Source: Bacteroidales bacterium (GTDB lineage: Bacteria; Bacteroidota; Bacteroidia; Bacteroidales; UBA1402). From it: a stretch of DNA of 64,000 nt. Both the position numbers and the translations under genes were made by a program. Location of the stretch: contig JAFUDT010000005.1 of assembly GCA_017464285.1 (NCBI GenBank), forward strand, positions 1 to 64,000. Direction: 5' to 3'. The notes under the pieces are model-generated. The model worked only from the letters and a program-made list of their open reading frames with translations, ran no database searches and was not told the DNA's origin. Position 1 is the stretch's first letter. Each line of letters begins with the position of its first letter. Below are positions 1 through 64,000 of the stretch, piece by piece.

Positions 1-560
1 GCGGCATCAGCGTGAGCATCGCCACGAAATCGGACCTCGTACTGCGCGATATTGACCTTATCAAGACATTCCCCCATGCCCGTGTTTCGTGGAGCATCAA
101 TACGCTCGACGAGTCGTTCCGCCGCGAGATGGACCGCGGCGTGAGTATCGAACGCCGCATGGAGGCCATGCGTCAGTTCTACGAGGCAGGCGTTGAGACC
201 ACCTGCTTTATCTCGCCCATCTTCCCAGGCATCACCGATGTCGAGGCCATCATCCGCAAGGCCAAGGACTGCTGCAACCTCGTCTGGCTCGAGAACCTGA
301 ACCTGCGCGGCGACTACAAGGGAAAGATTCTCGCGTGGATTCACGAGCACCACCCCGAATTGGACCAACTCTACCACGATATCTACACGAAGAAAGACCG
401 TTCCTACTGGATGCAGCTCGACATACAGATGCGCGCCTTCTGCGAGTCCGAAGGGCTGCCCTACGTCCGCAATGACGACTCCCTGCGCTCCAAGCATGGG
501 CAGCCGCCCGTGGTAGTCAACTATTTCTTCCACGAAGAGATAGTGAACAGGGGAAAATAG
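1..560 (+). CDS. Radical SAM protein, spore photolyase-like family (C-terminal part)
   Basis: The reading frame is open from base 3 with no start in the window, so the gene is truncated at its 5' end. The visible part begins with a TKSDLVLRDIDLI motif, continues with WSINTLDE and a CFISPIFPGITD segment, and ends with an aromatic-rich C-terminus. This pattern fits COG1533 (SPL/photolyase-like radical SAM proteins). The CxxxCxxC iron-sulfur motif would lie upstream of the window and cannot be checked. The substrate is unknown. A flavodoxin gene follows 33 bases downstream on the same strand; flavodoxin can reduce radical SAM clusters, but the flavodoxin here looks exported, so a functional link is doubtful. 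Confidence 0.75.
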   Translation, partial: GISVSIATKSDLVLRDIDLIKTFPHARVSWSINTLDESFRREMDRGVSIERRMEAMRQFYEAGVETTCFISPIFPGITDVEAIIRKAKDCCNLVWLENLNLRGDYKGKILAWIHEHHPELDQLYHDIYTKKDRSYWMQLDIQMRAFCESEGLPYVRNDDSLRSKHGQPPVVVNYFFHEEIVNRGK

Positions 561-593
561 CAACGGCAGACATTATTTCTGACAAACTCGCAA

Positions 594-1232
594 ATGAAAA
601 TGAATCTTAGAAGTATCATCACAGCCGCAGCGGCACTGCTCTCAACGACGGTGTGCAGCGGCAATGTAAAACAAGGAACAGTATCATCAACATCAAACCA
701 GACAAGTGTTATGGCAAAAGAAGGAAAGACATTGGTAGTGTTCTTCTCACATGCAGGAGACAACTACGCAGTAGGCGACATTGAGGTAGGCAACACAAAG
801 ATGGTGGCTGACTACATCACAGAATTGACAGGAGCTGAGCAGTTTGAGATTGTCACCCACAAGTATGACGGAATGGCGTATACACCACTTATTAATCTGG
901 CGAAGGAAGAGGCCCAAAAAGGCGAACTTCCTGACTACGAGGGGGAAATCGACTTGAGCAAATACGACACTGTGTTCATCGGCGGTCCCGTCTGGTGGGG
1001 TACCTATCCGCAGGTGATGTTCACCTTTTTCAAGAAATATGCTGACGACATGAAGGGCAAGACCGTCATTCCTTTCACCACACACGAGGGCTCCGGATTG
1101 GCCAACTGCGTGGAGGTCGTGAAGAATGCCTTCCCTGAGGCAAATGTCACCAAGGGCTTCAGCCTCTACGGCCACGAGGTACGGACAGAAAAGAAAAAGG
1201 TTGAGAAATGGCTTAATGGTTTAGGATATTGA
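594..1232 (+). CDS. Exported flavodoxin family protein
   Basis: A 212-residue protein with an N-terminal hydrophobic signal (about residues 6-22, ending near a Cys at 22) followed by a flavodoxin fold. The FMN-binding features are LVVFFSHAGDN (about 47-57), GNTKMVADYI, and the second loop GGPVWWGTYP near residue 131. This resembles the Flavodoxin_4 family, common in anaerobes as secreted or lipid-anchored redox proteins. The Cys at 22 is preceded by TTV, not a canonical lipobox, so lipidation is uncertain. An alternative start lies two codons downstream at 600. Its redox partner is not evident. Confidence 0.82.
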   Translation: MKMNLRSIITAAAALLSTTVCSGNVKQGTVSSTSNQTSVMAKEGKTLVVFFSHAGDNYAVGDIEVGNTKMVADYITELTGAEQFEIVTHKYDGMAYTPLINLAKEEAQKGELPDYEGEIDLSKYDTVFIGGPVWWGTYPQVMFTFFKKYADDMKGKTVIPFTTHEGSGLANCVEVVKNAFPEANVTKGFSLYGHEVRTEKKKVEKWLNGLGY

Positions 1233-1303
1233 CAATGAATATTATGGAGTACACAAGACTTTCCATATCTTATTGAGAACTACGGATAACATGAGGCAAG
1301 TAA

Positions 1304-1627
1304 ATGGCAGACATCACATCAGGCTTGAAGAAAGTAAGAATAACAGCAGTTCGGCAGACTGTCTATCCCGACTTGATGGCAAAGTATGAAAACCCTATAG
1401 AGCATACGTGCGATGTGAAAGAGGGCCGACAGTGGATTTCCGTAGATGGAAAACGTCCCGAAGGAATGTGTCCCGCTGCATGGTATTCCATGTGTGAATT
1501 CGTAGAGTCGCTGGCCAAAGGCGAAGGCAACTTCTACGGCGGCTGGATGCAGAATCCCATGAGTGCCATGGTCAGTTGCAACGACGGTTTCCGTCCGTTT
1601 AGTTTTTATATTGAGGCGATAGAATAG
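1304..1627 (+). CDS. TIGR04076 family protein
   Basis: A 107-residue cytosolic protein with the features of the TIGR04076 family: an N-terminal KKVRITAVRQ strand, a DLMAKYE segment, a conserved PEGMCPAAW motif with Cys followed by Trp, and a C-terminal SCNDGFRPFSFYIEA motif. Five cysteines are present (residues in HTCD, GMCP, MCEF and SCND are the obvious ones), which would fit metal binding, but no function is established for the family. It sits between a flavodoxin and an SDR gene, all on the plus strand. Confidence 0.7.
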   Translation: MADITSGLKKVRITAVRQTVYPDLMAKYENPIEHTCDVKEGRQWISVDGKRPEGMCPAAWYSMCEFVESLAKGEGNFYGGWMQNPMSAMVSCNDGFRPFSFYIEAIE

Positions 1628-1689
1628 TTCTTAATTATAATTTGCAGAAAAATTTCCGTATAAATATGGCTATATATGCAGAAAGGCCG

Positions 1690-1697
1690 TACCTTTG
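1690..1697 (+). promoter_or_regulatory. Bacteroidota -7 box ahead of the SDR gene
   Basis: TACCTTTG matches the TAnnTTTG -7 consensus. It lies 45 bases upstream of the ATG at 1742 and argues against a longer reading that would begin at 1676, upstream of the box. No clear TTTG -33 element is seen at the usual spacing. Confidence 0.5.
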
Positions 1698-1741
1698 CGG
1701 CGGAATTAAAATGTAACAATCATATCATCCAACATTTTATT

Positions 1742-2515
1742 ATGAAGAACTATTTTGATTTGACCGGACAGGTGGCTATCGTTACCGGTTGTTCCGGAGG
1801 CCTGGGCGTCCAAATGGCCAAGGCCCTTGCCAACCAGGGTTGCAACATTGTCCCTATTGCCCGGCGCATGGACAAACTTGAGGAAGTCGCCGAGGAAATC
1901 AGCAAGGAATTCGGTGTGGAAACCTTGCCGCTCCAATGTGACGTGACCGACACGGACATGATTGAGCATACGGTCAGGACGACCATGGATCGCTTCGGAC
2001 GTATCGATATCCTGGTCAACAATGCCGGAACGGGAGCTGTGGCTCCGGCTGAGGACATCACCGACAAACAGTTTGAGAACGAGGTGCAGATCGACCTGTT
2101 CGGCTCCTTCAAAATGGCCCGTGAAGTGGCCAAGGTGGCCATGATTCCTGCCAATTACGGACGTGTTATCAACATCGCCTCGATGTACGGCCTGGTTGGC
2201 AATAAGGTCGCTCCCTGCTCGCCCTATCATGCCGCCAAGGGCGGCCTGGTCAACCTCTCGCGCGGTCTGGCCGCCGAATGGGGTAAATACGGCATTACAG
2301 TCAATACGATATGTCCGGGCTATTTCTGGACGCCTCTCACACAGCAGACGCTGGAGACCGACTGGTTCCGCCAGTATGCCCAGGGAGCCATTCCCCTGGA
2401 ACGTTACGGCAAAGAAGGCGAGCTGGACTCGGCAGCCATTTTCCTGGCCTCGCCGGCTTCGAGCTATGTCAACGGCGTGGCTCTGCCTGTGGACGGTGGC
2501 TATACTTGCCTGTAG
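1742..2515 (+). CDS. SDR family NAD(P)-dependent oxidoreductase (gluconate 5-dehydrogenase-like)
   Basis: A 257-residue classical short-chain dehydrogenase. Visible motifs are the cofactor loop TGCSGGLG (15-22), NNAG (93-96), the catalytic Tyr162 and Lys166 in YHAAK with the preceding Ser in NIASMYG, and the C-terminal NGVALPVDGGYTCL typical of gluconate 5-dehydrogenase and 2-deoxy-D-gluconate 3-dehydrogenase relatives. The ATG at 1742 is chosen because a -7 box lies at 1690-1697 and the first residues MKNYFDLTGQ match the family start. The sugar-acid substrate is an inference from family resemblance; no sugar-acid genes are nearby. Confidence 0.85.
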   Translation: MKNYFDLTGQVAIVTGCSGGLGVQMAKALANQGCNIVPIARRMDKLEEVAEEISKEFGVETLPLQCDVTDTDMIEHTVRTTMDRFGRIDILVNNAGTGAVAPAEDITDKQFENEVQIDLFGSFKMAREVAKVAMIPANYGRVINIASMYGLVGNKVAPCSPYHAAKGGLVNLSRGLAAEWGKYGITVNTICPGYFWTPLTQQTLETDWFRQYAQGAIPLERYGKEGELDSAAIFLASPASSYVNGVALPVDGGYTCL

Positions 2516-2562
2516 AAATCCGGACGAGGGGAGGGGCCCGTCCTTGAACCCTCAATGAGCAT

Positions 2563-2601
2563 GAGGATGACCGAAAGTCTTCGGACTGGCTGGTCGTCCT
2601 C
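2563..2601 (+). terminator. Hairpin after the SDR gene
   Basis: GAGGATGACC and GGTCGTCCTC pair with one G-T, enclosing a smaller CCGAA/TTCGG stem. The T-tract after it is broken (cttcttattt), so termination is likely but weak. Confidence 0.35.
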
Positions 2602-2630
2602 TTCTTATTTGCATTATTTGCACCAAAAAA

Positions 2631-2660
2631 TTGCTTGTCCCTTTTTTTTCAGTATATTTG
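2631..2660 (+). promoter_or_regulatory. Promoter of the HU gene pair
   Basis: TTG (2631-2633), a 19-base spacer and TATATTTG (2653-2660) fit the Bacteroidota consensus. The expected transcription start, near 2667, lies after an ATG at 2663 and before the ATG at 2681, which supports 2681 as the start of the HU gene. Confidence 0.65.
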
Positions 2661-2680
2661 CCATGCAAAGACAGAGCAAG

Positions 2681-2971
2681 ATGAAACAGAGCGTTTTTTT
2701 GTCGGCTGTCCAGCAGGAGGCTGGTCTGAACGCTGCTCAGACCAGGGAGATGACCCGTCAGCTGGTGGAGGCGCTGAACGGCATTCTGGCCGACGGTGAC
2801 TCGCTGACTGTCCACGGATTTGGCAGTTTCGAGGTGAAGAAAAAGGAGGAGAGACTTTCGGTCAACCCGCAGAGCGGCAAACGTTTCATGATTCCGCCCA
2901 AGCTGGTACCGGCTTTCCGTCCCGGAGCCAGCCTGAAGGAAAGAATCAAAGCATATCAGGGCCATGAATAG
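2681..2971 (+). CDS. HU family DNA-binding protein
   Basis: A 96-residue HU/IHF-fold protein starting MKQSVFLSAVQQEAGLN, with the dimer helices first and the DNA-binding arm DSLTVHGFGSFEVKKKEERL...PQSGKRFMIPPKLVPAFRPGASLKE after residue 45. The GFGSFEV and F-x-PG-x-L signatures are clear. The length matches ordinary HU. It overlaps the next gene, a membrane-anchored HU-like protein, by 8 bases, so the two are probably translated together and may form heterodimers (inference). The promoter position favours the start at 2681 over 2663 or the far upstream codon at 2555. Confidence 0.88.
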   Translation: MKQSVFLSAVQQEAGLNAAQTREMTRQLVEALNGILADGDSLTVHGFGSFEVKKKEERLSVNPQSGKRFMIPPKLVPAFRPGASLKERIKAYQGHE

Positions 2972-4121
2972 CAGGTTTGTTTTGTCCGAACTGACCGATG
3001 CACTGGTCAAAGCCGGTCACAGGCGTCGTGAGGCCGAAGATTTCGTCCGTGCTTTCTTTGCCAAGATTGAAGAATATGTCTTTTTGGGCGAATCTGTCAA
3101 AATCACCGGTCTGGGTACATTCAAACTGACCAGGATTGCCGCTCGGGAGAGTGTCAATGTCAATACCGGTGACCGAATTGAAATAGCAGAGCATTACAAG
3201 CTGTCATTCCTGCCCGACAGTTCCCTGAAGGAAGCTGTCAATGCGCCTTATGCCCAGCTGGAGCCCATTGCTCTGGATCCTGACCCTGACCGATCGGAGG
3301 AAGTGTCATCAAAGGATGTGCGTCAATCCCTTCGGGAAACGCAGGCCCGGCCTGACGGACGCTCTGCCGCCGCCTCAGTGGCTGAGTCAGCGCCGAAGGA
3401 TTTCCCTGTCAAAAACCGGGACGCAGTCAAAAAGAAAGAAGAACCTGTTTTTCAGGTTGAAGAACAAAAGCCCGAGGAAAAAAACGACAAGAAGGGTACG
3501 ACCATCGCCTGGATCATCTTTGTACTCCTGGCTATGGCGCTGATAGTCTATGCCTTGTGCAGTACCGTGTTCCGATCTGACAGTCAGCCTGTGCGCAGGC
3601 CCCGTCCTGTCGTACGCCATGAGGTGGTCACCGAGGTGCCTTCAAATCCTCGGAACGAGGTTGCCGGGTCGGCTGTCTTGCAGACGCCCCCGGTCGCCGA
3701 GTCAGCCTCGAAACCGGAGGCGACTTCGAAAACGGATGAGGTTGCTTCAAAAACAGAGGTGACCCCGACAACCGGGGGGGGCTCGAAACCCGATGCGGTT
3801 CCGACAACGGGGAGGGCCGATGTAAGTGCCGAAGGGATGATGGATGCCGCCCAATGGGAGGTAATGAAAGAAATCACTCTGGGCAGGGGTGAGCGTCTGA
3901 CGCTGATTGCACAGGAGTACTATGGCGACAGGGTCTTTTGGGTCTATCTCTATGAGGCCAACCGAGACAGGATCTCCAATCCCAACAAGATGGCGGTCGG
4001 CACCAGGATACGCATTCCCAAGGCTCCGGCCTCGGTGGTCAATCCCCGGGATTCCGCCTCGCTCAGACGGGCGGCGGATTTGGAGGACTACTACAAAAAG
4101 AAGTTCGCAGCCAAGAAATGA
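2964..4121 (+). CDS. HU domain - transmembrane - LysM domain protein
   Basis: A 385-residue protein in three parts. Residues 1-92 are an HU/IHF-type domain (GLGTFKLTRIAARESVNVNTGDRIEI...SFLPDSSLKEAVN). A charged linker leads to one membrane helix at about 179-199 (TIAWIIFVLLAMALIVYALC). The second linker is rich in SKPEATSKTDEVASKTEV-type repeats, and residues about 303-352 form a LysM domain (RLTLIAQEYYGDRVFWVYLYEANRD...GTRIRIPKA). The predicted topology is DNA-binding domain in the cytoplasm and LysM in the periplasm. HU fusions to TM and peptidoglycan-binding domains are known in Bacteroidota; the idea that they tether the chromosome to the wall is inference. A run of eight G lies at 3774-3781 in the linker. 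Confidence 0.82.
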   Translation: MNSRFVLSELTDALVKAGHRRREAEDFVRAFFAKIEEYVFLGESVKITGLGTFKLTRIAARESVNVNTGDRIEIAEHYKLSFLPDSSLKEAVNAPYAQLEPIALDPDPDRSEEVSSKDVRQSLRETQARPDGRSAAASVAESAPKDFPVKNRDAVKKKEEPVFQVEEQKPEEKNDKKGTTIAWIIFVLLAMALIVYALCSTVFRSDSQPVRRPRPVVRHEVVTEVPSNPRNEVAGSAVLQTPPVAESASKPEATSKTDEVASKTEVTPTTGGGSKPDAVPTTGRADVSAEGMMDAAQWEVMKEITLGRGERLTLIAQEYYGDRVFWVYLYEANRDRISNPNKMAVGTRIRIPKAPASVVNPRDSASLRRAADLEDYYKKKFAAKK

Positions 4122-4247
4122 TGACAAGTTTTTATTTGGACAGAAGTGTTATATAGTTACTTATATAATCGTTATTGAAAAGAGACAGGGCTGTTCGCTG
4201 AGAATAGCTCGTCTTTTCTGTATAATGGTTACATTCAATTATTGTAT

Positions 4248-5240
4248 ATGAGTCAAGTAGATATCAGAGAATTAAACGAGCTCATCGAAAAAAAGAGTGC
4301 CTTTGTCGATATGATCAACCTGGGCATGGACAAAGTCATCGTCGGTCAGAAGCACCTGGTGGAATCCCTGCTGATCGGTTTGCTCTCCGACGGCCACATC
4401 CTTCTGGAAGGTGTTCCCGGTCTGGCCAAGACACTGGCCATCAAAAGTCTGGCCTCGCTTATCCAGGCTAAGTACAGTCGTATTCAGTTCACCCCCGACC
4501 TCCTGCCGGCCGATGTGGTCGGTACCATGATCTACAGCCAGAAATCCGAGGAGTTCAGCGTCAAGAAGGGGCCGGTTTTTGCCAATTTCGTCCTGGCCGA
4601 TGAAATCAACCGGGCTCCGGCCAAAGTACAGAGTGCTCTGCTGGAAGCCATGCAGGAACGGCAGGTCACCATCGGCGAGCAGACCTTCCCCCTGGATGCC
4701 CCTTTCCTGGTCATGGCCACGCAGAACCCCATCGAGCAGGAGGGAACCTACCCGCTGCCAGAGGCTCAGATGGACCGCTTCATGATGAAAGTGGTCATCG
4801 GCTACCCCAAAAAGGAGGAAGAGGGGCGGATTATCCGTATGAATATCAATCCTGAACAGACCCCCGTGACTCCCGTTCTCAAGGCTGAGGAAATCCTGGA
4901 GGCCCGCAAGGTGGTCCGTCAGGTATATATGGATGAGAAGATCGAACGTTACATTGTAGACATTGTCTTTGCCACCCGTTTTCCGCAGGACTACGGTCTG
5001 GATCGCCTGAAGGAGATGATTTCCTTCGGCGGTTCACCCCGTGCCTCGATCAACCTGGCTCTGGCTGCCCGCGCCTATGCCTTTATCAAGCATCGCGGCT
5101 ACGTGATTCCCGAAGATGTGCGCACGGTGGCTCACGATGTGCTTCGCCATCGTATCGGCCTGAGTTATGAGGCTGAAGCCAACAGCATGACCAGCGACGA
5201 GATCGTCAGCGAGATCCTGAACGCTGTACAGGTGCCCTAA
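4248..5240 (+). CDS. MoxR-family AAA+ ATPase of the bat operon
   Basis: A 330-residue MoxR ATPase. The Walker A GVPGLAKT starts at residue 55, Walker B is VLADEINRAP, and the sensor region is MATQNPIEQEGTYPLPEAQ followed by MDRF. A C-terminal lid domain follows. The ATG at 4248 (MSQVDIREL) is preferred over a TTG two codons earlier. MoxR ATPases act as chaperones for VWA-domain proteins; here the DUF58 and two VWA genes follow directly, so it heads the moxR-DUF58-batABCDE operon. The gene for the preceding HU-LysM protein ends 126 bases upstream, and no strong -7 box was found in the gap. Confidence 0.93.
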   Translation: MSQVDIRELNELIEKKSAFVDMINLGMDKVIVGQKHLVESLLIGLLSDGHILLEGVPGLAKTLAIKSLASLIQAKYSRIQFTPDLLPADVVGTMIYSQKSEEFSVKKGPVFANFVLADEINRAPAKVQSALLEAMQERQVTIGEQTFPLDAPFLVMATQNPIEQEGTYPLPEAQMDRFMMKVVIGYPKKEEEGRIIRMNINPEQTPVTPVLKAEEILEARKVVRQVYMDEKIERYIVDIVFATRFPQDYGLDRLKEMISFGGSPRASINLALAARAYAFIKHRGYVIPEDVRTVAHDVLRHRIGLSYEAEANSMTSDEIVSEILNAVQVP

Positions 5241-5251
5241 ACGTTCTGTCC

Positions 5252-6121
5252 ATGGAAACGAGCGAATTGCTGCAGAAGGTCAGACAGATCGAAATCAAGA
5301 CCCGTGGCTTGTCGCGCAATATTTTTGCCGGCCAGTACCATACCGCCTTCAAGGGGCGTGGCATGGCCTTTTCAGAGGTCCGTGAATACCAGTTCGGTGA
5401 TGATATCCGCAACATCGACTGGAACGTGACGGCGCGTTTCAACAGCCCTTATGTCAAGGTTTTCGAGGAAGAGCGTGAACTGACGGTCATGCTGCTCATC
5501 GATGTGTCGGGCAGCCGGATATTCGGTTCGACGAGTCAGCTCAAGAAGACCATGATGACCGAAGTGGCTGCCACGCTGGCTTTTTCTGCCATACAGAACA
5601 ACGATAAAATCGGTGTGATTTTCTTTTCCGACCGTATCGAGAAGTTTATTCCGCCGCAGAAAGGCCGCCGACATATCCTTTATGTGATCCGTGAGCTGAT
5701 CGGCCTGGAACCGGTCTCAACGCGTACCGACCTGTCCCGGGCGCTGGAGTATATGACCAACGCCATCAAGAAACGCTGCACGGCATTTGTCATCTCCGAC
5801 TTCATCGATGTCAGGGATTTCCTGACGCCGCTGACCATAGCCAACCGCAAGCACGACATCGTGGCCCTGCAGATCTACGACCGGCGCGAAACCTGCTTGC
5901 CCGATGTGGGACTCCTGCGCATGAAAGATGCGGAAACGGGCGAAGTGGTGCTGGCCGATGCCTCGTCCAAGGCCTTGAGGAAATCCTATGCCCAGTGGTG
6001 GGAAAAGCAGCAGGCACGGTTGGCCGACACCTTCCGCAAGAGCCAGGTGGACAGTGTCTCCATATCGACAGAGGACGACTATGTCAAGGCCTTGATGAAT
6101 CTTTTCAATCTGCGTAATTAA
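5252..6121 (+). CDS. DUF58 domain protein
   Basis: A 289-residue cytosolic protein starting 11 bases after moxR. It has the DUF58 core with RNIDWNVTARFNSPYVKVFE followed by a VWA-like strand with DVSGS at residue 84-88, a degenerate metal-adhesion site. DUF58 proteins are standard partners of MoxR ATPases in the bat cluster. No signal or membrane segment is visible. The molecular role is unproven; membrane-associated assembly with BatA and BatB is the usual proposal. Confidence 0.88.
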   Translation: METSELLQKVRQIEIKTRGLSRNIFAGQYHTAFKGRGMAFSEVREYQFGDDIRNIDWNVTARFNSPYVKVFEEERELTVMLLIDVSGSRIFGSTSQLKKTMMTEVAATLAFSAIQNNDKIGVIFFSDRIEKFIPPQKGRRHILYVIRELIGLEPVSTRTDLSRALEYMTNAIKKRCTAFVISDFIDVRDFLTPLTIANRKHDIVALQIYDRRETCLPDVGLLRMKDAETGEVVLADASSKALRKSYAQWWEKQQARLADTFRKSQVDSVSISTEDDYVKALMNLFNLRN

Positions 6122-6128
6122 AAGGATA

Positions 6129-7103
6129 ATGAGAAAATATCTGATACTGGTTGCCCTGATCCTGGTCGCCCTGCCGCTGCCGGCAGCGCGCATCTCGGTG
6201 GATGCCCGCCTGGATTCGGTGAGCATGTTTATCGGCAACCAGAACCGCCTGACGCTGGAAATCATCCTGCCGCAGGAGTCGGTCTGTGATTTGCCGGTAT
6301 TGGCGTCCGATACTCTGGTGACGGGCATCTATATCTTGCAGACGGCTGCTCCCGACAGTCAGCGCATAGACAACGGCCGTAAGCGGCTGACGCTGCAGTG
6401 GTTGCTGACCTGCTTCGATGAGGGCCTGTACTATATTCCTCCCTTCACGGTTGGTGTGGATGGAGAGGAATATGAAAGTAACTATCTGTCTTTAAAGGTG
6501 ATGACTTTTGACGTGGATACGGCCTCCAAGGCTATTTTCGACATCAAGCCTGTCGAGAAGGCTCCTTTTGTCCCTTCCGACTATCTCCGACCGGTTTTTC
6601 TGGTATGGGGCGGCCTGTCGCTGGCAATCTTGGCCGTCATGCTGGCGGTCGTCTTCCGTCGCCGCAGACAGTATGCCTACTCGCCGGCACCGGATCCGGA
6701 ACTGCTGCTGCCACCGCATGTGGCCGCTGTACAGGCACTGGATATGCTGCGAGAGGAAAAACTATGGCAGCAAGGACGTTACAAGGAGTTCTACACGCAG
6801 CTCACCGACGTCCTGCGCAAATATATCAGCCGTCGCTACGGAGTCAGTGCCATGGAAATGACCTCGTCCGAGATTCTGGAAGCGCTCCGGGAGGATACCC
6901 GGGGCAGGGAAGTACGTGACAGGCTGGCCCGCTTGCTGACACTGTCCGATTTTGTCAAGTTCGCCAAAATGAATCCGCTGGCCGATGAAAACGAGCGCTC
7001 ACTGAGGGATGCCTACGACTTTGTCGAGGAAACCAAACAGGAGCCTGTCGATGACAACAATGCGACGGCGGAGACTGTTGAGGGAAAGGAGGCTGAACAA
7101 TGA
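6129..7103 (+). CDS. Bat-operon membrane protein with BatD-like N-terminus (DUF4381-like)
   Basis: A 324-residue protein with a signal peptide (1-20, LILVALILVALPLPAA), an extracytoplasmic beta-rich region with an LQWLLTCFDEGLYYIPPF motif that resembles BatD, one membrane helix (about 157-178, VFLVWGGLSLAILAVMLAVVF) and a helical cytosolic tail ending in YKEFYTQLTDVLRKYISRRY...EMTSSEILEAL. The tail is shared with BatD C-termini. It ends in ATGA, overlapping batA by 4 bases, so translation is coupled. The role is inferred from position: a scaffold between MoxR/DUF58 and BatA/BatB. Confidence 0.78.
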   Translation: MRKYLILVALILVALPLPAARISVDARLDSVSMFIGNQNRLTLEIILPQESVCDLPVLASDTLVTGIYILQTAAPDSQRIDNGRKRLTLQWLLTCFDEGLYYIPPFTVGVDGEEYESNYLSLKVMTFDVDTASKAIFDIKPVEKAPFVPSDYLRPVFLVWGGLSLAILAVMLAVVFRRRRQYAYSPAPDPELLLPPHVAAVQALDMLREEKLWQQGRYKEFYTQLTDVLRKYISRRYGVSAMEMTSSEILEALREDTRGREVRDRLARLLTLSDFVKFAKMNPLADENERSLRDAYDFVEETKQEPVDDNNATAETVEGKEAEQ

Positions 7104-8083
7104 TTTTTGCCAATCCATATTATTTCCTGCTGTTGCTGCTGTTGCTGCCTGCAGCCCTGTGGTACTGGCTCAAGCGTCGCAGACGCTACGCCACGTTGCA
7201 GGTGTCCAACACCTTTGCCGTCAAAGAGGCCGGACGTTCGTGGAAACAGTATTTCGAGCATGTGCCCTTTGTGTTGCGCTGCATCGTTTTCGCCCTGGTA
7301 GTGGTCGTTCTGGCCAGGCCCCAGTCGGTGGACAGTTGGCAGAATACTTCCACCGAAGGAATTGACATCGTGGTGGCCTTGGATATTTCGACCAGTATGC
7401 TGGCCGAGGATCTGAAGCCCAATCGTCTGGAGGCAGCCAAATCGATAGCTTCGTCGTTTATTGCCGGCAGACATAGTGACAATATCGGCCTGGTGGTCTT
7501 TGCCGGAGAGAGTTTCACGCAATGTCCCCTGACGACCGACCACGCTGTCTTGATCAATCTTTTCAACAGTATCCACAGCGGTATGATTGAGGATGGTACA
7601 GCTATCGGTCTGGGGCTGGCCAACGCCGTGAGCCGCATCAAGGATGCTCAGGCCAAATCCAAGGTGGTCATTCTGTTGACCGACGGTACCAACAACAGGG
7701 GCGACATCGACCCTTTGACGGCCGCCGAGCTGGCCAAATCATTTGGCATCAGGGTCTATACCATCGGTGTTGGCCGTCAGGGCAAGGCCCCTTATCCCTT
7801 CCAGACAGCCAACGGGGTGGTCTATCAGAATATCGAGGTCAGCATTGACGAGGAACCCCTCAAACAGATCGCAGCCCTGACGGGCGGTGTCTATTACCGT
7901 GCCACGGACAATGCCAAGCTCGAAGGAATCTATCAGGAAATCGACCAGTTGGAGAAAACCAAGATGCAGGTGCAGCAATACAGCAAGCGCAACGAGCAAT
8001 ACGGCCGCTTTGCCCTCTGGGCCCTGCTGCTCTTGCTCCTTGAAATCCTGATTCGCTGGACCGTCACCCGCAGTTTGCCTTAA
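7100..8083 (+). CDS. batA: BatA, VWA-domain membrane protein
   Basis: A 327-residue protein with two N-terminal membrane helices (about 5-20 and 56-76), a von Willebrand A domain starting at IDIVVALDISTSMLAEDL (metal-site D95-x-S-x-S99), with TDGTNNRGDI as a later metal-binding loop, and a C-terminal membrane helix (FALWALLLLLLEILI). This is the BatA layout (aerotolerance, VWA facing the periplasm). It overlaps the preceding gene by 4 bases and is followed 11 bases later by batB. BatA and BatB are paralogues and may form a complex. Confidence 0.92.
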   Translation: MIFANPYYFLLLLLLLPAALWYWLKRRRRYATLQVSNTFAVKEAGRSWKQYFEHVPFVLRCIVFALVVVVLARPQSVDSWQNTSTEGIDIVVALDISTSMLAEDLKPNRLEAAKSIASSFIAGRHSDNIGLVVFAGESFTQCPLTTDHAVLINLFNSIHSGMIEDGTAIGLGLANAVSRIKDAQAKSKVVILLTDGTNNRGDIDPLTAAELAKSFGIRVYTIGVGRQGKAPYPFQTANGVVYQNIEVSIDEEPLKQIAALTGGVYYRATDNAKLEGIYQEIDQLEKTKMQVQQYSKRNEQYGRFALWALLLLLLEILIRWTVTRSLP

Positions 8084-8094
8084 TGAAGTAGTTT

Positions 8095-9120
8095 ATGTTC
8101 AGATTTGCTCATCCGACATATTTATACGGACTGCTGCTGATACCTGTTTTGGCAGCTCTGTTTCTGTTGCTGCGATGGCATCGGCAGCGACGGTTGCGTC
8201 AGTGGGGCGACCCCTCGCTCCTGCAGACTTTGATGCCCGATGTCTCTCCGGCCCGCGAGTGGTGGCATTTTGTGCTGCAGATGCTGGCCCTGACGCTGTG
8301 TTTTCTGATGTTGGCCGGCCCACAGTTCGGCTCCAAGATTGAAAAGCGCAAGCGACAGGGGGTGGAACTCATCATTGCCCAGGATGTCTCCAAGTCGATG
8401 CTCTCTCAGGATATCCTGCCCAATCGCATGGAAAAATCCAAGCAGACCCTTTCCAAGCTGATTGACGAGCTGGTCAACGACCGGATAGGGCTGGTGGTCT
8501 TTGCCGGCGAAGCCTACATACAGTTGCCTATCACGGCCGACTATGTCTCGGCCAAGATGTTCCTGGGGACGATTTCGACCGATATGGTTCCGGTACAGGG
8601 TACTGCCATCGGTTCGGCCATCGATCTGGCGCTGCGCAGTTTTGGCCCTGATTCTGAGACGGGCCGCGCCATTATCATCATCACCGACGGTGAGAACCAC
8701 GAGGGCGATGCCGTGGAGCGGGCCAAGGCGGCCTATGAGCAGGGGATACGTGTCCATGTGGTGGGCATGGGATCATCCAAGGGCGCTCCCATTCCTACGG
8801 GACGCAATAATGAGTTTCACAAGGACCGTGAAGGCAATGTGGTCGTCACCCGGCTCAATGAGGAGATGTGCCAGCAGATTGCCCAGGCCGGCGGCGGTAT
8901 CTATGTCCGATCGGACAATTCCAACGCAGCGCTCAAGGTGCTGGTGAGGGAGTTGAACAAGATGACCAAGTCGGAGATGGAGACAACGGTCTATGCCGAA
9001 TATGACGACCAGTTTCAGGCTCTGGCCTGGATTATACTGGCACTATTGTTGGTTGACATGTTCATCCTGAATCGGAAAAACGACCGGATGAAACGTTTCA
9101 GACTTTTTGGAAATGAATAG
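8095..9120 (+). CDS. batB: BatB, VWA-domain membrane protein
   Basis: A 341-residue paralogue of BatA: N-terminal helices at about 8-25 and 57-77, a VWA domain with LIIAQDVSKSMLSQDILPNR (D97-x-S-x-S101) and the loop IIITDGENHEGDA, and a C-terminal helix (ALAWIILALLLVDMFIL). The DVSKSM form and the order after batA identify BatB. Its last codons overlap the start of batC by 8 bases. Confidence 0.92.
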   Translation: MFRFAHPTYLYGLLLIPVLAALFLLLRWHRQRRLRQWGDPSLLQTLMPDVSPAREWWHFVLQMLALTLCFLMLAGPQFGSKIEKRKRQGVELIIAQDVSKSMLSQDILPNRMEKSKQTLSKLIDELVNDRIGLVVFAGEAYIQLPITADYVSAKMFLGTISTDMVPVQGTAIGSAIDLALRSFGPDSETGRAIIIITDGENHEGDAVERAKAAYEQGIRVHVVGMGSSKGAPIPTGRNNEFHKDREGNVVVTRLNEEMCQQIAQAGGGIYVRSDNSNAALKVLVRELNKMTKSEMETTVYAEYDDQFQALAWIILALLLVDMFILNRKNDRMKRFRLFGNE

Positions 9121-9844
9121 AAAAAAGATGATAGGGCTTGTCCTGGGGCTGGGAATGCTGGCTTTGCCCGTATCGGCCCAGAAAGCCGAGCGCAAGCAGA
9201 TCCGCAGCGGCAACAAGCTCTTCGACAAGGAAAAGTTTACTGAAGCAGAAATTGCTTATCGCAAGGCATTGGAAGTGAATGCCAATTCGCCACAGGCTAC
9301 CTATAACCTGGGTAATGCTCTTTACAAACAGGAGAAGGCCCAGGAAGCCATGACCCAGTATCAGTCGGCTCTGGCCCAGACCCAAGGCGATCCGGCCCGT
9401 CAGGCTTCAGTGCTGCACAATATGGGCAATGTCTTTATGCAGGCTGAGGACTATACCCATGCCGTGCAGGCATATCGGCAGGCACTGATTAACCGGCCGA
9501 CCGATGATGAAACCCGCTATAACCTGGCATTGGCCCAGGCTCTGCTCAAGCAGCAACAGCAGCAGAATCAGGATCAGCAACAGCAGGATCAGGATCAGCA
9601 ACAGCAGGACCAGCCGCAGAATCAGGATCAGCAACAGGACCGGCAGCAACAGCAGGAACAGCAGAACCAGCAACAGGATCAGCAGGATCAGCAGGAGCAG
9701 GAACAGCAGCAGGAACAGATTTCCAAAGAACAGGCTCAGCAGTTGCTCGATGCACTCATGCAGGACGAAAAGGAGGTTCAGGAGAAAGTCAAGAAGCTGC
9801 AGATGCAGCAGGGACAACGCGTCAAAATAGAAAAAGACTGGTAA
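9113..9844 (+). CDS. batC: BatC, TPR protein with a glutamine-rich tail
   Basis: A 243-residue protein with a signal peptide (1-23, cleaved near PVSAQ), tetratricopeptide repeats at about 25-145 (KLFDKEKFTEAEIAYRKAL, ATYNLGNALYKQEKAQEAM, NMGNVFMQAEDYTHAVQAY) and then about 57 residues made almost only of Q, D, N and E (nt 9550-9720). The C-terminus ends with a short KEVQEKVKKLQMQQGQRV helix. The ATG at 9113, overlapping the end of batB, is preferred over a TTG two codons earlier. TPR parts suggest periplasmic protein-protein contacts in the Bat complex. The Q tract comes from CAG/CAA repeats and could vary in length between strains. Confidence 0.88.
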   Translation: MNRKKMIGLVLGLGMLALPVSAQKAERKQIRSGNKLFDKEKFTEAEIAYRKALEVNANSPQATYNLGNALYKQEKAQEAMTQYQSALAQTQGDPARQASVLHNMGNVFMQAEDYTHAVQAYRQALINRPTDDETRYNLALAQALLKQQQQQNQDQQQQDQDQQQQDQPQNQDQQQDRQQQQEQQNQQQDQQDQQEQEQQQEQISKEQAQQLLDALMQDEKEVQEKVKKLQMQQGQRVKIEKDW

Positions 9845-9847
9845 GAA

Positions 9848-11689
9848 ATGAAACACAGACAGAGATATTTTTCCTTGTTGATTTGGCTGACGTTGACCAG
9901 CCTGAGTGCAGCCGATTTCACTGCTTCGGCCCCGGGCAAGGTGGTGCTGGGGCAGCAGTTCCAGCTGGTGTACACTTTCACTGATGAGAATCCGTCGGAT
10001 TTCCGGATTTCCGAGCAGGTGGAGCAGTCCTTCGATATACTGATGGGGCCCTCTACCTCCCGCTCTTCGTCCATCTCCATTGTAAACGGCAAGAGAACTT
10101 CCAGTTCGGAATACCGTTATACCTTCTTGTTGCTGCCCAAGAAGGAGGGTAGTTTCTCCATTCCGCCGGCTACAGCCAAAATCAAGAAAAAGGAGGTGAG
10201 CTCCAATGCATTGACCATCACTGTGCTGCCGGCCGACAAGGCAGCTTCCGGACAGTCGTCGGCCTCCTCTCAGTCGACTTCAGCCCAGGCACAGACACTG
10301 ACCGAGGAGAATCTTTTTCTACGCGTTATCCCCACCAAGACCAGGCTTTATGAGCAGGAGGCCGTCACCTTGACCTACAAGCTCTATACGCGTCTGGAGG
10401 TGGCAGGCGCGGAAAACTACAAGTTCCCGGAATACAAGGGTTTCATGATGCAGGAAATTGAATCTCCGCAGGAAGTTTCCTGGGATATGGAGAACTATAA
10501 CGGACGTAATTACCGGACGGCCGTGCTGCGGCAGGTGGTCCTGTTTCCCCAGCAGAGCGGGACACTCGAAATAGATCCCTGCAGCATTGACTTGGTGGTG
10601 CGCATCCGTACTGCCGGGCAGCGTTCACGCAGTTTCTTCGATGACTTTTTCGATACCTATCAGGATGTGCGCAAGACGCTGACGACCAAAACCCTCAGAC
10701 TGACTGTCGAACCATATCCTTTCCCCAAGCCGGCCAACTTCAATCCCCTGACCGGCAGTTTGAAACTCTCTTCACAGATCAGTGCCACACAGGTGAAAGC
10801 CGATGAGGGTGTCACCGTCAAGCTGACTCTGAGCGGCAGCGGCAACATGAAGATGCTCCGTACGCCGGAACTTAAGTTCCCGGCCGATTTCGATGTCTAT
10901 GACCCTCAGGTGAGTAATCAGTTCAAGACAACTGCTCAAGGAGTCTCAGGTACTAAGACAATCGAATATCTGGTCATTCCACGCTATGCCGGCACTTTTG
11001 AGATACCTTCTGCCTGTCTGAGTTATTTCGATCTGGCCACCAAGAGCTACAAAACGCTCTGCACTGAGGCTTTCACGCTTCAGGTGGACCGCTCGGAAAA
11101 CGCCGGCGAGGCCGTCGTGTCCGGTAATTATACAGCAGGGCGGGAGAGTGTCCGCCAGCTGGGTCAGGATATTCGCTATCTGAAAACGGTCCCCGCCGTT
11201 TTACAGCCCAAACCCGTCTATGTGGTGGCTGCTGTCTGGTATAAATGGGCTTTCGTACTGCCCCTGCTCTTAGTCGTTGTCCTGCTGCTGCTCTATCGCA
11301 AACAGCTGAGAGCCAACGCCGATGCAGTGCGTGTCCGCAACCGGAAAGCCAACAAAGTGGCCGTACGCCGGCTCAAAAAGGCCTCCTCTTACCTCAAAGA
11401 CCGGCAGCGAGGCGCTTTCTATGACGAGGTGCTCAAGGCTCTGTGGGGGTATACGAGCGACAAGCTGAACATTCCGCTCTCCGACCTGACCAAGGATAAC
11501 ATCGATGTCAAGCTGGCATCGGCCGGCGTGGAAGAGAGCGTCCGCCGGGATTTCATGGATATTCTGACCTCCTGTGAGTTTGAGCGCTATGCTCCCGGAC
11601 AGGGCTCCCAGACCATGGAAGATGTCTATGCCCAGACATTGAAAACGATTGACAGAATGGAAAATACAATCAAGACCAGTCATGTATAG
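9848..11689 (+). CDS. batD: BatD, oxygen-tolerance membrane protein
   Basis: A 613-residue protein with a signal peptide (1-21), a large beta-rich extracytoplasmic region of repeated BatD domains (ADFTASAPGKVVLGQQFQLVY...GSFSIPPATAKI; RVIPTKTRLYEQEAVTLTYKL; LKLSSQISATQVKADEGVTVKL), one membrane helix (about 466-483, WAFVLPLLLVVVLLLLYR) and a helical cytosolic tail (RGAFYDEVLKALWGYTSDKL...). The layout and place between batC and batE identify it. It starts 3 bases after batC and overlaps batE by 8 bases. Confidence 0.9.
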   Translation: MKHRQRYFSLLIWLTLTSLSAADFTASAPGKVVLGQQFQLVYTFTDENPSDFRISEQVEQSFDILMGPSTSRSSSISIVNGKRTSSSEYRYTFLLLPKKEGSFSIPPATAKIKKKEVSSNALTITVLPADKAASGQSSASSQSTSAQAQTLTEENLFLRVIPTKTRLYEQEAVTLTYKLYTRLEVAGAENYKFPEYKGFMMQEIESPQEVSWDMENYNGRNYRTAVLRQVVLFPQQSGTLEIDPCSIDLVVRIRTAGQRSRSFFDDFFDTYQDVRKTLTTKTLRLTVEPYPFPKPANFNPLTGSLKLSSQISATQVKADEGVTVKLTLSGSGNMKMLRTPELKFPADFDVYDPQVSNQFKTTAQGVSGTKTIEYLVIPRYAGTFEIPSACLSYFDLATKSYKTLCTEAFTLQVDRSENAGEAVVSGNYTAGRESVRQLGQDIRYLKTVPAVLQPKPVYVVAAVWYKWAFVLPLLLVVVLLLLYRKQLRANADAVRVRNRKANKVAVRRLKKASSYLKDRQRGAFYDEVLKALWGYTSDKLNIPLSDLTKDNIDVKLASAGVEESVRRDFMDILTSCEFERYAPGQGSQTMEDVYAQTLKTIDRMENTIKTSHV

Positions 11690-12485
11690 AATATACTTTT
11701 TTTCACTGTTCCTGCTCGGCCTGACCCTGTCGGCAAGCGCTCAGCACACTCCGGAATCCTCTCTTGAACAGAGCATCGAAGCCATCATGCCGGCCGATAC
11801 TTTACTGTCGCGTGCCGCCGCCGCCTACGGTGAAGGACGCTTTGCCGGCGCAGCGGATATTTATGAAACCATTGCCCGGGAATACGGTGTCTCGGCCCAG
11901 TTGTATTATAATTGGGGTAATGCCTGTTATAAATCTGGTAATATCGCTCCAGCCATCCTTTATTACGAGCGGGCGCTGCGTCTGGCTCCCGGCGACAAGG
12001 ATATCCGCTTCAATCTGGAACTGGCCCGATCTGCGGTGGTGGACAAAGTCGATCCCCTGGGCGAATTCTTTTTCAGCCGTTGGTACCGCTATTTGCGCGA
12101 ACTTCTTCCGAGCAATCTCTGGGCCTGGTTGAGCCTGGCTTTTTTCTGGCTGTTCCTGCTCTGCGTAATCCTTTTCTTCTTTGCAAAAAAACGGAGCATG
12201 AAAAAACTTTCCTTTACTGTTGGTGTTATATCAATAGTAATTGCTATATTTACGCTGTTATATGCGGGGCAGCTTTATCATCGCGACAACGACGGAGGAG
12301 AGGCTGTTGTTTTCTCCCCGACAGTAACGGTTAAAAGCTCTCCTGATCAGAGCGGTACGGATCTGTTCCTGTTGCATGAAGGTACGAAAGTCCGTGTACG
12401 GAGCCGTTTGGGTGAGTGGAGCGAAATAGAGCTTGTCGACGGCAATGTCGGCTGGCTCGAAACGGATAAGATAGTGGTAATATAG
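11682..12485 (+). CDS. batE: BatE, TPR and SH3 membrane protein
   Basis: A 267-residue protein: signal peptide MYRIYFFSLFLLGLTLSASAQ, TPR repeats (RAAAAYGEGRFAGAADIYETIA; AQLYYNWGNACYKSGNIAPAILYYERAL), two membrane helices (about 145-167 and 175-198) and a C-terminal bacterial SH3 domain (SSPDQSGTDLFLLHEGTKVRV...WSEIELVDGNVGWLETDKI). The ATG at 11682 is taken because it gives a clean signal peptide; a TTG 33 bases earlier is rejected. It closes the bat cluster. Confidence 0.9.
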   Translation: MYRIYFFSLFLLGLTLSASAQHTPESSLEQSIEAIMPADTLLSRAAAAYGEGRFAGAADIYETIAREYGVSAQLYYNWGNACYKSGNIAPAILYYERALRLAPGDKDIRFNLELARSAVVDKVDPLGEFFFSRWYRYLRELLPSNLWAWLSLAFFWLFLLCVILFFFAKKRSMKKLSFTVGVISIVIAIFTLLYAGQLYHRDNDGGEAVVFSPTVTVKSSPDQSGTDLFLLHEGTKVRVRSRLGEWSEIELVDGNVGWLETDKIVVI

Positions 12486-12490
12486 AGGTA

Positions 12491-13192
12491 ATGTCGGCAT
12501 TTTGGTCTAACATAGTAGCTTGGGACAAGCAGGCTGTCCTGCTGGTCAATTCCTGGCATAATCCCGTGCTGGACCGTTACGCCTGGCTTCTTTCCTCTAC
12601 GATGGTATGGATTCCTGCAGCCTTGGTGCTTTTATATGTGCTGGTCAGGAACAGAAAAGTCGAGTCCCTTTTCATTCTGCTGATCATGGCGTTGATGTTC
12701 GTGATGACCGACTTTGTCCTGTCCGAATGGGTCAAACCATTGATAGCCAGGCCGCGGCCGACCCGTGACATGCTGCTCATTCCCCAGCTGGAAACAGTTT
12801 TCGGCTATCATGGCGGCAGCTACGGCTTCCCGTCCAACCATGCTTCCAATGTTTTTGGCCTTGCCATGTTCACGGCTGTATTGCTGCGTGAACGATGGTA
12901 CACGCTGACGGTCTTTCTGTGGGCGACGATGGTGTCCATGAGCCGGGTCTATCTGGCGGTGCATTATCCCACGGACGTGTTCTGCGGAGCTGTTTACGGC
13001 ATGCTGATCGGCTATCTTGCCTGGCTGCTCTACAGCTGTTGGCTCAACTATACGCGACCCGGTACGGCTCCTCATGTGAACCGCTCGGACTATACTCGGA
13101 CCATGTACCGGCAGGCAGATGTCCTTCTGCTGAACCTGGTCCTGCTGACACTCCTGGCAGGATTGCTGCTGGCAGCTGTGGTATTGAAATGA
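12491..13192 (+). CDS. PAP2 superfamily membrane phosphatase
   Basis: A 233-residue integral membrane protein with the three PAP2 motifs: K82-P-L-I-A-R-P-R-P90, PSNH (114-117) and SRVYLAVHYPTD (151-162, catalytic His158 and Asp162). Six hydrophobic segments are visible. Such enzymes dephosphorylate undecaprenyl pyrophosphate or phosphatidyl lipids (for example lipid A 4'-phosphate or PGP); the sequence alone does not tell which. It starts 5 bases after batE, so it is probably cotranscribed, although it is not a Bat protein. Confidence 0.87.
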   Translation: MSAFWSNIVAWDKQAVLLVNSWHNPVLDRYAWLLSSTMVWIPAALVLLYVLVRNRKVESLFILLIMALMFVMTDFVLSEWVKPLIARPRPTRDMLLIPQLETVFGYHGGSYGFPSNHASNVFGLAMFTAVLLRERWYTLTVFLWATMVSMSRVYLAVHYPTDVFCGAVYGMLIGYLAWLLYSCWLNYTRPGTAPHVNRSDYTRTMYRQADVLLLNLVLLTLLAGLLLAAVVLK

Positions 13193-13220
13193 AATTATTT
13201 ATTTATAAACACTATAAGCT

Positions 13221-13475
13221 ATGATCAAGACAATCACATTCAACGAGCTTCGTAAAATCAAAGACAGTCTCCCCACGGGTGCTTCACAGTTGATCGCCGA
13301 TCGGCTTGGCATATCCGTGGATACGGTCAGAAACTATTTTGGCGGACGCAACTACAACGGTGAAGGCAAAAGCTGCGGTGTGCATGTCGAACCGGGTCCC
13401 GACGGCGGTATCGTCCAGCTGGACGATACGACCATTCTGGATATGGCTTTGGAAATCATCGAAAAAGGCAAGTAA
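13221..13475 (+). CDS. Small putative DNA-binding protein
   Basis: An 84-residue protein with a probable helix-turn-helix at about residues 19-43 (GASQLIADRLGISVDTVRNYFGG) and a short acidic C-terminal tail (IVQLDDTTILDMALEIIEKG). Small proteins like this are widespread in Bacteroidales, usually unnamed. It lies 28 bases after the PAP2 gene in an AT-rich gap and is followed by a strong terminator. Regulatory function is an inference from the HTH alone. Confidence 0.72.
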   Translation: MIKTITFNELRKIKDSLPTGASQLIADRLGISVDTVRNYFGGRNYNGEGKSCGVHVEPGPDGGIVQLDDTTILDMALEIIEKGK

Positions 13476-13503
13476 TCGTTCTTTTTGACAAGAAAATCCC
13501 GAC

Positions 13504-13540
13504 AAAGGCTGCATTGAACATGCGGCCTTTGCTGTTTTAT
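13504..13540 (+). terminator. Rho-independent terminator
   Basis: AAAGGCTGCA and TGCGGCCTTT pair (one G-T) around a 7-base loop; the downstream T-tract is gctgttttat. It ends the transcript of the small DNA-binding gene and probably of the bat-PAP2 run. Confidence 0.7.
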
Positions 13541-13617
13541 ATTCCTCAGGTGATTATTGTTTCGATTTGGAGCATTTTATTGTCATTATGGTTGTTTCTA
13601 TAGCTGGTAAAACACTT

Positions 13618-13625
13618 TATATTTG
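13618..13625 (+). promoter_or_regulatory. -7 box for the 195-residue hypothetical gene
   Basis: TATATTTG matches the TAnnTTTG consensus exactly and lies 28 bases before the ATG at 13654. A TTG at 13592-13594 is the only -33 candidate but its 23-base spacing is slightly long. Confidence 0.6.
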
Positions 13626-13653
13626 TCGAAAAACAATTTAAAAAAATCATACC

Positions 13654-14241
13654 ATGGAATCATTGTTTGTCCTGTATGCATTGCACCTTGAATCGTCCGG
13701 TCAAGACGAGCTCTCACAGAGCCCTCTTCTGTTTTATTCGTCTATCGATCAGGTTGAAGCGGCGGCCGCAGAGTATCATAAGTGCTATTCTTTTCTATAT
13801 GACGGCGGCCTGTTTTCCAAAGAACTCTATTGTCTGATAGTCGAAGAGTACCGTTTGAATGAGATGTATCCGTCCAAACTCTCTATTTCGGTCTATCATC
13901 CGACGGGCAGACTTATCGAGCGTACTGAACTCTCCGAAGGGAAATGTATCTGCAACCCTTTGGGCAATACCAGGTCTTTCAGGGTAGGCGATATTGTCGA
14001 ATCGCCCTGCGGGGAACATCTCTATCTGGGTATCGTTGCGGATGTGCCGGCACTGAATGCCCTCAATGAGTCCGGCCAGGAGGCCATGGAGGACAGTTAC
14101 ACGTTGATTGTCTATCCGTCAATGGAACTGGAATACGTCTATGCGCCGCTGTTGTTCAAACCCAGGGGAAAAGTGGCCAGGTACACTCGAGACAGCCTTC
14201 GGGACGCCCTGGAGCGGTATCAGAAAAACATGACTGACTGA
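13654..14241 (+). CDS. Hypothetical protein, 195 residues
   Basis: I do not recognise a named family. The protein is soluble and acidic with no signal or membrane segment. The first half (SLFVLYALHLES...VEEYRLNEMYP) has alternating strands and helices with many Tyr and Leu; the second half contains RSFRVGDIVESPCGEHLYLGIVADVP, which resembles a small beta-barrel (KOW- or SH3-like) strand pattern, and an EDSYTLIVYPSMELEYVYAPLLF strand region. It has its own promoter and a terminator downstream, so it is monocistronic. Confidence 0.7.
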   Translation: MESLFVLYALHLESSGQDELSQSPLLFYSSIDQVEAAAAEYHKCYSFLYDGGLFSKELYCLIVEEYRLNEMYPSKLSISVYHPTGRLIERTELSEGKCICNPLGNTRSFRVGDIVESPCGEHLYLGIVADVPALNALNESGQEAMEDSYTLIVYPSMELEYVYAPLLFKPRGKVARYTRDSLRDALERYQKNMTD

Positions 14242-14270
14242 CAGAGGCTCGGCACATCGGCTGCCGGATG

Positions 14271-14310
14271 AGAAAAACCAGACCCTTTATGTATAAGAGT
14301 CTGGTTTTCT
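14271..14310. terminator. Bidirectional terminator
   Basis: AGAAAAACCAGAC pairs with GTCTGGTTTTCT (one bulged A), with A-rich and T-rich arms, so it can stop the plus-strand hypothetical gene and the minus-strand tRNA-Pro transcript. Confidence 0.75.
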
Positions 14311-14313
14311 GTG

Positions 14314-14387
14314 TCGGGGTACCCCGACTCGAACGGGGGACCTCCTGGTCCCAAACCAGGTGCGCTAACCAACTGTGCTACACCCCG
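14314..14387 (-). tRNA. tRNA-Pro (anticodon TGG)
   Basis: On the minus strand the 74-base sequence folds as a full cloverleaf: acceptor CGGGGTG/TACCCCG, D arm with AGTTGGTTA, anticodon stem CCTGG/CCAGG around loop TTTGGGA (anticodon TGG), and T arm with GTTCGAGTC. CCA is not encoded. A -7 box lies upstream at 14422-14429. Confidence 0.95.
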
Positions 14388-14421
14388 CCTGACCTTGGCG
14401 CATCAAGCGCTGAACGGTGCG

Positions 14422-14429
14422 CAAAGGTA
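14422..14429 (-). promoter_or_regulatory. -7 box for tRNA-Pro
   Basis: CAAAGGTA on the plus strand reads TACCTTTG on the minus strand, 34 bases before the tRNA 5' end. No -33 element is obvious; the site sits just after the end of the PurF-like gene. Confidence 0.5.
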
Positions 14430-14456
14430 ATAAAAAATACTTGTCCGGTAAAGGAC

Positions 14457-15869
14457 CTATTCAAAATAACTGGAGCCGTCGAAGCAATGTGTGCAGAGGT
14501 CTTTCTTGGGCAGGCCGATGGACTTGACCAGATTCTCCAGGGTACTGAACTTGAGCGAAGTGATGCCGAACTGTGTACGGATAGCCTCGACCAGCCGGTT
14601 GTAGCGCTCGCTGCCGTATTGTGCATACTCGTCGAGATGAGCGTTGGGATCGCCTTCCATTTCCTGGATTTTGCGCCGGGTGATCAGTTCCAGATCGCTT
14701 TTCGAGGCGGTGAACTTCAGGAAGGGACAGGAATAGAGCAGCGGCGGGCAGCCAATGCGCATGTGCACCTCCTTGGCCCCATAGCGGTAGAGGACCGATA
14801 CATTGTCTTTGAGCTGAGTGCCGCGGACGATGGAGTCATCGGTGAAGACGATGCGTTTGCCTTCCAGCAGCGAACGGTTAGGCATAAGCTTCATTTTGGC
14901 CACCAGACTGCGACGTTGCTGGTCGCTGGGCGTGAAGCTGCGTGGCCAGGTCGGAGTGTATTTGATGATGGAGCGGCGGTAGGGGCGTCCTTTGGTCTCG
15001 GCATAGCCCAGTCCCACGCCAATGCCAGAATCGGGAATGCCAGAAATGATGTCCACTTCCACGTCATCGTCCTTGGCTATGCCCATGCCGCATCTGTAGC
15101 GGGCCGTATCGACATTGATGCCTTCGTAGTCGGAGACAGGATAACCGTAATAGACCCACATGAAGGCGCAGACCTGCCGGCGTGGCCCGGGTTCGCGCAA
15201 CTGCTGCATACCGTCGGCCGTAAGCTGGAGAATCTCTCCGGCCCCGACATTGTAGCAGAGTTCGAAATCGAGGTTGGGGAAGGCGCAGGGTTCGCTCGAA
15301 ACGGCGTATGCACCTTCTTTTTTGCCGAGGACCACCGGGGTACGGCCGAATTTGTCACGGGCCACTATGATGCCCTGTTCTGTGAGCAGCAGCAGGGAGC
15401 AGGAGCCCTTGACCTTGCGATAGACATGTTCGATGCCGTCGGCAAAATCCTTGCCTTCGGCGATGAGCAGGGCGATCAGCTCTGTGGGATTGGTGTCGCC
15501 GGAACTGAGTTCGGCGAAGTGGTGCCCCTTGTCGAGCATTTCTTTTTCAAGCTCCTTGAGATTGTTGATGCAGGCGACTGTGACGGTGGCGAATTTTCCC
15601 AGGTGGGAGTTGATAATGATTGGCTGTGAATCGGTGTCGCTGATGACGCCGATACCCGAATTGCCGCAGAAATCGCTCAAATCCGACTCGAACTTGGATC
15701 GGAAATAGGCATTCTCAAGACTGTGAATAGCTCTGGTAAAACGCCGGTTCTGCGAATCGTAGGTGGCCATGCCGCCCCGACGGGTGCCTAAATGAGAATT
15801 ATAGTCTATACCGTAGAACAGGTCGTTGATACACGACGATTTTGATATGGTTCCAAAAAAACCGCCCAT
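14457..15869 (-). CDS. Amidophosphoribosyltransferase-like protein lacking the catalytic Cys
   Basis: A 470-residue protein with PurF architecture: an N-terminal Ntn-type glutaminase domain (MGGFFGTISK, then NSHLGTRRGGMATYD and the ELSSGDTNPTEL and KGSCSLLLLTEQGIIVARDKFGRTP segments) and a C-terminal phosphoribosyltransferase domain with the PRPP loop IVFTDDSIVRGTQ near residue 340. In true PurF the second residue is the glutaminase nucleophile Cys; here it is Gly (codons ATG GGC GGT). I recall the MGGFFGTIS start as shared by Bacteroides homologues, so this is probably a conserved paralogue, not a broken gene. It follows carB after 21 bases and is likely cotranscribed. Function is unknown; making phosphoribosylamine from glutamine is unlikely without the Cys. 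Confidence 0.8.
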   Translation of the reverse strand: MGGFFGTISKSSCINDLFYGIDYNSHLGTRRGGMATYDSQNRRFTRAIHSLENAYFRSKFESDLSDFCGNSGIGVISDTDSQPIIINSHLGKFATVTVACINNLKELEKEMLDKGHHFAELSSGDTNPTELIALLIAEGKDFADGIEHVYRKVKGSCSLLLLTEQGIIVARDKFGRTPVVLGKKEGAYAVSSEPCAFPNLDFELCYNVGAGEILQLTADGMQQLREPGPRRQVCAFMWVYYGYPVSDYEGINVDTARYRCGMGIAKDDDVEVDIISGIPDSGIGVGLGYAETKGRPYRRSIIKYTPTWPRSFTPSDQQRRSLVAKMKLMPNRSLLEGKRIVFTDDSIVRGTQLKDNVSVLYRYGAKEVHMRIGCPPLLYSCPFLKFTASKSDLELITRRKIQEMEGDPNAHLDEYAQYGSERYNRLVEAIRTQFGITSLKFSTLENLVKSIGLPKKDLCTHCFDGSSYFE

Positions 15870-15890
15870 AATTCAGTAATGCTTAGGTTG

Positions 15891-18800
15891 TTAAATATAC
15901 TCTTGCCAACTCTTGATCTGAATATCCTGCTGGCTGAGCGAGCAGAAGGCCTCAATATAGGCGGCTGCCAGCCTGGCATTGGTGATCAGCGGAATATTGT
16001 GGTCGATGGCACCGCGGCGTATCTTGTAGCCATTGGTCAATTCCCGCTTGCTCAGATTCTTGGGGATATTGATTATCAGGTCGAATGAGTGCTTGGCAAT
16101 CATGTTCATAATTTGCTGAGGATCATTTATATGACTCTCGTCAGGCCAGGAGACCACTTGTGCCTCGATGCCGTGTTCGGACAGAAATTTCTGGGTGCCG
16201 CCAGTGGCATAGATGGGATAGCCGTGGTCGTAGAGTGTTTTACAGGCATCCAACAGATCGACTTTGGATTTACTCGTTCCGGAGGATACCATGACTCCCT
16301 TGGTCTTGTCGGGCACCTTGAAGCCGGTGGCCAGCATGGCATTCATCAGAGCCTCGCTGAAATCGTCACCGATGCAACCGACTTCGCCCGTGGAGGACAT
16401 GTCGACGCCCAGCACCGGGTCGGCCTTGTGCAGGCGTGAGAAAGAGAACTGAGAGGCTTTGACACCAATCCAGTCTATATCAAAGGCATTCTTGTCGGGA
16501 CGGTCATAGGGAGCATCCAGCATGATGCGGGTGGCTGTGTCGATGAAGTTGCGTTTCAGCACCTTGGAGACAAACGGGAAGCTCCTCGAGGCTCTCAGGT
16601 TGCATTCGATGACTTTCACTTCGTTGTTCTTGGCCAGGTATTGGATATTGAACGGACCACTGATATTCAGTTCTTTGGCAATCTGGCGACTGATCTTCTT
16701 AATGCGTCTGGCCGTAGCGAAATAGATTTTTTGTGCCGGGAAACACATGGTGGCGTCGCCCGAGTGGACTCCGGCAAACTCAATGTGTTCGGAGATGGCG
16801 TATTCGATGATTTCACCGTTGTGGGCCACTGCGTCGAATTCAATTTCCTTGGCGTTCTGCAGGAACTTGGAGACGACCACGGGATATTCTTTGGATACCT
16901 GTGCTGCCATCTTGAGGAAGTTTTCCAGGGCATCGTCGTCATAGCAGACGTTCATGGCAGCACCGGAGAGAACGTAGGACGGGCGGACCAGGACAGGGTA
17001 GCCGACTTTGGCGATAAACTCTTTGATGTCGTCCAGGCTGGTGAGCTCTTTCCAGGCGGGCTGGTCGATGTGCAACTGGTCGAGCATGGCCGAGAACTTG
17101 TTACGGTTTTCAGCCCGGTCGATGGATACGGGAGAGGTGCCCAGGATAGGTACCGACTGGCGGTAGAGCTTCATGGCCAGATTGTTGGGAATCTGACCTC
17201 CTACCGAAACGATCACGCCGCGGGGCTGTTCCAGATCGATGACGTCCATCACGCGCTCGAAGCTCAGTTCGTCGAAATAGAGCCTGTCACACATGTCGTA
17301 GTCGGTGGATACCGTTTCGGGGTTGTAGTTGATCATGATAGCCTTATAGCCCAGCTTACGGGCTGTCTGAATGGCGTTGACCGAACACCAGTCGAATTCT
17401 ACGGAACTGCCGATGCGATAGGCTCCGGAGCCCAGTACAACCACCGATTTTTCATTTTTGTAGAAAGGTATGTCGTGCTCTTTGCCATCGTAGGTCATGT
17501 AGAGATAGTTGGTCAGTTCCGGATGTTCGGAGGCTACCGTCTCGATGCGTCGTACCGAGGGCAGGATGCCGTTTTTCTTGCGCAGGTTGCGGACGCGGAG
17601 CAGTTCTTTTTCCAGATTGCCCTCAGGATGCTCTGTGAAACGCGCGATCTGGAAATCGGAGAATCCCAGACGTTTGGCCTGGAGCAGGACATCGGCAGGC
17701 AGGTCTTCAATGTGATGATAATCGGAGAGTGTCTTGGCAAAGTCACAGATGTTTTTCATCTTGCCCAGGAACCAGGGGTCGATCTTGGTGAGCTCGTAGA
17801 TCCGGTCGATGGAGTAGCCCTGGTTGAGAGCTTCGGCTATGGCAAAGATACGCAAATCCGACGGGTGGGAGAGCTCGTGTTCGATGTCGTCGAAGACCAG
17901 GTCCTCGTTGCCGACAAAACCGTGCATACCCTGTCCGATCATACGCAAGCCTTTCTGCAGGATTTCCTCGAAAGACTTGCCGATGGACATGATTTCGCCC
18001 ACAGATTTCATCGAAGATCCGATTTCGCGGGAGACACCGGCAAACTTGGTCAGGTCCCAGCGGGGGATTTTGCAGATCATGTAGTCGAGCGACGGGGCTA
18101 CATAGGCCGAGTTGGGAGTTCCCATCTCTCCGATCTGGTCGAGCGAATAGCCCAGTGCCAGTTTGGCAGCCACGAAGGCCAGCGGATATCCGGTGGCCTT
18201 GGAGGCCAGTGCCGAAGAACGGCTCAGGCGGGCATTCACTTCTATGATGCGGTAGTCGTCAGTTTCGGCATTGAAGGCAAACTGGATGTTGCATTCGCCC
18301 ACGATGCCCAGATGGCGGACACATTTCTTGGACAGATCGACCAGCAGGTCTATTTCTTGCTGATTGAGTGAGCAAGTGGGGGCTACGACGATGGATTCGC
18401 CTGTGTGTATGCCGAGCGGATCGACATTTTCCATGTTGGCTACCGTGAAGCAGTGGTCGTTTTTGTCCCGGATGACCTCGAACTCGATTTCCTTCCATCC
18501 TTTGAGAGATTCTTCTACCAGAATCTGTTTGGAAAACGAGAAAGCCTGCTCAGCCAGGGTCCTGAATTCCTGCTCGTCGGTACAGATGCCGCTGCCCAGA
18601 CCGCCCAGGGCATATGCCGAGCGGATCATTATCGGGAAACCTATCTTGCGGGCGGCGGCCAGTGCGTCATCCATGGTCTCGACCGCCTGGCTGACAGGGG
18701 TCTTCAGCTGCCTTTCGTTGAGCTTCTTGACAAAAAGGTCGCGGTCTTCGGTGTACATGATGGCTTCGACCGAGGTGCCCAGCACTTTGACTCCGTATTT

Positions 18801-19121
18801 TTCAAGGACTCCGGAAGTGTACAGTTCCGTGCCGCAGTTCAGGGCCGTCTGTCCGCCAAAGGCCAGCAGGATACCGTCGGGGCGTTCCTTTTCAATGATT
18901 TTCTCGACAAAATAGCTGTTGACGGGTAAAAAATAGACGGTATCAGCGATACCGTCGGACGTCTGGATAGTAGCAATGTTAGGATTGACAAGGACCGAAC
19001 TGATGCCTTCCTCTCTTAAGGCCTTCAGTGCCTGAGATCCGGAGTAGTCGAATTCACCGGCCTGACCAATCTTCAGTGCGCCGGATCCTAAGACTAAAAC
19101 TTTCTTAAGCTCTTGATTCAT
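15891..19121 (-). CDS. carB: Carbamoyl phosphate synthase large subunit
   Basis: A 1076-residue protein of normal length for CarB. It holds two homologous ATP-grasp halves (first VLVLGSGALKIGQAGEFDYSG; second VVVLGSGAYRIGSSVEFDW), VEESLKGWKEIEFEVIRD and VSKFLQNAKEIEFDAVA metal/ATP regions, and a C-terminal methylglyoxal synthase-like allosteric domain (GVMVSSGTSKSKVDLLDACKTLYDHGYPIYATGGT). It makes carbamoyl phosphate for arginine and pyrimidine synthesis using ammonia delivered by CarA. carA is not adjacent and is not in this window. Its downstream neighbour is the Cys-less PurF-like gene. Confidence 0.96.
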   Translation of the reverse strand: MNQELKKVLVLGSGALKIGQAGEFDYSGSQALKALREEGISSVLVNPNIATIQTSDGIADTVYFLPVNSYFVEKIIEKERPDGILLAFGGQTALNCGTELYTSGVLEKYGVKVLGTSVEAIMYTEDRDLFVKKLNERQLKTPVSQAVETMDDALAAARKIGFPIMIRSAYALGGLGSGICTDEQEFRTLAEQAFSFSKQILVEESLKGWKEIEFEVIRDKNDHCFTVANMENVDPLGIHTGESIVVAPTCSLNQQEIDLLVDLSKKCVRHLGIVGECNIQFAFNAETDDYRIIEVNARLSRSSALASKATGYPLAFVAAKLALGYSLDQIGEMGTPNSAYVAPSLDYMICKIPRWDLTKFAGVSREIGSSMKSVGEIMSIGKSFEEILQKGLRMIGQGMHGFVGNEDLVFDDIEHELSHPSDLRIFAIAEALNQGYSIDRIYELTKIDPWFLGKMKNICDFAKTLSDYHHIEDLPADVLLQAKRLGFSDFQIARFTEHPEGNLEKELLRVRNLRKKNGILPSVRRIETVASEHPELTNYLYMTYDGKEHDIPFYKNEKSVVVLGSGAYRIGSSVEFDWCSVNAIQTARKLGYKAIMINYNPETVSTDYDMCDRLYFDELSFERVMDVIDLEQPRGVIVSVGGQIPNNLAMKLYRQSVPILGTSPVSIDRAENRNKFSAMLDQLHIDQPAWKELTSLDDIKEFIAKVGYPVLVRPSYVLSGAAMNVCYDDDALENFLKMAAQVSKEYPVVVSKFLQNAKEIEFDAVAHNGEIIEYAISEHIEFAGVHSGDATMCFPAQKIYFATARRIKKISRQIAKELNISGPFNIQYLAKNNEVKVIECNLRASRSFPFVSKVLKRNFIDTATRIMLDAPYDRPDKNAFDIDWIGVKASQFSFSRLHKADPVLGVDMSSTGEVGCIGDDFSEALMNAMLATGFKVPDKTKGVMVSSGTSKSKVDLLDACKTLYDHGYPIYATGGTQKFLSEHGIEAQVVSWPDESHINDPQQIMNMIAKHSFDLIINIPKNLSKRELTNGYKIRRGAIDHNIPLITNARLAAAYIEAFCSLSQQDIQIKSWQEYI

Positions 19122-19276
19122 AGGATATTATTAGGTTAAAGGGTAGCCTCTAAATGATATTGCAAAGGAAATACAAAAATGCGAATTCTGAAAGTCTCGG
19201 AACCGCTTTTTGCCAAGAAAAAAACAAGAAGGATAAATATTCGGAATATATACTTCTGCGGTCGGGAAAATATCAT

Positions 19277-19284
19277 TACTTTTG
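19277..19284 (+). promoter_or_regulatory. -7 box for aspS
   Basis: TACTTTTG fits TAnnTTTG, 24 bases before the aspS ATG. No clear -33 TTTG is found at the usual spacing. Confidence 0.55.
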
Positions 19285-19308
19285 TCCTCCTTTTAAACGA
19301 TTAGAGCT

Positions 19309-21072
19309 ATGTATAGAACACATACTTGCGGCGAGCTGACCATGGCCCGGGTCAATGAACGTGTCACGCTGGCCGGCTGGGTGCAGCGCCTTCGTAAAAT
19401 GGGCGGTATGACTTTTGTCGACCTGCGCGACAGATACGGCATTACCCAACTGGTTTTCAACCAGGAGACCAGCCCGGAACTGTGTGAACAGGCCAACCGC
19501 ATGGGCCGCGAATGGGTCATCCAGGTCGAAGGTCTGGTGGCCGAACGCTACAACAAGAACAAGAACATCCCGACGGGCGACATCGAAATCCTGGTGGACA
19601 GACTGCAGGTACTGAACACTTCGGTCACCCCGCCTTTTACCATCGAAGACGAGAGTGACGGGGGAGATGACATCCGTATGGAGTACCGCTACCTTGACCT
19701 GCGACGCCCTGTCGTGCGCCGCAACCTGGAATTGCGTCACCGGATGGCTATGGCTGTCCGTCGTTATCTCGACGCCCAGGGATTCCTGGAAGTGGAGACC
19801 CCCGTGCTGATCAAGTCCACGCCAGAGGGAGCCCGCGACTTTGTGGTGCCTTCCCGCATGAATCCGGGCGAGTTCTATGCCCTGCCGCAGTCGCCGCAGC
19901 AGTTCAAGCAGTTGCTGATGGTGTCCGGTTTCGACCGTTATTTCCAGATTGTGAAGTGCTTTCGTGACGAGGACCTGCGTGCCGACCGTCAGCCGGAATT
20001 CACTCAGATCGACTGTGAACTGTCCTTCATCGAACAGGAAGATATCCTCCGGATTTTCGAAGGGCTCATCAAGTTCCTGTTCAAGGAAATCAAAGGTATC
20101 GATTTCAAGGAGCCATTCCTGCGCATGACCTGGGACGATGCCATGAAATATTACGGCAGTGACAAGCCAGACCTGCGTTTCGATATGAAGTTCGTGGAAA
20201 TAAAGCCTCTGACTGAGGGCCGTAACTTCGGTGTATTCGATTCTGCCGAATATGTGGGTGCCATTTGTGCTCCCGGCTGTGCCGTCTATTCCCGTAAGCA
20301 GATCGACGAACTCACCGAGTTTGTCAAACGTCCGCAGATCGGTGCCAAGGGTATGGTCTACATACGTTGTGAACAGGACGGCAGTTTTAAGTCATCGGTG
20401 GACAAATTCTATTCTCAGGACGACCTTCGGGCCATCGCCGGGGCCTGTCAGGCCCAGGCTGGCGACCTGATCCTGATCCTCTGCGGAAAAACCATGCCGA
20501 CACGTAAGGCTCTGTGTGAGCTGCGCCTGGAAATGGGACGCCGGCTGGGTTATTGCGACAAAAATAAGTTTGCACCGCTTTGGGTCATCGACTTCCCGAT
20601 GTTCGAATGGGATGAGGAAACACAGCGCTTTTATGCCATGCACCATCCTTTTACCTCTCCCAAACAGGAGGATATCCAGTATCTGGAAACAGATCCAGGA
20701 CGCGTCTGCGCCGATGCCTACGACATGGTCATCAACGGAGTGGAACTGGGAGGCGGCTCGATTCGTATCCATGACAGTGCCTTGCAACACCGGGTTTTCA
20801 AGGCTCTGGGATTCACGGACGAAAAAGCGGAATATCAGTTCGGCTTCCTGATGAACGCCTTTAAGTATGGCGCTCCGCCTCATGGCGGCCTGGCTTTCGG
20901 ATTCGACCGTATGGTCTCGATGTTCGCCGGACTGGATTCCATCCGCGACTGTATCGCTTTCCCGAAGAACAACTCAGGCCGCGATGTCATGAGCGGCGCA
21001 CCCTCGCTCATAGATGACGAGCAGCTGGACGAACTCTGTCTGAAGGTCAATTTACCGTCAAACAGGAAATGA
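19309..21072 (+). CDS. aspS: Aspartyl-tRNA synthetase
   Basis: A 587-residue bacterial-type AspRS. The N-terminal OB-fold anticodon domain ([29 protein letters not shown]) is followed by class II motif 2 ([20 protein letters not shown]), the bacterial GAD insertion domain and motif 3 ([15 protein letters not shown]). It charges tRNA-Asp. The stop overlaps the start of the Nif3-family gene (ATGA), so the two are cotranscribed. Confidence 0.97.
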
Positions 21073-21860
21073 CCATGACTGTCGGTGATGTCTGTCTGGC
21101 CATGGAAGAACTGGCCCCGCTCTCCTGGCAGGAGTCTTACGACAATGCCGGCCTGCAACTGGGCAATCCTGCCTGTGCATTGCGTGGCGGCATATTGGTC
21201 TGCCTGGATGTGAGTGAGGCGGTGATAGAGGAGGCACTCGCCTGTGACTGCCAGATGATAGTTTCTCATCATCCATTGATATTCAGAGGACTAAAGCATC
21301 TCACAGAGGCAACTGCCGTGGAAAGATGTGTATCAAAGGCCATTCGCAACCAACTGGCTGTTTATTCGGCTCATACCAACCTGGATGCCGTATGTCGGGG
21401 TGTCAGTGCCAAGATGTGCGAGAAACTGGGCCTGCAGCCTGCCGGTTTTCTGGCACCTAAGGATCTGTCTGCCCAGGCTGGCCTGGGTATGATCGCCGAC
21501 TTGCCACAAGCCTGTGGCGAGGAAGGATTTCTGCAACTGGTCAAGCGGACTTTCCGCTCGGCATGTCTGCGTCATTCGGCTCTGACGGGCCGCAGTATCC
21601 GCCGTGTGGCACTATGTGGGGGAGCGGGCGCAGAGTTCATTCCCCAAGCCTTGGCTGCCGGCGCGGATGCCTATGTGACAGCCGATCTCAAATATCACGA
21701 TTTTGGCCAGCCCGACGGCCGTCTGTTACTTATCGACGCTGGTCATTTTGAGACCGAGCAGTATACAAAAGAGATTATTCACAATTTATTGTCAGAAAAA
21801 TTTCCTAACTTTGCCGTTCGGATTTCGCAAGCGGAAAAGAATCCTGTGTGCTATTTTTAA
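21069..21860 (+). CDS. Nif3-like dinuclear metal centre protein
   Basis: A 263-residue NIF3/YbgI family protein. Metal ligands are visible in SHHPLIF (H-H), AHTNLDAV, and the C-terminal [17 protein letters not shown] lies between. The start is [15 protein letters not shown], as in the family. A second ATG lies at 21075. These proteins form toroidal hexamers with two metal ions per subunit; a GTP cyclohydrolase-like role (folE2/YbgI family) has been proposed for some but is not settled. In many Bacteroidota this gene is followed by the zinc-ribbon coiled-coil gene, as here. Confidence 0.9.
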
Positions 21861-21887
21861 TGACTAATAATCAAATAATTAACTGAT

Positions 21888-22670
21888 ATGGCAATTGAAA
21901 ACAACAAAGTAGAGGCCAAAGAATTGACCATCGAAGAAAAACTCAGATCGCTTTACGACCTACAGGTTGTCGCCTCGGAAATCGACAAAATCAAGATTCT
22001 GAGAGGTGAGCTGCCGCTGGAAGTACAGGACCTGGAAGATGAAATCGCCGGTCTGCAGACGCGTATCGAAAACTTCAAAGTTGAAATCAAGGGCTGTTCC
22101 GATGAGGTCAAGACGCGCAAGAGCGACATTGAGAATGCCAAATCGCTGATTGAGAAATACAAATCCCAGCAGGATAATGTCCGCAACAACCGTGAGTTCG
22201 ACTTCCTGAACAAGGAAATCGAGTTCCAAGGGCTTGAAATCGAATTTGCCGAAAAGAAGATCAAGGAGGCCCAGTTCGCAGAGAAGACTAAAACCGAGGA
22301 GCTCGCCGCCGCACAGGCCGATATTGAAGAACGTCAGAAAGATCTGGAAGTCAAGAAGGCCGAACTGGATGACATTATTTCCGAGACCCGCACCCAGGAA
22401 GAGAATCTGCGTGAAAAGGCCGCTTCTCTGGAAGAGAACATAGACGCCCGCCTGTTGACGGCTTTCAAGCGTATCCGTAAGAATGCCCGCAACGGCCTGG
22501 CTGTCGTCACGGTCGACCGTGATGCCTGCAGCGGCTGCTACAATAAGATTCCGCCACAGCGCCAGATGGACATCCGTATGCGTAAGAAAGTCATCGTCTG
22601 TGAGTATTGCGGCCGTATCATGGTCGATCCCGAACTGGCCAAGAGCGAAGCATCGGCAGTCAACGACTGA
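21888..22670 (+). CDS. C4-type zinc ribbon coiled-coil protein
   Basis: A 260-residue protein. Residues about 15-190 are long heptad-rich helices (EIAGLQTRIENFKVEIKGCSDEVKTRK...), a probable antiparallel coiled coil, and residues about 208-245 hold a zinc ribbon with two Cys pairs: CSGC and CEYC. This is the zf-RING_7/DUF164 family, which pairs with Nif3 in gene order in many bacteria. The function is not known; nucleic-acid or metal-protein binding is inferred. It starts 27 bases after the Nif3-like gene. Confidence 0.88.
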   Translation: MAIENNKVEAKELTIEEKLRSLYDLQVVASEIDKIKILRGELPLEVQDLEDEIAGLQTRIENFKVEIKGCSDEVKTRKSDIENAKSLIEKYKSQQDNVRNNREFDFLNKEIEFQGLEIEFAEKKIKEAQFAEKTKTEELAAAQADIEERQKDLEVKKAELDDIISETRTQEENLREKAASLEENIDARLLTAFKRIRKNARNGLAVVTVDRDACSGCYNKIPPQRQMDIRMRKKVIVCEYCGRIMVDPELAKSEASAVND

Positions 22671-22690
22671 TCTTACAGCCTCGATATATT

Positions 22691-22724
22691 AAAAGGCGTT
22701 CCCATAGGTCGGGGACGCCTTTTT
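22691..22724. terminator. Terminator between convergent genes
   Basis: AAAAGGCGTTCCC pairs with GGGGACGCCTTTTT around a short loop, with T-tracts on both strands. It separates the zinc-ribbon gene (plus) and the HsdR_N-like gene (minus). Confidence 0.85.
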
Positions 22725-22729
22725 CTTTA

Positions 22730-23185
22730 TCAGCACAGCAACTGACTGTAATCGGGAATCTGTTCCAGGAAACGGCTCTCCTGCCTGAGGTAATCCATCA
22801 GACAGCAGTAATGATCCAGTCCGTTGCTGACGATGAGCAGGCGTGCTTTCAGCACCCAGTCGTAGCGCATGATCTGCTGGAAGACTTTGGGGGTGATTTC
22901 GACCGTGGGTGCTTTATATTCGCAGATGACCAGTGGCTGAAGTCCGGTGTCGAAGATGACTGTGTCACAGCGCCGGTCCTGCCCGTTAAGTCGGATGCGG
23001 TATTCGTTGACCAGATGGGAGGACGGGTAGTGCTTTTCGTGTGTCAGATAGTGACAGAAATGCTGCCTGACCCATTCCTCGGGGGTCAGGGCTACGTAGC
23101 GACGCCTGTAGGGATCGAAAATCTGCTGTCCCTGGGTGCTGTCCTTGATTTTCCAGTCAAAGGCTGGCAGATTCAGCTGAATCAT
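22730..23185 (-). CDS. HsdR N-terminal domain protein, PD-(D/E)XK nuclease-like
   Basis: A 151-residue protein with the type I restriction R-subunit N-terminal nuclease fold (HSDR_N). The catalytic pattern is E61-YRIRLNGQDRRCD75-TVIFDTGLQPLVICE-Y-K91 in approximate numbering, so the D and ExK residues are kept. It stands alone, with no hsdM, hsdS or helicase part, and its size is typical of the short Bacteroidota relatives found next to holA. A role in DNA repair or processing is possible but unproven. It is divergent from holA. Confidence 0.78.
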   Translation of the reverse strand: MIQLNLPAFDWKIKDSTQGQQIFDPYRRRYVALTPEEWVRQHFCHYLTHEKHYPSSHLVNEYRIRLNGQDRRCDTVIFDTGLQPLVICEYKAPTVEITPKVFQQIMRYDWVLKARLLIVSNGLDHYCCLMDYLRQESRFLEQIPDYSQLLC

Positions 23186-23239
23186 GGTTCGGGTCTTCGG
23201 CCAAGAAGACAGGCTGGGAGGGGGCGATCCTCAAATAAA

Positions 23240-23271
23240 TTTGGTTTTGCCCCGGGCTTGCACTATCTTTG
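23240..23271 (+). promoter_or_regulatory. Promoter of holA
   Basis: TTTG at 23240-23243, 20 bases, then TATCTTTG at 23264-23271. The 41-base block 23233-23273 is nearly identical to that upstream of pyrK. Confidence 0.65.
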
Positions 23272-23316
23272 ACACGGTGTAAAGATAGGGCAAGAAGACA
23301 TTAGAAGCAAGCAGGG

Positions 23317-24342
23317 ATGGCAAAAAAAGAGGGACCCAGCTATCAGGATATTTTTCAGCAGATCACCCGGGGAGAATACAGCAACCTGTACTTTCTGACC
23401 GGTGAGGAGCCTTTTTTTATCGACCAGCTGACAGACTACCTGCTGTCGCATGTCCTGAGTGAAACCGAGCGGGAATTCGACCAGCAGGTTTTTTATGGCA
23501 ATGATTTCGAAAAAGGTGCCGCTCCGATTCTTACTCTGGCACGACGCTATCCCATGCTCGGACAGTATCTGGTCATCGCCGTCAAGGAGGCCCAGCTCAT
23601 TGACAGACTGGAAGACGACCTGGCCGTCTATCTGCAGAATCCTTCCCCTACGACAATTTTGATTATCAATTACAAGGATAAGAAACTGGACGGACGCAAG
23701 AAACTTTCCGGTATGTTGTCCCGTATGGGTGTTTATTTCCATTCAACGAAACTGTACGAGAATCAGATTCCTGACTGGATAGCCCAACTGGCCGGGCAAA
23801 GGGGACTGAAAATCGAGGACAAGGCCTGTCAGATGCTCGCTGAGTTCCTGGGCAACGACCTGGGACGTATTGCCAGTGAAATGGGTAAGCTGGAGGTGGT
23901 TTTGCCGCCGAAAGGGACCGTGACGGCCGAAGTGGTCGAGCAGAATGTCGGCATCAGCAAGGACTACAACAATTTTGAATTATTGAATGCTCTGAAAACC
24001 AAGGATCTGCCCAAGGCTCAGAAAATTGCTTGGTATTATGCCCGTAATCCCAAAGACCATCCTCTGCAACTGACCACAGTGGTTTTGTTTGATTTCTTTT
24101 CTAAATTATTGATTTACCATTATTTGGTGGATAAGTCCCCCAATAATGTCATGTCCCAGCTGGGTGTCCCCTACAAAGGTGCCGCCGAATACCAGGAAGC
24201 CTCAGGCTATTATACTCCCCGTCAGGTGCTGCGCAATATCTCCCTGATCCGTGAGTTCGATGCCCGCAGCAAAGGCTTCGCCCAAGCGGCAGCCGAACCG
24301 GGAGAACTGCTCCGGGAACTGCTCTGTCTGCTGACGGCCTGA
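23317..24342 (+). CDS. holA: DNA polymerase III subunit delta
   Basis: A 341-residue clamp-loader delta subunit. The N-terminal domain has NLYFLTGEEPFFIDQLTDYLL (the clamp-contacting region), then DDLAVYLQNPSPTTILIINY, a middle helical lid with NDLGRIASEMGKLEV, and a C-terminal helical collar domain. It opens the beta clamp in the replisome. The promoter lies at 23240-23271 and a bidirectional terminator follows at 24354. Confidence 0.92.
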   Translation: MAKKEGPSYQDIFQQITRGEYSNLYFLTGEEPFFIDQLTDYLLSHVLSETEREFDQQVFYGNDFEKGAAPILTLARRYPMLGQYLVIAVKEAQLIDRLEDDLAVYLQNPSPTTILIINYKDKKLDGRKKLSGMLSRMGVYFHSTKLYENQIPDWIAQLAGQRGLKIEDKACQMLAEFLGNDLGRIASEMGKLEVVLPPKGTVTAEVVEQNVGISKDYNNFELLNALKTKDLPKAQKIAWYYARNPKDHPLQLTTVVLFDFFSKLLIYHYLVDKSPNNVMSQLGVPYKGAAEYQEASGYYTPRQVLRNISLIREFDARSKGFAQAAAEPGELLRELLCLLTA

Positions 24343-24353
24343 TGTCGGCTCAT

Positions 24354-24387
24354 AAAAAAACGCCCGAGAACTCTCGGGCGTTTTTTC
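24354..24387. terminator. Bidirectional terminator
   Basis: A perfect stem, AAAAAACGCCCGAGA / CTCTCGGGCGTTTTTT style, between holA (plus) and the carboxynorspermidine dehydrogenase gene (minus). Confidence 0.92.
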
Positions 24388-24404
24388 AATCAGTGTGCAG
24401 GATC

Positions 24405-25601
24405 TCAGTCCATTTCCAGATCCTGATCAAAGATTTCATGCCAGGGCAGGCCGTTTTCCCCCAAAGCCTTGAGGAAGGGATCCGGATCGAATTCTTCTAC
24501 GTTATAGACACCGGGTTTGCGCCATAGCCCTTTCATGAACATCATGGCTCCGCACATGGCCGGCACGCCGGTCGTGTAGCTGACCCCCTGTGCTCCGGTC
24601 TCCAGGTAGGCTTCGTGGTGACTGCAGTTCTGATAGACATAATAAGTATGTTCCTTGCCGTCTTTCAAGCCGCGGATGCGACAGCCGATGGAGGTCTGGC
24701 CCGTATAGTCGGCTCCAAGTTCTCCCGGATCGGGCAGCACGGCTTTCAGGAACTGGATGGGAACGATCTCCACCCCGTTGTACATGATCGGGTCGATGCG
24801 GGCCATGCCGATATTCTGGATGACACGCAGGTGAGTCAGGTATTCCTGTCCGAAGGTCATCCAGAAACGGGCCCGCTTGATGGTCGGAAAGTTTTTTACC
24901 AGGGATTCCAGTTCTTCGTGCCAGATGAGATAGGATTCCTTAGGACCGACCTCCGGGTAGTGCAGTGTCTTGTGGATGGCGTGGGGTTCGGTCATGATCC
25001 ATTGCCCGTTTTCGTAGTATTTCCCTTTCTGGGTGACTTCACGGATGTTGATTTCTGGGTTGAAATTGGTGGCAAAGGCTTTGCCATGGTCTCCGGCATT
25101 GCAGTCGACGATATCGAGGTAATGGATCTCGTCAAAATAGTGCTTGGCGGCGTAAGCCGTCCATACGCTTGTCACGCCCGGATCAAAGCCGCAGCCCAGG
25201 ATGGCGGTCAGGCCGGCATCCTGGAAACGCTGCCGATAGGCCCACTGCCAGGAATACTCGAAATGGGCTTCCTCCTTGGGCTCGTAATTGGCCGTGTCCA
25301 GATAGTGGCAGCCACAGGCCAGGCAGGCCTCCATGATGGTCAGATCCTGATAGGGGAGAGCCACATTGATGACCAGCTCGGGCTGGTGTTTTTTGAACAG
25401 GACTTTCAGTTGTTCGACATCGTCGGCATCCACCTGATCGGTGACAATGTTCTTGGCACCGATGGATGCAGCCAGAGCCTCACATTTGGACAGCGTACGG
25501 CTGGCAATGACAATCTGTTGGAAACATTCGGGATGCTGAGCCAGCTTGTAGGCCACGACGCTGCCGACACCGCCGGCTCCAATCATTAGAACTTTACCCA
25601 T
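24405..25601 (-). CDS. Carboxynorspermidine dehydrogenase (saccharopine dehydrogenase family)
   Basis: A 398-residue protein with an N-terminal Rossmann fold (VLMIGAGGVGSVVAYKLAQ, 4-22) and the body of the saccharopine dehydrogenase family: LVINVALPYQDLTIMEACLA, HYLDTANYEP, LGCGFDPGVTSVWTAYA. Length and these motifs match carboxy(nor)spermidine dehydrogenase, which joins putrescine or diaminopropane to aspartate semialdehyde. The partner decarboxylase, nspC, is in this window at 49433. It is the last gene of a yhcH-glgB-dehydrogenase run; the first two gene products are unrelated. A true saccharopine role is less likely. Confidence 0.88.
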   Translation of the reverse strand: MGKVLMIGAGGVGSVVAYKLAQHPECFQQIVIASRTLSKCEALAASIGAKNIVTDQVDADDVEQLKVLFKKHQPELVINVALPYQDLTIMEACLACGCHYLDTANYEPKEEAHFEYSWQWAYRQRFQDAGLTAILGCGFDPGVTSVWTAYAAKHYFDEIHYLDIVDCNAGDHGKAFATNFNPEINIREVTQKGKYYENGQWIMTEPHAIHKTLHYPEVGPKESYLIWHEELESLVKNFPTIKRARFWMTFGQEYLTHLRVIQNIGMARIDPIMYNGVEIVPIQFLKAVLPDPGELGADYTGQTSIGCRIRGLKDGKEHTYYVYQNCSHHEAYLETGAQGVSYTTGVPAMCGAMMFMKGLWRKPGVYNVEEFDPDPFLKALGENGLPWHEIFDQDLEMD

Positions 25602-25634
25602 GAATATTGATTTTGAAGTATGGTTTGATATGGT

Positions 25635-27647
25635 TTATTGTTCAGTCTCTCTTTGAAGGACCAGCGCCGTGCGCGGAGGCAGGTAGAGCTTGATCCATCC
25701 CAGACCCGGATAGAGCGGCTCTTCCTGGGTGAAATGGGGCATCCGGTCGTCAATCTGACCGAATCCGCCGTAAGTCGGATCATCGCAGTCGAGCACTGTC
25801 CGGTAACAGCCTGGAGTGGTGAGAATGCCGTAGTCGGTATAGGCACGGAAGGGGTGCAGGTTGAAGACAAACAGCAGTTCGCCTCTTTGGAAAGCCAGGA
25901 TCTGGTCGCTGTCGTTCAGGCAGCGTTCCTGAGGCAGGTGCTCAAGGAAACCCTCGGTCTGTCGGATAAGGTGAACCATTGCCCGGTCGAAAAGTTCCAG
26001 TTGGTGGTATTTGAGCGCATGATTGTCGGTCAGGCTCCATTGGCGGCGGGCGTATTGATAGGACCAGCCGTTACCTTCACGGGGAAAATCTATCCATTCG
26101 GGATGCCCGAATTCGTTGCCCATGAAATTCAGGTAGCCACCGTTGATAGTCGAGGCGGTGAGCAGCCGGATCATTTTGTGCAGGGCGATTCCTCTCTCAA
26201 CGGCGGCATGGTGGTCATCCTTGCCCATGTGCCAATACATTTCGGCATCTATTAGCCTGAATATGATTGTTTTGTCACCGACAAGAGCCTGGTCGTGACT
26301 CTCGGCGTAGCTGATGGTCTTTTCATCGGCGCGGCGGTTGGTCAGTTCCCACCAGATGGCCGCTGGTTTCCATTGTTCGTCCGGTTGCTCCTTAATGAGT
26401 TTGATCCAGAAATCCGGAATGCCCATCGCCAGCCTGTAGTCGAAGCCGATACCCCCGTCCTTGAAAGGTCGGGCTAGCCCCGGCATGCCACTCATTTCTT
26501 CAGCAATGGTGACCGCCTGATTGTTGAGCTGATGAATCAGCTTGTTGGCCAGTGTCAGGTAGCAAATGGCATCACCGTCCTCGTTGAGATTGTAATAGTC
26601 GTCGTAGCTGGAGAAGGTTTCTCCCAGCCCGTGGCTGCGATAGATCATTGAGGTGACACCGTCGAAACGGAAACCGTCGAAATGAAACTCCTCGATCCAG
26701 TATTTGCAGTTGGAGAGCAGGAAATGCAGTACTTCATTGCGCTGATAGTTGAAACAGAGGGAGTCCCAGGCGGGGTGCTCACGTCGGCTGAGATCGCTGT
26801 GGAAATACAGGTCGGGGCTGCCGTCGAGCAGTCCGAGGCCTTCCACGGTATTCTTGACGGCATGCGAGTGAACCAGATCCATGATGACGGCAATTCCCAG
26901 GCCATGGGCCTCGTCGATGAGCTGTTTGAGCTCTTCAGGAGTACCGAAGCGGGAAGATGGAGCAAAAAAACTGGAGACGTGGTAGCCGAAGGAACCGTAA
27001 TAGGGATGTTCCTGAATGGCCATGATCTGTATGGCGTTGTAGCCGTCGGCGGCAATGCGCGGCAGGACCAGGCGACGAAATTCATCGTAGGTGCCGACCC
27101 GCTGTTCTTCGGTAGCCATGCCGATATGGCATTCATAGATGAACAGGGGCTCCTTTCTGTTGCGCAGACAACGCTTCTTGCGGAAGCGGTAAGGGTGTTC
27201 CGGTTCCCACACCTGGGCCGAAAAGACCTGTGTCTGCCAGTCCTGTACCACCCGGTTGGCCCAGGCCGGTATTCTTTCACCGCAGCCTCCCTGCCATCTG
27301 ACCAGCATTTTGTAGAGCTGTCCGTGCTGTATGGCAGCCTCCGGAAGCCGTAGCTCCCAGACTCCGTTGCCGATGGACTGGAGTGCGTAGTCTTCGTTCT
27401 CCTGCCATTGGTTGAAATCGCCTATGAGGGTGATGGAAGTGGCATTGGGCGCCCATTCGCGGAACACCCAGCCGCCAGTGGTCCGGTGCAGTCCGAAATA
27501 CAGATAGCCGTTGGCCATTTCTGAAAGGGTCTTGCCCCCGCAGAGTTCCTTCTCTTTCTGCAGGGCATAGGCATAACGCCCGGCAATAGCCTGTTCATAA
27601 GGTTTCAGCCAAGGGTCGTCCTTGACTATTCTGAGTGTACGGGCCAT
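25635..27647 (-). CDS. glgB: 1,4-alpha-glucan branching enzyme
   Basis: A 670-residue branching enzyme. An N-terminal CBM48 region (YLYFGLHRTTGGWVFREWAPNATSITLIGDFN) leads to a GH13 barrel with IMDLVHSHAV, the nucleophile Asp329 in DGFRFDGVTSMIY, acid/base Glu383 in IAEEMSGMPGLARP and NFMGNEFGHPEW. The DGFRFDGVTSM form is that of eukaryotic-type (GH13_8) enzymes, common in Bacteroidales. It makes alpha-1,6 branches in glycogen. It starts 7 bases after yhcH. No glgA, glgC or glgP are in the window. Confidence 0.95.
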   Translation of the reverse strand: MARTLRIVKDDPWLKPYEQAIAGRYAYALQKEKELCGGKTLSEMANGYLYFGLHRTTGGWVFREWAPNATSITLIGDFNQWQENEDYALQSIGNGVWELRLPEAAIQHGQLYKMLVRWQGGCGERIPAWANRVVQDWQTQVFSAQVWEPEHPYRFRKKRCLRNRKEPLFIYECHIGMATEEQRVGTYDEFRRLVLPRIAADGYNAIQIMAIQEHPYYGSFGYHVSSFFAPSSRFGTPEELKQLIDEAHGLGIAVIMDLVHSHAVKNTVEGLGLLDGSPDLYFHSDLSRREHPAWDSLCFNYQRNEVLHFLLSNCKYWIEEFHFDGFRFDGVTSMIYRSHGLGETFSSYDDYYNLNEDGDAICYLTLANKLIHQLNNQAVTIAEEMSGMPGLARPFKDGGIGFDYRLAMGIPDFWIKLIKEQPDEQWKPAAIWWELTNRRADEKTISYAESHDQALVGDKTIIFRLIDAEMYWHMGKDDHHAAVERGIALHKMIRLLTASTINGGYLNFMGNEFGHPEWIDFPREGNGWSYQYARRQWSLTDNHALKYHQLELFDRAMVHLIRQTEGFLEHLPQERCLNDSDQILAFQRGELLFVFNLHPFRAYTDYGILTTPGCYRTVLDCDDPTYGGFGQIDDRMPHFTQEEPLYPGLGWIKLYLPPRTALVLQRETEQ

Positions 27648-27654
27648 GGTATGG

Positions 27655-28101
27655 CTATATGAGGACTTTGACGATAGCCTTTTTGATTTTACCCTGGCCT
27701 ATGCAGGGTGCATGGGCATCACCGGGATAGAGGATGCAGAAATCACCGGGTATCATGTCGACGTAGCACGTAGGTTGTTCGCCGAAGAAGGCGATGTCAC
27801 GGGCAGGATCGTAGGCTTCGGTCACAGCCTGGCAGTCGGCGGCATTGCGCCATCCGATGCTTTCCCGGCCTTCGATGCAGAACTGGATGTCGATGTAGCG
27901 TCGGTGAGTCTCCAGACGGGCCTGTTGACGGGTTTTGCCGGCCGGCTCCTGTATATTGATGTACAGTCTGTCACCGTCCAGTTCGATTTTGCCTGGCCCG
28001 AGCTTTTCCAGGTCATGGCTCTTGAGGTAGTCGAAAGCCTGCTTGAAAAGCGGGTGCAGGCTTTCGTAGACACTGCTGTTGGCTAATTGGTCGAAAATCA
28101 T
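27655..28101 (-). CDS. YhcH/YjgK/YiaL family protein
   Basis: A 148-residue DUF386 protein, beta-rich (cupin-like). The family signature is visible: MIFDQLANSSVYESLHPLFKQAFDYLKSHDL, KIELDGDRLYINIQEPAGK, LETHRRYIDIQFCIEGRE, and FCILYPGDAHAPCIGQGKIKKAIVKVL, with metal-binding His and Glu. Members act on sialic acid or other sugars (anomerase or epimerase-like). The ATG at 28101 is chosen because the promoter -7 box is at 28151-28158, so an earlier ATG at 28206 is not used. First gene of the glgB run. Confidence 0.9.
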   Translation of the reverse strand: MIFDQLANSSVYESLHPLFKQAFDYLKSHDLEKLGPGKIELDGDRLYINIQEPAGKTRQQARLETHRRYIDIQFCIEGRESIGWRNAADCQAVTEAYDPARDIAFFGEQPTCYVDMIPGDFCILYPGDAHAPCIGQGKIKKAIVKVLI

Positions 28102-28150
28102 TGTCGTCGGTTTTATTGTTTGCGTTACAAATGAATTCGGATAAGATGAG

Positions 28151-28182
28151 CAAATATAGGGCAAAGCCGGAGTAATCCCAAA
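28151..28182 (-). promoter_or_regulatory. Promoter for yhcH-glgB-dehydrogenase
   Basis: On the minus strand TTTG (28179-28182), 20 bases, TATATTTG (28151-28158). This is a full consensus match and fixes the yhcH start at 28101. Confidence 0.7.
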
Positions 28183-28239
28183 TTTTTTTGACGATGTCCC
28201 GGACATATCTTTTTTTCCTAGTGAAAAACGGCGGCAAGC

Positions 28240-28270
28240 TTGGATAAAGACCCCGAAAAGGGTATTTTTG
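28240..28270 (+). promoter_or_regulatory. Promoter of the CPA2 antiporter gene
   Basis: TTG (28240-28242), 20 bases, TATTTTTG (28263-28270). The first ATG after it is at 28301. It is divergent from the yhcH promoter. Confidence 0.65.
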
Positions 28271-28300
28271 CGTGAAGAATTCTCGTCGCGACTATTGCCT

Positions 28301-30628
28301 ATGGGGCATCTTCCTTATCTGATTTCGGATCTGGCACTGATACTGATTGTGGCCGGTCTGACAACGCTCTGTTTCAAGCGATTGAAACAGCCCTTGGTTT
28401 TGGGCTATATCGTGGCGGGCATGATAGCCGGACCGGCCATTACGCTGCTGCCTTCGGTACAGGATACGGCCAATATCCAGATTTGGGCTGATATCGGCGT
28501 TCTGTTCCTGCTTTTCGCCCTGGGGCTGGAATTCAGTTTCAAGAAACTGCTCAGTGTAGGCAAGACGGTTTTCATTGACGCGTCAGTCGAAATACTCACG
28601 CTGCTGCTGGTGGGCTATACCTTGGGACGACTGATGGGCTGGGGCAATATGAACAGCATTTTTCTGGGAGGCATGATGTCCATGTCTTCTACTTCCATTA
28701 TTATCAAAACCTTCGATGATCTCAGACTGCGTGAAAAGCCTTTTGCCAGGCTGGTGTTCGGGGTGCTGGTGGTCGAAGATCTGGTAGCCGTGGTGCTGAT
28801 GGTGCTGCTTTCGACCCTCGCCGGCAGCGGTGAATTCTCGGCCTGGGGGATGCTGACCTCGGTTTTCAGGCTGCTGTTCTTCCTGGCCCTCTGGTTTCTG
28901 TTCGGCATCTATCTGATTCCTTCTTTTCTGAAAGCCGTACGCCCCTTGCTCAGTGACGAAACACTGCTGGTCGTATCCGTGGGTCTGTGTCTGGGAATGG
29001 TGGTCATCGCCGTCAAGGTCGGTTTCAGTTCGGCCCTGGGCGCCTTTATCATGGGCTCCATCCTGGCCGAATCGGTCGAGGCGGCGCGTATAGAACGGCT
29101 TATCAAGCCCCTGAAAGACCTGTTTGGCGCTGTTTTCTTCGTTTCGGTAGGCATGATGGTCAATCTCTCGGTTATCGTCCAGTATATCTGGCCCATCCTT
29201 CTGATCACCCTTTGTGTCATCGTTTTCAAGATACTGGGCAATTTCACGGGCATGACTCTTTCGGGCCAGCCGCTCAACATCGCTGTCAAGAGTGGTTTCA
29301 GCCTGGCGCAGATAGGGGAGTTCTCCTTCATCATCGCCAGTCTTGGTCTCAGCCTGAAAGTCACCGACAATTTCCTTTATCCCGTGGCGGTGGCCGTGTC
29401 GGTCATCACAACTTTCGTGACACCTTATGTCATTAAGGCCGCCGACCCTGTAGGTGTTTTTCTGGAACAAAGGTTGCCAGATGGTTGGAACAGGAGATTC
29501 CTGAAAATCAGGCCCGGCGGGGAAGGGCCCTCCAAGAACCTGCAGGACTGGCTGCATCTGCTTAATCCCTATCTGATGAACCTGTTGTTGATGATGGTCG
29601 TCATTGTAGGTATCATCATGCTTTCCATGCAGTTTCTGCAGCCATTTGTGGCCAGTCTGCTTGACGAGCCCTGGGCCGGTGCGGTCATGGCTGCCGTGAC
29701 GCTGCTGGTGATGTCTCCCTTCCTGAAATCCATCATCAGCAACCGCTCCAAGACATCGGGTATGATGATGAATCTCTGGGCCGAAAACAAGGGCAACCGC
29801 TATGTCCTGCTGTTCCTGACCTTCCTCAGGCTGATGGTCGCATTTGCCACCATTGCCTATGTACTGGCATATTTCCTGAACATATCTTTCTTTTTCATCC
29901 TGCCGCTGGCCTTAGTGCTGGTTTTTGCCATTATGCGCTCCAAGCGGCTGATGCGCCATTACTGGAACCTGGAGTCGCGCTTTGTGATCAATCTCAATGA
30001 GCGGCAGATGGAGGAAAACCTGCATCGCATAGAAGAAAACAAGGGTGTACGAGAAGTCAGCGACATGGGCAACGCGCACTGGCTGGACAAGGTATTGTAT
30101 GCCTTTTCGGTACGTGTCTTGTCCGATTCCTTCCTCATTGGAAAGTCTCTTCAGGAACTGGGCTTCCGCTCCAAGTTCAACCTGATGGTGATACGGGTGA
30201 ACCGGGGGGAGGATGTGTTGAACATTCCCGACCGGACCTTTGTTTTCAGAGAGGGGGATGTACTGACGCTGGCCGGCCGTAATGCCGCCCTCAGGTTACT
30301 CAATGCCGACTATCTGAATCTGGAATTTGTCCCTGATTCTCTCATGACGCTGCATCAGTTCTCTCATCAGGAGGAAGCGGCCAAGGACAATCGTCTTTGC
30401 TGCTCGGGCATTCCCGTGTTGGACAATTCGCCTATGGCGCACAAGACTCTGTCTGAATCACAGATAGGCCGTGACCATAAGTGCCTGATTATCGGCATCG
30501 AACGCAAAAACAGACACATCGTGAATCCCAGTTTCGATTTTGGGATAGAAACCGGCGATCTGGTCTGGGTTATCGGCAGCGAGAACTTTGTTTCCAAGCT
30601 GATCAGTGCTAATGTCTATGGGCTGTAG
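28301..30628 (+). CDS. CPA2 family monovalent cation:proton antiporter
   Basis: A 775-residue membrane protein. The N-terminal half is a Na+/H+ exchanger domain with about 12 helices (LILIVAGLTTLCFKRLKQPLVLGYIVAGMIAGP and FALGLEFSFKKL are KefB-like). After a second hydrophobic block (about 430-550), two TrkA_C-type regulatory domains are seen near the C-terminus (LIGKSLQELGFRSKFNLMVIRV...; HKTLSESQIGRDHKCLIIGIER...DLVWVIG). An RCK_N nucleotide-binding GxGxxG is not visible. ATG 28301 is used; an upstream TTG at 28268 falls inside the -7 box. It probably exchanges K+ or Na+ for H+. It ends 21 bases from the convergent glmS. Confidence 0.88.
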   Translation: MGHLPYLISDLALILIVAGLTTLCFKRLKQPLVLGYIVAGMIAGPAITLLPSVQDTANIQIWADIGVLFLLFALGLEFSFKKLLSVGKTVFIDASVEILTLLLVGYTLGRLMGWGNMNSIFLGGMMSMSSTSIIIKTFDDLRLREKPFARLVFGVLVVEDLVAVVLMVLLSTLAGSGEFSAWGMLTSVFRLLFFLALWFLFGIYLIPSFLKAVRPLLSDETLLVVSVGLCLGMVVIAVKVGFSSALGAFIMGSILAESVEAARIERLIKPLKDLFGAVFFVSVGMMVNLSVIVQYIWPILLITLCVIVFKILGNFTGMTLSGQPLNIAVKSGFSLAQIGEFSFIIASLGLSLKVTDNFLYPVAVAVSVITTFVTPYVIKAADPVGVFLEQRLPDGWNRRFLKIRPGGEGPSKNLQDWLHLLNPYLMNLLLMMVVIVGIIMLSMQFLQPFVASLLDEPWAGAVMAAVTLLVMSPFLKSIISNRSKTSGMMMNLWAENKGNRYVLLFLTFLRLMVAFATIAYVLAYFLNISFFFILPLALVLVFAIMRSKRLMRHYWNLESRFVINLNERQMEENLHRIEENKGVREVSDMGNAHWLDKVLYAFSVRVLSDSFLIGKSLQELGFRSKFNLMVIRVNRGEDVLNIPDRTFVFREGDVLTLAGRNAALRLLNADYLNLEFVPDSLMTLHQFSHQEEAAKDNRLCCSGIPVLDNSPMAHKTLSESQIGRDHKCLIIGIERKNRHIVNPSFDFGIETGDLVWVIGSENFVSKLISANVYGL

Positions 30629-30649
30629 GCGTCCTCGCCCTGTTTATTT

Positions 30650-32491
30650 TTATTCTACCGTGACGGATTTGGCCAGATTGCGCGGCTGGTCTACGTCACG
30701 CCCCTTGTTGATGGCGATGTAGTAGGCAAACAGCTGCAGTGGGATGGAGGAGATGACCGGCGCCAGGCATTCGTCCACCGGTGGAATCTCCAGACAGTAG
30801 TCGGCCATGGAGGCGACAATCGTATCACCCTTGGTCACCAAGGCAATCACTTTACCTCCGCGGGCTTTGATTTCCTGGATGTTGCTGATGGTCTTTTCGT
30901 AAACACTGTCGTTGGTGGCGATGATGACAGTAGGCATCTCGTTGTCGATCAGGGCAATGGGACCGTGTTTCATCTCGGCGGCAGGATAACCCTCGGCATG
31001 GATATAGGATATTTCTTTGAGTTTGAGAGCCCCCTCCAGCGCCAGCGGATAGTTGTAGCCTCGTCCCAGATAGAGGAAATTGTGTGCATAGGTGAAGATG
31101 AGCGACATATTCTTTATCTGGGCATCCAGCTTAAGGACTTCCTGCAGCAGGCTGGGCAGCGAGTAGAGACTTTTCAGGACAGAGAGGTAGCGCTGGTGGC
31201 CGATGCTGTTCTTTTCCTTGGCGATGGCCATGGCCAGCATACAGAGCACTGTCACCTGTCCGGTGAAGGCTTTGGTCGAAGCTACGCCGATTTCCGGCCC
31301 GACATGGATGTAGGTACCTGAGTGAGTGGCTCTTGGAATAGAAGATCCGATGACATTGCAGATACCGTAGATAAATGCCCCCTGGCTCTTGGCCAATTCG
31401 ACGGCAGCCAGGGTATCGGCTGTTTCGCCCGACTGGGAGATGGCGATGACGACATCATCCTTGTTGATGACCGGGTGACTGTAACGAAATTCAGAGGCAT
31501 ATTCTACACAAACGGGTATCTGGCAGAACTCTTCGATCATGTGTTTACCGATGAGTCCGGCATGCCAGGAAGTACCACAGGCTACAATGATGATACGTCT
31601 GGCATTCAGGAATTTATCTTTATGGTCGATGACACCGGAGAGTTTGACATCGGTGGCCGTCTGGTTGATGCGTCCGCGGATGCAGTCCACGATGGTCCGC
31701 GGCTGCTCGTTGATTTCCTTGAGCATGAAATGCTCGTAACCGCCTTTCTCCAGCTGAGTGATGTTCATGTTGAGTTTCTGGACGTCGATTTTGGTCTCCT
31801 CATTCTGGAAATTGACAATTTTCAAGGGCTCATGACGGTGTATGCGGACAATCTCCTCATCGTTGAGATAGACCACTTTATCGGTATATTCGATAATGGG
31901 GGTGACATCCGAGGCGATGAAATACTCGTCCGGGCCGATACCGATAACCATGGGGCTACTCTTGCGTGCGGCGATGATTTCGTCTTTGTTGCCTTTCTCG
32001 ATAACGGCGATGGCATAGGCGCCAACCACCTGCTTCAGGGCCGACTGGACAGCTTCGAAAAGACTGCAGTGGTTGGTTTCCATGATATATTCGATGAGCT
32101 GTACCAGGACTTCGGTATCGGTGTCGCTTCTGAAACTGTAGCCCTCTTTTTCAAGAGCTTGTTTGAGCAGGGCATAATTCTCGATGATACCGTTGTGTAT
32201 GATGGCCAGTGAACTGTTTTCAGAGTAGTGCGGATGGGCGTTCACATCATTGGGCTCACCGTGGGTGGCCCAACGGGTATGGGCGATACCGATGGTGCCA
32301 TGGGTGTTCTTGGACTGGGCAAAATGCTCCAGATCGGCAACTTTCCCCTTGGTTTTGTAGATGTTGATATCCTCATCGTCGATAAGTGCCACGCCGGCAC
32401 TGTCATAACCGCGATATTCCAGACGATGCAGTCCTTTGACAAGGATGGGGTAGGCCTGACGGTTTCCAAGGTAAGCGACAATTCCACACAT
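30650..32491 (-). CDS. glmS: Glutamine--fructose-6-phosphate aminotransferase (isomerizing)
   Basis: A 613-residue GlmS. The N-terminal glutaminase has the nucleophile Cys2 (MCGIVAYLGNRQ) and RLEYRGYDSAGVAL; two SIS isomerase domains follow (ACGTSWHAGLIGKHMIEE; ISQSGETADTLAAVELAK; GRGYNYPLALEGALKLKE) and the C-terminal NLAKSVTVE. It makes glucosamine 6-phosphate for peptidoglycan and LPS. No glmS ribozyme is expected or seen upstream. A -7 box lies at 32538-32545. Confidence 0.97.
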   Translation of the reverse strand: MCGIVAYLGNRQAYPILVKGLHRLEYRGYDSAGVALIDDEDINIYKTKGKVADLEHFAQSKNTHGTIGIAHTRWATHGEPNDVNAHPHYSENSSLAIIHNGIIENYALLKQALEKEGYSFRSDTDTEVLVQLIEYIMETNHCSLFEAVQSALKQVVGAYAIAVIEKGNKDEIIAARKSSPMVIGIGPDEYFIASDVTPIIEYTDKVVYLNDEEIVRIHRHEPLKIVNFQNEETKIDVQKLNMNITQLEKGGYEHFMLKEINEQPRTIVDCIRGRINQTATDVKLSGVIDHKDKFLNARRIIIVACGTSWHAGLIGKHMIEEFCQIPVCVEYASEFRYSHPVINKDDVVIAISQSGETADTLAAVELAKSQGAFIYGICNVIGSSIPRATHSGTYIHVGPEIGVASTKAFTGQVTVLCMLAMAIAKEKNSIGHQRYLSVLKSLYSLPSLLQEVLKLDAQIKNMSLIFTYAHNFLYLGRGYNYPLALEGALKLKEISYIHAEGYPAAEMKHGPIALIDNEMPTVIIATNDSVYEKTISNIQEIKARGGKVIALVTKGDTIVASMADYCLEIPPVDECLAPVISSIPLQLFAYYIAINKGRDVDQPRNLAKSVTVE

Positions 32492-32537
32492 ATAAATATT
32501 GGGATTAGGTGGTTATATTGGGGTTAGATTGTTACCG

Positions 32538-32545
32538 CAAATGTA
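32538..32545 (-). promoter_or_regulatory. -7 box for glmS
   Basis: CAAATGTA on the plus strand reads TACATTTG on the minus strand, 46 bases upstream of the glmS ATG. No clear -33 element was found at the usual spacing. Confidence 0.55.
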
Positions 32546-32976
32546 CAACGAATGGAAAAAAAAGCGGCAGTCTCAGGTAAAAAATATTCGGCTTACTTTC
32601 TGTACAGTGAAAAATACTGCGCCAATTAATTGTTTCATAAGTATTTTAGCGGTAAATGGAGGCGATTTCAGCCTCTGAGAATCGAATATTTGGGAGCAGT
32701 CTGTAATCGTGTCGGGAAAAAACGTAATCTGAGGCGGTTTTAGCGATGGAAAGGCCCCGAAAGACAGAAAACTCAGAGAAGTCGGGTAGCTTGGAGAAAA
32801 CCTCATTAATAACTTAAATCCTTTAACTTTCCAAGAAGAGGCAGGGAGATGCCGATTCTGCATAAAAGACAGCCAGCTGTATGCAGTCTGCCTTGTCAAT
32901 GATATACGATAAAACGGAGGCCTCGGGAGGTGACGGATTTTTAATGTTGTACTGTTGTTGCGATGTTGATTTTACA

Positions 32977-33012
32977 AATGTACAATTATTATATTAGTTA
33001 CAATTGTACATT
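32977..33012. promoter_or_regulatory. Inverted repeat overlapping a minus-strand promoter
   Basis: AATGTACAATT (32977-32987) and AATTGTACATT (33002-33012) are perfect inverted repeats, spacing 14 bases. They cover the -7 (TACATTTG, 32975-32982) and the -33 (TTG, 33001-33003) of a minus-strand promoter with an 18-base spacer. This arrangement is what a repressor operator would look like. The likely binder is the XRE protein at 33459 (inference). Confidence 0.45.
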
Positions 33013-33111
33013 ATTCATGATTAAGCGGATCACTTGCTCGGGTTGCTGTTCATACAAAGATATCGGCTGATGTATCTACTTTGGAAAATAGGTATAAACC
33101 GCTGGTTCTAA

Positions 33112-33130
33112 AATATGTAATCTACATATT
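33112..33130. promoter_or_regulatory. Inverted repeat AATATGTA-N3-TACATATT
   Basis: Perfect 8-base arms spaced by ATC, a typical dimeric operator. The inner half-site ATGTA recurs in the palindromes at 33202-33211 and 33438-33452. Confidence 0.4.
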
Positions 33131-33395
33131 AACCCCCTTTTTATCGCTATTTTCCGTCCTATTCCCCAATCTGGCTCCTTATATTGATGCCGCTGCTTTA
33201 ATGTATATACACTAATTAGTTGGGTATTAGTGCAATTATATCATTGTGTCCGAATGAAAGAGACATAAATAATTAACCGTGAAGGAATGTGAATTCGTTT
33301 GTCTTTATTTACGTTTGCTTTTGTCATGTGTTTTCTTGATGTACGGAATTGAATTTTGGATTTGTATACATGGGGAAAATATTTTTCTTTTGTCA

Positions 33396-33426
33396 TTTGC
33401 CCGATGAAAATATTGGTGTACATTTG
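33396..33426 (+). promoter_or_regulatory. Promoter of the XRE regulator
   Basis: TTTG (33396-33399), 19 bases, TACATTTG (33419-33426). The transcript should start near 33432, so the ATG at 33459 is favoured over that at 33438. The inverted repeat ATGTAT-ATT-ATACAT at 33438-33452 lies between the transcription start and the chosen ATG. Confidence 0.65.
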
Positions 33427-33458
33427 TGGAGGTAAAAATGTATATTATACATCGCGAT

Positions 33459-33893
33459 ATGAAAGACAGGATCAGACAGATTATGGATTACGAAGGACTG
33501 AATGCGGCTCAGTTTTCTAAAAAAGTGCAAATTAACGGCTCTGCTTTATCGCATATTCTCAATGATCGCAATATGCCCAGTACCGCTGCCTTGGTGAAAA
33601 TAGCCTCGGCCTGCCCGGAGATTGATATCAGGTGGCTGTTGACGGGCCAGGGTGCGATGTTGAGAACTGCCTCGGCTGCCGATGAGCCTGTTTTGTTCCC
33701 TGAGAATCCCGTATCTGTATCCCTGGCTGTACCTGAGGAGGAATATGCGACGGAGAAAGGCTCTAAAAAGTCGGTAAGGCATAAGAAAGTGAATGATGTT
33801 CAGGAGTTTGTGCAAGATAAAAGAGCTGGGATGCATATTACCAAAATTGTGGTGTTTTATTCGGACAACACTTTCGAAGAGTTTATCCATTGA
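33459..33893 (+). CDS. Helix-turn-helix (XRE-type) transcriptional regulator
   Basis: A 144-residue protein: MKDRIRQIMDYEGLNAAQFSKKVQINGSALSHILNDRNMPSTAALVKIASACPEIDIRWLLTGQGAML, an XRE HTH at residues 1-65 with the Bacteroidota WLLTGQG ending. The C-terminal part (70-144) is a variable Ala/Glu/Lys-rich linker with a KIVVFYSDNTFEEFIH end, which I cannot assign. The start at 33459 is chosen from the promoter and from similar proteins that begin MKERI; the ATG at 33438 (21 bases earlier, with GGAGG ahead) would add YIIHRD residues. Autoregulation through the palindromes around its start is likely but inferred. Confidence 0.85.
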   Translation: MKDRIRQIMDYEGLNAAQFSKKVQINGSALSHILNDRNMPSTAALVKIASACPEIDIRWLLTGQGAMLRTASAADEPVLFPENPVSVSLAVPEEEYATEKGSKKSVRHKKVNDVQEFVQDKRAGMHITKIVVFYSDNTFEEFIH

Positions 33894-33919
33894 TTTCGCC
33901 TGCGGCCGCCGCTATATTT

Positions 33920-34059
33920 TCGGCCTAAGGCCGACTACATATTCTCGCCTAAGGCCGACCATAATCCTTACGACTGTATTTTCGGCCTAATGCCGAGTAC
34001 TTTTCCTCGCCTTAGGCCGACCATATATCCTTACGATTATATTTTCGGCCTAAGGCCGA
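33920..34059. repeat. Imperfect tandem repeat of 62-63 bp carrying palindromes
   Basis: Five palindromic cores occur: TCGGCCTAAGGCCGA at 33920-33934 and 34045-34059, a variant TCGGCCTAATGCCGA at 33982-33996, and shorter forms ending AAGGCCGA or TAGGCCGA at 33945-33958 and 34007-34020. The pair spacing gives a period of 62 then 63 bp, so about 2.3 copies are present. There is no unique-spacer pattern, so it is not CRISPR. It lies between the XRE gene and its terminator. Confidence 0.85.
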
Positions 34060-34080
34060 CCATATAGGCGGCGCCGGGGC

Positions 34081-34111
34081 AATGCAACACTTCGTTTGCA
34101 TTGCGTTTTTT
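34081..34111 (+). terminator. Terminator after the XRE gene and repeat
   Basis: AATGCAA/TTGCATT stem around an 8-base loop, followed by GCG and a run of six T. The rest of 34112-34182 is unassigned GC-rich sequence before the pyrK promoter. Confidence 0.6.
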
Positions 34112-34182
34112 CGTCCCTTGGCCCCGACAAAGCGGGCTTTGCCGGTCCTTGGTCCTCAAAAATCCTCCAATCGCAAAATAAA

Positions 34183-34214
34183 TTTGCGATTGCGCCCGGC
34201 TGGCACTATATTTG
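34183..34214 (+). promoter_or_regulatory. Promoter of pyrK
   Basis: TTTG (34183-34186), 20 bases, TATATTTG (34207-34214). The 41-base block 34176-34216 matches the holA promoter block at 33 of 41 positions. Confidence 0.68.
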
Positions 34215-34236
34215 TCCTCTATTAAAAATAGGTGTG

Positions 34237-35013
34237 GTGAAACAAATCATTGATTTGAGGCTGGTCGGTAAGCGGGAGTGGCCAAATGCAGTGCTTTTGA
34301 AGCTGCGTTCGGATGTGCTGCCACTGCCGGCTGCAGCCCCTGGACAGTTTGTCCAAGTTCGTGTGGATCAGTCTCCAGCTACATATCTCCGTCGTCCGAT
34401 ATCCATCCATTTTATCGATGAAAAGCAGCAGGAACTCTGGCTGCTGGTGCGTAAGGCCGGAGCCGGAACACGCGCCATGGCATCCTGGCCTGTGCAGACG
34501 ATGGTCAACCTGGTCATGCCCTTGGGGCATCCTTTTACGCTGTCCGGCCTCTCTTCTTCGGATAAGGTCTTGCTGACGGGGGGAGGTATCGGATTGGCTC
34601 CCTTGCTGTATTTGGGCAAGGTCCTGAGTCAAAAGGGACTGCGGCCTGTTTTCCTGTTGGGCGGCAGGACCTCCGATGACTTGATACAGATTCCCGAATT
34701 TGAACAATACGGTGAGGTCTGCCTCAGCAGCGAGGACGGTTCTGCCGGTGCCCGTGGCCTGTTGACCCGGCATCCTGTTCTGAAAGAGCGTACTTTTGAC
34801 AGAATATACTGTTGCGGACCCAAGCCTATGATGGTCGCGGTCGCCGCCTATGCCCGGGAAAGGGGCATTTGGTGCGAGGTCTCACTCGAAAATACGATGG
34901 CATGCGGCCTCGGTGCCTGTTTATGCTGTGTGGAGGAGACGACCGAGGGTCACCGCTGTGTCTGTCAGGATGGTCCTGTGTTTAACATCAATCAACTGAA
35001 ATGGCAGATCTGA
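34237..35013 (+). CDS. pyrK: Dihydroorotate dehydrogenase electron transfer subunit
   Basis: A 258-residue PyrK. An FAD domain ([13 protein letters not shown]), an NAD-binding region ([18 protein letters not shown] and YCCGPKPMM), and a C-terminal [2Fe-2S] motif with Cys residues in [21 protein letters not shown]. It passes electrons from PyrD to NAD+. No ATG fits; GTG at 34237 (or the adjacent GTG at 34234) is the start, 22 bases after the -7 box. It overlaps pyrD by 13 bases. Confidence 0.93.
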
Positions 35014-35912
35014 GCGTCAATCTTCCTGGTCTGAACCTGAGAAATCCGGTGCTGACCGCATCGGGCACTTTCGGCTATGGTCGTGAATACACTGATTTCA
35101 TCGACCTTTCACAGCTGGGTGGCATCATCGTCAAGGGAACCACCCTGCACGCCCGTGAGGGCAATCCCTATCCCCGCATGGCCGAGACCCCGGCCGGCAT
35201 GCTCAATGCTGTCGGACTGCAGAACAAAGGGGTGGATTATTTTATCGCGCACATATATCCGGAAGTCAGCCGTTACGATACCCGGGTGTTGGTCAACGTT
35301 TCGGGTTCCACCATCGAAGACTATGTGGCCTGCGCTGAAAAAATACAGGCCCTGGACAAGATTCCGGCTATCGAACTGAATGTCTCATGTCCTAATGTCA
35401 AACATGGCGGCATGGCCTTCGGGGTCACGGTGGAAGGCATCTCCAGTGTGGTCAGCGCGGTTCGCCGTGTCTATCATAAACATTTGATGGTCAAACTTTC
35501 ACCCAATGTGACCGATATCGCCGAAATCGCCAAGGCGGCGGAAGCGGCCGGGGCGGATTCTGTCTCTTTGATCAATACGCTGCTGGGAATGTCCATCGAT
35601 GCGGAAAAACGTCGTCCCAGACTGTCAACCGTCACCGGCGGGTTATCAGGTGCCTGTGTCAAACCTGTGGCCTTGCGAATGGTATGGCAGGTGGCCAAAG
35701 CTGTCGGTATTCCTGTCATAGGACTGGGGGGCATCCAGTCGGCCACAGATGCCATAGAGTTTCTGCTGGCCGGTGCGAGCGCCGTCCAGATCGGGACGGC
35801 CAATTTTATCGATCCCGCCGTCAGCGTGAAGGTGGTGCAAGGTATTGAAGACTATTGTGAACGTCATCATATTGAGGCAGTCTCGTCATTGACCGCTGCC
35901 CTGGAAATATAA
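35001..35912 (+). CDS. pyrD: Dihydroorotate dehydrogenase catalytic subunit (class 1B)
   Basis: A 303-residue protein with FMN and orotate sites: [32 protein letters not shown] (the class 1 base Cys in NVSCPN), LSPNVTDI, and [31 protein letters not shown]. With PyrK it forms the NAD+-using class 1B enzyme. Translationally coupled to pyrK. Confidence 0.96.
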
Positions 35913-35922
35913 TATATCGGAT

Positions 35923-36303
35923 ATGAAATATACAAAATGGCTGGTGGCGACACTGGCAGTTTCTTTGTTTGTATTAGGGTTCAGTTCCTGCCAGAGTGAA
36001 AAGTCTGTCGATTGCAGCGAGGAAGATCTGGTCGGTCTGTGGTACAACGATGCCAGTCCCAGGGAATACTGGCGCTATTATCCGGACGGCAGCGGCTACA
36101 CCTGGAATGAAGATGACGATGTCTACGAGAACGAAGCCCAGGCTTTTGAGTGGGTGCTTGACAAAAACAGGCTGACCCAGTTCCATATCATTGCTATCAG
36201 CGGCACCAAAATCCCTAAATCCTATACTATCACGGAGATCAGCCACACTTCTATGGAGTATAAGGACTCCTACAAGCGGTTTTCATTTACCCGTGTCGAA
36301 TAA
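35923..36303 (+). CDS. Lipoprotein, lipocalin-like
   Basis: A 126-residue protein with a signal peptide and a lipobox LGFSSC (Cys23), then a small beta-rich domain (DLVGLWYNDASPREYWRYYPDGSGYTWNEDDD...FEWVLDKNRLTQFHI) that resembles lipocalin-like Bacteroides lipoproteins. No function is known. It lies 10 bases after pyrD and 9 before the AsmA-like gene. Confidence 0.75.
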   Translation: MKYTKWLVATLAVSLFVLGFSSCQSEKSVDCSEEDLVGLWYNDASPREYWRYYPDGSGYTWNEDDDVYENEAQAFEWVLDKNRLTQFHIIAISGTKIPKSYTITEISHTSMEYKDSYKRFSFTRVE

Positions 36304-36312
36304 CAGACTGCT

Positions 36313-39300
36313 ATGAAAAAGTTTCTCAAAATAACGGGCATCAGCCTGCTGTCTCTGTTGCTGTTGCTGACAGTCGTTGTCGGCGGAGCCTTGGCCTATG
36401 TCTTTTCGCCCGACAAACTGACCCGTCTGGTGGACAAATACGCCGGCGATTTTTTGCAGTGCGATTATCATATTGATCGGGTAGAACCCACTTTTTTCAG
36501 TACCTTCCCTCATTTCGGGCTCGGGATAGACGGCTTGTTGCTCCGCCGGAATGATTTTGAGCCCGATACGCTCCTTTGGGTTGACCGTCTGCGCGCCGGA
36601 CTGGATATCAAGGCCTTTCTTAAACACCGCCAATTGCTGCTCGACGATATTTATATGAACGGATTGGTCTGCCACGTGCATATCAATGCCCAGGGGCATG
36701 GTAACTATGAGGTTTTCGCGACTGATACAACCAAGGTACAGGATAGTGAGTCCCACGGACTGGTCCTGCCCTTTGACAGAATCGACCTGGACAAACTCTC
36801 GTTCACCGATATGCTGTTGACTTTCACCAGTGATGCCGACACTTTGCGGGCTGAATTCAGGGATATGTCCCTCAATGCCCGTATCAAGTATCAGGACGAT
36901 GAGATGAAAGGCCGTCTGCAGTGGAAGGTTCCCTCGCTCTATGCCAGTCAGGGGGAAAATGTCTGGCTCGACCGTAAGGCCCTGAGCCTTGATGTCCCAT
37001 TCCAGGCCCGACTGGACCGTGACTTTGCGCAGATAAACTTGAAAGAGGCCGCCCTGGAGCTGGAAAAACTGCTTCTGCAGGTGGACGGACAGGCAGGCTA
37101 TTCTTTTGACCAGGGTTCTGTCCAGACCAATCTGGATTTCCGTCTGGGACGCGGTCTGGAACCGATCGACACCTATCTCGGTCTGCTGCCTGCCTCGATG
37201 ATTTCCTTGCCCGATGAGCTAAGTGTGGACGGCCGGTTGGCTCTCAGCGGTCATATCCAGGGAACGATGGTCGATTCCCTGATGCCCGGCGTGGATGTCC
37301 TCCTGCAGCTGGCCGATGCCAGTGCCCGGTATGAGGGGCTTCCCGAGCTGACCGATGTGGAAGCGCTGCTGAGGGCTCATGTGGATATGAACCGGCGTTC
37401 GGCCAGCGAACTGGTGGTCGAGAAGCTGTCGCTTCGGGCCAACGAGTCCCGGCTGCAGGCCAACGGCTCGGTATCCGACCTTCTGAGCGACGACAGGCTT
37501 CTCAAGCTTGAAGCCAGCCTGACGGCTCTCTTACCGGCCTGGAAACAATTCTTTCCTGAGAATCTGACGATCAACAGCGGGAAACTTGATGCCGACGTGA
37601 CACTGGAGGCCACCCAGCCCCAGTTGCTGGCTGCAGACCTTTCCAAGATAGCCATGAACGGCCGTTTTACCGTCCGTAACCTGGAGGCTGCCTATGACAC
37701 CATACTGCTCAACCTGCCTTCTGCCAAATTGACGGCAGGCCTGCGTCAACACCGGACCAAACCCATCTTCCTGCACCTGGCTAAGGCTACGGATATCTCG
37801 GTGGCCATGGGTGATAATCTCGAGGCTTCCTTGCAGGGGGCCGGTCTTGACCTTTATGTATCTGATGTAATCAAGAGATTGGACAAAGTCAATGTGGACG
37901 GGCAGTTGTCGGCCGACCATCTGAGCGCCGGCATGGATGACATGGGCGGCGAACTCAGGCAGGCAGACTGTCTTTTCGATGCAGTACTGAATCTGCAGGA
38001 CAGCACGGCTGTTCCCCTGGTCAAGGCTCAGCTGACAGCAGGCGGTCTTGATGGTCATGCGGCCGAGTTGATAGCTTCATTGCAGCAGCCACAGGTAGAA
38101 ATAGCCTTGCAGCCTCAGGCCGGGGATGCCTCTCAGATGCAGGTGGCTCTGAAATACCGGAACGAGGCCCTGTCTTTGGAAATGCCCGATACGAAGCTCA
38201 CATCCGACCGCTTGAGTGTGTCGGCCGACCTCCGTCAGGATAAATCGGCCGATGAGCTCTTGCTCCAATGGAATCCGCAAGCCAGTTTCAACTGTCAGAA
38301 CGGTTATTGCTCCCTCTCTGCCATCAGCCAGGAAATCCGTGTCCCGCAGGTTTCCTTCGACTACCACGACGATCATCTGGTCATTGCCCAGAGCAGTGTC
38401 CAACTGGGGAACTCCGACTTTCATCTCAGTGGGGAAGTCCGCCAGCTGGCCGAATATCTTAAAAATGCGGCCCTGCTCAAGGGGGAACTCTATTTTGTCT
38501 CCCACCATACCGATGTCAACGAAATCCTGCAGCTGACGAGCGGTCTGGGCAGCGATTCGACCGATTTGGTGATTACTCCCGAGGAACAGGCCGAGCTGGA
38601 TTCTGTTTCTGCCGAGGAACCTCATCCATTTATTGTCCCCAAAGGGATAGACTTGATTCTGCACACTTCGGTTGAAGAGGCCGCTATCGGTTCACAGACG
38701 GCCAAGAATCTCGGCGGCAACATCTATGTACGTGACGGAGTGCTGGTGCTCGAAGAAATGGGCTTTATCTGCGAGGCGGCCAAGCTGCAGCTGACGGCCG
38801 TGTATCGCTCACCCAGGCCTAACCACCTATATGTGGGACTGGACTACCATATGGTGGACATACAGATAGAGGAATTGCTGGAAATGATTCCTCAGGTTGA
38901 CGACGTGTTGCCCATGCTGCGCTCGTTCAAGGGCGGTGCACAGTTCCATCTGGCCGCCGAGACCTACTTGAATGCCCGCTACGACCTGAAGAAATCCACC
39001 CTGCGCGGTGCCGCCTCCCTGGCGGGTGAGGACTTGGTACTGCTTGACGGAGAACAATTCTCAGAAATAGCCAAAATACTGATGTTCAGCAAAAAGACGG
39101 AAAATAAGATAGATACCATTCAGGCCGAATTGACGGTCTTCCGTAACGAAGTGGACATCTATCCCCTGCAGGTATCCATGGACAAATACCGTGCGATCGT
39201 CGCCGGCCGCCATAATCTGGACATGAGCTTCGACTATCATATTTCCCTGGTCAGACCTCTCAAGATCGGTGTCAATATCGGCGGAACGCTCGACAAGTTG

Positions 39301-39423
39301 AAGATCCGTCCGGGCAAATGCCTCTATACCGACCAGTACCGTCCTTCAAGCCAGCACGTGGTTGAGCAGCAGCAACTCAATCTGCGCAACATTATCCGGG
39401 AAACGCTCATCAAGGATCTTTAG
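36313..39423 (+). CDS. AsmA-like family protein
   Basis: A 1036-residue envelope protein with one N-terminal membrane helix (about 7-28, ITGISLLSLLLLLTVVVGGALAYV) and a long repetitive beta region typical of AsmA/TamB-type bridge proteins: FSPDKLTRLVDKYAGDFLQCDYHIDRVEPTFFSTFPHFGL at the start, and AELTVFRNEVDIYPLQVSMDKYRAIVAGRHNLDMSFDYHISL near the end. Members are thought to move phospholipids between membranes or help outer-membrane assembly. Cotranscribed with pyrKD by spacing. A second member of this superfamily, TamB, is at 57478. Confidence 0.85.
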   Translation: MKKFLKITGISLLSLLLLLTVVVGGALAYVFSPDKLTRLVDKYAGDFLQCDYHIDRVEPTFFSTFPHFGLGIDGLLLRRNDFEPDTLLWVDRLRAGLDIKAFLKHRQLLLDDIYMNGLVCHVHINAQGHGNYEVFATDTTKVQDSESHGLVLPFDRIDLDKLSFTDMLLTFTSDADTLRAEFRDMSLNARIKYQDDEMKGRLQWKVPSLYASQGENVWLDRKALSLDVPFQARLDRDFAQINLKEAALELEKLLLQVDGQAGYSFDQGSVQTNLDFRLGRGLEPIDTYLGLLPASMISLPDELSVDGRLALSGHIQGTMVDSLMPGVDVLLQLADASARYEGLPELTDVEALLRAHVDMNRRSASELVVEKLSLRANESRLQANGSVSDLLSDDRLLKLEASLTALLPAWKQFFPENLTINSGKLDADVTLEATQPQLLAADLSKIAMNGRFTVRNLEAAYDTILLNLPSAKLTAGLRQHRTKPIFLHLAKATDISVAMGDNLEASLQGAGLDLYVSDVIKRLDKVNVDGQLSADHLSAGMDDMGGELRQADCLFDAVLNLQDSTAVPLVKAQLTAGGLDGHAAELIASLQQPQVEIALQPQAGDASQMQVALKYRNEALSLEMPDTKLTSDRLSVSADLRQDKSADELLLQWNPQASFNCQNGYCSLSAISQEIRVPQVSFDYHDDHLVIAQSSVQLGNSDFHLSGEVRQLAEYLKNAALLKGELYFVSHHTDVNEILQLTSGLGSDSTDLVITPEEQAELDSVSAEEPHPFIVPKGIDLILHTSVEEAAIGSQTAKNLGGNIYVRDGVLVLEEMGFICEAAKLQLTAVYRSPRPNHLYVGLDYHMVDIQIEELLEMIPQVDDVLPMLRSFKGGAQFHLAAETYLNARYDLKKSTLRGAASLAGEDLVLLDGEQFSEIAKILMFSKKTENKIDTIQAELTVFRNEVDIYPLQVSMDKYRAIVAGRHNLDMSFDYHISLVRPLKIGVNIGGTLDKLKIRPGKCLYTDQYRPSSQHVVEQQQLNLRNIIRETLIKDL

Positions 39424-39445
39424 TTTTCCGGCCTGTCCGCTATAA

Positions 39446-39490
39446 CAGTCAGCCCCGAAAGTCGTCTGCAGAGGCTTTCGGGGCTGACTG
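39446..39490. terminator. Strong hairpin terminator
   Basis: A perfect 16-base inverted repeat (CAGTCAGCCCCGAAAG at 39446-39461, CTTTCGGGGCTGACTG at 39475-39490) between the convergent AsmA-like and trmD genes. The T-tract after it is short (ttgtccgtctttt), so it may act with the aid of the long stem. Confidence 0.7.
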
Positions 39491-39509
39491 TTGTCCGTCT
39501 TTTGAGGAC

Positions 39510-40190
39510 TCAGCGTTTCAGCAGGTCGGGACGCAGTTCCCGTGTACGCCTTTCGGCCTGTTCCAGCTCCCATTCATCCACTTTCCGCTGATTGCCCGAC
39601 AGGAGTATCTCCGGAACCTTCCAGCCCTTGTAGTCGGCCGGGCGGGTATAGACCGGTGCTGCCAGCAGATTGTCCTGGAAACAGTCGTTGAAAGCGGACT
39701 GTTCATCGTGTATGGCACCCGGCAACAGCCTGACGATACTGTCCGTGATGACGGCAGCTGCCAGTTCGCCGCCTGTCAGCACATAGTCTCCGATGGAAAT
39801 CTCTCTGGTGATGAAATGCTCCCGGATGCGGTGGTCGATACCTTTGTAGTGACCGCAGAGGATGATGATGTTCTCGTAGAGCGACATCTGGTTGGCCATT
39901 TTCTGGTTGAGCATTTCACCGTCGGGTGAGGTGTAAATGACTTCGTCATAGCTGCGCTGGCTTTTCAGAAAGGAGATGGCGCGGTCGATAGGCTCAATCT
40001 GCAGCACCATGCCTTTGGAGAAACCGAAGGCTTCGTCATCTACGCGACGGTGACGGAGATCGGTGGAGTAGTCACGCAGGTTGTGCACCTCGATCTCGAC
40101 CAGACCTTTGTTGCGTGCCCTCTGGATAATGGAGCAGTTGAGCGGCCCCTGCAGCATCTCCGGCAAAACAGTGATAATATCTATTCTCAT
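39510..40190 (-). CDS. trmD: tRNA (guanine-N1-)-methyltransferase
   Basis: A 226-residue SPOUT methyltransferase that makes m1G37. [83 protein letters not shown] and [30 protein letters not shown] are all TrmD segments. The usual GGG-type loop before MV is here GFSKG, a modest change. The ATG at 40190 is chosen from family length and promoter position; the open frame continues further upstream. Confidence 0.95.
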
Positions 40191-40194
40191 GACA

Positions 40195-40226
40195 GGCTGT
40201 GCAGCCTGGCTTTTCGCTGCACAGCC
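40195..40226 (-). promoter_or_regulatory. Hairpin in the trmD leader
   Basis: GGCTGTGCAGC and GCTGCACAGCC form a perfect 11-base stem with a 10-base loop, ending 4 bases before the trmD start codon. With a promoter at 40228-40258 the whole leader is little more than this hairpin, so it may control translation. Confidence 0.5.
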
Positions 40227-40227
40227 G

Positions 40228-40258
40228 TAAAGGTACGGCTTTTCCCGGCCAATTGCAA
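40228..40258 (-). promoter_or_regulatory. Probable trmD promoter
   Basis: On the minus strand TTG (40256-40258), 20 bases, TACCTTTA (40228-40235), one mismatch to TAnnTTTG. Confidence 0.5.
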
Positions 40259-40304
40259 GCCTATGGTCTTTTCGACCGTTGGAAAGGGCCTCCTGGGACG
40301 GATT

Positions 40305-40334
40305 TTTGTTTTTCACAAAATAGCCTTATCTTCG
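40305..40334 (+). promoter_or_regulatory. Promoter of the DUF3078 gene
   Basis: TTTG (40305-40308), 18 bases, TATCTTCG (40327-40334), one mismatch to TAnnTTTG. The same TATCTTCG variant is used by the radical SAM gene at 53324. Confidence 0.45.
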
Positions 40335-40413
40335 CCATGCAAACCGACCTTGGCCCTCCGGGGCTGGCCGGCGATAGAGTCAGTCTCATTATTAAACACT
40401 TAAATTAAAGACA

Positions 40414-41289
40414 ATGAAGAGATTATTTGTTTTGGTCGCCACTTTGACGGCTTTTGTCAGCCTGAGTGCCCAGGAAGAGGCCCAGAGCCCTTGGAAGCAT
40501 AACGGCATGGCCGGAGTAAATGCTTCGCAGACCTCTTTTACCAACTGGTCGGCCGGCGGTGAGAATTCTCTCTCGGGCAATATTTATTTTAACGGCGCAT
40601 TGAACTATGTGAAGGAAGGGACCTCCTGGACCAACGATATGGATGCCAATTTCGGCCTGATCAATACCGAGAGCCAGGACTGGCGCAAGAATGTCGATAA
40701 TCTGCATCTGGCTTCCAAATATGGCCGAACCATCAACAAAAAAGGAGTGTTCTACTATGCCGCCCTGCTGGATTTCAAGACGCAGTTTGCTCCGGGTTAC
40801 GATTACGGAGCCACTCCCAAAAGGAAAGTCTCCGATTTCATGACCCCAGCCTATCTGAATATTTCCGTGGGTATCGACTATAAGCCTAACGAACATGTCA
40901 GCGCCTATTTTTCACCGGTGGCCGGAAAGATGACTTATGTATCGGACACCCTGTTTTCCACCTCTTATGGCGTGGCACGCGAAAAACATTTCAGATGGGA
41001 GCTGGGTACCACCTTCAAGGCCGGCGTTTCCTACACGTTTTTAGACAATAAGCTCACGCTCAAGTCCAACGCCGATTTCTTTACTCCCTATAACGACACT
41101 TTCGGCAATGTGGATATCAACTGGGATTTGCTCTTGGGCTACAATCTATCGAAATATGTCACACTGACATTCCAGTCGAATCTCAAGTACGATGACGACA
41201 TCAAGTATGTCGATTCGGACGGTAACAGACACGGTGCCCGTATACAGTACAAAGAGACGCTTGGTCTGGGTCTGAGCTACAAATTTTAG
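40414..41289 (+). CDS. DUF3078 domain outer-membrane protein
   Basis: A 291-residue protein with a signal peptide (1-19, cleaved near SLSAQ) and DUF3078 features: WKHNGMAGVNASQTSFTNWSAGGENSLSGN, NTESQDWRKNVDNLHLASKYG, and alternating strands ending in YKETLGLGLSYKF with a terminal Phe, as in outer-membrane beta-barrels. The function is unknown. Monocistronic: promoter before and terminator after. Confidence 0.88.
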   Translation: MKRLFVLVATLTAFVSLSAQEEAQSPWKHNGMAGVNASQTSFTNWSAGGENSLSGNIYFNGALNYVKEGTSWTNDMDANFGLINTESQDWRKNVDNLHLASKYGRTINKKGVFYYAALLDFKTQFAPGYDYGATPKRKVSDFMTPAYLNISVGIDYKPNEHVSAYFSPVAGKMTYVSDTLFSTSYGVAREKHFRWELGTTFKAGVSYTFLDNKLTLKSNADFFTPYNDTFGNVDINWDLLLGYNLSKYVTLTFQSNLKYDDDIKYVDSDGNRHGARIQYKETLGLGLSYKF

Positions 41290-41305
41290 TTCTTCTTCCT
41301 CACAG

Positions 41306-41342
41306 ACCGTCGCCCGGAATCCGGATTCCCGGGCGACGGTCT
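41306..41342 (+). terminator. Terminator after the DUF3078 gene
   Basis: GACCGTCGCCCGG and CCGGGCGACGGTC form a perfect 13-base stem followed by ttctttt. ansA starts 14 bases later, so ansA needs some read-through or a promoter I do not see. Confidence 0.85.
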
Positions 41343-41356
41343 TCTTTTCTCTCCTT

Positions 41357-42403
41357 ATGACCAAGCCTTTTAACAGCAGGGTACTGCTCATCTATACCGG
41401 TGGGACTATCGGCATGAACCGCAATCCGGTTACCGGAACGCTCGAACCTTTCGATTTCAGGCATCTTATCAGTCATGTGCCCGAAATCGGGCAGTTTGAT
41501 ATTGATATTTCGGCCTGTTGTTTCAATCCTCCGATCGACTCGAGCGACATGACACCCGAGCATTGGACGCGACTGGTTGAAATCATATCAGCGCATTACG
41601 AGGACTGCGACGGATTTGTGGTGTTGCATGGCACCGACACCATGGCTTATACTGCTTCTGCCTTGAGTTACCTGCTCGAGAACCTGGGCAAGCCGGTCAT
41701 TTTTACCGGTTCTCAGCTACCTGTTGGCCAGTTGCGTACCGACGGTCGGGAGAACCTGATCACCAGCATTGAAATCGCAGCTGCCAGGGATGCACAGGGA
41801 CATGCCTTGGTCCCCGAGGTGGGCATCTATTTCAACGGCAGGCTGCTACGGGGCAATCGTACCACCAAGCAAAGTGCCGATGAATTCAATGCCTTCGAAT
41901 CTTTCAACTATCCTCATCTGGCCGATGCAGGCGTCAATATCGTCTACCATCGCGAGCGGATGCTGCAACCCGATCTCTCCCGGTCTATGACCCCTCATTT
42001 CAAGCTGGACAGCCGGGTAGTCATCTTCTCCCTGTTCCCCGGTGTGAACGAGACGCTGATCCGGCACATCCTGGCCAATCCGCAGTTGAAGGCCATCGTC
42101 ATGAGGACCTTCGGTTCGGGCAACGCTCCCCGTCAGCCCTGGCTGTTGGAGGCGCTCAAAGAAGGGGCAGAGCAGGGTAAGGTGGTGGTCAACATCAGTC
42201 AGTGTCTTCAGGGACAGGTGGAAATGGGCCGATATGACACAGGCTTCCATCTGCAGGAAGCCCGTGTGGTCTGTGGCTATGACGGCACGGTCGAAAGTGC
42301 CGTCACCAAACTGATGTACCTTATGGGACGCTATGACGATCCCGATCGCGTGCGTCTGGAAATGACGCGAAGTTTGCGCGGTGAAATCACGCTTTGCGAA
42401 TGA
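41357..42403 (+). CDS. ansA: Type I L-asparaginase
   Basis: A 348-residue cytosolic asparaginase. First catalytic motif LLIYTGGTIGM (Thr14), second motif VVLHGTDTMAYTASALSYLL (Thr93, Asp94), substrate region TGSQLPVGQLRTDGRENL. No signal peptide, so the type I enzyme. Its end overlaps that of the convergent korC by 17 bases. Confidence 0.95.
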   Translation: MTKPFNSRVLLIYTGGTIGMNRNPVTGTLEPFDFRHLISHVPEIGQFDIDISACCFNPPIDSSDMTPEHWTRLVEIISAHYEDCDGFVVLHGTDTMAYTASALSYLLENLGKPVIFTGSQLPVGQLRTDGRENLITSIEIAAARDAQGHALVPEVGIYFNGRLLRGNRTTKQSADEFNAFESFNYPHLADAGVNIVYHRERMLQPDLSRSMTPHFKLDSRVVIFSLFPGVNETLIRHILANPQLKAIVMRTFGSGNAPRQPWLLEALKEGAEQGKVVVNISQCLQGQVEMGRYDTGFHLQEARVVCGYDGTVESAVTKLMYLMGRYDDPDRVRLEMTRSLRGEITLCE

Positions 42404-42929
42404 TCTCCATGCCTTTGCGCAACCCGGCTTCATTGACGGGTATCAGATCCTGATGCCGTTCGGGCAGCGTCTTGCGCAGGGCTTTCAATACGCTTTCCAC
42501 TTTGACGATGGGCTTTACCTTGAGGTAACCGCCCAGGACAATCATATTGAATGATTTGATGTTCTCGGCCTCGGTGGCCGCTTTCATTGCCTCGATGGCG
42601 TAGATGCTTATATCTGTGCGCCTGGGAGCATGAGTAATGCCGTTGGGGTCGTAGATAAGTGTGCCGCCGGGTTTGACGAGCGGTTCGAATTTTTCAAGCG
42701 ACTGCTGGTTGAGTATGATGGCCGTATCGTAGAAGTTCAAAACCGGCGAACTGATGCGCTCCTCGCTGACGATGACCGTCACATTGGCTGTTCCACCACG
42801 CTGTTCAGGGCCGTAGGCCGGCATCCAGGTCACTTCTTTTCCATCCATCAGGGCTGAATAGGCCAGCATTTTTCCCATTGAGAGGACTCCCTGTCCGCCG
42901 AAACCGGCGATGATAAGTTCTTCTTTCAT
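42387..42929 (-). CDS. 2-oxoacid:ferredoxin oxidoreductase gamma subunit
   Basis: A 180-residue gamma subunit with the family start EELIIAGFGGQGVLSMGKMLAYSALMDGKEVTWMPAYGPEQRGGTANVTVI. It is the last gene of the korD-A-B-C-type operon, 2 bases after the beta subunit. Substrate could be 2-oxoglutarate or branched-chain 2-oxoacids; the sequence does not settle it. Confidence 0.9.
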   Translation of the reverse strand: MKEELIIAGFGGQGVLSMGKMLAYSALMDGKEVTWMPAYGPEQRGGTANVTVIVSEERISSPVLNFYDTAIILNQQSLEKFEPLVKPGGTLIYDPNGITHAPRRTDISIYAIEAMKAATEAENIKSFNMIVLGGYLKVKPIVKVESVLKALRKTLPERHQDLIPVNEAGLRKGMEIIRKA

Positions 42930-42931
42930 GA

Positions 42932-43690
42932 TTATCTGTCTTTTATATCACCGAGTTGATAGAAGGGAAACATATTTTCTTCCATCCATAGATGAGCTTC
43001 ATGAGGACTCATTTTCCAACCGGCATTGCAGGCGGCCACAATCTCGACAATGCTGGTGCCTTTGCCGGCCATGGAATTCTCAAATGCCTTGCGAATGGCC
43101 TTTTTGGTTTTGCGTACGGCGGCTGCCGTATGGACGCTCTGGCGGGTAATGTAACAGGTTCCTTCCAGTTCGGCCAGCACATTGGCTATCTTCATGGGGT
43201 AACCGTTCAACTTCAGGTCACGGCCGTAGGGACAGGTAGATGTCTTCATTCCTTCCAGTGTGCTGGGAGACATCTGCCCGCCGGTCATGCCATAGATGGC
43301 ATTGTTGATGAAGATGATGGCAATGTTCTCGCCCCGGTTGCAGGCGTGGAGGGTCTCTCCGGCACCGATGGCCGACAGATCACCGTCCCCCTGGTAGGTG
43401 AAAACCAGCTTGTCCGGGTGCAGCCGTTTCATGGCTGTGGCAATGGCCGGAGCACGCCCGTGGGCGCATTCGACCGTATCGACGTCGATGTACTTGTAGA
43501 GAAAGACCGCACAGCCGACCGGACAGGCGCAGAGTGTATTGTCCTGCATGCCCATTTCTTCGATGACTTCGGCAATCATACGGTGTACGGTGCCGTGGTT
43601 GCAGCCCGGGCAGTAGTGCATCACATTGTCTTTGACCAGGGCGGATTTCTGATAGACCAGATTCTCTGGGGCTATGATGTTATCGTTCAT
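42932..43690 (-). CDS. 2-oxoacid:ferredoxin oxidoreductase beta subunit (TPP-binding)
   Basis: A 252-residue beta subunit: HYCPGCNHGTVHRMIAEVIEE, cluster or TPP-domain Cys residues, and the TPP motif YQGDGDLSAIGAGETLHACNRGENIAIIFINNAIYGMTGGQMSP. The ATG at 43690 (MNDNIIAPENLVY) is chosen; it overlaps the small membrane-protein gene by 11 bases. Confidence 0.9.
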   Translation of the reverse strand: MNDNIIAPENLVYQKSALVKDNVMHYCPGCNHGTVHRMIAEVIEEMGMQDNTLCACPVGCAVFLYKYIDVDTVECAHGRAPAIATAMKRLHPDKLVFTYQGDGDLSAIGAGETLHACNRGENIAIIFINNAIYGMTGGQMSPSTLEGMKTSTCPYGRDLKLNGYPMKIANVLAELEGTCYITRQSVHTAAAVRKTKKAIRKAFENSMAGKGTSIVEIVAACNAGWKMSPHEAHLWMEENMFPFYQLGDIKDR

Positions 43691-43865
43691 GACTGTTTTT
43701 TTTAGTGGTGAAGCGGACAATCAGCTCGGCAACTTTGCAGACGATGCCGGCTGCGGTCAGCCAGAATGCCGTCTTAAGGTCTTTCGCGAAATAGCATACT
43801 ACCGCAATGATTACAGCAAGCAGGCTAATGGCCGAAAGGGCTGTCTTGAGGCTGTTCCTGTCCAT
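43680..43865 (-). CDS. Small membrane protein inside the kor operon
   Basis: A 61-residue protein with two hydrophobic segments (about 8-26, LSAISLLAVIIAVVCYFA; 31-50, TAFWLTAAGIVCKVAELIV) and a basic tail. It lies between the alpha and beta subunit genes, 2 bases after the first and overlapping the second by 11 bases, so it is translated with them. No family name known to me; a link to membrane anchoring of the enzyme is only a guess. Confidence 0.7.
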   Translation of the reverse strand: MDRNSLKTALSAISLLAVIIAVVCYFAKDLKTAFWLTAAGIVCKVAELIVRFTTKKNSHER

Positions 43866-43867
43866 GG

Positions 43868-44941
43868 TCAGATGCGTTTTTTGAGTTCTTCGACAATTTC
43901 CTCAGGGGTGGGTACCACGCCGCCCATCCGCCCGTAGTGCAGGACGGGAACGCGGCCGTTGACAGCAAGGCGTACATCTTCGATCATCTGGCCGCTGTTC
44001 AGTTCAACGCAGAGCATCGAGCGCACTTGGGAGGCATAATGGCTGATGATTTGCGTGGGAAAAGGCCACAGGGTGATGGGACGCAGCAATCCTGCCTTGA
44101 TGCCTTCGGCCCGCAGCAGCTCGACCGATTTTTGACACAGGCGGGCACAACTGCCAAAGGCGACGAACAGATAGTCGGCATCTTCGCAGCAGTATTCCTC
44201 GCAGCGCACTTCGCGCTCCTCGACCAGGGCATAGCGCTGCTGTCGTTCGACATTCTGCTTCTCCATGATGGCCGGATCGAGTTCCAGGGAACTGGCGATA
44301 CGCTGTCCTCTGCTGTGAGCCTTGCCGCGCAGGGCCCAGGGGCAGTTTTTTTCTATCTCTTCATCGGTGGCACGTGGCTTGAGGGGCGGCAGTACCACCT
44401 TTTCCATCATCTGGCCGATCATGCCGTCCGACAAAATCATGGCCGGCATGCGATAGCGGAAGGCCAGGGTAAAGGCCAGATCGACGAAATCGGCCATTTC
44501 CTGTACCGAATAGGGAGCCAGCACAATCAGATGGTAGTCTCCGTGTCCGCCACCTTTGGTGGCCTGGAAATAGTCCGACTGGCTGGGCTGGATGGTGCCC
44601 AGACCAGGGCCGCCTCTCTGCACGTTGACAATCAGGGCCGGCAGATCGGCACCTGACAGGAAAGATATGCCTTCCTGCATCAGGCTCACGCCGGGACTCG
44701 AAGAGGAGGTCATGACTCTCTTGCCGCAGGCGGCACCGCCGAAGACCATATAGATGGAGGCAACTTCGCTTTCAGCCTGCAGACAGACCATGCCGGTGCT
44801 TTCCCAGGGTTTTTCGGCCATCAGGGTCTCCATGATTTCCGACTGCGGGGTGATGGGGTAGCCGAAATAGCCGTCGGCACCGCAGCGGATTGCCGCCAGA
44901 GCGATAGCTTCATTGCCTTTTAACAGACGTACTTCTTCCAT
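43868..44941 (-). CDS. 2-oxoacid:ferredoxin oxidoreductase alpha subunit
   Basis: A 357-residue alpha subunit: LLKGNEAIALAAIRCGADGYFGYPITPQSEIMETL, TSSSSPGVSLMQEGISFLSGADLPALIVNVQRGGPGLGTIQPSQSDYFQATKGGGHGDYHLIVLAPYS, ILSDGMIGQMME, and a C-terminal transketolase-like VAFGSCARLCQKSVELL domain. It follows the ferredoxin gene after 2 bases. Confidence 0.92.
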   Translation of the reverse strand: MEEVRLLKGNEAIALAAIRCGADGYFGYPITPQSEIMETLMAEKPWESTGMVCLQAESEVASIYMVFGGAACGKRVMTSSSSPGVSLMQEGISFLSGADLPALIVNVQRGGPGLGTIQPSQSDYFQATKGGGHGDYHLIVLAPYSVQEMADFVDLAFTLAFRYRMPAMILSDGMIGQMMEKVVLPPLKPRATDEEIEKNCPWALRGKAHSRGQRIASSLELDPAIMEKQNVERQQRYALVEEREVRCEEYCCEDADYLFVAFGSCARLCQKSVELLRAEGIKAGLLRPITLWPFPTQIISHYASQVRSMLCVELNSGQMIEDVRLAVNGRVPVLHYGRMGGVVPTPEEIVEELKKRI

Positions 44942-44943
44942 AG

Positions 44944-45168
44944 TTACTGTTTGATTTTATAGACTTTGATACAGCCGTCGGGGCACATATAGGCACAGCT
45001 GGCGCAGCCGATGCACAGCTCGGGCTGTTTCATGTAAGCATAGGCATAGCCTTTGTCGTTGACACTCTGTGAGAGCGCCAAGACTTTCGAAGGGCAGGCA
45101 AAGACACATAGCTCACAGCCTTTGCAACGGTTCACATCCACTTCGACAGCTCCTTTGACTTTTGCCAT
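44944..45168 (-). CDS. Ferredoxin-type delta subunit (2x[4Fe-4S])
   Basis: A 74-residue protein with two cluster motifs, CKGCELCVFACP and CIGCASCAYMCPDGC. It is the electron acceptor subunit and first gene of the oxidoreductase operon. A promoter lies at 45225-45256. Confidence 0.93.
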   Translation of the reverse strand: MAKVKGAVEVDVNRCKGCELCVFACPSKVLALSQSVNDKGYAYAYMKQPELCIGCASCAYMCPDGCIKVYKIKQ

Positions 45169-45224
45169 AATCTACTAATTATTAGTGTTTTAAAATGCTA
45201 ATTATCTTTGGCTCCAATTGCCTG

Positions 45225-45256
45225 CAAAAGTAATACAAAGCCCTCGCAATTGCAAA
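45225..45256 (-). promoter_or_regulatory. Promoter of the 2-oxoacid oxidoreductase operon
   Basis: On the minus strand TTTG (45253-45256), 20 bases, TACTTTTG (45225-45232). Confidence 0.65.
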
Positions 45257-45277
45257 TTATCACATCGTTTCCGCATA

Positions 45278-45309
45278 TTTGGGTGTAAGGGTCAAAAACA
45301 CTAACTTTG
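45278..45309 (+). promoter_or_regulatory. Promoter of ispE
   Basis: TTTG (45278-45281), 20 bases, TAACTTTG (45302-45309), 23 bases before the ATG at 45333. Divergent from the oxidoreductase promoter. Confidence 0.65.
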
Positions 45310-45332
45310 CCAGACAATGAACTCCCTGCGTT

Positions 45333-46145
45333 ATGATTTGTTTTCCGAATGCCAAAATCAATATAGGTCTGAATGTCCTGCGTCGCCGCACCGACCGCTA
45401 TCATGACATTGAGACAGTGTTCTATCCCCTGACTGGCTGCCGTGACATTCTGGAGGCCGTACCATCGGCCGCCTACAACTTGCAATTGAGCGGAACAGGC
45501 ATGGATTGTCCGACGGAAGACAATCTGGTGACCAAGGCCTATCGGCTGCTGGCAGCCGACTTCGACCTGCCGCCCATGCATATTTACCTGCACAAGCAGA
45601 TTCCTTTTGGGGCTGGCCTGGGTGGGGGCTCGGCCGATGCCGCCTTCCTGCTTGTGATGCTCGACAAAAGCTGTTCTCTTGGTCTGGGCACCTCCCGCCT
45701 GCAGGCCTATGCCTGCCGTCTTGGAGCGGATTGCAGCTTCTTTGTCCGCAACGAACCGGTCTTTGCCTCGGGCCGGGGCGATGTCTTCTCCGATATTGAT
45801 TTGTCCCTGAGGAATTATTTCCTGGTGCTGCTCAAGCCTGACATCCATGTCTCGACTCCCGAGGCCTACGCCGGTGTGAGCCCCCGTCTGCCGGAATACT
45901 CCCTGAAAGAGCTGGTCGGGCAGCCTGTCGAGTGCTGGAAAGACACGATAGTCAATGATTTTGAGACCTCGGTCTTCGCGCGCTATCCCGAAATAGGCCG
46001 CCTCAAGCAGCAGCTCTATGAGGCCGGAGCCATCTATGCCTCCATGTCGGGCAGCGGCAGTTCGGTCTATGGACTGTTCAAGAAGCCCTGCGATCTGAGG
46101 CCTTTCTTCCCGGAGTGTTATTACTGGGCCGGCCTTCTGTCTTGA
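45333..46145 (+). CDS. ispE: 4-diphosphocytidyl-2-C-methyl-D-erythritol kinase
   Basis: A 270-residue GHMP kinase: CFPNAKINIGLNVLRRRTDRYHDIETVFYPL at the N-terminus, the ATP loop IPFGAGLGGGSADAAF near residue 92, and a C-terminal GSGSSVYGLF motif. It acts in the MEP isoprenoid pathway. Monocistronic by promoter position. Confidence 0.95.
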   Translation: MICFPNAKINIGLNVLRRRTDRYHDIETVFYPLTGCRDILEAVPSAAYNLQLSGTGMDCPTEDNLVTKAYRLLAADFDLPPMHIYLHKQIPFGAGLGGGSADAAFLLVMLDKSCSLGLGTSRLQAYACRLGADCSFFVRNEPVFASGRGDVFSDIDLSLRNYFLVLLKPDIHVSTPEAYAGVSPRLPEYSLKELVGQPVECWKDTIVNDFETSVFARYPEIGRLKQQLYEAGAIYASMSGSGSSVYGLFKKPCDLRPFFPECYYWAGLLS

Positions 46146-46262
46146 ACCGGGACCAAGCCGGCCCTGATGGCACCAAGGAATGACTGATACGCTATCGGCA
46201 GTATGTCAGTAGCTTGTTGATAACTATTTTGCCCAGATTACTTTCAGACCGTAAATCTTCTG

Positions 46263-46270
46263 TATTTTTG
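46263..46270 (+). promoter_or_regulatory. -7 box immediately before dnaB
   Basis: TATTTTTG lies 4 bases before the dnaB ATG at 46275, so the transcript may begin at or next to the start codon. A -33 is not clear. Confidence 0.55.
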
Positions 46271-46274
46271 CCGT

Positions 46275-47816
46275 ATGGAAGACAAGAAAAAAGTCGTTTA
46301 CAAGCGTGTCCCTGTCAAAACGGACGAAATCAGCCGGCTCCAGCCCCAGGCCAGGGAACTGGAAGAGGCTGTCCTGGGGGCTTTGATGCTCGAAAAAGAT
46401 GCCTTTTCCAAGGTTTGCGAAATCCTCAAGCCGGAGCATTTCTACGAGCAGGCCCATCAGCAGATTTATGAGGCCATCCAGTCGCTCTCGCTGAGACAGG
46501 AGCCGGTCGATATCCTCACCGTGCAGGAAGAGCTCAAGCACATGAACCTGCTCGAGGAGATCGGCGGACCGGTCTATCTGATCCGTCTTACCGAGAATGT
46601 CGTATCAACGGCCCATCTGGAGTATCATGCCCGTATTGTCGCCCAGAAATACCTGGCCCGTGAACTGATTCATTTTTCGATGAACATCCAGGGCAAGGCC
46701 TTCGACGAGTCGATCGATGTCAAGGACCTCATGCAGGAGGCCGAGGCCAGCCTTTTCGAATTGTCGCAGCAGTCACTCAAAAAGGAGGTGGTGCAGATCA
46801 ATCCGATTATAGACGAAGCCTTGAAGCGCATTCGCGCGGCTTCCCAGCGTACAGACGGTCTGTCGGGACTGCCTTCCGGCTTTGCCAGGCTTGATGAAAT
46901 GACTTCCGGCTGGCAGAATTCCGACCTGATCATCATCGCCGCCCGTCCGGCCATGGGTAAGACGGCATTCGCCCTGTCCATGGCTAAGAACATGGCCGTA
47001 GACTACAGCATCCCGGTGGGTGTCTTCTCGTTGGAAATGTCCAATGTGCAGCTGGTCAACCGTCTGATTGTCAACATTAGTTCCATTGAGGGAGAAAAGA
47101 TCAAGAACGGCAAACTGAGCACTGACGAGTGGACCTTGCTCGACCAGCAGCTCAAATCTCTGTATGACGCGCCGATCTATATCGATGATACTCCCAGTCT
47201 GTCGGTTTTTGAATTCTCGACCAAAGCCCGGCGGCTGGTCAAGGAAAAAGGGGTGAAGATATTGATTATCGACTATTTACAGTTGATGAATGCCAGTGGC
47301 AGCCGTTTTGGCAACCGAGAGCAGGAGGTGAGCATGGTATCACGTGCCCTGAAGGCGCTGGCCAAGGAACTGGACATTCCCATCGTGGCATTGTCGCAGG
47401 TGAACCGGGCTTCGACCAACCGAACGGCGGGCAACAACGCCAGTCCCAGCAGCGCCAGCGATGCCAAGCGGCCCCAGCTGTCCGATTTGCGCGAATCGGG
47501 AGCCATCGAACAGGATGCAGATATTGTCTGTTTCATCCATCGGCCTGAATACTACAAGATTTTTGAAGATTCAGAGGGTAATTCCTATATCGGCAAGGCT
47601 GAACTGATCATTGCCAAACACCGTAACGGTTCGACGGGCGATGTCAGACTCCGTTTCGACAAGGAATATGCCCGTTTCCGCGATGATGACGACCAGATCG
47701 ACTACAGCCAGTACGCTCATGCCGAGCAGCCTGCCGGGGCAGGGGGCAGTTTCTATGCCTCCAGAATCAATGACAATTATCCTGGTGGAGACGGTGTGGA
47801 CACCAATCCGTTCTGA
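46275..47816 (+). CDS. dnaB: Replicative DNA helicase
   Basis: A 513-residue DnaB. The N-terminal primase-interaction domain (LQPQARELEEAVLGALMLEKDAF...) is followed by a RecA-like motor with Walker A ARPAMGKTAFALS, GVFSLEMS, LIIDYLQLMNAS and LRESGAIEQDADIVCFIHRPEYY. It unwinds DNA at the replication fork. The C-terminal tail (RFRDDDDQIDYSQ...GGDGVDTNPF) is typical of Bacteroidota. The -7 box position suggests a very short or absent leader; no later ATG fits the family start. Confidence 0.96.
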   Translation: MEDKKKVVYKRVPVKTDEISRLQPQARELEEAVLGALMLEKDAFSKVCEILKPEHFYEQAHQQIYEAIQSLSLRQEPVDILTVQEELKHMNLLEEIGGPVYLIRLTENVVSTAHLEYHARIVAQKYLARELIHFSMNIQGKAFDESIDVKDLMQEAEASLFELSQQSLKKEVVQINPIIDEALKRIRAASQRTDGLSGLPSGFARLDEMTSGWQNSDLIIIAARPAMGKTAFALSMAKNMAVDYSIPVGVFSLEMSNVQLVNRLIVNISSIEGEKIKNGKLSTDEWTLLDQQLKSLYDAPIYIDDTPSLSVFEFSTKARRLVKEKGVKILIIDYLQLMNASGSRFGNREQEVSMVSRALKALAKELDIPIVALSQVNRASTNRTAGNNASPSSASDAKRPQLSDLRESGAIEQDADIVCFIHRPEYYKIFEDSEGNSYIGKAELIIAKHRNGSTGDVRLRFDKEYARFRDDDDQIDYSQYAHAEQPAGAGGSFYASRINDNYPGGDGVDTNPF

Positions 47817-47847
47817 TGGATTTTTTTTGAAAAAAAACGGCGAAAAG

Positions 47848-47878
47848 TTGCACAATAGTTTTTTCTGCATTACTTTTG
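47848..47878 (+). promoter_or_regulatory. Promoter of tRNA-Arg
   Basis: TTG (47848-47850), 20 bases, TACTTTTG (47871-47878). An A/T tract (T8, G, A8) at 47821-47837 lies just upstream, like an UP element. Confidence 0.65.
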
Positions 47879-47893
47879 CAGCCGATTTCAAAA

Positions 47894-47967
47894 GGCCCCG
47901 TAGCTTAATTGAATAGAGCATCTGACTACGGATCAGAAGGTTACAGGTTTGAATCCTGTCGGGGTCA
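47894..47967 (+). tRNA. tRNA-Arg (anticodon ACG)
   Basis: A 74-base cloverleaf: acceptor GGCCCCG/CGGGGTC, D arm, anticodon stem TCTGA/TCAGA around CTACGGA (anticodon ACG), and T arm GGTTTGAATCC. CCA is not encoded. A terminator follows at 47977. Confidence 0.95.
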
Positions 47968-47976
47968 CTGGAAGCG

Positions 47977-48009
47977 ACATCCTGTCTTTTGGGGCAGGAT
48001 GTTTTTTTA
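47977..48009 (+). terminator. Terminator after tRNA-Arg
   Basis: ACATCCTG/CAGGATGT stem with a 10-base loop followed by TTTTTTT. Confidence 0.88.
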
Positions 48010-48041
48010 TTTGCTCAAGTCACTATGAATGAGTATTTTTG
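48010..48041 (+). promoter_or_regulatory. Promoter of mgtC-like gene
   Basis: TTTG (48010-48013), 20 bases, TATTTTTG (48034-48041), with the ATG at 48046 only 4 bases later, the same geometry as at dnaB. The T-tract of the tRNA terminator abuts the -33. Confidence 0.65.
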
Positions 48042-48045
48042 TCCC

Positions 48046-48666
48046 ATGACGCTCGATTTTGTACTTAGAATCTTCATTGCCGGCCTGCTGGGCGGTGCCA
48101 TTGGGCTGGAACGCGGCTTACGGGCCAAGGAGGCAGGCCTCAGGACTCATTTTCTGGTAGCCTTGGGCAGTGCACTGTTCATGATCATTTCGCAAAATGC
48201 CTTCGCAGGCAGCAACCACGATGCCGCCCGTGTCGCGGCCCAAGTGGTCTCCGGTATCGGCTTTATCGGTGCTGGGGTCATCATCTTCCAGCGCAATGCC
48301 GTGCGCGGTATCACGACTGCCGCGGGCCTTTGGGTGGCTGCCGCCATCGGACTTGCCTGCGGAGCGGGGATGTACCTGCTTTCTGCCGCAGCGGCCGTCC
48401 TCTCGATCATCTGTTTGGAAACCATGCATTTTGTCAGCCGGAGATTCGGGGAGAAGGTGATTACCGTGACTCTGCAGTCGACAGATCATAAAAGTGTATT
48501 GGATATCATCGATGAGCTGAAAAGGAATAAGATAGAGGTTAATTCCTATTCGATGTCGGAGGGCCATGTGACGATAGTCATGAGGGTCCGCCGCGATGAA
48601 TATCTGTCCAAGATATATTTGCTGCTGGCCAACGTGGAAGGGGTCAGTGTTGAAAGCATCGAATAG
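48046..48666 (+). CDS. MgtC/SapB family membrane protein
   Basis: A 206-residue protein. Residues 1-130 hold four to five membrane helices and the MgtC signature LLGGAIGLERGLRAKEAGLRTHFLVALGSALFMI and VSGIGFIGAGVIIFQRNAVRGITTAAGLWVAAAIGLACG. The C-terminal 70 residues form a soluble ACT-like domain (ITVTLQSTDHKSVLDIIDEL). Members affect membrane potential or Mg2+/phosphate balance. The ATG at 48025 lies inside the promoter; 48046 is used. Confidence 0.88.
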   Translation: MTLDFVLRIFIAGLLGGAIGLERGLRAKEAGLRTHFLVALGSALFMIISQNAFAGSNHDAARVAAQVVSGIGFIGAGVIIFQRNAVRGITTAAGLWVAAAIGLACGAGMYLLSAAAAVLSIICLETMHFVSRRFGEKVITVTLQSTDHKSVLDIIDELKRNKIEVNSYSMSEGHVTIVMRVRRDEYLSKIYLLLANVEGVSVESIE

Positions 48667-48685
48667 CCGTTCTCCCGATAAAAAG

Positions 48686-48724
48686 GAATCCCGGAACCCT
48701 GAGGTCCCGGGATTCTTTTTTTTT
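48686..48724. terminator. Terminator between mgtC-like and nitroreductase genes
   Basis: GAATCCCGG and CCGGGATTC with an intervening loop, followed by nine T. It stops the plus-strand mgtC-like gene; the A-rich left arm also allows minus-strand use. Confidence 0.88.
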
Positions 48725-48777
48725 GACAGCCGCCTGAATGGCGGGTAACGGTACGCCGGCTGCCCGACGGCCGTTTT

Positions 48778-49398
48778 TTACCAGCGGTTGTAATGGATTT
48801 TTTCGGGTTTCCACTTGTCTTTGGGCTGGTCTTCGCCGGCAGGATAGCCTACTGGAACGACGGCCAGCGGCTGGATATTTTCCGGCAGTCCAAGTTCGGC
48901 AGCTATTTTTTCAGCGCGGGCTTCGATGGGCCAGCATCCGGTCCAGACGGCCCCCAGGCCCAGGGCTTCGGCGGCCAGCAGCAGGTTCTCGGTGGCTGCA
49001 CTGCAGTCTTGAAACCAGAAACGGTTGGGCTGTTCGCTGCTTTCACCGCCTCGATTGCGCTTCATGGTCGTTTCTCCGCAGACTACAATGACGGCTCCGG
49101 CTTTGGTGAACATTTCCGAGTTACGGCCCTGACCGAATACTTCGGCAATGCGCTCTTCATCGTCGACGACCACGAAACACCAGGGTTGGTAGTTCATGGC
49201 GCTGGGAGCAGCCATGGCTGCCTTGAGCAGGGTGTTGATCTGTTCCTTGCTCAGTTTCTGTCCGGTAAAATTGCGGACACTCTTGCGGTTCATGATGTTG
49301 GCCAGGGCGGCCTCCTGAGTGGACACACTCTGACAGCAGGAAATGCCGGCTATGACAAGGCCCAGCAGGCAGAATGCTTTGAAAACAGTTTTTTTCAT
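48778..49398 (-). CDS. Nitroreductase family lipoprotein
   Basis: A 206-residue protein starting MKKTVFKAFCLLGLVIAGISC with a lipobox AGISC (Cys21), followed by an FMN-dependent nitroreductase fold: IMNRKSVRNFTGQKLSKEQINTLLKAAMAAPSAMNYQPWCFVVVDD, FWFQDCSAATENLLLAAEALGLGAVWTG and AVVPVGYPAGE. Membrane-anchored nitroreductases are common in Bacteroidales. An open frame extends to 49473 but the lipobox fixes the start at 49398. Last of the pcrA-nspC-nitroreductase run, 34 bases after nspC. Confidence 0.88.
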   Translation of the reverse strand: MKKTVFKAFCLLGLVIAGISCCQSVSTQEAALANIMNRKSVRNFTGQKLSKEQINTLLKAAMAAPSAMNYQPWCFVVVDDEERIAEVFGQGRNSEMFTKAGAVIVVCGETTMKRNRGGESSEQPNRFWFQDCSAATENLLLAAEALGLGAVWTGCWPIEARAEKIAAELGLPENIQPLAVVPVGYPAGEDQPKDKWKPEKIHYNRW

Positions 49399-49432
49399 AG
49401 TGATATTGATTAGAATAAGTGAAAGATATTGC

Positions 49433-50599
49433 TTAATCCATACGGTTTTCGTAGTCTTCGTAGCCGTATTCACGCCAGATTACCCTCTGGCCGTTCTCCT
49501 GTTCGAAAACCAGTGCGGGATGGGACACGCCGTTGAACATGTGTGTCTTGACCGTGGTGTAGTGAATCATGTCTTCGAAAATGATTTCATCGCCGGTTTT
49601 CAGGGGTTGAGGAAAACTCCAGTCGCCGATCCAGTCGCCGGCCAGGCAGGAATTGCCGCCCATGCGATAGACATAGGGGTAGCACAGTCGGTCGGGATGG
49701 GAGGCACCGCGTATTTCCGGTTTGTAGGGCATTTCCAGGCAGTCAGGCATGTGGCAGGCGAAGGAAACGTCCAGCAGGGCAGTCTGTATGCCGTGGCGGC
49801 AGACAATGTCAATGACATGGGCCCTCAGTGTACCGGTCTGCCAGGTAAAGGCACTGCCCGGTTCAAGTATCAGCTGCAAATGGGGATATTTGGTTTTGAA
49901 GCGCTGCAGCAGTGCCGTCAGATGCTTGGTATCATAGCCTTTTCGGGTCATCAGGTGGCCGCCGCCCATGTTGAGCCAACGTACGCGGGACAGGCAGGGA
50001 CCGAAATGCTGCTCGACGGCATCCAGGGTTTTTTCCAGGGCGTAGGAGTCGGATTCGCAGAGCGTATGAAAGTGCAATCCTTCCAATTCATCGGGCCATT
50101 TTTCGGCCAGGGTGCCCAGTTCGCTTCTCGTAACGCCCAGCCGGGAGCCCGGGGCGCAGGGATTGTAGAGAGCCGTCTCCACTTCTGAATACTCCGGATT
50201 GATGCGCAGACCGCAGCTGACATGCCTGCCATGCTGCCGTTCATAGGCCCGTACCTGAGGCAGAAAGTGATCCAGTTGGCTTAGCGAATTGAAAGTGACG
50301 GCCTCACTGCACTGCAGCAGGCTGGGGAAATCACGGTCGGTGTAGGCAGGTGAGTAGGTATGGCAGCGTCGTCCCATTCTCCTGACGGCCAGCAGGGCCT
50401 CGTTGACCGAACTGGCCGTGGTCTGTTCAAAGCCATACTCCCGGAACCAGGGAAAGGCCTTCCACATGGCGAAGGCCTTGAAGGCAACCAGAATCTTGAC
50501 CTCGGCCTGATCGCGGACTGAGGCGATGAGCTGCAAATTGTCGCGCAGACGTTTTTCTTCCAGGATATAGGCCGGAAAAGCCAGTCGTGAAGTATCCAT
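49433..50599 (-). CDS. nspC: Carboxynorspermidine decarboxylase
   Basis: A 388-residue fold-III PLP enzyme: FPAYILEEKRLRDNLQLI at the start, PLP Lys41 in VAFKAF, NPEYSEVETALYNPCAPGSRLG, LHFHTLCESD, MGGGHLMTRKGYD and LEPGSAFTWQTG. This is the CANSDC/NspC type. With the dehydrogenase at 24405 it gives norspermidine or spermidine by the carboxy route. ATG 50599 is chosen; an in-frame ATG at 50611 (4 residues longer) is possible. It follows pcrA by 24 bases. Confidence 0.93.
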   Translation of the reverse strand: MDTSRLAFPAYILEEKRLRDNLQLIASVRDQAEVKILVAFKAFAMWKAFPWFREYGFEQTTASSVNEALLAVRRMGRRCHTYSPAYTDRDFPSLLQCSEAVTFNSLSQLDHFLPQVRAYERQHGRHVSCGLRINPEYSEVETALYNPCAPGSRLGVTRSELGTLAEKWPDELEGLHFHTLCESDSYALEKTLDAVEQHFGPCLSRVRWLNMGGGHLMTRKGYDTKHLTALLQRFKTKYPHLQLILEPGSAFTWQTGTLRAHVIDIVCRHGIQTALLDVSFACHMPDCLEMPYKPEIRGASHPDRLCYPYVYRMGGNSCLAGDWIGDWSFPQPLKTGDEIIFEDMIHYTTVKTHMFNGVSHPALVFEQENGQRVIWREYGYEDYENRMD

Positions 50600-50623
50600 A
50601 ATTCTCTGCATGTCTGAAAGATG

Positions 50624-53068
50624 TCAATTGAGCGGAATCATGCTGGCAAATTTCAGCACCAGCAGCTTGTAGCCTGTATGCTGGAACTCGACCCCGATTT
50701 TGCAGTTGTCGCCCTGACCTTCGATCTTGGTAACGGTGCCGATGCCGAAGCGGTCGTGCTGAACTTGCCGGCCAACCCGGAAAGTGCCTTTGGAACTCTG
50801 AACGCTGGCCACTCCCTGACGGTCTGAGACCTCCGCCGGAATCGGGGCTTTGTCGGCCGTAGGGCGGTGGCTGTCCAGCTTGCGCCATTTGTGTGTGGCG
50901 GCAGGCTGGTAAGAAGTTGTGCCCGCCTGTTGCGGATCTGTGGCCTGTTCCAGCGGTTTGCGTACAGGGGCCGGTGCTCCCGGCTTGCGAAAATATCCGT
51001 TGCGGGATGTGTCCGATGAACGCTCCGTGATATAGCTCTCCCTGCTCTCCCGCAACCCGGAAAAAGCGGTCGGGCGGTTGCCGCTGTCCTGGGAGTATCC
51101 ATTCTGGGCAGTGATCTCCAGATAGCTGCGATCGAGTTCATAGAGGAAGCGGCTGGGCCTGGGATAATCCGTCGTACCGTTGCGAAAGCGGCTTTTGGCA
51201 TAGCTCAGCAGGCAATGGTTGCGGGCTCGGGTGATGGCCACGTACAACAGTCTCCGTTCTTCTTCAAGTTCCCGTTCAGATTCGTTGATCCGACTTGACG
51301 GAAATAGGTTCTCTTCCATGCCGGTGACAAGAACATTGTTGAATTCCAATCCTTTGGAAGCATGTACTGTCATCAGTGTCACTTTGTCCTCCGAGTCGTT
51401 CTCGTCCTGGTCGGTGAGCAGTGAAACCTCCGACAGATAGTCGGTGACCGAGGCTGTGTCGCTGCCTTCCTCGCGCCGGTTTTCCACAAAATCGTGCATA
51501 CCGCCCAGCAGGGATTCAAGGTTCTCCTTATGCATGATGCCTTCGGGGGTCACATCCTTGGCCGTTTCCTGCTGGATGCCGCTTTCGAGCAGCAGGGCCT
51601 GAGTCAGTTCATAGACGTCGCATTGCTGCATACGGGTCTGCAGGCTCTCGATGAACTGACGGAACGCCATCAGCTTGTTCAGGGTGCCGCCGTTGACCGG
51701 CAGCTGATATTTCATCGGATCCTGCAGGACTTCCCACAGGCTGATCTGTTGCAAGGCTGCGGTCTGCAGCAGTTTTTGCAGGGTGGTGTCGCCGATGCCG
51801 CGGGCCGGATAGTTGAGGACCCGTTTGAAGGCTTCTTCGTCGCTGGGATTGACCAGCAGGCGCAGGTAGGCGATGATGTCCTTGATTTCCTTGCGCTGGT
51901 AGAAGGACATGCCGCCATAGACCCGGTAGGGAATGTTGCGTTTGCGCATGGCTTCTTCCAGCACGCGGGACTGGGCATTGGTGCGGTAGAGTACGGCGAA
52001 CTCGTTCCAGGGGTCATGTTCCCGCAGGCGCAGTTCCAGAATATGTGTGGCGGTCATGTAGGCCTCCTCGACATCGGAAAAAGCACTGACAATCTTGATG
52101 AGCGAACCTTTTTCCCTCTGGGAGAAGACTTGCTTTCTGATGCGGTTCTGATTCTTGGAAATCAAGCTGTTGGCTGCATTGACTATGGTCTGGGTGGAGC
52201 GGTAGTTGCGCTCCAGTTTGAACAGCCGGCATTCGGGATAAGAGCCTTGAAAATGAAGGATATTGTCGATGTTGGCGCCACGGAAGGAGTAGATGCTCTG
52301 CGAATCGTCGCCTACCACGCAGACCCGGTGGTGTTTCTCAGCCAGCATCTTGACAATCAGATATTGGGCGAAATTGGTGTCCTGGTATTCATCGACCAGG
52401 ATAAACTTGAACCGCTCCTGCCACTGGGCCAGAATGTCCGGATGCTTGCTGAACAGGGTATGGGTGTAGTAGAGAATATCGTCGAAATCCATGGCATTGG
52501 CCTTGCGGCAGCGACCCGTATATTGGGCATAAACCTGAGCCAGGCGCGGCATGCGGGCCTGCTGGTCACGCTGCTGGATATCGGCATTCTCGAGATATTC
52601 CTGCGGTGAAATCAGCGAGTTCTTGGCATTGGAAATATGCGAATAGAGACTGTTGGGCTTATAGACTTTGTCGTCGAGCTGCATCTCCTTGACGATATTC
52701 TTGAGCAGATTCTTGGTGTCGGTTGTGTCGTAGACGCTGAAATCGGCCGGAAATCCGATGGCGGCAGACTCCATGCGCAGAATCCGCAGAAAGATGGAGT
52801 GAAAGGTCCCCATCCACAGCCTGGAGGCTGAGGAGGCATCGACCATGGTGGCCACGCGCTCTTTCATTTCCCGGGCAGCCTTGTTGGTGAAGGTCAGGGC
52901 CATGATGTTCCAGGGATTCAGCCCCTGCTCCTTGAGCAGCCAGGCGACTTTGCTGGTCAGTACCCGGGTCTTGCCCGATCCGGCACCGGCGATGATGAGC
53001 GAGGGCCCCTCGTTGTACATGACGGCCTGCTTTTGTGCATCGTTCAGATTGTCAATTATTTGATTCAC
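50624..53068 (-). CDS. pcrA: UvrD/PcrA-type ATP-dependent DNA helicase
   Basis: An 814-residue superfamily 1 helicase. LNDAQKQAVMYNEGPSLIIAGAGSGKTRVL (Q-motif and Walker A), FKFILVDEYQDTN (motif II), VVGDDSQSIYSFRGA (motif III), LERNYRSTQTIV (motif IV), VTLMTVHASKGLEFNNV and RRLLYVAITRARNHCLLSYA (motifs V-VI). The C-terminal Tudor-like end (GRQVQHDRFGIGTVTKIEGQGDN) binds RNA polymerase in PcrA. The start is GTG (53068); no ATG fits. A -7 box at 53094-53101 precedes it. Confidence 0.95.
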   Translation of the reverse strand: MNQIIDNLNDAQKQAVMYNEGPSLIIAGAGSGKTRVLTSKVAWLLKEQGLNPWNIMALTFTNKAAREMKERVATMVDASSASRLWMGTFHSIFLRILRMESAAIGFPADFSVYDTTDTKNLLKNIVKEMQLDDKVYKPNSLYSHISNAKNSLISPQEYLENADIQQRDQQARMPRLAQVYAQYTGRCRKANAMDFDDILYYTHTLFSKHPDILAQWQERFKFILVDEYQDTNFAQYLIVKMLAEKHHRVCVVGDDSQSIYSFRGANIDNILHFQGSYPECRLFKLERNYRSTQTIVNAANSLISKNQNRIRKQVFSQREKGSLIKIVSAFSDVEEAYMTATHILELRLREHDPWNEFAVLYRTNAQSRVLEEAMRKRNIPYRVYGGMSFYQRKEIKDIIAYLRLLVNPSDEEAFKRVLNYPARGIGDTTLQKLLQTAALQQISLWEVLQDPMKYQLPVNGGTLNKLMAFRQFIESLQTRMQQCDVYELTQALLLESGIQQETAKDVTPEGIMHKENLESLLGGMHDFVENRREEGSDTASVTDYLSEVSLLTDQDENDSEDKVTLMTVHASKGLEFNNVLVTGMEENLFPSSRINESERELEEERRLLYVAITRARNHCLLSYAKSRFRNGTTDYPRPSRFLYELDRSYLEITAQNGYSQDSGNRPTAFSGLRESRESYITERSSDTSRNGYFRKPGAPAPVRKPLEQATDPQQAGTTSYQPAATHKWRKLDSHRPTADKAPIPAEVSDRQGVASVQSSKGTFRVGRQVQHDRFGIGTVTKIEGQGDNCKIGVEFQHTGYKLLVLKFASMIPLN

Positions 53069-53093
53069 CTTTTATCGGAAAAATTGTGGAAAC

Positions 53094-53124
53094 CAAAAAT
53101 ACAACAAACAGCGCATATACACAA
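53094..53124 (-). promoter_or_regulatory. Promoter of pcrA
   Basis: On the minus strand TTG (53122-53124), 20 bases, TATTTTTG (53094-53101), 26 bases before the GTG start. Confidence 0.6.
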
Positions 53125-53162
53125 CTCATTTCGGCAGGAGGGCGACTCCTTCTTTTTTTCTG

Positions 53163-53174
53163 CAGTGTACACTG
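53163..53174. promoter_or_regulatory. 12-base palindrome CAGTGTACACTG
   Basis: A perfect dyad in the gap between the divergent pcrA and radical SAM genes, upstream of both -33 elements (53124 and 53231). It could be a transcription factor site; nothing else supports it. Confidence 0.3.
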
Positions 53175-53230
53175 GCTGGGAAGGCTCTGAGAGTCGAATG
53201 CTGAACAATTGCAAAAAAAACATGTGAAAC

Positions 53231-53261
53231 TTGCCGGAAGGCTTATGATTGTCTATCTTCG
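53231..53261 (+). promoter_or_regulatory. Promoter of the radical SAM gene
   Basis: TTG (53231-53233), 20 bases, TATCTTCG (53254-53261), one mismatch to TAnnTTTG. The ATG is at 53324. Confidence 0.45.
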
Positions 53262-53323
53262 CAAGATCTTTTTGAAAACAGTGTGCTTTGTCATGAGCGG
53301 AGAACCGTGTTGTCAATAAAACT

Positions 53324-54430
53324 ATGGAATCATCGGAAACTTTTGACCTGGCGGCCTACATGAGCGGCAGTATCCGCCGTATAATGGCCCAGGCCTATGT
53401 GAATGTCCTGTCCAACCCGCGCGAGGCCAAGTTTGCCTACCGCATGCAGCAACTCTTCCAGCGTTCGGAAAAACGTCGCCGGAAAGTGCAGCAACAGGAA
53501 GGTATAAGCGTACCGCCCTTCCTGATCAGCAGCATCGCCACCATCTGTAATCTCCACTGCAAAGGCTGTTATGCCCGTTCTAACGGCATTGCCGGGGATA
53601 GGGAAGAAGAACGTAAAAAAACCTTGAGCCCCGAACAATGGCGTCAGGTTTTCACTGAGGCGGCAGCCCTGGGTATCAATTTCTCGCTGCTGGCCGGAGG
53701 GGAACCCATGATGCGCCGCGATATACTGGAGGCCGTGGCCGAAGTGAAGGATATGATTTTCCCCATTTTCACCAACGGAACGCTGATCGGCCCCTCTTAT
53801 CTGCCTTTTTTGCGCGAACATCTGAACATGGTGCCTGTCATCAGCATCGAAGGCACGGCCATGGGCACTGACGAGCGCCGCGGCAAGGGGGTTTTCCAGC
53901 GGGCTCTGCAGTCGATGGAGCTGCTCAAAAAGGAAGATTTGTTCTTCGGCACGAGCATCACTGTGACCACCGAGAATTTCCATCTGGTCACTTCGGCCGG
54001 TTTTATCGATACTTTGCGCTCACTTGGCTGCAAGATCATCTTCTATATCGAATATGTCCCGACCGAGGCCGGAACGGAACACCTGGCTTTCGATGAAACG
54101 GAGACGTTGGAAATGGAGAAGGTGCTGGAGGAACGTCGCCAGGCTTACGGCGACATTATTTTCCTCTCGTTTCCAGGTGATGAAAAGGCCTTGGGAGGCT
54201 GCCTTGCCTCAGGACGGGGCTTTTTCCATATCGGCCCGGACGGTTCGGCCCAGCCCTGTCCTTTTTCGCCTTTCAGTGACAGTAATGTCGTTGAAATCGG
54301 TTTGCGCGGAGCCCTTCAGTCTCCGCTGTTCCGCAAGATTCAGACAGCCAGGGCACTGGGCTGGGAACATACCGGCGGCTGCACGCTCTTTGAGCATCGC
54401 GAGCAGGTGGAACAACTGCTGAAAGGATGA
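53324..54430 (+). CDS. Radical SAM protein
   Basis: A 368-residue protein with the 4Fe-4S motif CNLHCKGCY (Cys75, 79, 82), the SAM motif LLAGGEPMMR, and a C-terminal Cys motif GGCLASGRGFFHIGPDGSAQPCPFSPFSD typical of radical SAM enzymes with a second Cys cluster. Its N-terminal 65 residues are helical and basic (RMQQLFQRSEKRRRKVQQQ). The substrate is unknown; no peptide precursor gene is visible beside it. It is convergent with the acyltransferase gene, ending 10 bases away. Confidence 0.87.
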   Translation: MESSETFDLAAYMSGSIRRIMAQAYVNVLSNPREAKFAYRMQQLFQRSEKRRRKVQQQEGISVPPFLISSIATICNLHCKGCYARSNGIAGDREEERKKTLSPEQWRQVFTEAAALGINFSLLAGGEPMMRRDILEAVAEVKDMIFPIFTNGTLIGPSYLPFLREHLNMVPVISIEGTAMGTDERRGKGVFQRALQSMELLKKEDLFFGTSITVTTENFHLVTSAGFIDTLRSLGCKIIFYIEYVPTEAGTEHLAFDETETLEMEKVLEERRQAYGDIIFLSFPGDEKALGGCLASGRGFFHIGPDGSAQPCPFSPFSDSNVVEIGLRGALQSPLFRKIQTARALGWEHTGGCTLFEHREQVEQLLKG

Positions 54431-54440
54431 AAAAGCCCTT

Positions 54441-55790
54441 TTATTTTCGCTGTCTGAGCAGCGGCATCAGTTCCCGGCAGACGGAGTTGAAATTCGAATA
54501 AGCATGACGAAGTGCCGTCAACTCTTTTTTCCCACGGCCGTATAGCCAGTGACTCCGGTAGAACAGCTTGCGCAGGTAGGGCCGTATCTTCTCGGCGAGC
54601 ATGCCGGCGAGCAGGCAGAGCAGGAAAAGCAGTATCAGCCAGGGCCATGACAGGCGGAAGACCAGTGTGGCCAGCAAAGCATAGAACAGATAGCAGAAAG
54701 GCAGGCCGAAGCTCCCTATGGCGATGCGGTAGGTGCTGAACATCTGAGGGTCGCCGTCCATGCGGCACAGCCGCTGGACCAATGCCCGTAGCGGCCAGTT
54801 GAGCAGATGGCCGGGCAGGGCGGCCGTGGCCAGCAGGAATTGCCACAGGGGCAGCAGAAAGGTACAACGGTGTGGCTGCGTAATCAGCTCCAGTTTGTCG
54901 CAGGCGTTGCCCGGCAGCCGGCGCAGTGCCTGCGAAGCCTCGATGAGCTGCTGCAGGTTTTCGGGCTCCTCGTTTTCCATCCGGTTCAGGCAGCGGGTGA
55001 TTTCCCGCCGGGCATCGGTAGTGTTGCCAGGACTGTCTGCCTGTTCGTGAGCCTGCAGCCAAAGGGGCTGTATCCAATAGGATAATTCGTAGATTTCACC
55101 GTAATGGCTGTCGCCGGGGATATGCTGGATCAGGCCGATGATGGCATCGCTCAGGTCTTCCCGCAGGGCCTGCATGCCTTTTTGCGGATCTTCCTCCCAA
55201 CGCCCCAGATAGTCGCTCACCGACAATGGGCGGCCGTAGGTGACGGTGATGTCTGCTCCCGGATGTTCGTATTCGGTGTAGTCGATGCCGACAGGCACGA
55301 TCTTGATGTCGGCCTGGCCTTTGAGTTGCTGCTGGGCAGGCAGGGCTATGCGGAACATACCTTTGACCAGCGGCCTGAGCCGTCGCAATCCCCACTGCGT
55401 GCCTTCGGGCATGAGGCAGAGCAGGTGACGGCGCAACAGGACTCCGGAAGCTTCATCCATCTGCTCTTCATTCTTGCTGAGATTGCTGTATCCGTCACGG
55501 ATGCGGTAGATGGGCATCATCTTGATGATGCGCAGCAGGCGGGCCACCGTAGGATTCTTGAACATATTGGCACGGGCCATGAAGACCACGGGCTGCCGCT
55601 GCCAGCAGAGCACAGCCAGGGCATCGACCATGGCAGCCTGATGGTTAGGTGCGAAAATGACCGGTTCGTCCACGGGAATATTTTCCTGGCCACGGTATTC
55701 TATCCTCCTGAAGAAGAGGGAAAAGCCGCTGCGTATCCACAGGCGAAGAAAGCGATAGGTCAGGGAAGGGGAGTCAATATATCTTTTCAT
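54441..55790 (-). CDS. PlsC-domain acyltransferase
   Basis: A 449-residue protein. An N-terminal PlsC domain (residues 30-240) has FAPNHQAAMVDALAVLCW with His50 and Asp56, and a PEGTQWGLRRLRPL motif; the C-terminus has two to three membrane helices (about 365-410). The H-to-D spacing is five residues, not the usual four. It is likely a lysophospholipid or glycerol-3-phosphate acyltransferase. A potential role in membrane lipid assembly follows from the family only. Confidence 0.83.
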   Translation of the reverse strand: MKRYIDSPSLTYRFLRLWIRSGFSLFFRRIEYRGQENIPVDEPVIFAPNHQAAMVDALAVLCWQRQPVVFMARANMFKNPTVARLLRIIKMMPIYRIRDGYSNLSKNEEQMDEASGVLLRRHLLCLMPEGTQWGLRRLRPLVKGMFRIALPAQQQLKGQADIKIVPVGIDYTEYEHPGADITVTYGRPLSVSDYLGRWEEDPQKGMQALREDLSDAIIGLIQHIPGDSHYGEIYELSYWIQPLWLQAHEQADSPGNTTDARREITRCLNRMENEEPENLQQLIEASQALRRLPGNACDKLELITQPHRCTFLLPLWQFLLATAALPGHLLNWPLRALVQRLCRMDGDPQMFSTYRIAIGSFGLPFCYLFYALLATLVFRLSWPWLILLFLLCLLAGMLAEKIRPYLRKLFYRSHWLYGRGKKELTALRHAYSNFNSVCRELMPLLRQRK

Positions 55791-55885
55791 GTCGGCTTAC
55801 GGTGATTTCATTGGATGAAATGCGAAAGTAGCTTTTTTGCCGGTTTCTGACAAACATTACGGCGATTTTCCTTGCAGGAAACATC

Positions 55886-55916
55886 TTGCAGTTACGCCGG
55901 ATATGTACTATTTTTG
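55886..55916 (+). promoter_or_regulatory. Promoter of proS
   Basis: TTG (55886-55888), 20 bases, TATTTTTG (55909-55916). The leader to the ATG at 56002 is about 80 bases. Confidence 0.65.
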
Positions 55917-55937
55917 CGGGTCAAAAACAGCCAGGGC

Positions 55938-55964
55938 CCGGCCATTGCCTTAATCAGTGGCCGG
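55938..55964 (+). promoter_or_regulatory. Hairpin in the proS leader
   Basis: CCGGCCATTG and CAGTGGCCGG pair (one G-T) around a 7-base loop. It is not a T-box by sequence; a translation or stability element is possible. Confidence 0.35.
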
Positions 55965-56001
55965 TCTTGCAGTAACAAATGTATTTAGCGACAATAGTAC
56001 T

Positions 56002-57471
56002 ATGGCAAAAGAACTGACTCCTCGCAGCGAAAACTATTCACAGTGGTACAACGACCTGGTCATCAAAGCCGATCTGGCCGAAAATTCGGCAGTACGCGGC
56101 TGTATGGTCATAAAACCTTACGGCTATTCTATCTGGGAAAAAATGCAGGCCCAGCTGGACCTGATGTTCAAGGAAACCGGTCATCAGAACGCCTATTTCC
56201 CCTTGTTTATTCCCAAATCATACCTGGGTCGTGAGGCCGAGCATGTCGAGGGTTTTGCCAAGGAATGTGCCGTGGTGACCCATTCCCGGCTGAAAATGTC
56301 GGACGACGGCCAGTTGATCGTCGATCCCGCTTCCAAACTGGAGGAAGAGCTCATCGTACGTCCAACTTCAGAGACGATCATATGGAGCACCTACAAGAAT
56401 TGGATTCATTCCTATCGCGACCTGCCCATCCTGTGCAACCAGTGGGCCAACGTCGTCCGTTGGGAGATGCGTACCCGGCTGTTTCTCCGGACGGCCGAGT
56501 TCCTCTGGCAGGAAGGACACACCGCCCATGCCACACGGGAAGAGGCCGAAGCCGAGGCACGCCGCATGCTGGGTGTCTATGGCGACTTTGCCGAGAAATA
56601 CATGGCCGTACCGGTCATCCGCGGTGTCAAGTCGGCTAATGAACGTTTTGCCGGTGCGCTGGACACCTATACCATCGAGGCCATGATGCAGGACGGCAAA
56701 GCCTTGCAGGCAGGAACCTCGCATTTCCTGGGCCAGAATTTCGCCAAGGCCTTCGATGTGACCTTTGTCAACAAGGACAACCAGCCGGAATATGTCTGGG
56801 CTACTTCCTGGGGCGTTTCGACCCGTCTGATGGGTGCCCTGATCATGACCCATTCCGACGACAACGGTCTGGTGCTTCCTCCGATGCTGGCTCCCTATCA
56901 GGTGGTCATCGTTCCTATCTACAAAAACGAAGAGCAGCGTTCCCTGCTGGCCGAAAAAGCCGAGTCGCTGCTGGCAGAGTTGCGCGACAAGGGCATCCGG
57001 GTCATCTTTGACAACAACGACACCAAGAAGCCCGGCTGGAAGTTTGCCGAATATGAGATGAAGGGAGTACCGGTGCGCCTGGCTCTGGGCATGCGCGATC
57101 TGGAGAACGGGACTGTCGAAGTGGCCCGCCGTGATACGCTGACCAAAGAGACTCGTGAACTGCAGGGTATCGGAGACTATGTCAAGACCTTGCTTGACGA
57201 GATACAGGCCAATATTTTCAAGAAGGCCCAGGCTTACCGGGATGCCCATATCTATCCGGTTGATTCCTACGATGAATTCAAGGCCAGAATAGAGGACGGC
57301 GGTTTCTTCCTCTGCCATTGGGACGGTACGGGCGAGACAGAAGAACGCATCAAGGAAGAGACCAAGGCAACCATCCGCTGCGTGCCTCTGAACGGAGACA
57401 AGACGCCGGGCCGCTGCATGGTGACGGGCAAGCCTTCGGCTCAGCGTGTCATCATAGCCAAAGCCTATTGA
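56002..57471 (+). CDS. proS: Prolyl-tRNA synthetase
   Basis: A 489-residue class II synthetase of the eukaryote/archaeal-like (ProS type 3) form: [95 protein letters not shown], and a C-terminal zinc-binding-like end (CRYPLNG-style, [19 protein letters not shown]). It charges tRNA-Pro; a tRNA-Pro gene is at 14314. The ATG at 56002 fits the family; in-frame codons upstream add unlikely residues. It ends 6 bases from the convergent tamB. Confidence 0.96.
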
Positions 57472-57477
57472 GGAAAA

Positions 57478-60400
57478 CTATTTCCTGGAGTTTTTCAGGT
57501 CGGATTCACCCTTGCTCTTGGCTATCTGTCTGACGACACGTTCGACATAGGCCTGACGCAGTTCTGACAGGGTATTGAAAGTCTCCTTATAGACGACACC
57601 CATCCCCTGAGTGGTCATGGCCGACTTGAAATAGCGGCTGTCGTTCGAGCGGTTGAACATTTTCAGGCGCCAGCGGCCGGACTGCGAGAATTTGTATTCC
57701 ATGTCGAAATCTCCGATGAATTGGGTGTTGGAGTTGATCAGATCTTCTCTGGATCCGATGTTGCCGTTGATGATCAGGCGGTTGTCAAGCATCTGGCTGC
57801 TCATGGCCACTTGCCATTCGCCGATACCGGTCGCCATGTCGTCGTAGCGGTATTTCAGGTCCAGCGAAAGATTGTCATCACCCAGCGACTGGACAATCAG
57901 GCGGTTGATCTGGCGTGAAAGGGTATTGAGTGTCGCAGCTACCACCGCGGTCATATTGTCACTGGTAGTGGTGGAAGCCGTCGAGGTGTTCTCTATGGCG
58001 CCGAAGCGTCCGAGCAGCAGCAGATAGACTATCTGCCGGTTCAGAATCTCGTCGGTGTTGATCACATTCATGATACGTCGCCTGAGTTCCTCATCGGCAG
58101 AGGGGAAGGCCAGTCCCAGTTCTATGGTCGGCTGTTCGATTTTACCGGAAATATTCATGGTGCAGGTCACAGGAATGCTGGTCCGGTTCAGGTTGAGTGA
58201 GGCCAGGTCGGCTTCGTCCAGCAAATCGGACAGCGTGACGTTGAAGACAGTGTAACCTGCATCGATTTCCATTTCTGCCGACATCAAATCGCCCGAGAAG
58301 CTGACAGTGCTTCCCTGAGCGATGTTGAACTCACGTGAGAGAACGTCCTGTATGCTGAACTTGTATTTGCCGCTCTCGAGCACGTATTGTCCGAAGATCT
58401 GCATATCCTCTCTGGTACTGTACAGAATTCTCAGCCGTCCTTCACCCCTGGCCTTCATTTCATCGCCGCTGCTGGCCGAAGTGATCAGTACCAGCTCGGC
58501 GGCAGGGGTGACATCCAATTCCAGGACGATGCTGAGGTTGGAGTTGATTTTGGGTGGTTGGGAAAAAGAACTGGCTCCCAGACTTATCTTCCCGTCAACC
58601 TCCGTTCTTTTTTCATGGCTGTCCACAAAACGAATGAAGGCGTAGTCATTGTCGGAAGCAGGTGATGCCAGCGAAAGGCCAAAGACCGTTTTCTCCGTCG
58701 TAGAGGCCTTGACATCAATTTGCAGGTCTTTTTCCGGACCGGACATGGATGCCGTACCGCTGGCATAGACGTTGCCGTACAGACTCTCCGACGGCGAGGC
58801 AGGGATATCCATCAGCTTGAAGTGGTCGAAGGAGAGCCTGAAGTCGAAGTTCAGGTTCTTGAAGTTGGAGTGGGTGAGTTCTCCGTTGAAGACAGCCTGG
58901 TTGTTCTCATTGTCGGTCAGTTCGACCTTGTTCAAGCGTATTGACGTAGGCGTCATGAATACGGTGTCTGAGAAGGAATAGCTCGTTTTCAGCATGTCGA
59001 TGCGCACTTCGCCCTGTTCAACCAGCGCTGTGCCGAGCAGGGCTATGCGGCTTCCATGGCTGAGTCTGCCCATAACCTCGATATATCCGTGAGCTCTGCC
59101 TCCCAGGCTGACTACCGGTTTGCTGAAATAGCTGATGAAATCAAGTGGAATGCCATGCGAATCGATGCCCAGGTAGAGGGAATCCTTCTCCAGATAGAAA
59201 CCGCCGTTGACATCCCCCAGCCATTCGCCGTTTTCGGAGACGGAGGCATCCAGTTCAATGCCGCTCTTGGACTCGTTCCAGCGGGTCTTGGCCTGCAGGT
59301 CGCCCAAAGGCGCCTTGTTCAGGGCGAACTTCTCCACGAAGATGTCACCGTTGACCTGCGGCTTGCCGAGCAGGGAGACGATTTTGGCATCGCCGGTGAC
59401 AATGCCGCCCAACAGCAGCTGCTTTTTCTTTTTGATGACATCCCGGGCCGTTTTCAGGCGGAAAAGATCGTCAATGCTGACGCGGTTCAAAACCACTGCC
59501 AGTGTGTCTGTCTCGTCGCGGGATACGCTGCCGTCAAGGTAGAGGAGCTGGTCGTCGTGATACATCCTGAACTGACCGATCCGGAGCTTGCTGCCGTCCC
59601 AGGAAATGCACGAGGGGAGAGTCTGCCACAAAGAATCGGCCATCTGGATATCCAGGGTGTTGAGAATGCTTCTGACATTCAGGGGACTGCCGGCGCCATT
59701 GCGGCTGAACAGATGCGAACTGCGCAGGTTGAGCCGGTTTTTGGTCGCGGATTTCATGTCTTCACCGGAGAAACCCAGCCGAACAGAATCGGCGGCAGCA
59801 TCAGCGTCAAGGGCTATACGGTAAGTACTGCCTCCGTTGTCGATGGCAGAAGCCGCTGTCAGGAACAGACGTTCTTCTCCCTGATTGTCGACGACAAGCT
59901 CTGCCTGGCTCAGTTTCATCTCCTGATAAAGCATCTCTTCGGTGTATGCCCTCAGGTAGACATGGTCGCCAAGACGGTCGTAGTAGCCTTCCACATGGGC
60001 GGCTTCAGGAATGGTGACGGGCAGTTGCAGGGCAGCGGACCAGCTCCGGGTATTGCCCATGTCAAGTTGAAAATGATAGCTGTTGTCGGCTTCCGACCTG
60101 CCCCGGGAGGAAAAAACGGTTGGCAGATAGCGGCTCAGCACACCTTCATGGATGTCGTTGTATAATTCGGAAAACTCGAACTTGCCACGGAGCTCTCCTC
60201 TGAGCACATCTGAATAGATGGAGGCCAGTCCCGGTTCGAGAGAGAGCAACAGACTGTCGGCGTGGCAAGGGGTCTGCCGGTTGAAAAAATCGATGGAATC
60301 GATGCGGAGTATTCCCTGCATATTGTCGGGACTGTCTCCTTGCAGGTCGGTCTCCAGCGTAAAGGAAAGGTCTGATTGTCCGTCATCGGCCGGCAGGAAA

Positions 60401-61974
60401 TTCAACTGCTGCAGATTGATGTGCCGCATGTCCAGCCGGGCTTGCAGGCGATCGGTCTTGTTTTGTTCGAAGACGGCATCCAGCTTCATCAGGCAGTTGG
60501 GGTCGTTCATATCCAGTTGCGCCCTGTAGTAGCCGCCATTGTCGATGCGTGCCTGCAAACCGGCATTCTGATAGGTATATCCGTTGAAATCGAGGTGGCG
60601 GATCTCGGCATCGACATCGGCCCGGAGCGACTGTCCGTCCTGCCTGACGGCATTGATCCTCATATCCAGCCCGGTCTTTCCCAAGGTGGCACCTGACTGT
60701 AGAAGTTGTTGTAAATCAAAGTTTTCTGTGCTGATATTTCCGGTAATGGACTCTTCCTTTTTGTTATGGCCCCTCCAGTCTGCCTGAACGTGCATCTCTC
60801 CCGGGTCACTGGAGAGCCGGCCGTTCAGCCCTATTCGGGCAGTATCCATCGACAGGTCGCCGGTATAGGAGGTCCTCCCCAAGTGATAGACAAACTCCGG
60901 CAGGTGCAGGGAGCTGGAAGGATGACATCGGCGGTAGAGATCCGCCGCCTCGGGTCTCAGCCATATCTCGTTCCAGTGGGAGACTGCGCTGCGGGAGGGT
61001 TCGAGTATATTGTCCAGGGTGGCTTTCCCGTCCAGTCCTACGAGATCGTCCAGACTGAAATGGAGATGACGCAGCTCCCATTGTCTCATGTTTCCGGCCA
61101 GCTGCAATTCCAGGTCGGCCCGGTGCTCTTCCTCCTCCAGCCGGTAATACCGGGAAGCCTGCGGAAAATCCCTGAGTGACAGACTGGCCGTCAGATCCAT
61201 CTCTTCGACCAGGGCAAGGGAGTCCGGTTGGAGGCCGGGGCAGTACAGCAAGGTGGGAGCGAGTCGAACCGTCGAAGAGGGTAGCGACAGGGCAAAGCGT
61301 TCGATGAGCAGGTAACGCCGGTCGTAACCGACGGTCAGGTCCATGTCCTGAATCAGGAAACCATCAGGGCCGACGCAGCTCAGACGGTCGATGTTCAGTT
61401 TGAGGCGGTTTTCTTCAGAGACGGCATTGCCCCTGAGGTTGATCTCTTTTATGTCGATATGATGCTTGTCCCAGCCTGAAACCGGTGCTTCCGACAGTAC
61501 GTCATAGACCACGCGGCAGTCTTTCAGCATGACGGACTGCAGATTCAGGCGAGGTAGTGTAGGGCCTGTCTTTTTTTCTCCCTTGGGTTGAAAAAGGGGG
61601 ATTTGAGTGAGGTTGAGTTCGGCCTCCGGAGTCTCTTTCCACAGGTGCAGCCGGGCTCCGATCAGTCGTATGGCGTTGAAGCTCAGATGCCCGGAGAGTA
61701 TTTTGCGGGGCTGGAAGTCAATGTCGGCGCGGTCGACGGAGAGCAGGGTATTGCCCATGGAGTCAGTCAGCACGACGTCATAGAATTTCAGGCAGGATTG
61801 CTCCAGGCTGAAGGACATGGAATCTATGCGGACAAAGAGTCCCTGTTGCCTGCCGGCACTGTTGACGGCCTTTTGCAGTGCCCAGCGCTGGAAGCGGCTG
61901 TTGGACAGCAGCAGAAGGACGACACCCAGCAGCGTCGCCACAATAAAGATCCAAATCCAGCCTTTCTTTCTCAA
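57478..61974 (-). CDS. tamB: TamB-like translocation/assembly protein
   Basis: About 1498 residues. One N-terminal membrane helix (about 5-23, WIWIFIVATLLGVVLLLL) leads into a long repetitive beta region and the C-terminal TamB domain (SRLREDMQIFGQYVLESGKYKFSIQDVLSREFNIAQGSTVSFSGD-type, and SIPVTCTMNISGKIEQPTIELGLAFPSADEEL...IVYLLLLGRFG). It spans the periplasm to assist outer-membrane assembly or lipid transport. The frame is open to a TTG at 62025, which lies inside the -7 box TACATTTG (62023-62030). The TTG at 61974 gives MRKKGWIWIF, the best N-terminus, so I use it; no ATG fits. Confidence 0.86.
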   Translation of the reverse strand: MRKKGWIWIFIVATLLGVVLLLLSNSRFQRWALQKAVNSAGRQQGLFVRIDSMSFSLEQSCLKFYDVVLTDSMGNTLLSVDRADIDFQPRKILSGHLSFNAIRLIGARLHLWKETPEAELNLTQIPLFQPKGEKKTGPTLPRLNLQSVMLKDCRVVYDVLSEAPVSGWDKHHIDIKEINLRGNAVSEENRLKLNIDRLSCVGPDGFLIQDMDLTVGYDRRYLLIERFALSLPSSTVRLAPTLLYCPGLQPDSLALVEEMDLTASLSLRDFPQASRYYRLEEEEHRADLELQLAGNMRQWELRHLHFSLDDLVGLDGKATLDNILEPSRSAVSHWNEIWLRPEAADLYRRCHPSSSLHLPEFVYHLGRTSYTGDLSMDTARIGLNGRLSSDPGEMHVQADWRGHNKKEESITGNISTENFDLQQLLQSGATLGKTGLDMRINAVRQDGQSLRADVDAEIRHLDFNGYTYQNAGLQARIDNGGYYRAQLDMNDPNCLMKLDAVFEQNKTDRLQARLDMRHINLQQLNFLPADDGQSDLSFTLETDLQGDSPDNMQGILRIDSIDFFNRQTPCHADSLLLSLEPGLASIYSDVLRGELRGKFEFSELYNDIHEGVLSRYLPTVFSSRGRSEADNSYHFQLDMGNTRSWSAALQLPVTIPEAAHVEGYYDRLGDHVYLRAYTEEMLYQEMKLSQAELVVDNQGEERLFLTAASAIDNGGSTYRIALDADAAADSVRLGFSGEDMKSATKNRLNLRSSHLFSRNGAGSPLNVRSILNTLDIQMADSLWQTLPSCISWDGSKLRIGQFRMYHDDQLLYLDGSVSRDETDTLAVVLNRVSIDDLFRLKTARDVIKKKKQLLLGGIVTGDAKIVSLLGKPQVNGDIFVEKFALNKAPLGDLQAKTRWNESKSGIELDASVSENGEWLGDVNGGFYLEKDSLYLGIDSHGIPLDFISYFSKPVVSLGGRAHGYIEVMGRLSHGSRIALLGTALVEQGEVRIDMLKTSYSFSDTVFMTPTSIRLNKVELTDNENNQAVFNGELTHSNFKNLNFDFRLSFDHFKLMDIPASPSESLYGNVYASGTASMSGPEKDLQIDVKASTTEKTVFGLSLASPASDNDYAFIRFVDSHEKRTEVDGKISLGASSFSQPPKINSNLSIVLELDVTPAAELVLITSASSGDEMKARGEGRLRILYSTREDMQIFGQYVLESGKYKFSIQDVLSREFNIAQGSTVSFSGDLMSAEMEIDAGYTVFNVTLSDLLDEADLASLNLNRTSIPVTCTMNISGKIEQPTIELGLAFPSADEELRRRIMNVINTDEILNRQIVYLLLLGRFGAIENTSTASTTTSDNMTAVVAATLNTLSRQINRLIVQSLGDDNLSLDLKYRYDDMATGIGEWQVAMSSQMLDNRLIINGNIGSREDLINSNTQFIGDFDMEYKFSQSGRWRLKMFNRSNDSRYFKSAMTTQGMGVVYKETFNTLSELRQAYVERVVRQIAKSKGESDLKNSRK

Positions 61975-61982
61975 ATTAGTTG

Positions 61983-61990
61983 TACTTTTG
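61983..61990 (+). promoter_or_regulatory. -7 box for tsaD
   Basis: TACTTTTG, 48 bases before the tsaD ATG. Predicted start of transcription about 61997. It faces the tamB -7 box (62023-62030). Confidence 0.5.
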
Positions 61991-62022
61991 TGCGCCTGCT
62001 TGAGAGCAGGCGGAAAAACCGA

Positions 62023-62030
62023 CAAATGTA
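62023..62030 (-). promoter_or_regulatory. -7 box for tamB
   Basis: CAAATGTA on the plus strand reads TACATTTG on the minus strand, about 48 bases before the proposed tamB TTG at 61974. No -33 is obvious. Confidence 0.45.
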
Positions 62031-62038
62031 CGAATAAA

Positions 62039-63061
62039 ATGAGACCTATTTACATTTTAGGGATAGAATCTTCCTGCGATGATACCTCAGCGGCTGTCAT
62101 TCAGGAAGATTGCCTGCTGTCCAATGTCATTGCCAGCCAAAAGGTCCATGAAATCTATGGCGGAGTTGTCCCCGAACTGGCCTCCCGTGCCCATCAGCAC
62201 AATATCGTGCCCGTGGTGGATCTGGCCCTGAAGCAGGCCGGCATCGACAAATCTCAGCTCACAGCGCTGGCCTATACCCGTGGGCCGGGGCTGATGGGAT
62301 CCCTGCTGGTGGGTACTTCCTTTGCCAAGGGTTTTGCCCGGGCTCTGAATCTGCCCATGATGGATGTAAACCATCTGCAGGCACACATATTGGCCCATTT
62401 TATCCGGCAAAAAGGGGAGGAGTTCACTCCGCCTTCATATCCTTTCCTGTGCCTCCTGGTTTCGGGCGGCAATTCCCAGATCGTGCTGGTGAAATCCTAT
62501 AAAGACATGGAAATCATCGGTCAGACTATCGACGACGCAGCCGGTGAGGCCTTTGACAAATGCGCCAAGATGCTTGGACTGCCTTACCCTGGCGGCCCGG
62601 TCATAGACAGGCTCTCCCGGGAAGGTGATCCCGATACCTTCCGCTACAGCCGTCCCCAGGTGCCGGATTTCAACTATAGCTTCAGCGGGCTGAAAACGTC
62701 TTTTCTGTATCATTTGCGCGATGAAATGGCCAAGAATCCTCAATTTGCGGAAGAGCGCAAGGCAGATTTATGTGCCTCGCTGCAGAAAGCCGTGGTGGAT
62801 ATCCTCATGGACAAGCTCTGCAAGGCGAGCAAGGCGCTTGGCATTAAAGAAGTGGCTGTGGCCGGCGGGGTTTCGGCCAACTCGGCACTGCGGGCCGCCT
62901 TTCAGGATTATGCCCGCCGTTACGGCTGGCGGATACATCTGCCCAAGATCTCCTATTCGACAGACAACGCGGCCATGGTGGCTATCTGTGGTTATTATAA
63001 ATATCTGGACGGAGATTTTTGTCAGATAGACGCGGCTCCCTTTTCCCGGGTATCGGTTTAG
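62039..63061 (+). CDS. tsaD: tRNA N6-adenosine threonylcarbamoyltransferase
   Basis: A 340-residue Kae1/TsaD. IYILGIESSCDDTSAAVIQ is the N-terminal ASKHA motif, HQHNIVPVVDLAL and MDVNHLQAHILAHF are metal-binding His regions, LLVSGGNSQIVLV, KCAKMLGLPYPGGPVIDRLS, and AVAGGVSANSALRAAF complete the ATP fold. It forms t6A37 in tRNA. The ATG at 62039 is used; an upstream open frame is not part of the family. Confidence 0.96.
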   Translation: MRPIYILGIESSCDDTSAAVIQEDCLLSNVIASQKVHEIYGGVVPELASRAHQHNIVPVVDLALKQAGIDKSQLTALAYTRGPGLMGSLLVGTSFAKGFARALNLPMMDVNHLQAHILAHFIRQKGEEFTPPSYPFLCLLVSGGNSQIVLVKSYKDMEIIGQTIDDAAGEAFDKCAKMLGLPYPGGPVIDRLSREGDPDTFRYSRPQVPDFNYSFSGLKTSFLYHLRDEMAKNPQFAEERKADLCASLQKAVVDILMDKLCKASKALGIKEVAVAGGVSANSALRAAFQDYARRYGWRIHLPKISYSTDNAAMVAICGYYKYLDGDFCQIDAAPFSRVSV

Positions 63062-63128
63062 TAAATGTTTTATTTTTAGATAGATACATCATATCGGAGT
63101 TTTTTTTGAAAAATAATGGATGGAATAA

Positions 63129-63159
63129 TTGCATATTTTGCGAAAAAGTCCGATTTTTG
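63129..63159 (+). promoter_or_regulatory. Promoter of rpmB-rpmG-DUF4295
   Basis: TTG (63129-63131), 20 bases, GATTTTTG (63152-63159), one mismatch to the consensus. The T8-GAAAAA tract at 63100-63112 lies upstream as at tRNA-Arg. The leader to rpmB is about 85 bases. Confidence 0.5.
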
Positions 63160-63249
63160 CAGCCGCTAAAAATAGTGTGTCTTGGCCCTTGCAGAGGCCG
63201 GGCAAAACATTGAGAGCAAGAAAAATATAAACCAGTAATATTAATTGCA

Positions 63250-63510
63250 ATGTCAAAGATTTGTCAGATCACAGGAAAGAGAGCTATGATTGGCAACAAC
63301 GTCTCGCATTCCAAGAGGCGTACCAAACGTAAATTCAATGTCAATCTTTTCCAGAAGAAGTTCTATTGGGTAGAACAGGGTTGTTGGATTGCACTGACCG
63401 TTTCCGCTGCCGGTCTGCGTGATATCAACCGCAAAGGTTTGAACGCAGCCATGAATGATGCCGTCGCTGCCGGCCACCTGCGTATGGAAGATATTTTAAT
63501 TATTGACTGA
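63250..63510 (+). CDS. rpmB: 50S ribosomal protein L28
   Basis: An 86-residue L28: [40 protein letters not shown], with the usual length and a C-terminal [14 protein letters not shown]. First gene of the rpmB-rpmG-DUF4295 run seen in Bacteroidales. Confidence 0.96.
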
Positions 63511-63525
63511 TAGGAGAGTATAGCC

Positions 63526-63714
63526 ATGGCAAAGAAAGCAAAAGGTAACAGAGTTCAGGTTATTCTGGAATGCACTGAACACAAGGACAGCGGTATGCCG
63601 GGTACTTCCCGCTATATCACCACCAAGAATCGTAAGAACACGACCGGGAGACTGGAACTGAAGAAATACAATCCTATCCTGAAGAGAGTCACAGTACACA
63701 AAGAAATTAAATAG
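63526..63714 (+). CDS. rpmG: 50S ribosomal protein L33
   Basis: A 62-residue L33: [60 protein letters not shown]. It lacks the Cys-x-x-Cys pairs of the zinc-binding form (only one Cys), so it is the zinc-free type. It starts 15 bases after rpmB. Confidence 0.95.
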
Positions 63715-63722
63715 TATAAGAG

Positions 63723-63878
63723 ATGGCAAAGAAAGCAATTTCAACCTTGCGTACCGGTGAAGGCCGTTCCACGGTGAAGGTTATCAAAATGATCAAGTCT
63801 CCGAAAACAGGAGCCTACGTATTCAATGAGGAGATGGTAGCCACAGACAAGGCTGCTGAATATGTCAAGAAGAAATAA
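63723..63878 (+). CDS. DUF4295 small protein
   Basis: A 51-residue basic protein, MAKKAISTLRTGEGRSTVKVIKMIKSPKTGAYVFNEEMVATDKAAEYVKKK, read directly from the sequence. It matches the DUF4295 family, always next to rpmG in Bacteroidetes and probably associated with the ribosome. It starts 8 bases after rpmG. Confidence 0.88.
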   Translation: MAKKAISTLRTGEGRSTVKVIKMIKSPKTGAYVFNEEMVATDKAAEYVKKK

Positions 63879-63910
63879 CTTTCTGTTCAGCGTTTTGTCG
63901 ATAAATATTC

Positions 63911-63944
63911 AAGGTTGTTTCTGATTCAGAGACAACCTTTTTTC
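63911..63944 (+). terminator. Terminator before ftsY
   Basis: AAGGTTGT/ACAACCTT outer stem with an inner TCTG/CAGA pairing, followed by a T-tract (ttttttcg). It separates the ribosomal protein run from ftsY. Confidence 0.75.
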
Positions 63945-63963
63945 GCTTATCAGTCAAGGTCAC

Positions 63964-64000
63964 ATGGGTATATTCAGTATCTTCTCCAAAGAGAAAAAGG
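63964..64000 (+). CDS. ftsY: Signal recognition particle receptor FtsY (first 12 codons)
   Basis: The ATG at 63964 opens MGIFSIFSKEKK, the typical N-terminus of Bacteroidales FtsY, and the position after rpmB-rpmG-DUF4295 is that of ftsY in this group. The gene runs out of the window, so this is tentative. Confidence 0.55.
   Translation, partial: MGIFSIFSKEKK

Follow-up and report, generated by a model that had tools for sequence, protein, structure and literature searches.

The intergenic region between glmS and the gene of an XRE-family regulator is probably, to judge from the sequence comparisons below, where an XRE-type repressor found across the Bacteroidales controls its own expression by binding the palindrome wTTACAWWTGTAAw. 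This region (945 bp, with a GC content of 32% at 32977-33452) is flanked by the diverging glmS (-) and XRE (+) genes and belongs to the window, i.e. the whole 64-kb stretch of DNA that was analysed. Its conserved element is an outward-facing palindrome, TACA-WW-TGTA, of which the sequence given above is the 14-bp profile consensus. The operator array is of a known kind, that of an autoregulated XRE repressor. Neither the operator nor its order-wide array seems to have been described: in the open-licence literature that was searched we found no paper with these operator words in Bacteroidales, or with a regulator of this kind. The coordinates of the features are collected in Table 1.

Table 1. 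Genes, promoters, candidate operators and dyads of the glmS-XRE-pyrK locus (positions in the window).
Feature	Position	Strand	Remarks
glmS	30650-32491	-	diverges from XRE gene
O1, TTTACAAATGTACA	32971-32984	.	perfect TACAAATGTA core at 32973-32982
Possible leftward promoter, ATTG-N18-TACATTTG	32975-33004	-	pattern match alone; overlapped by O1 and O2
O2, GTTACAATTGTACA	32997-33010	.	perfect palindromic TACAATTGTA core at 32999-33008
Dyad AATATGTA-ATC-TACATATT of the sequence-only reading	33112-33130	.	present; conservation absent (sister alignment)
Dyad TGTATATACA of the sequence-only reading	33202-33211	.	present; conservation absent (sister alignment)
XRE promoter, sigma-ABfr type, TTTG-N19-TACATTTG	33396-33426	+	exact match
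O3, TGTACATTTGTGGA	33417-33430	.	weaker, promoter-proximal, over -7 box; 6.8 bits
Dyad ATGTAT-ATT-ATACAT of the sequence-only reading	33438-33452	.	in 5' leader; left part AAAATGYATA conserved
XRE-family regulator, 144 aa	33459-33893	+	PF01381, 27.4 bits, above cut-off
pyrK	34237-35013	+	PF10418 match; dihydroorotate dehydrogenase 1B
pyrD	35001-35912	+	dihydroorotate dehydrogenase 1B

A sequence-only reading of the region had counted 11 occurrences of ATGTA or TACAT at 32977-33452, some of them forming clean dyads, and had read them most simply as a field of repressor operators for the XRE protein. The 11 positions were confirmed exactly, as were the dyads at 33112, 33202 and 33438. The predicted excess over composition-matched shuffles was also found: the mean is 1.9 in mononucleotide and 2.5 in dinucleotide shuffles, and in both cases none of 5000 reaches 11. 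The cluster is local, since the 64 kb as a whole show no excess of the word (66 occurrences vs 68 expected). However both the ATGTA word and the region were picked post hoc, after seeing the data. When all 5-mers are considered over 910 bp of the intergenic region, the chance that some 5-mer matches the excess of ATGTA is ~0.08, and the enrichment of GTACA in this stretch exceeds that of ATGTA. Enrichment of the 5-mer was thus rejected as a stand-alone argument, being weak once word choice is allowed for.

Conservation of the dyads, which had also been expected, was not found. In two sister species, 1 and 4 copies of the word are found in the 500 bp that precede the orthologous gene (1.6 expected in each), and a single one of the 11 sites, that at 33419, is intact in both sisters at the aligned columns; this sole retained word is part of the -7 box of the XRE promoter. 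In this comparison the ATGTA cluster is particular to one species. The symmetry of the dyad at 33438 is lost in the sisters (ATGCATAATATACAG and ATGCATATTATACAG), and the dyads have disappeared despite the fact that the recognition helix of the HTH is identical in all three proteins. Their TGTA-to-TACA spacings are moreover unequal (0, 2, 3 and 5 bases, plus overlapping TGTACA) and so fit poorly with one dimer. In spite of a real local enrichment and of three clean dyads, it is therefore very improbable that these dyads are themselves the XRE operators. An operator field under the XRE protein remains well supported in kind, with TACA-WW-TGTA as its element in place of the dyads named. Three of the 11 words (32978, 33007 and 33419) are arms of TACA-WW-TGTA sites or overlap them; the other eight do neither. 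The ATGTA-rich appearance is best explained by these sites in part, the rest being AT-rich drift specific to the species. As this case shows, a genuine cluster of a word within a single genome can mark the right region and the wrong element.

The word ACAWWTGT recurs upstream of the gene in 14 relatives (32 occurrences vs 2.5 in shuffles). As this recurrence had been noticed post hoc, a test was made on fresh material: every 3+gap+3 word was ranked, without bias, in the 250 bp upstream of 40 independent orthologs outside the discovery set. TAC-N4-GTA ranks first, with 32 of the 40 loci for 3.1 expected (z 17; shuffle maximum 7.1), and ACA-N2-TGT second, with 35 of 40. ATG-N0-TAC, taken from the earlier dyads, is about 19,000th in the same ranking.

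We then considered the 2-kb upstream regions of 59 orthologs, a set that partly overlaps the 40, and counted sites from 12 bits upwards. Of these 59 orthologs, 51 carry sites in the 200 bp next to the gene, 118 in total vs 1.8 in shuffles. A second cluster is present at -400 to -600 (43 sites vs 1.2 expected), with few sites at -200 to -300. The spacings inside the arrays repeat at ~23-24, 34-35, 45-48 and 57-59 bp, i.e. with a period of ~11.25-11.3 bp (R 0.54, n=143); many genera contribute to this periodicity, but the genomes are related and a strict p-value is therefore not meaningful.

A blind search for tandem site pairs in 393 genomes gave the same locus. A pair was found in 57 genomes, vs two for the reversed-pattern control, and the XRE gene was present at 22 of the 30 pair loci that were fetched; about half of the remaining eight lie near contig ends. 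Perfect TTACAWWTGTAA sites in 12 genomes are directly upstream of the XRE gene in 20 cases of 74. The background is that given by pattern searches and by the stretches around the orthologs.

In the present genome (2.37 Mb) TACAWWTGTA occurs at two sites only, 32973 and 32999, the cores of O1 and O2. Both sites have a PWM score of 14.4 bits, O1 being joint best of the 64-kb window, and they are 26 bp apart. The strong sites are here ~450 bp upstream and the promoter-proximal O3 is weak. In both sister species the core ACATTTGT stands at the position of O3. Distal copies in these sisters are only half-good: the near-core ATGTG of O1 is maintained, and GACAAATGTGG stands at the place aligned to O2.

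The XRE protein, 67-73% identical to those of the two close sisters, is present in 309 of the 393 Bacteroidales genomes sampled, where database records label it merely as a “helix-turn-helix transcriptional regulator”. It consists of a five-helix HTH of the 434/SinR type (residues 1-70), a disordered linker and a conserved C-terminal IxKIVVFYSDNTFEEF. The AlphaFold pLDDT is ~92 for residues 1-70 and below 50 for the C-terminal half, and Foldseek with this model returns the 434 repressor, SinR and DdrO (E about 0.01-0.05). No peptidase or known oligomerisation domain was found in the C-terminal part. For the start codon, 33459 is likelier than the upstream ATG at 33438 because the latter is out of frame in one genus (g2). 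The AAAATGYATA of this leader (here at 33438-33458) stands at a fixed place after the promoter in most of the family; at one locus (L035, ATGCATACATACAGTCAATTTATATGA) it starts a short reading frame overlapping the XRE start codon. Three orthologs lack any site, and their recognition helix reads SQCLNG-xN in place of SHxLxG-RN; the three belong to one genus and thus count as one evolutionary event. As the arrays follow the XRE gene and the site-less orthologs have a changed helix, the XRE protein is the natural candidate for binding, and we infer that it is itself the binder.

The same 10-bp core palindrome is nevertheless known from unrelated proteins: CopY, whose operator was reported as TACANNTGTA and refined to RNYKACANNTGTMRNY, and BlaI/MecI bind TACA/TGTA (PMC7253601). 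CopY/CopR and BlaI/MecI are winged-helix proteins of the PF03965 family with different targets, and one of that family could control the XRE gene through these sites. This seems quite unlikely. Three genomes carry sites without any PF03965 match (G043, which is 99% complete and has seven sites at its XRE gene, G006 and G008), the present genome has just a partial match of 24 bits, and the loss of sites coincides with the change of the XRE recognition helix. A BlaI/CopY-type binder is therefore disfavoured.

The XRE promoter is of the sigma-ABfr type of Bacteroidota, whose consensus is published (PMC7366714) and is matched by the TTTG-N19-TAnnTTTG found here. Its boxes, -33 at 33396-33399 and -7 at 33419-33426, are conserved in three species, and the pattern TTTG-N17..20-TAnnTTTG occurs 173 times genome-wide vs 23 for the reversed control. 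The TACAT at 32541 is probably the -7 box of glmS. The conserved words might simply be the -7 boxes (TAnnTTTG, commonly TACATTTG) of a promoter or of several: the proximal site lies on the -7 box here and in most orthologs, 35 of 39 proximal-most sites being centred on TT, and the minus strand at O1/O2 is promoter-like too. But the palindromy reaches TAC-N4-GTA and further, which goes beyond the requirements of a -7 box; distal sites show no strand preference, with AA, TA, AT and TT centres; the arrays are phased; and in 14 upstream regions other TAnnTTTG are enriched ~1.6-fold vs ~20-fold for ACATTTGT. The promoter element accounts for a single word among the 11 and leaves the palindromic arrays unexplained; a reading in terms of -7 boxes only has little chance of being right. 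The possible promoter on the minus strand also bears on the role of the distal pair, since O1 and O2 could serve another transcript that runs leftward, either in the direction of glmS or as a small RNA without annotation, and not the XRE promoter from afar. We consider this unlikely, although less so than the two preceding alternatives, because the distal cluster at ~-400 to -600 persists throughout the order whatever the upstream gene and without leftward -7 bias, and because no known RNA family was detected near it, with the exception of RNase P in one genome.

Autoregulation is the rule in the XRE repressor family (PMC12565409). In the proposed scheme dimers of the XRE protein would bind wTTACAWWTGTAAw, and binding at 33417-33430 would block the sigma-ABfr RNA polymerase at the -7 box and limit expression of the XRE gene itself; repression by this protein is what we infer from the site positions, the usual location of the proximal site on the -7 box being suited to self-repression. 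The two clusters are near -100 and -500 and the phasing is seen within clusters. Bound dimers presumably act cooperatively, and a DNA loop would perhaps join the distal and proximal clusters, as suggested by the layout alone: a distal cluster that has no strand preference and persists whatever the upstream gene would suit an auxiliary operator acting via a loop.

Such a system resembles 434/lambda CI, SinR, DdrO and ImmR in its five-helix HTH of the 434/SinR/DdrO type and in the short palindromes at the promoter of its own gene. It differs from them by the operator sequence, by the C-terminal disordered linker with its conserved tail, and by its location at a genomic housekeeping locus and not at a phage or stress locus. 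For RcoLS20, the XRE repressor of plasmid pLS20, looping of the DNA between a pair of operators was demonstrated (PMC4207663); this repressor likewise has two site clusters, one of them over a promoter. The RcoLS20 loop is of 75 bp and concerns divergent conjugation promoters, whereas the loop supposed here would be of ~400-500 bp with no consistent divergent gene. If the loop is real, a dominant gut order would here possess an autoregulatory switch that works by looping and is well conserved.

The gene order gives a lead to function. A dihydroorotate dehydrogenase gene lies just downstream of the XRE gene at 22 of 42 order-level loci (pyrK-pyrD neighbours in orthologous loci being recognised by tblastn), so that about half of the orthologs directly precede such genes, of two types. 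The pairs are mostly in the same direction, with gaps mostly of 30-100 bp (examples are L018, L019, L023, L032, L058, L159 and L160). The type of enzyme varies by genome, pyrK-pyrD of class 1B or a class-2 pyrD, and the XRE neighbourhood is kept. In Parabacteroides distasonis (UNS60_RS15295) and Bacteroides finegoldii (UHF62_RS12145) the order is holA, a long intergenic region, the HTH regulator, pyrK and pyrD, with weaker site arrays in both positions. The order glmS-XRE-pyrK is seen in two congeneric species and in one species from a sister genus. In the present genome pyrK is preceded by a separate promoter at 34183, without an operator; co-regulation of XRE and pyrK is therefore not evident here. 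It is only tentatively proposed that this single-copy, order-wide regulator might act, via two phased clusters and a ~400-500-bp loop, on its own expression and in many species also on that of the downstream pyrimidine gene. The Bacteroidales would then have a hitherto undescribed regulator that responds to, or sets, their pyrimidine or redox state. The conserved candidate operator offers in any case a readily testable binding site and a means of recognising orthologs.

Several further elements were examined around the locus. A phage origin was rejected, as no similar phage DNA was found and protein comparison gave only distant HTH matches. No Rfam family was detected in the region; in one other genome an RNase P RNA gene (RF00010) is close to the XRE gene (L158:1320-1672). 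No conserved reading frame was noticed among the small ORFs within 32573-33423. The direct repeats TTTTGTCA / CTTTTGTCA (33318 and 33387) were set aside, being common to three species of the genus and not a theme of the wider family. Two intergenic blocks conserved in three species, 32674-32690 and 33287-33326 (CTGAGAATCGAATATT; TTAATCGTGAAC), are distinct from the operator. Many sigma-ABfr promoters of this genome have, besides the boxes, a common spacer near TTTGCGATTGNNCTCGGCTTGCACTATCTTTG (e.g. 34183-34214), possibly a longer promoter consensus or the mark of a common extra factor. Between the XRE stop codon and pyrK there are two terminator-like hairpins, and a unit of ~52 bp bearing inverted repeats of the TTCGGCCTAAGGCCGA type is repeated three times at 33912-34088.
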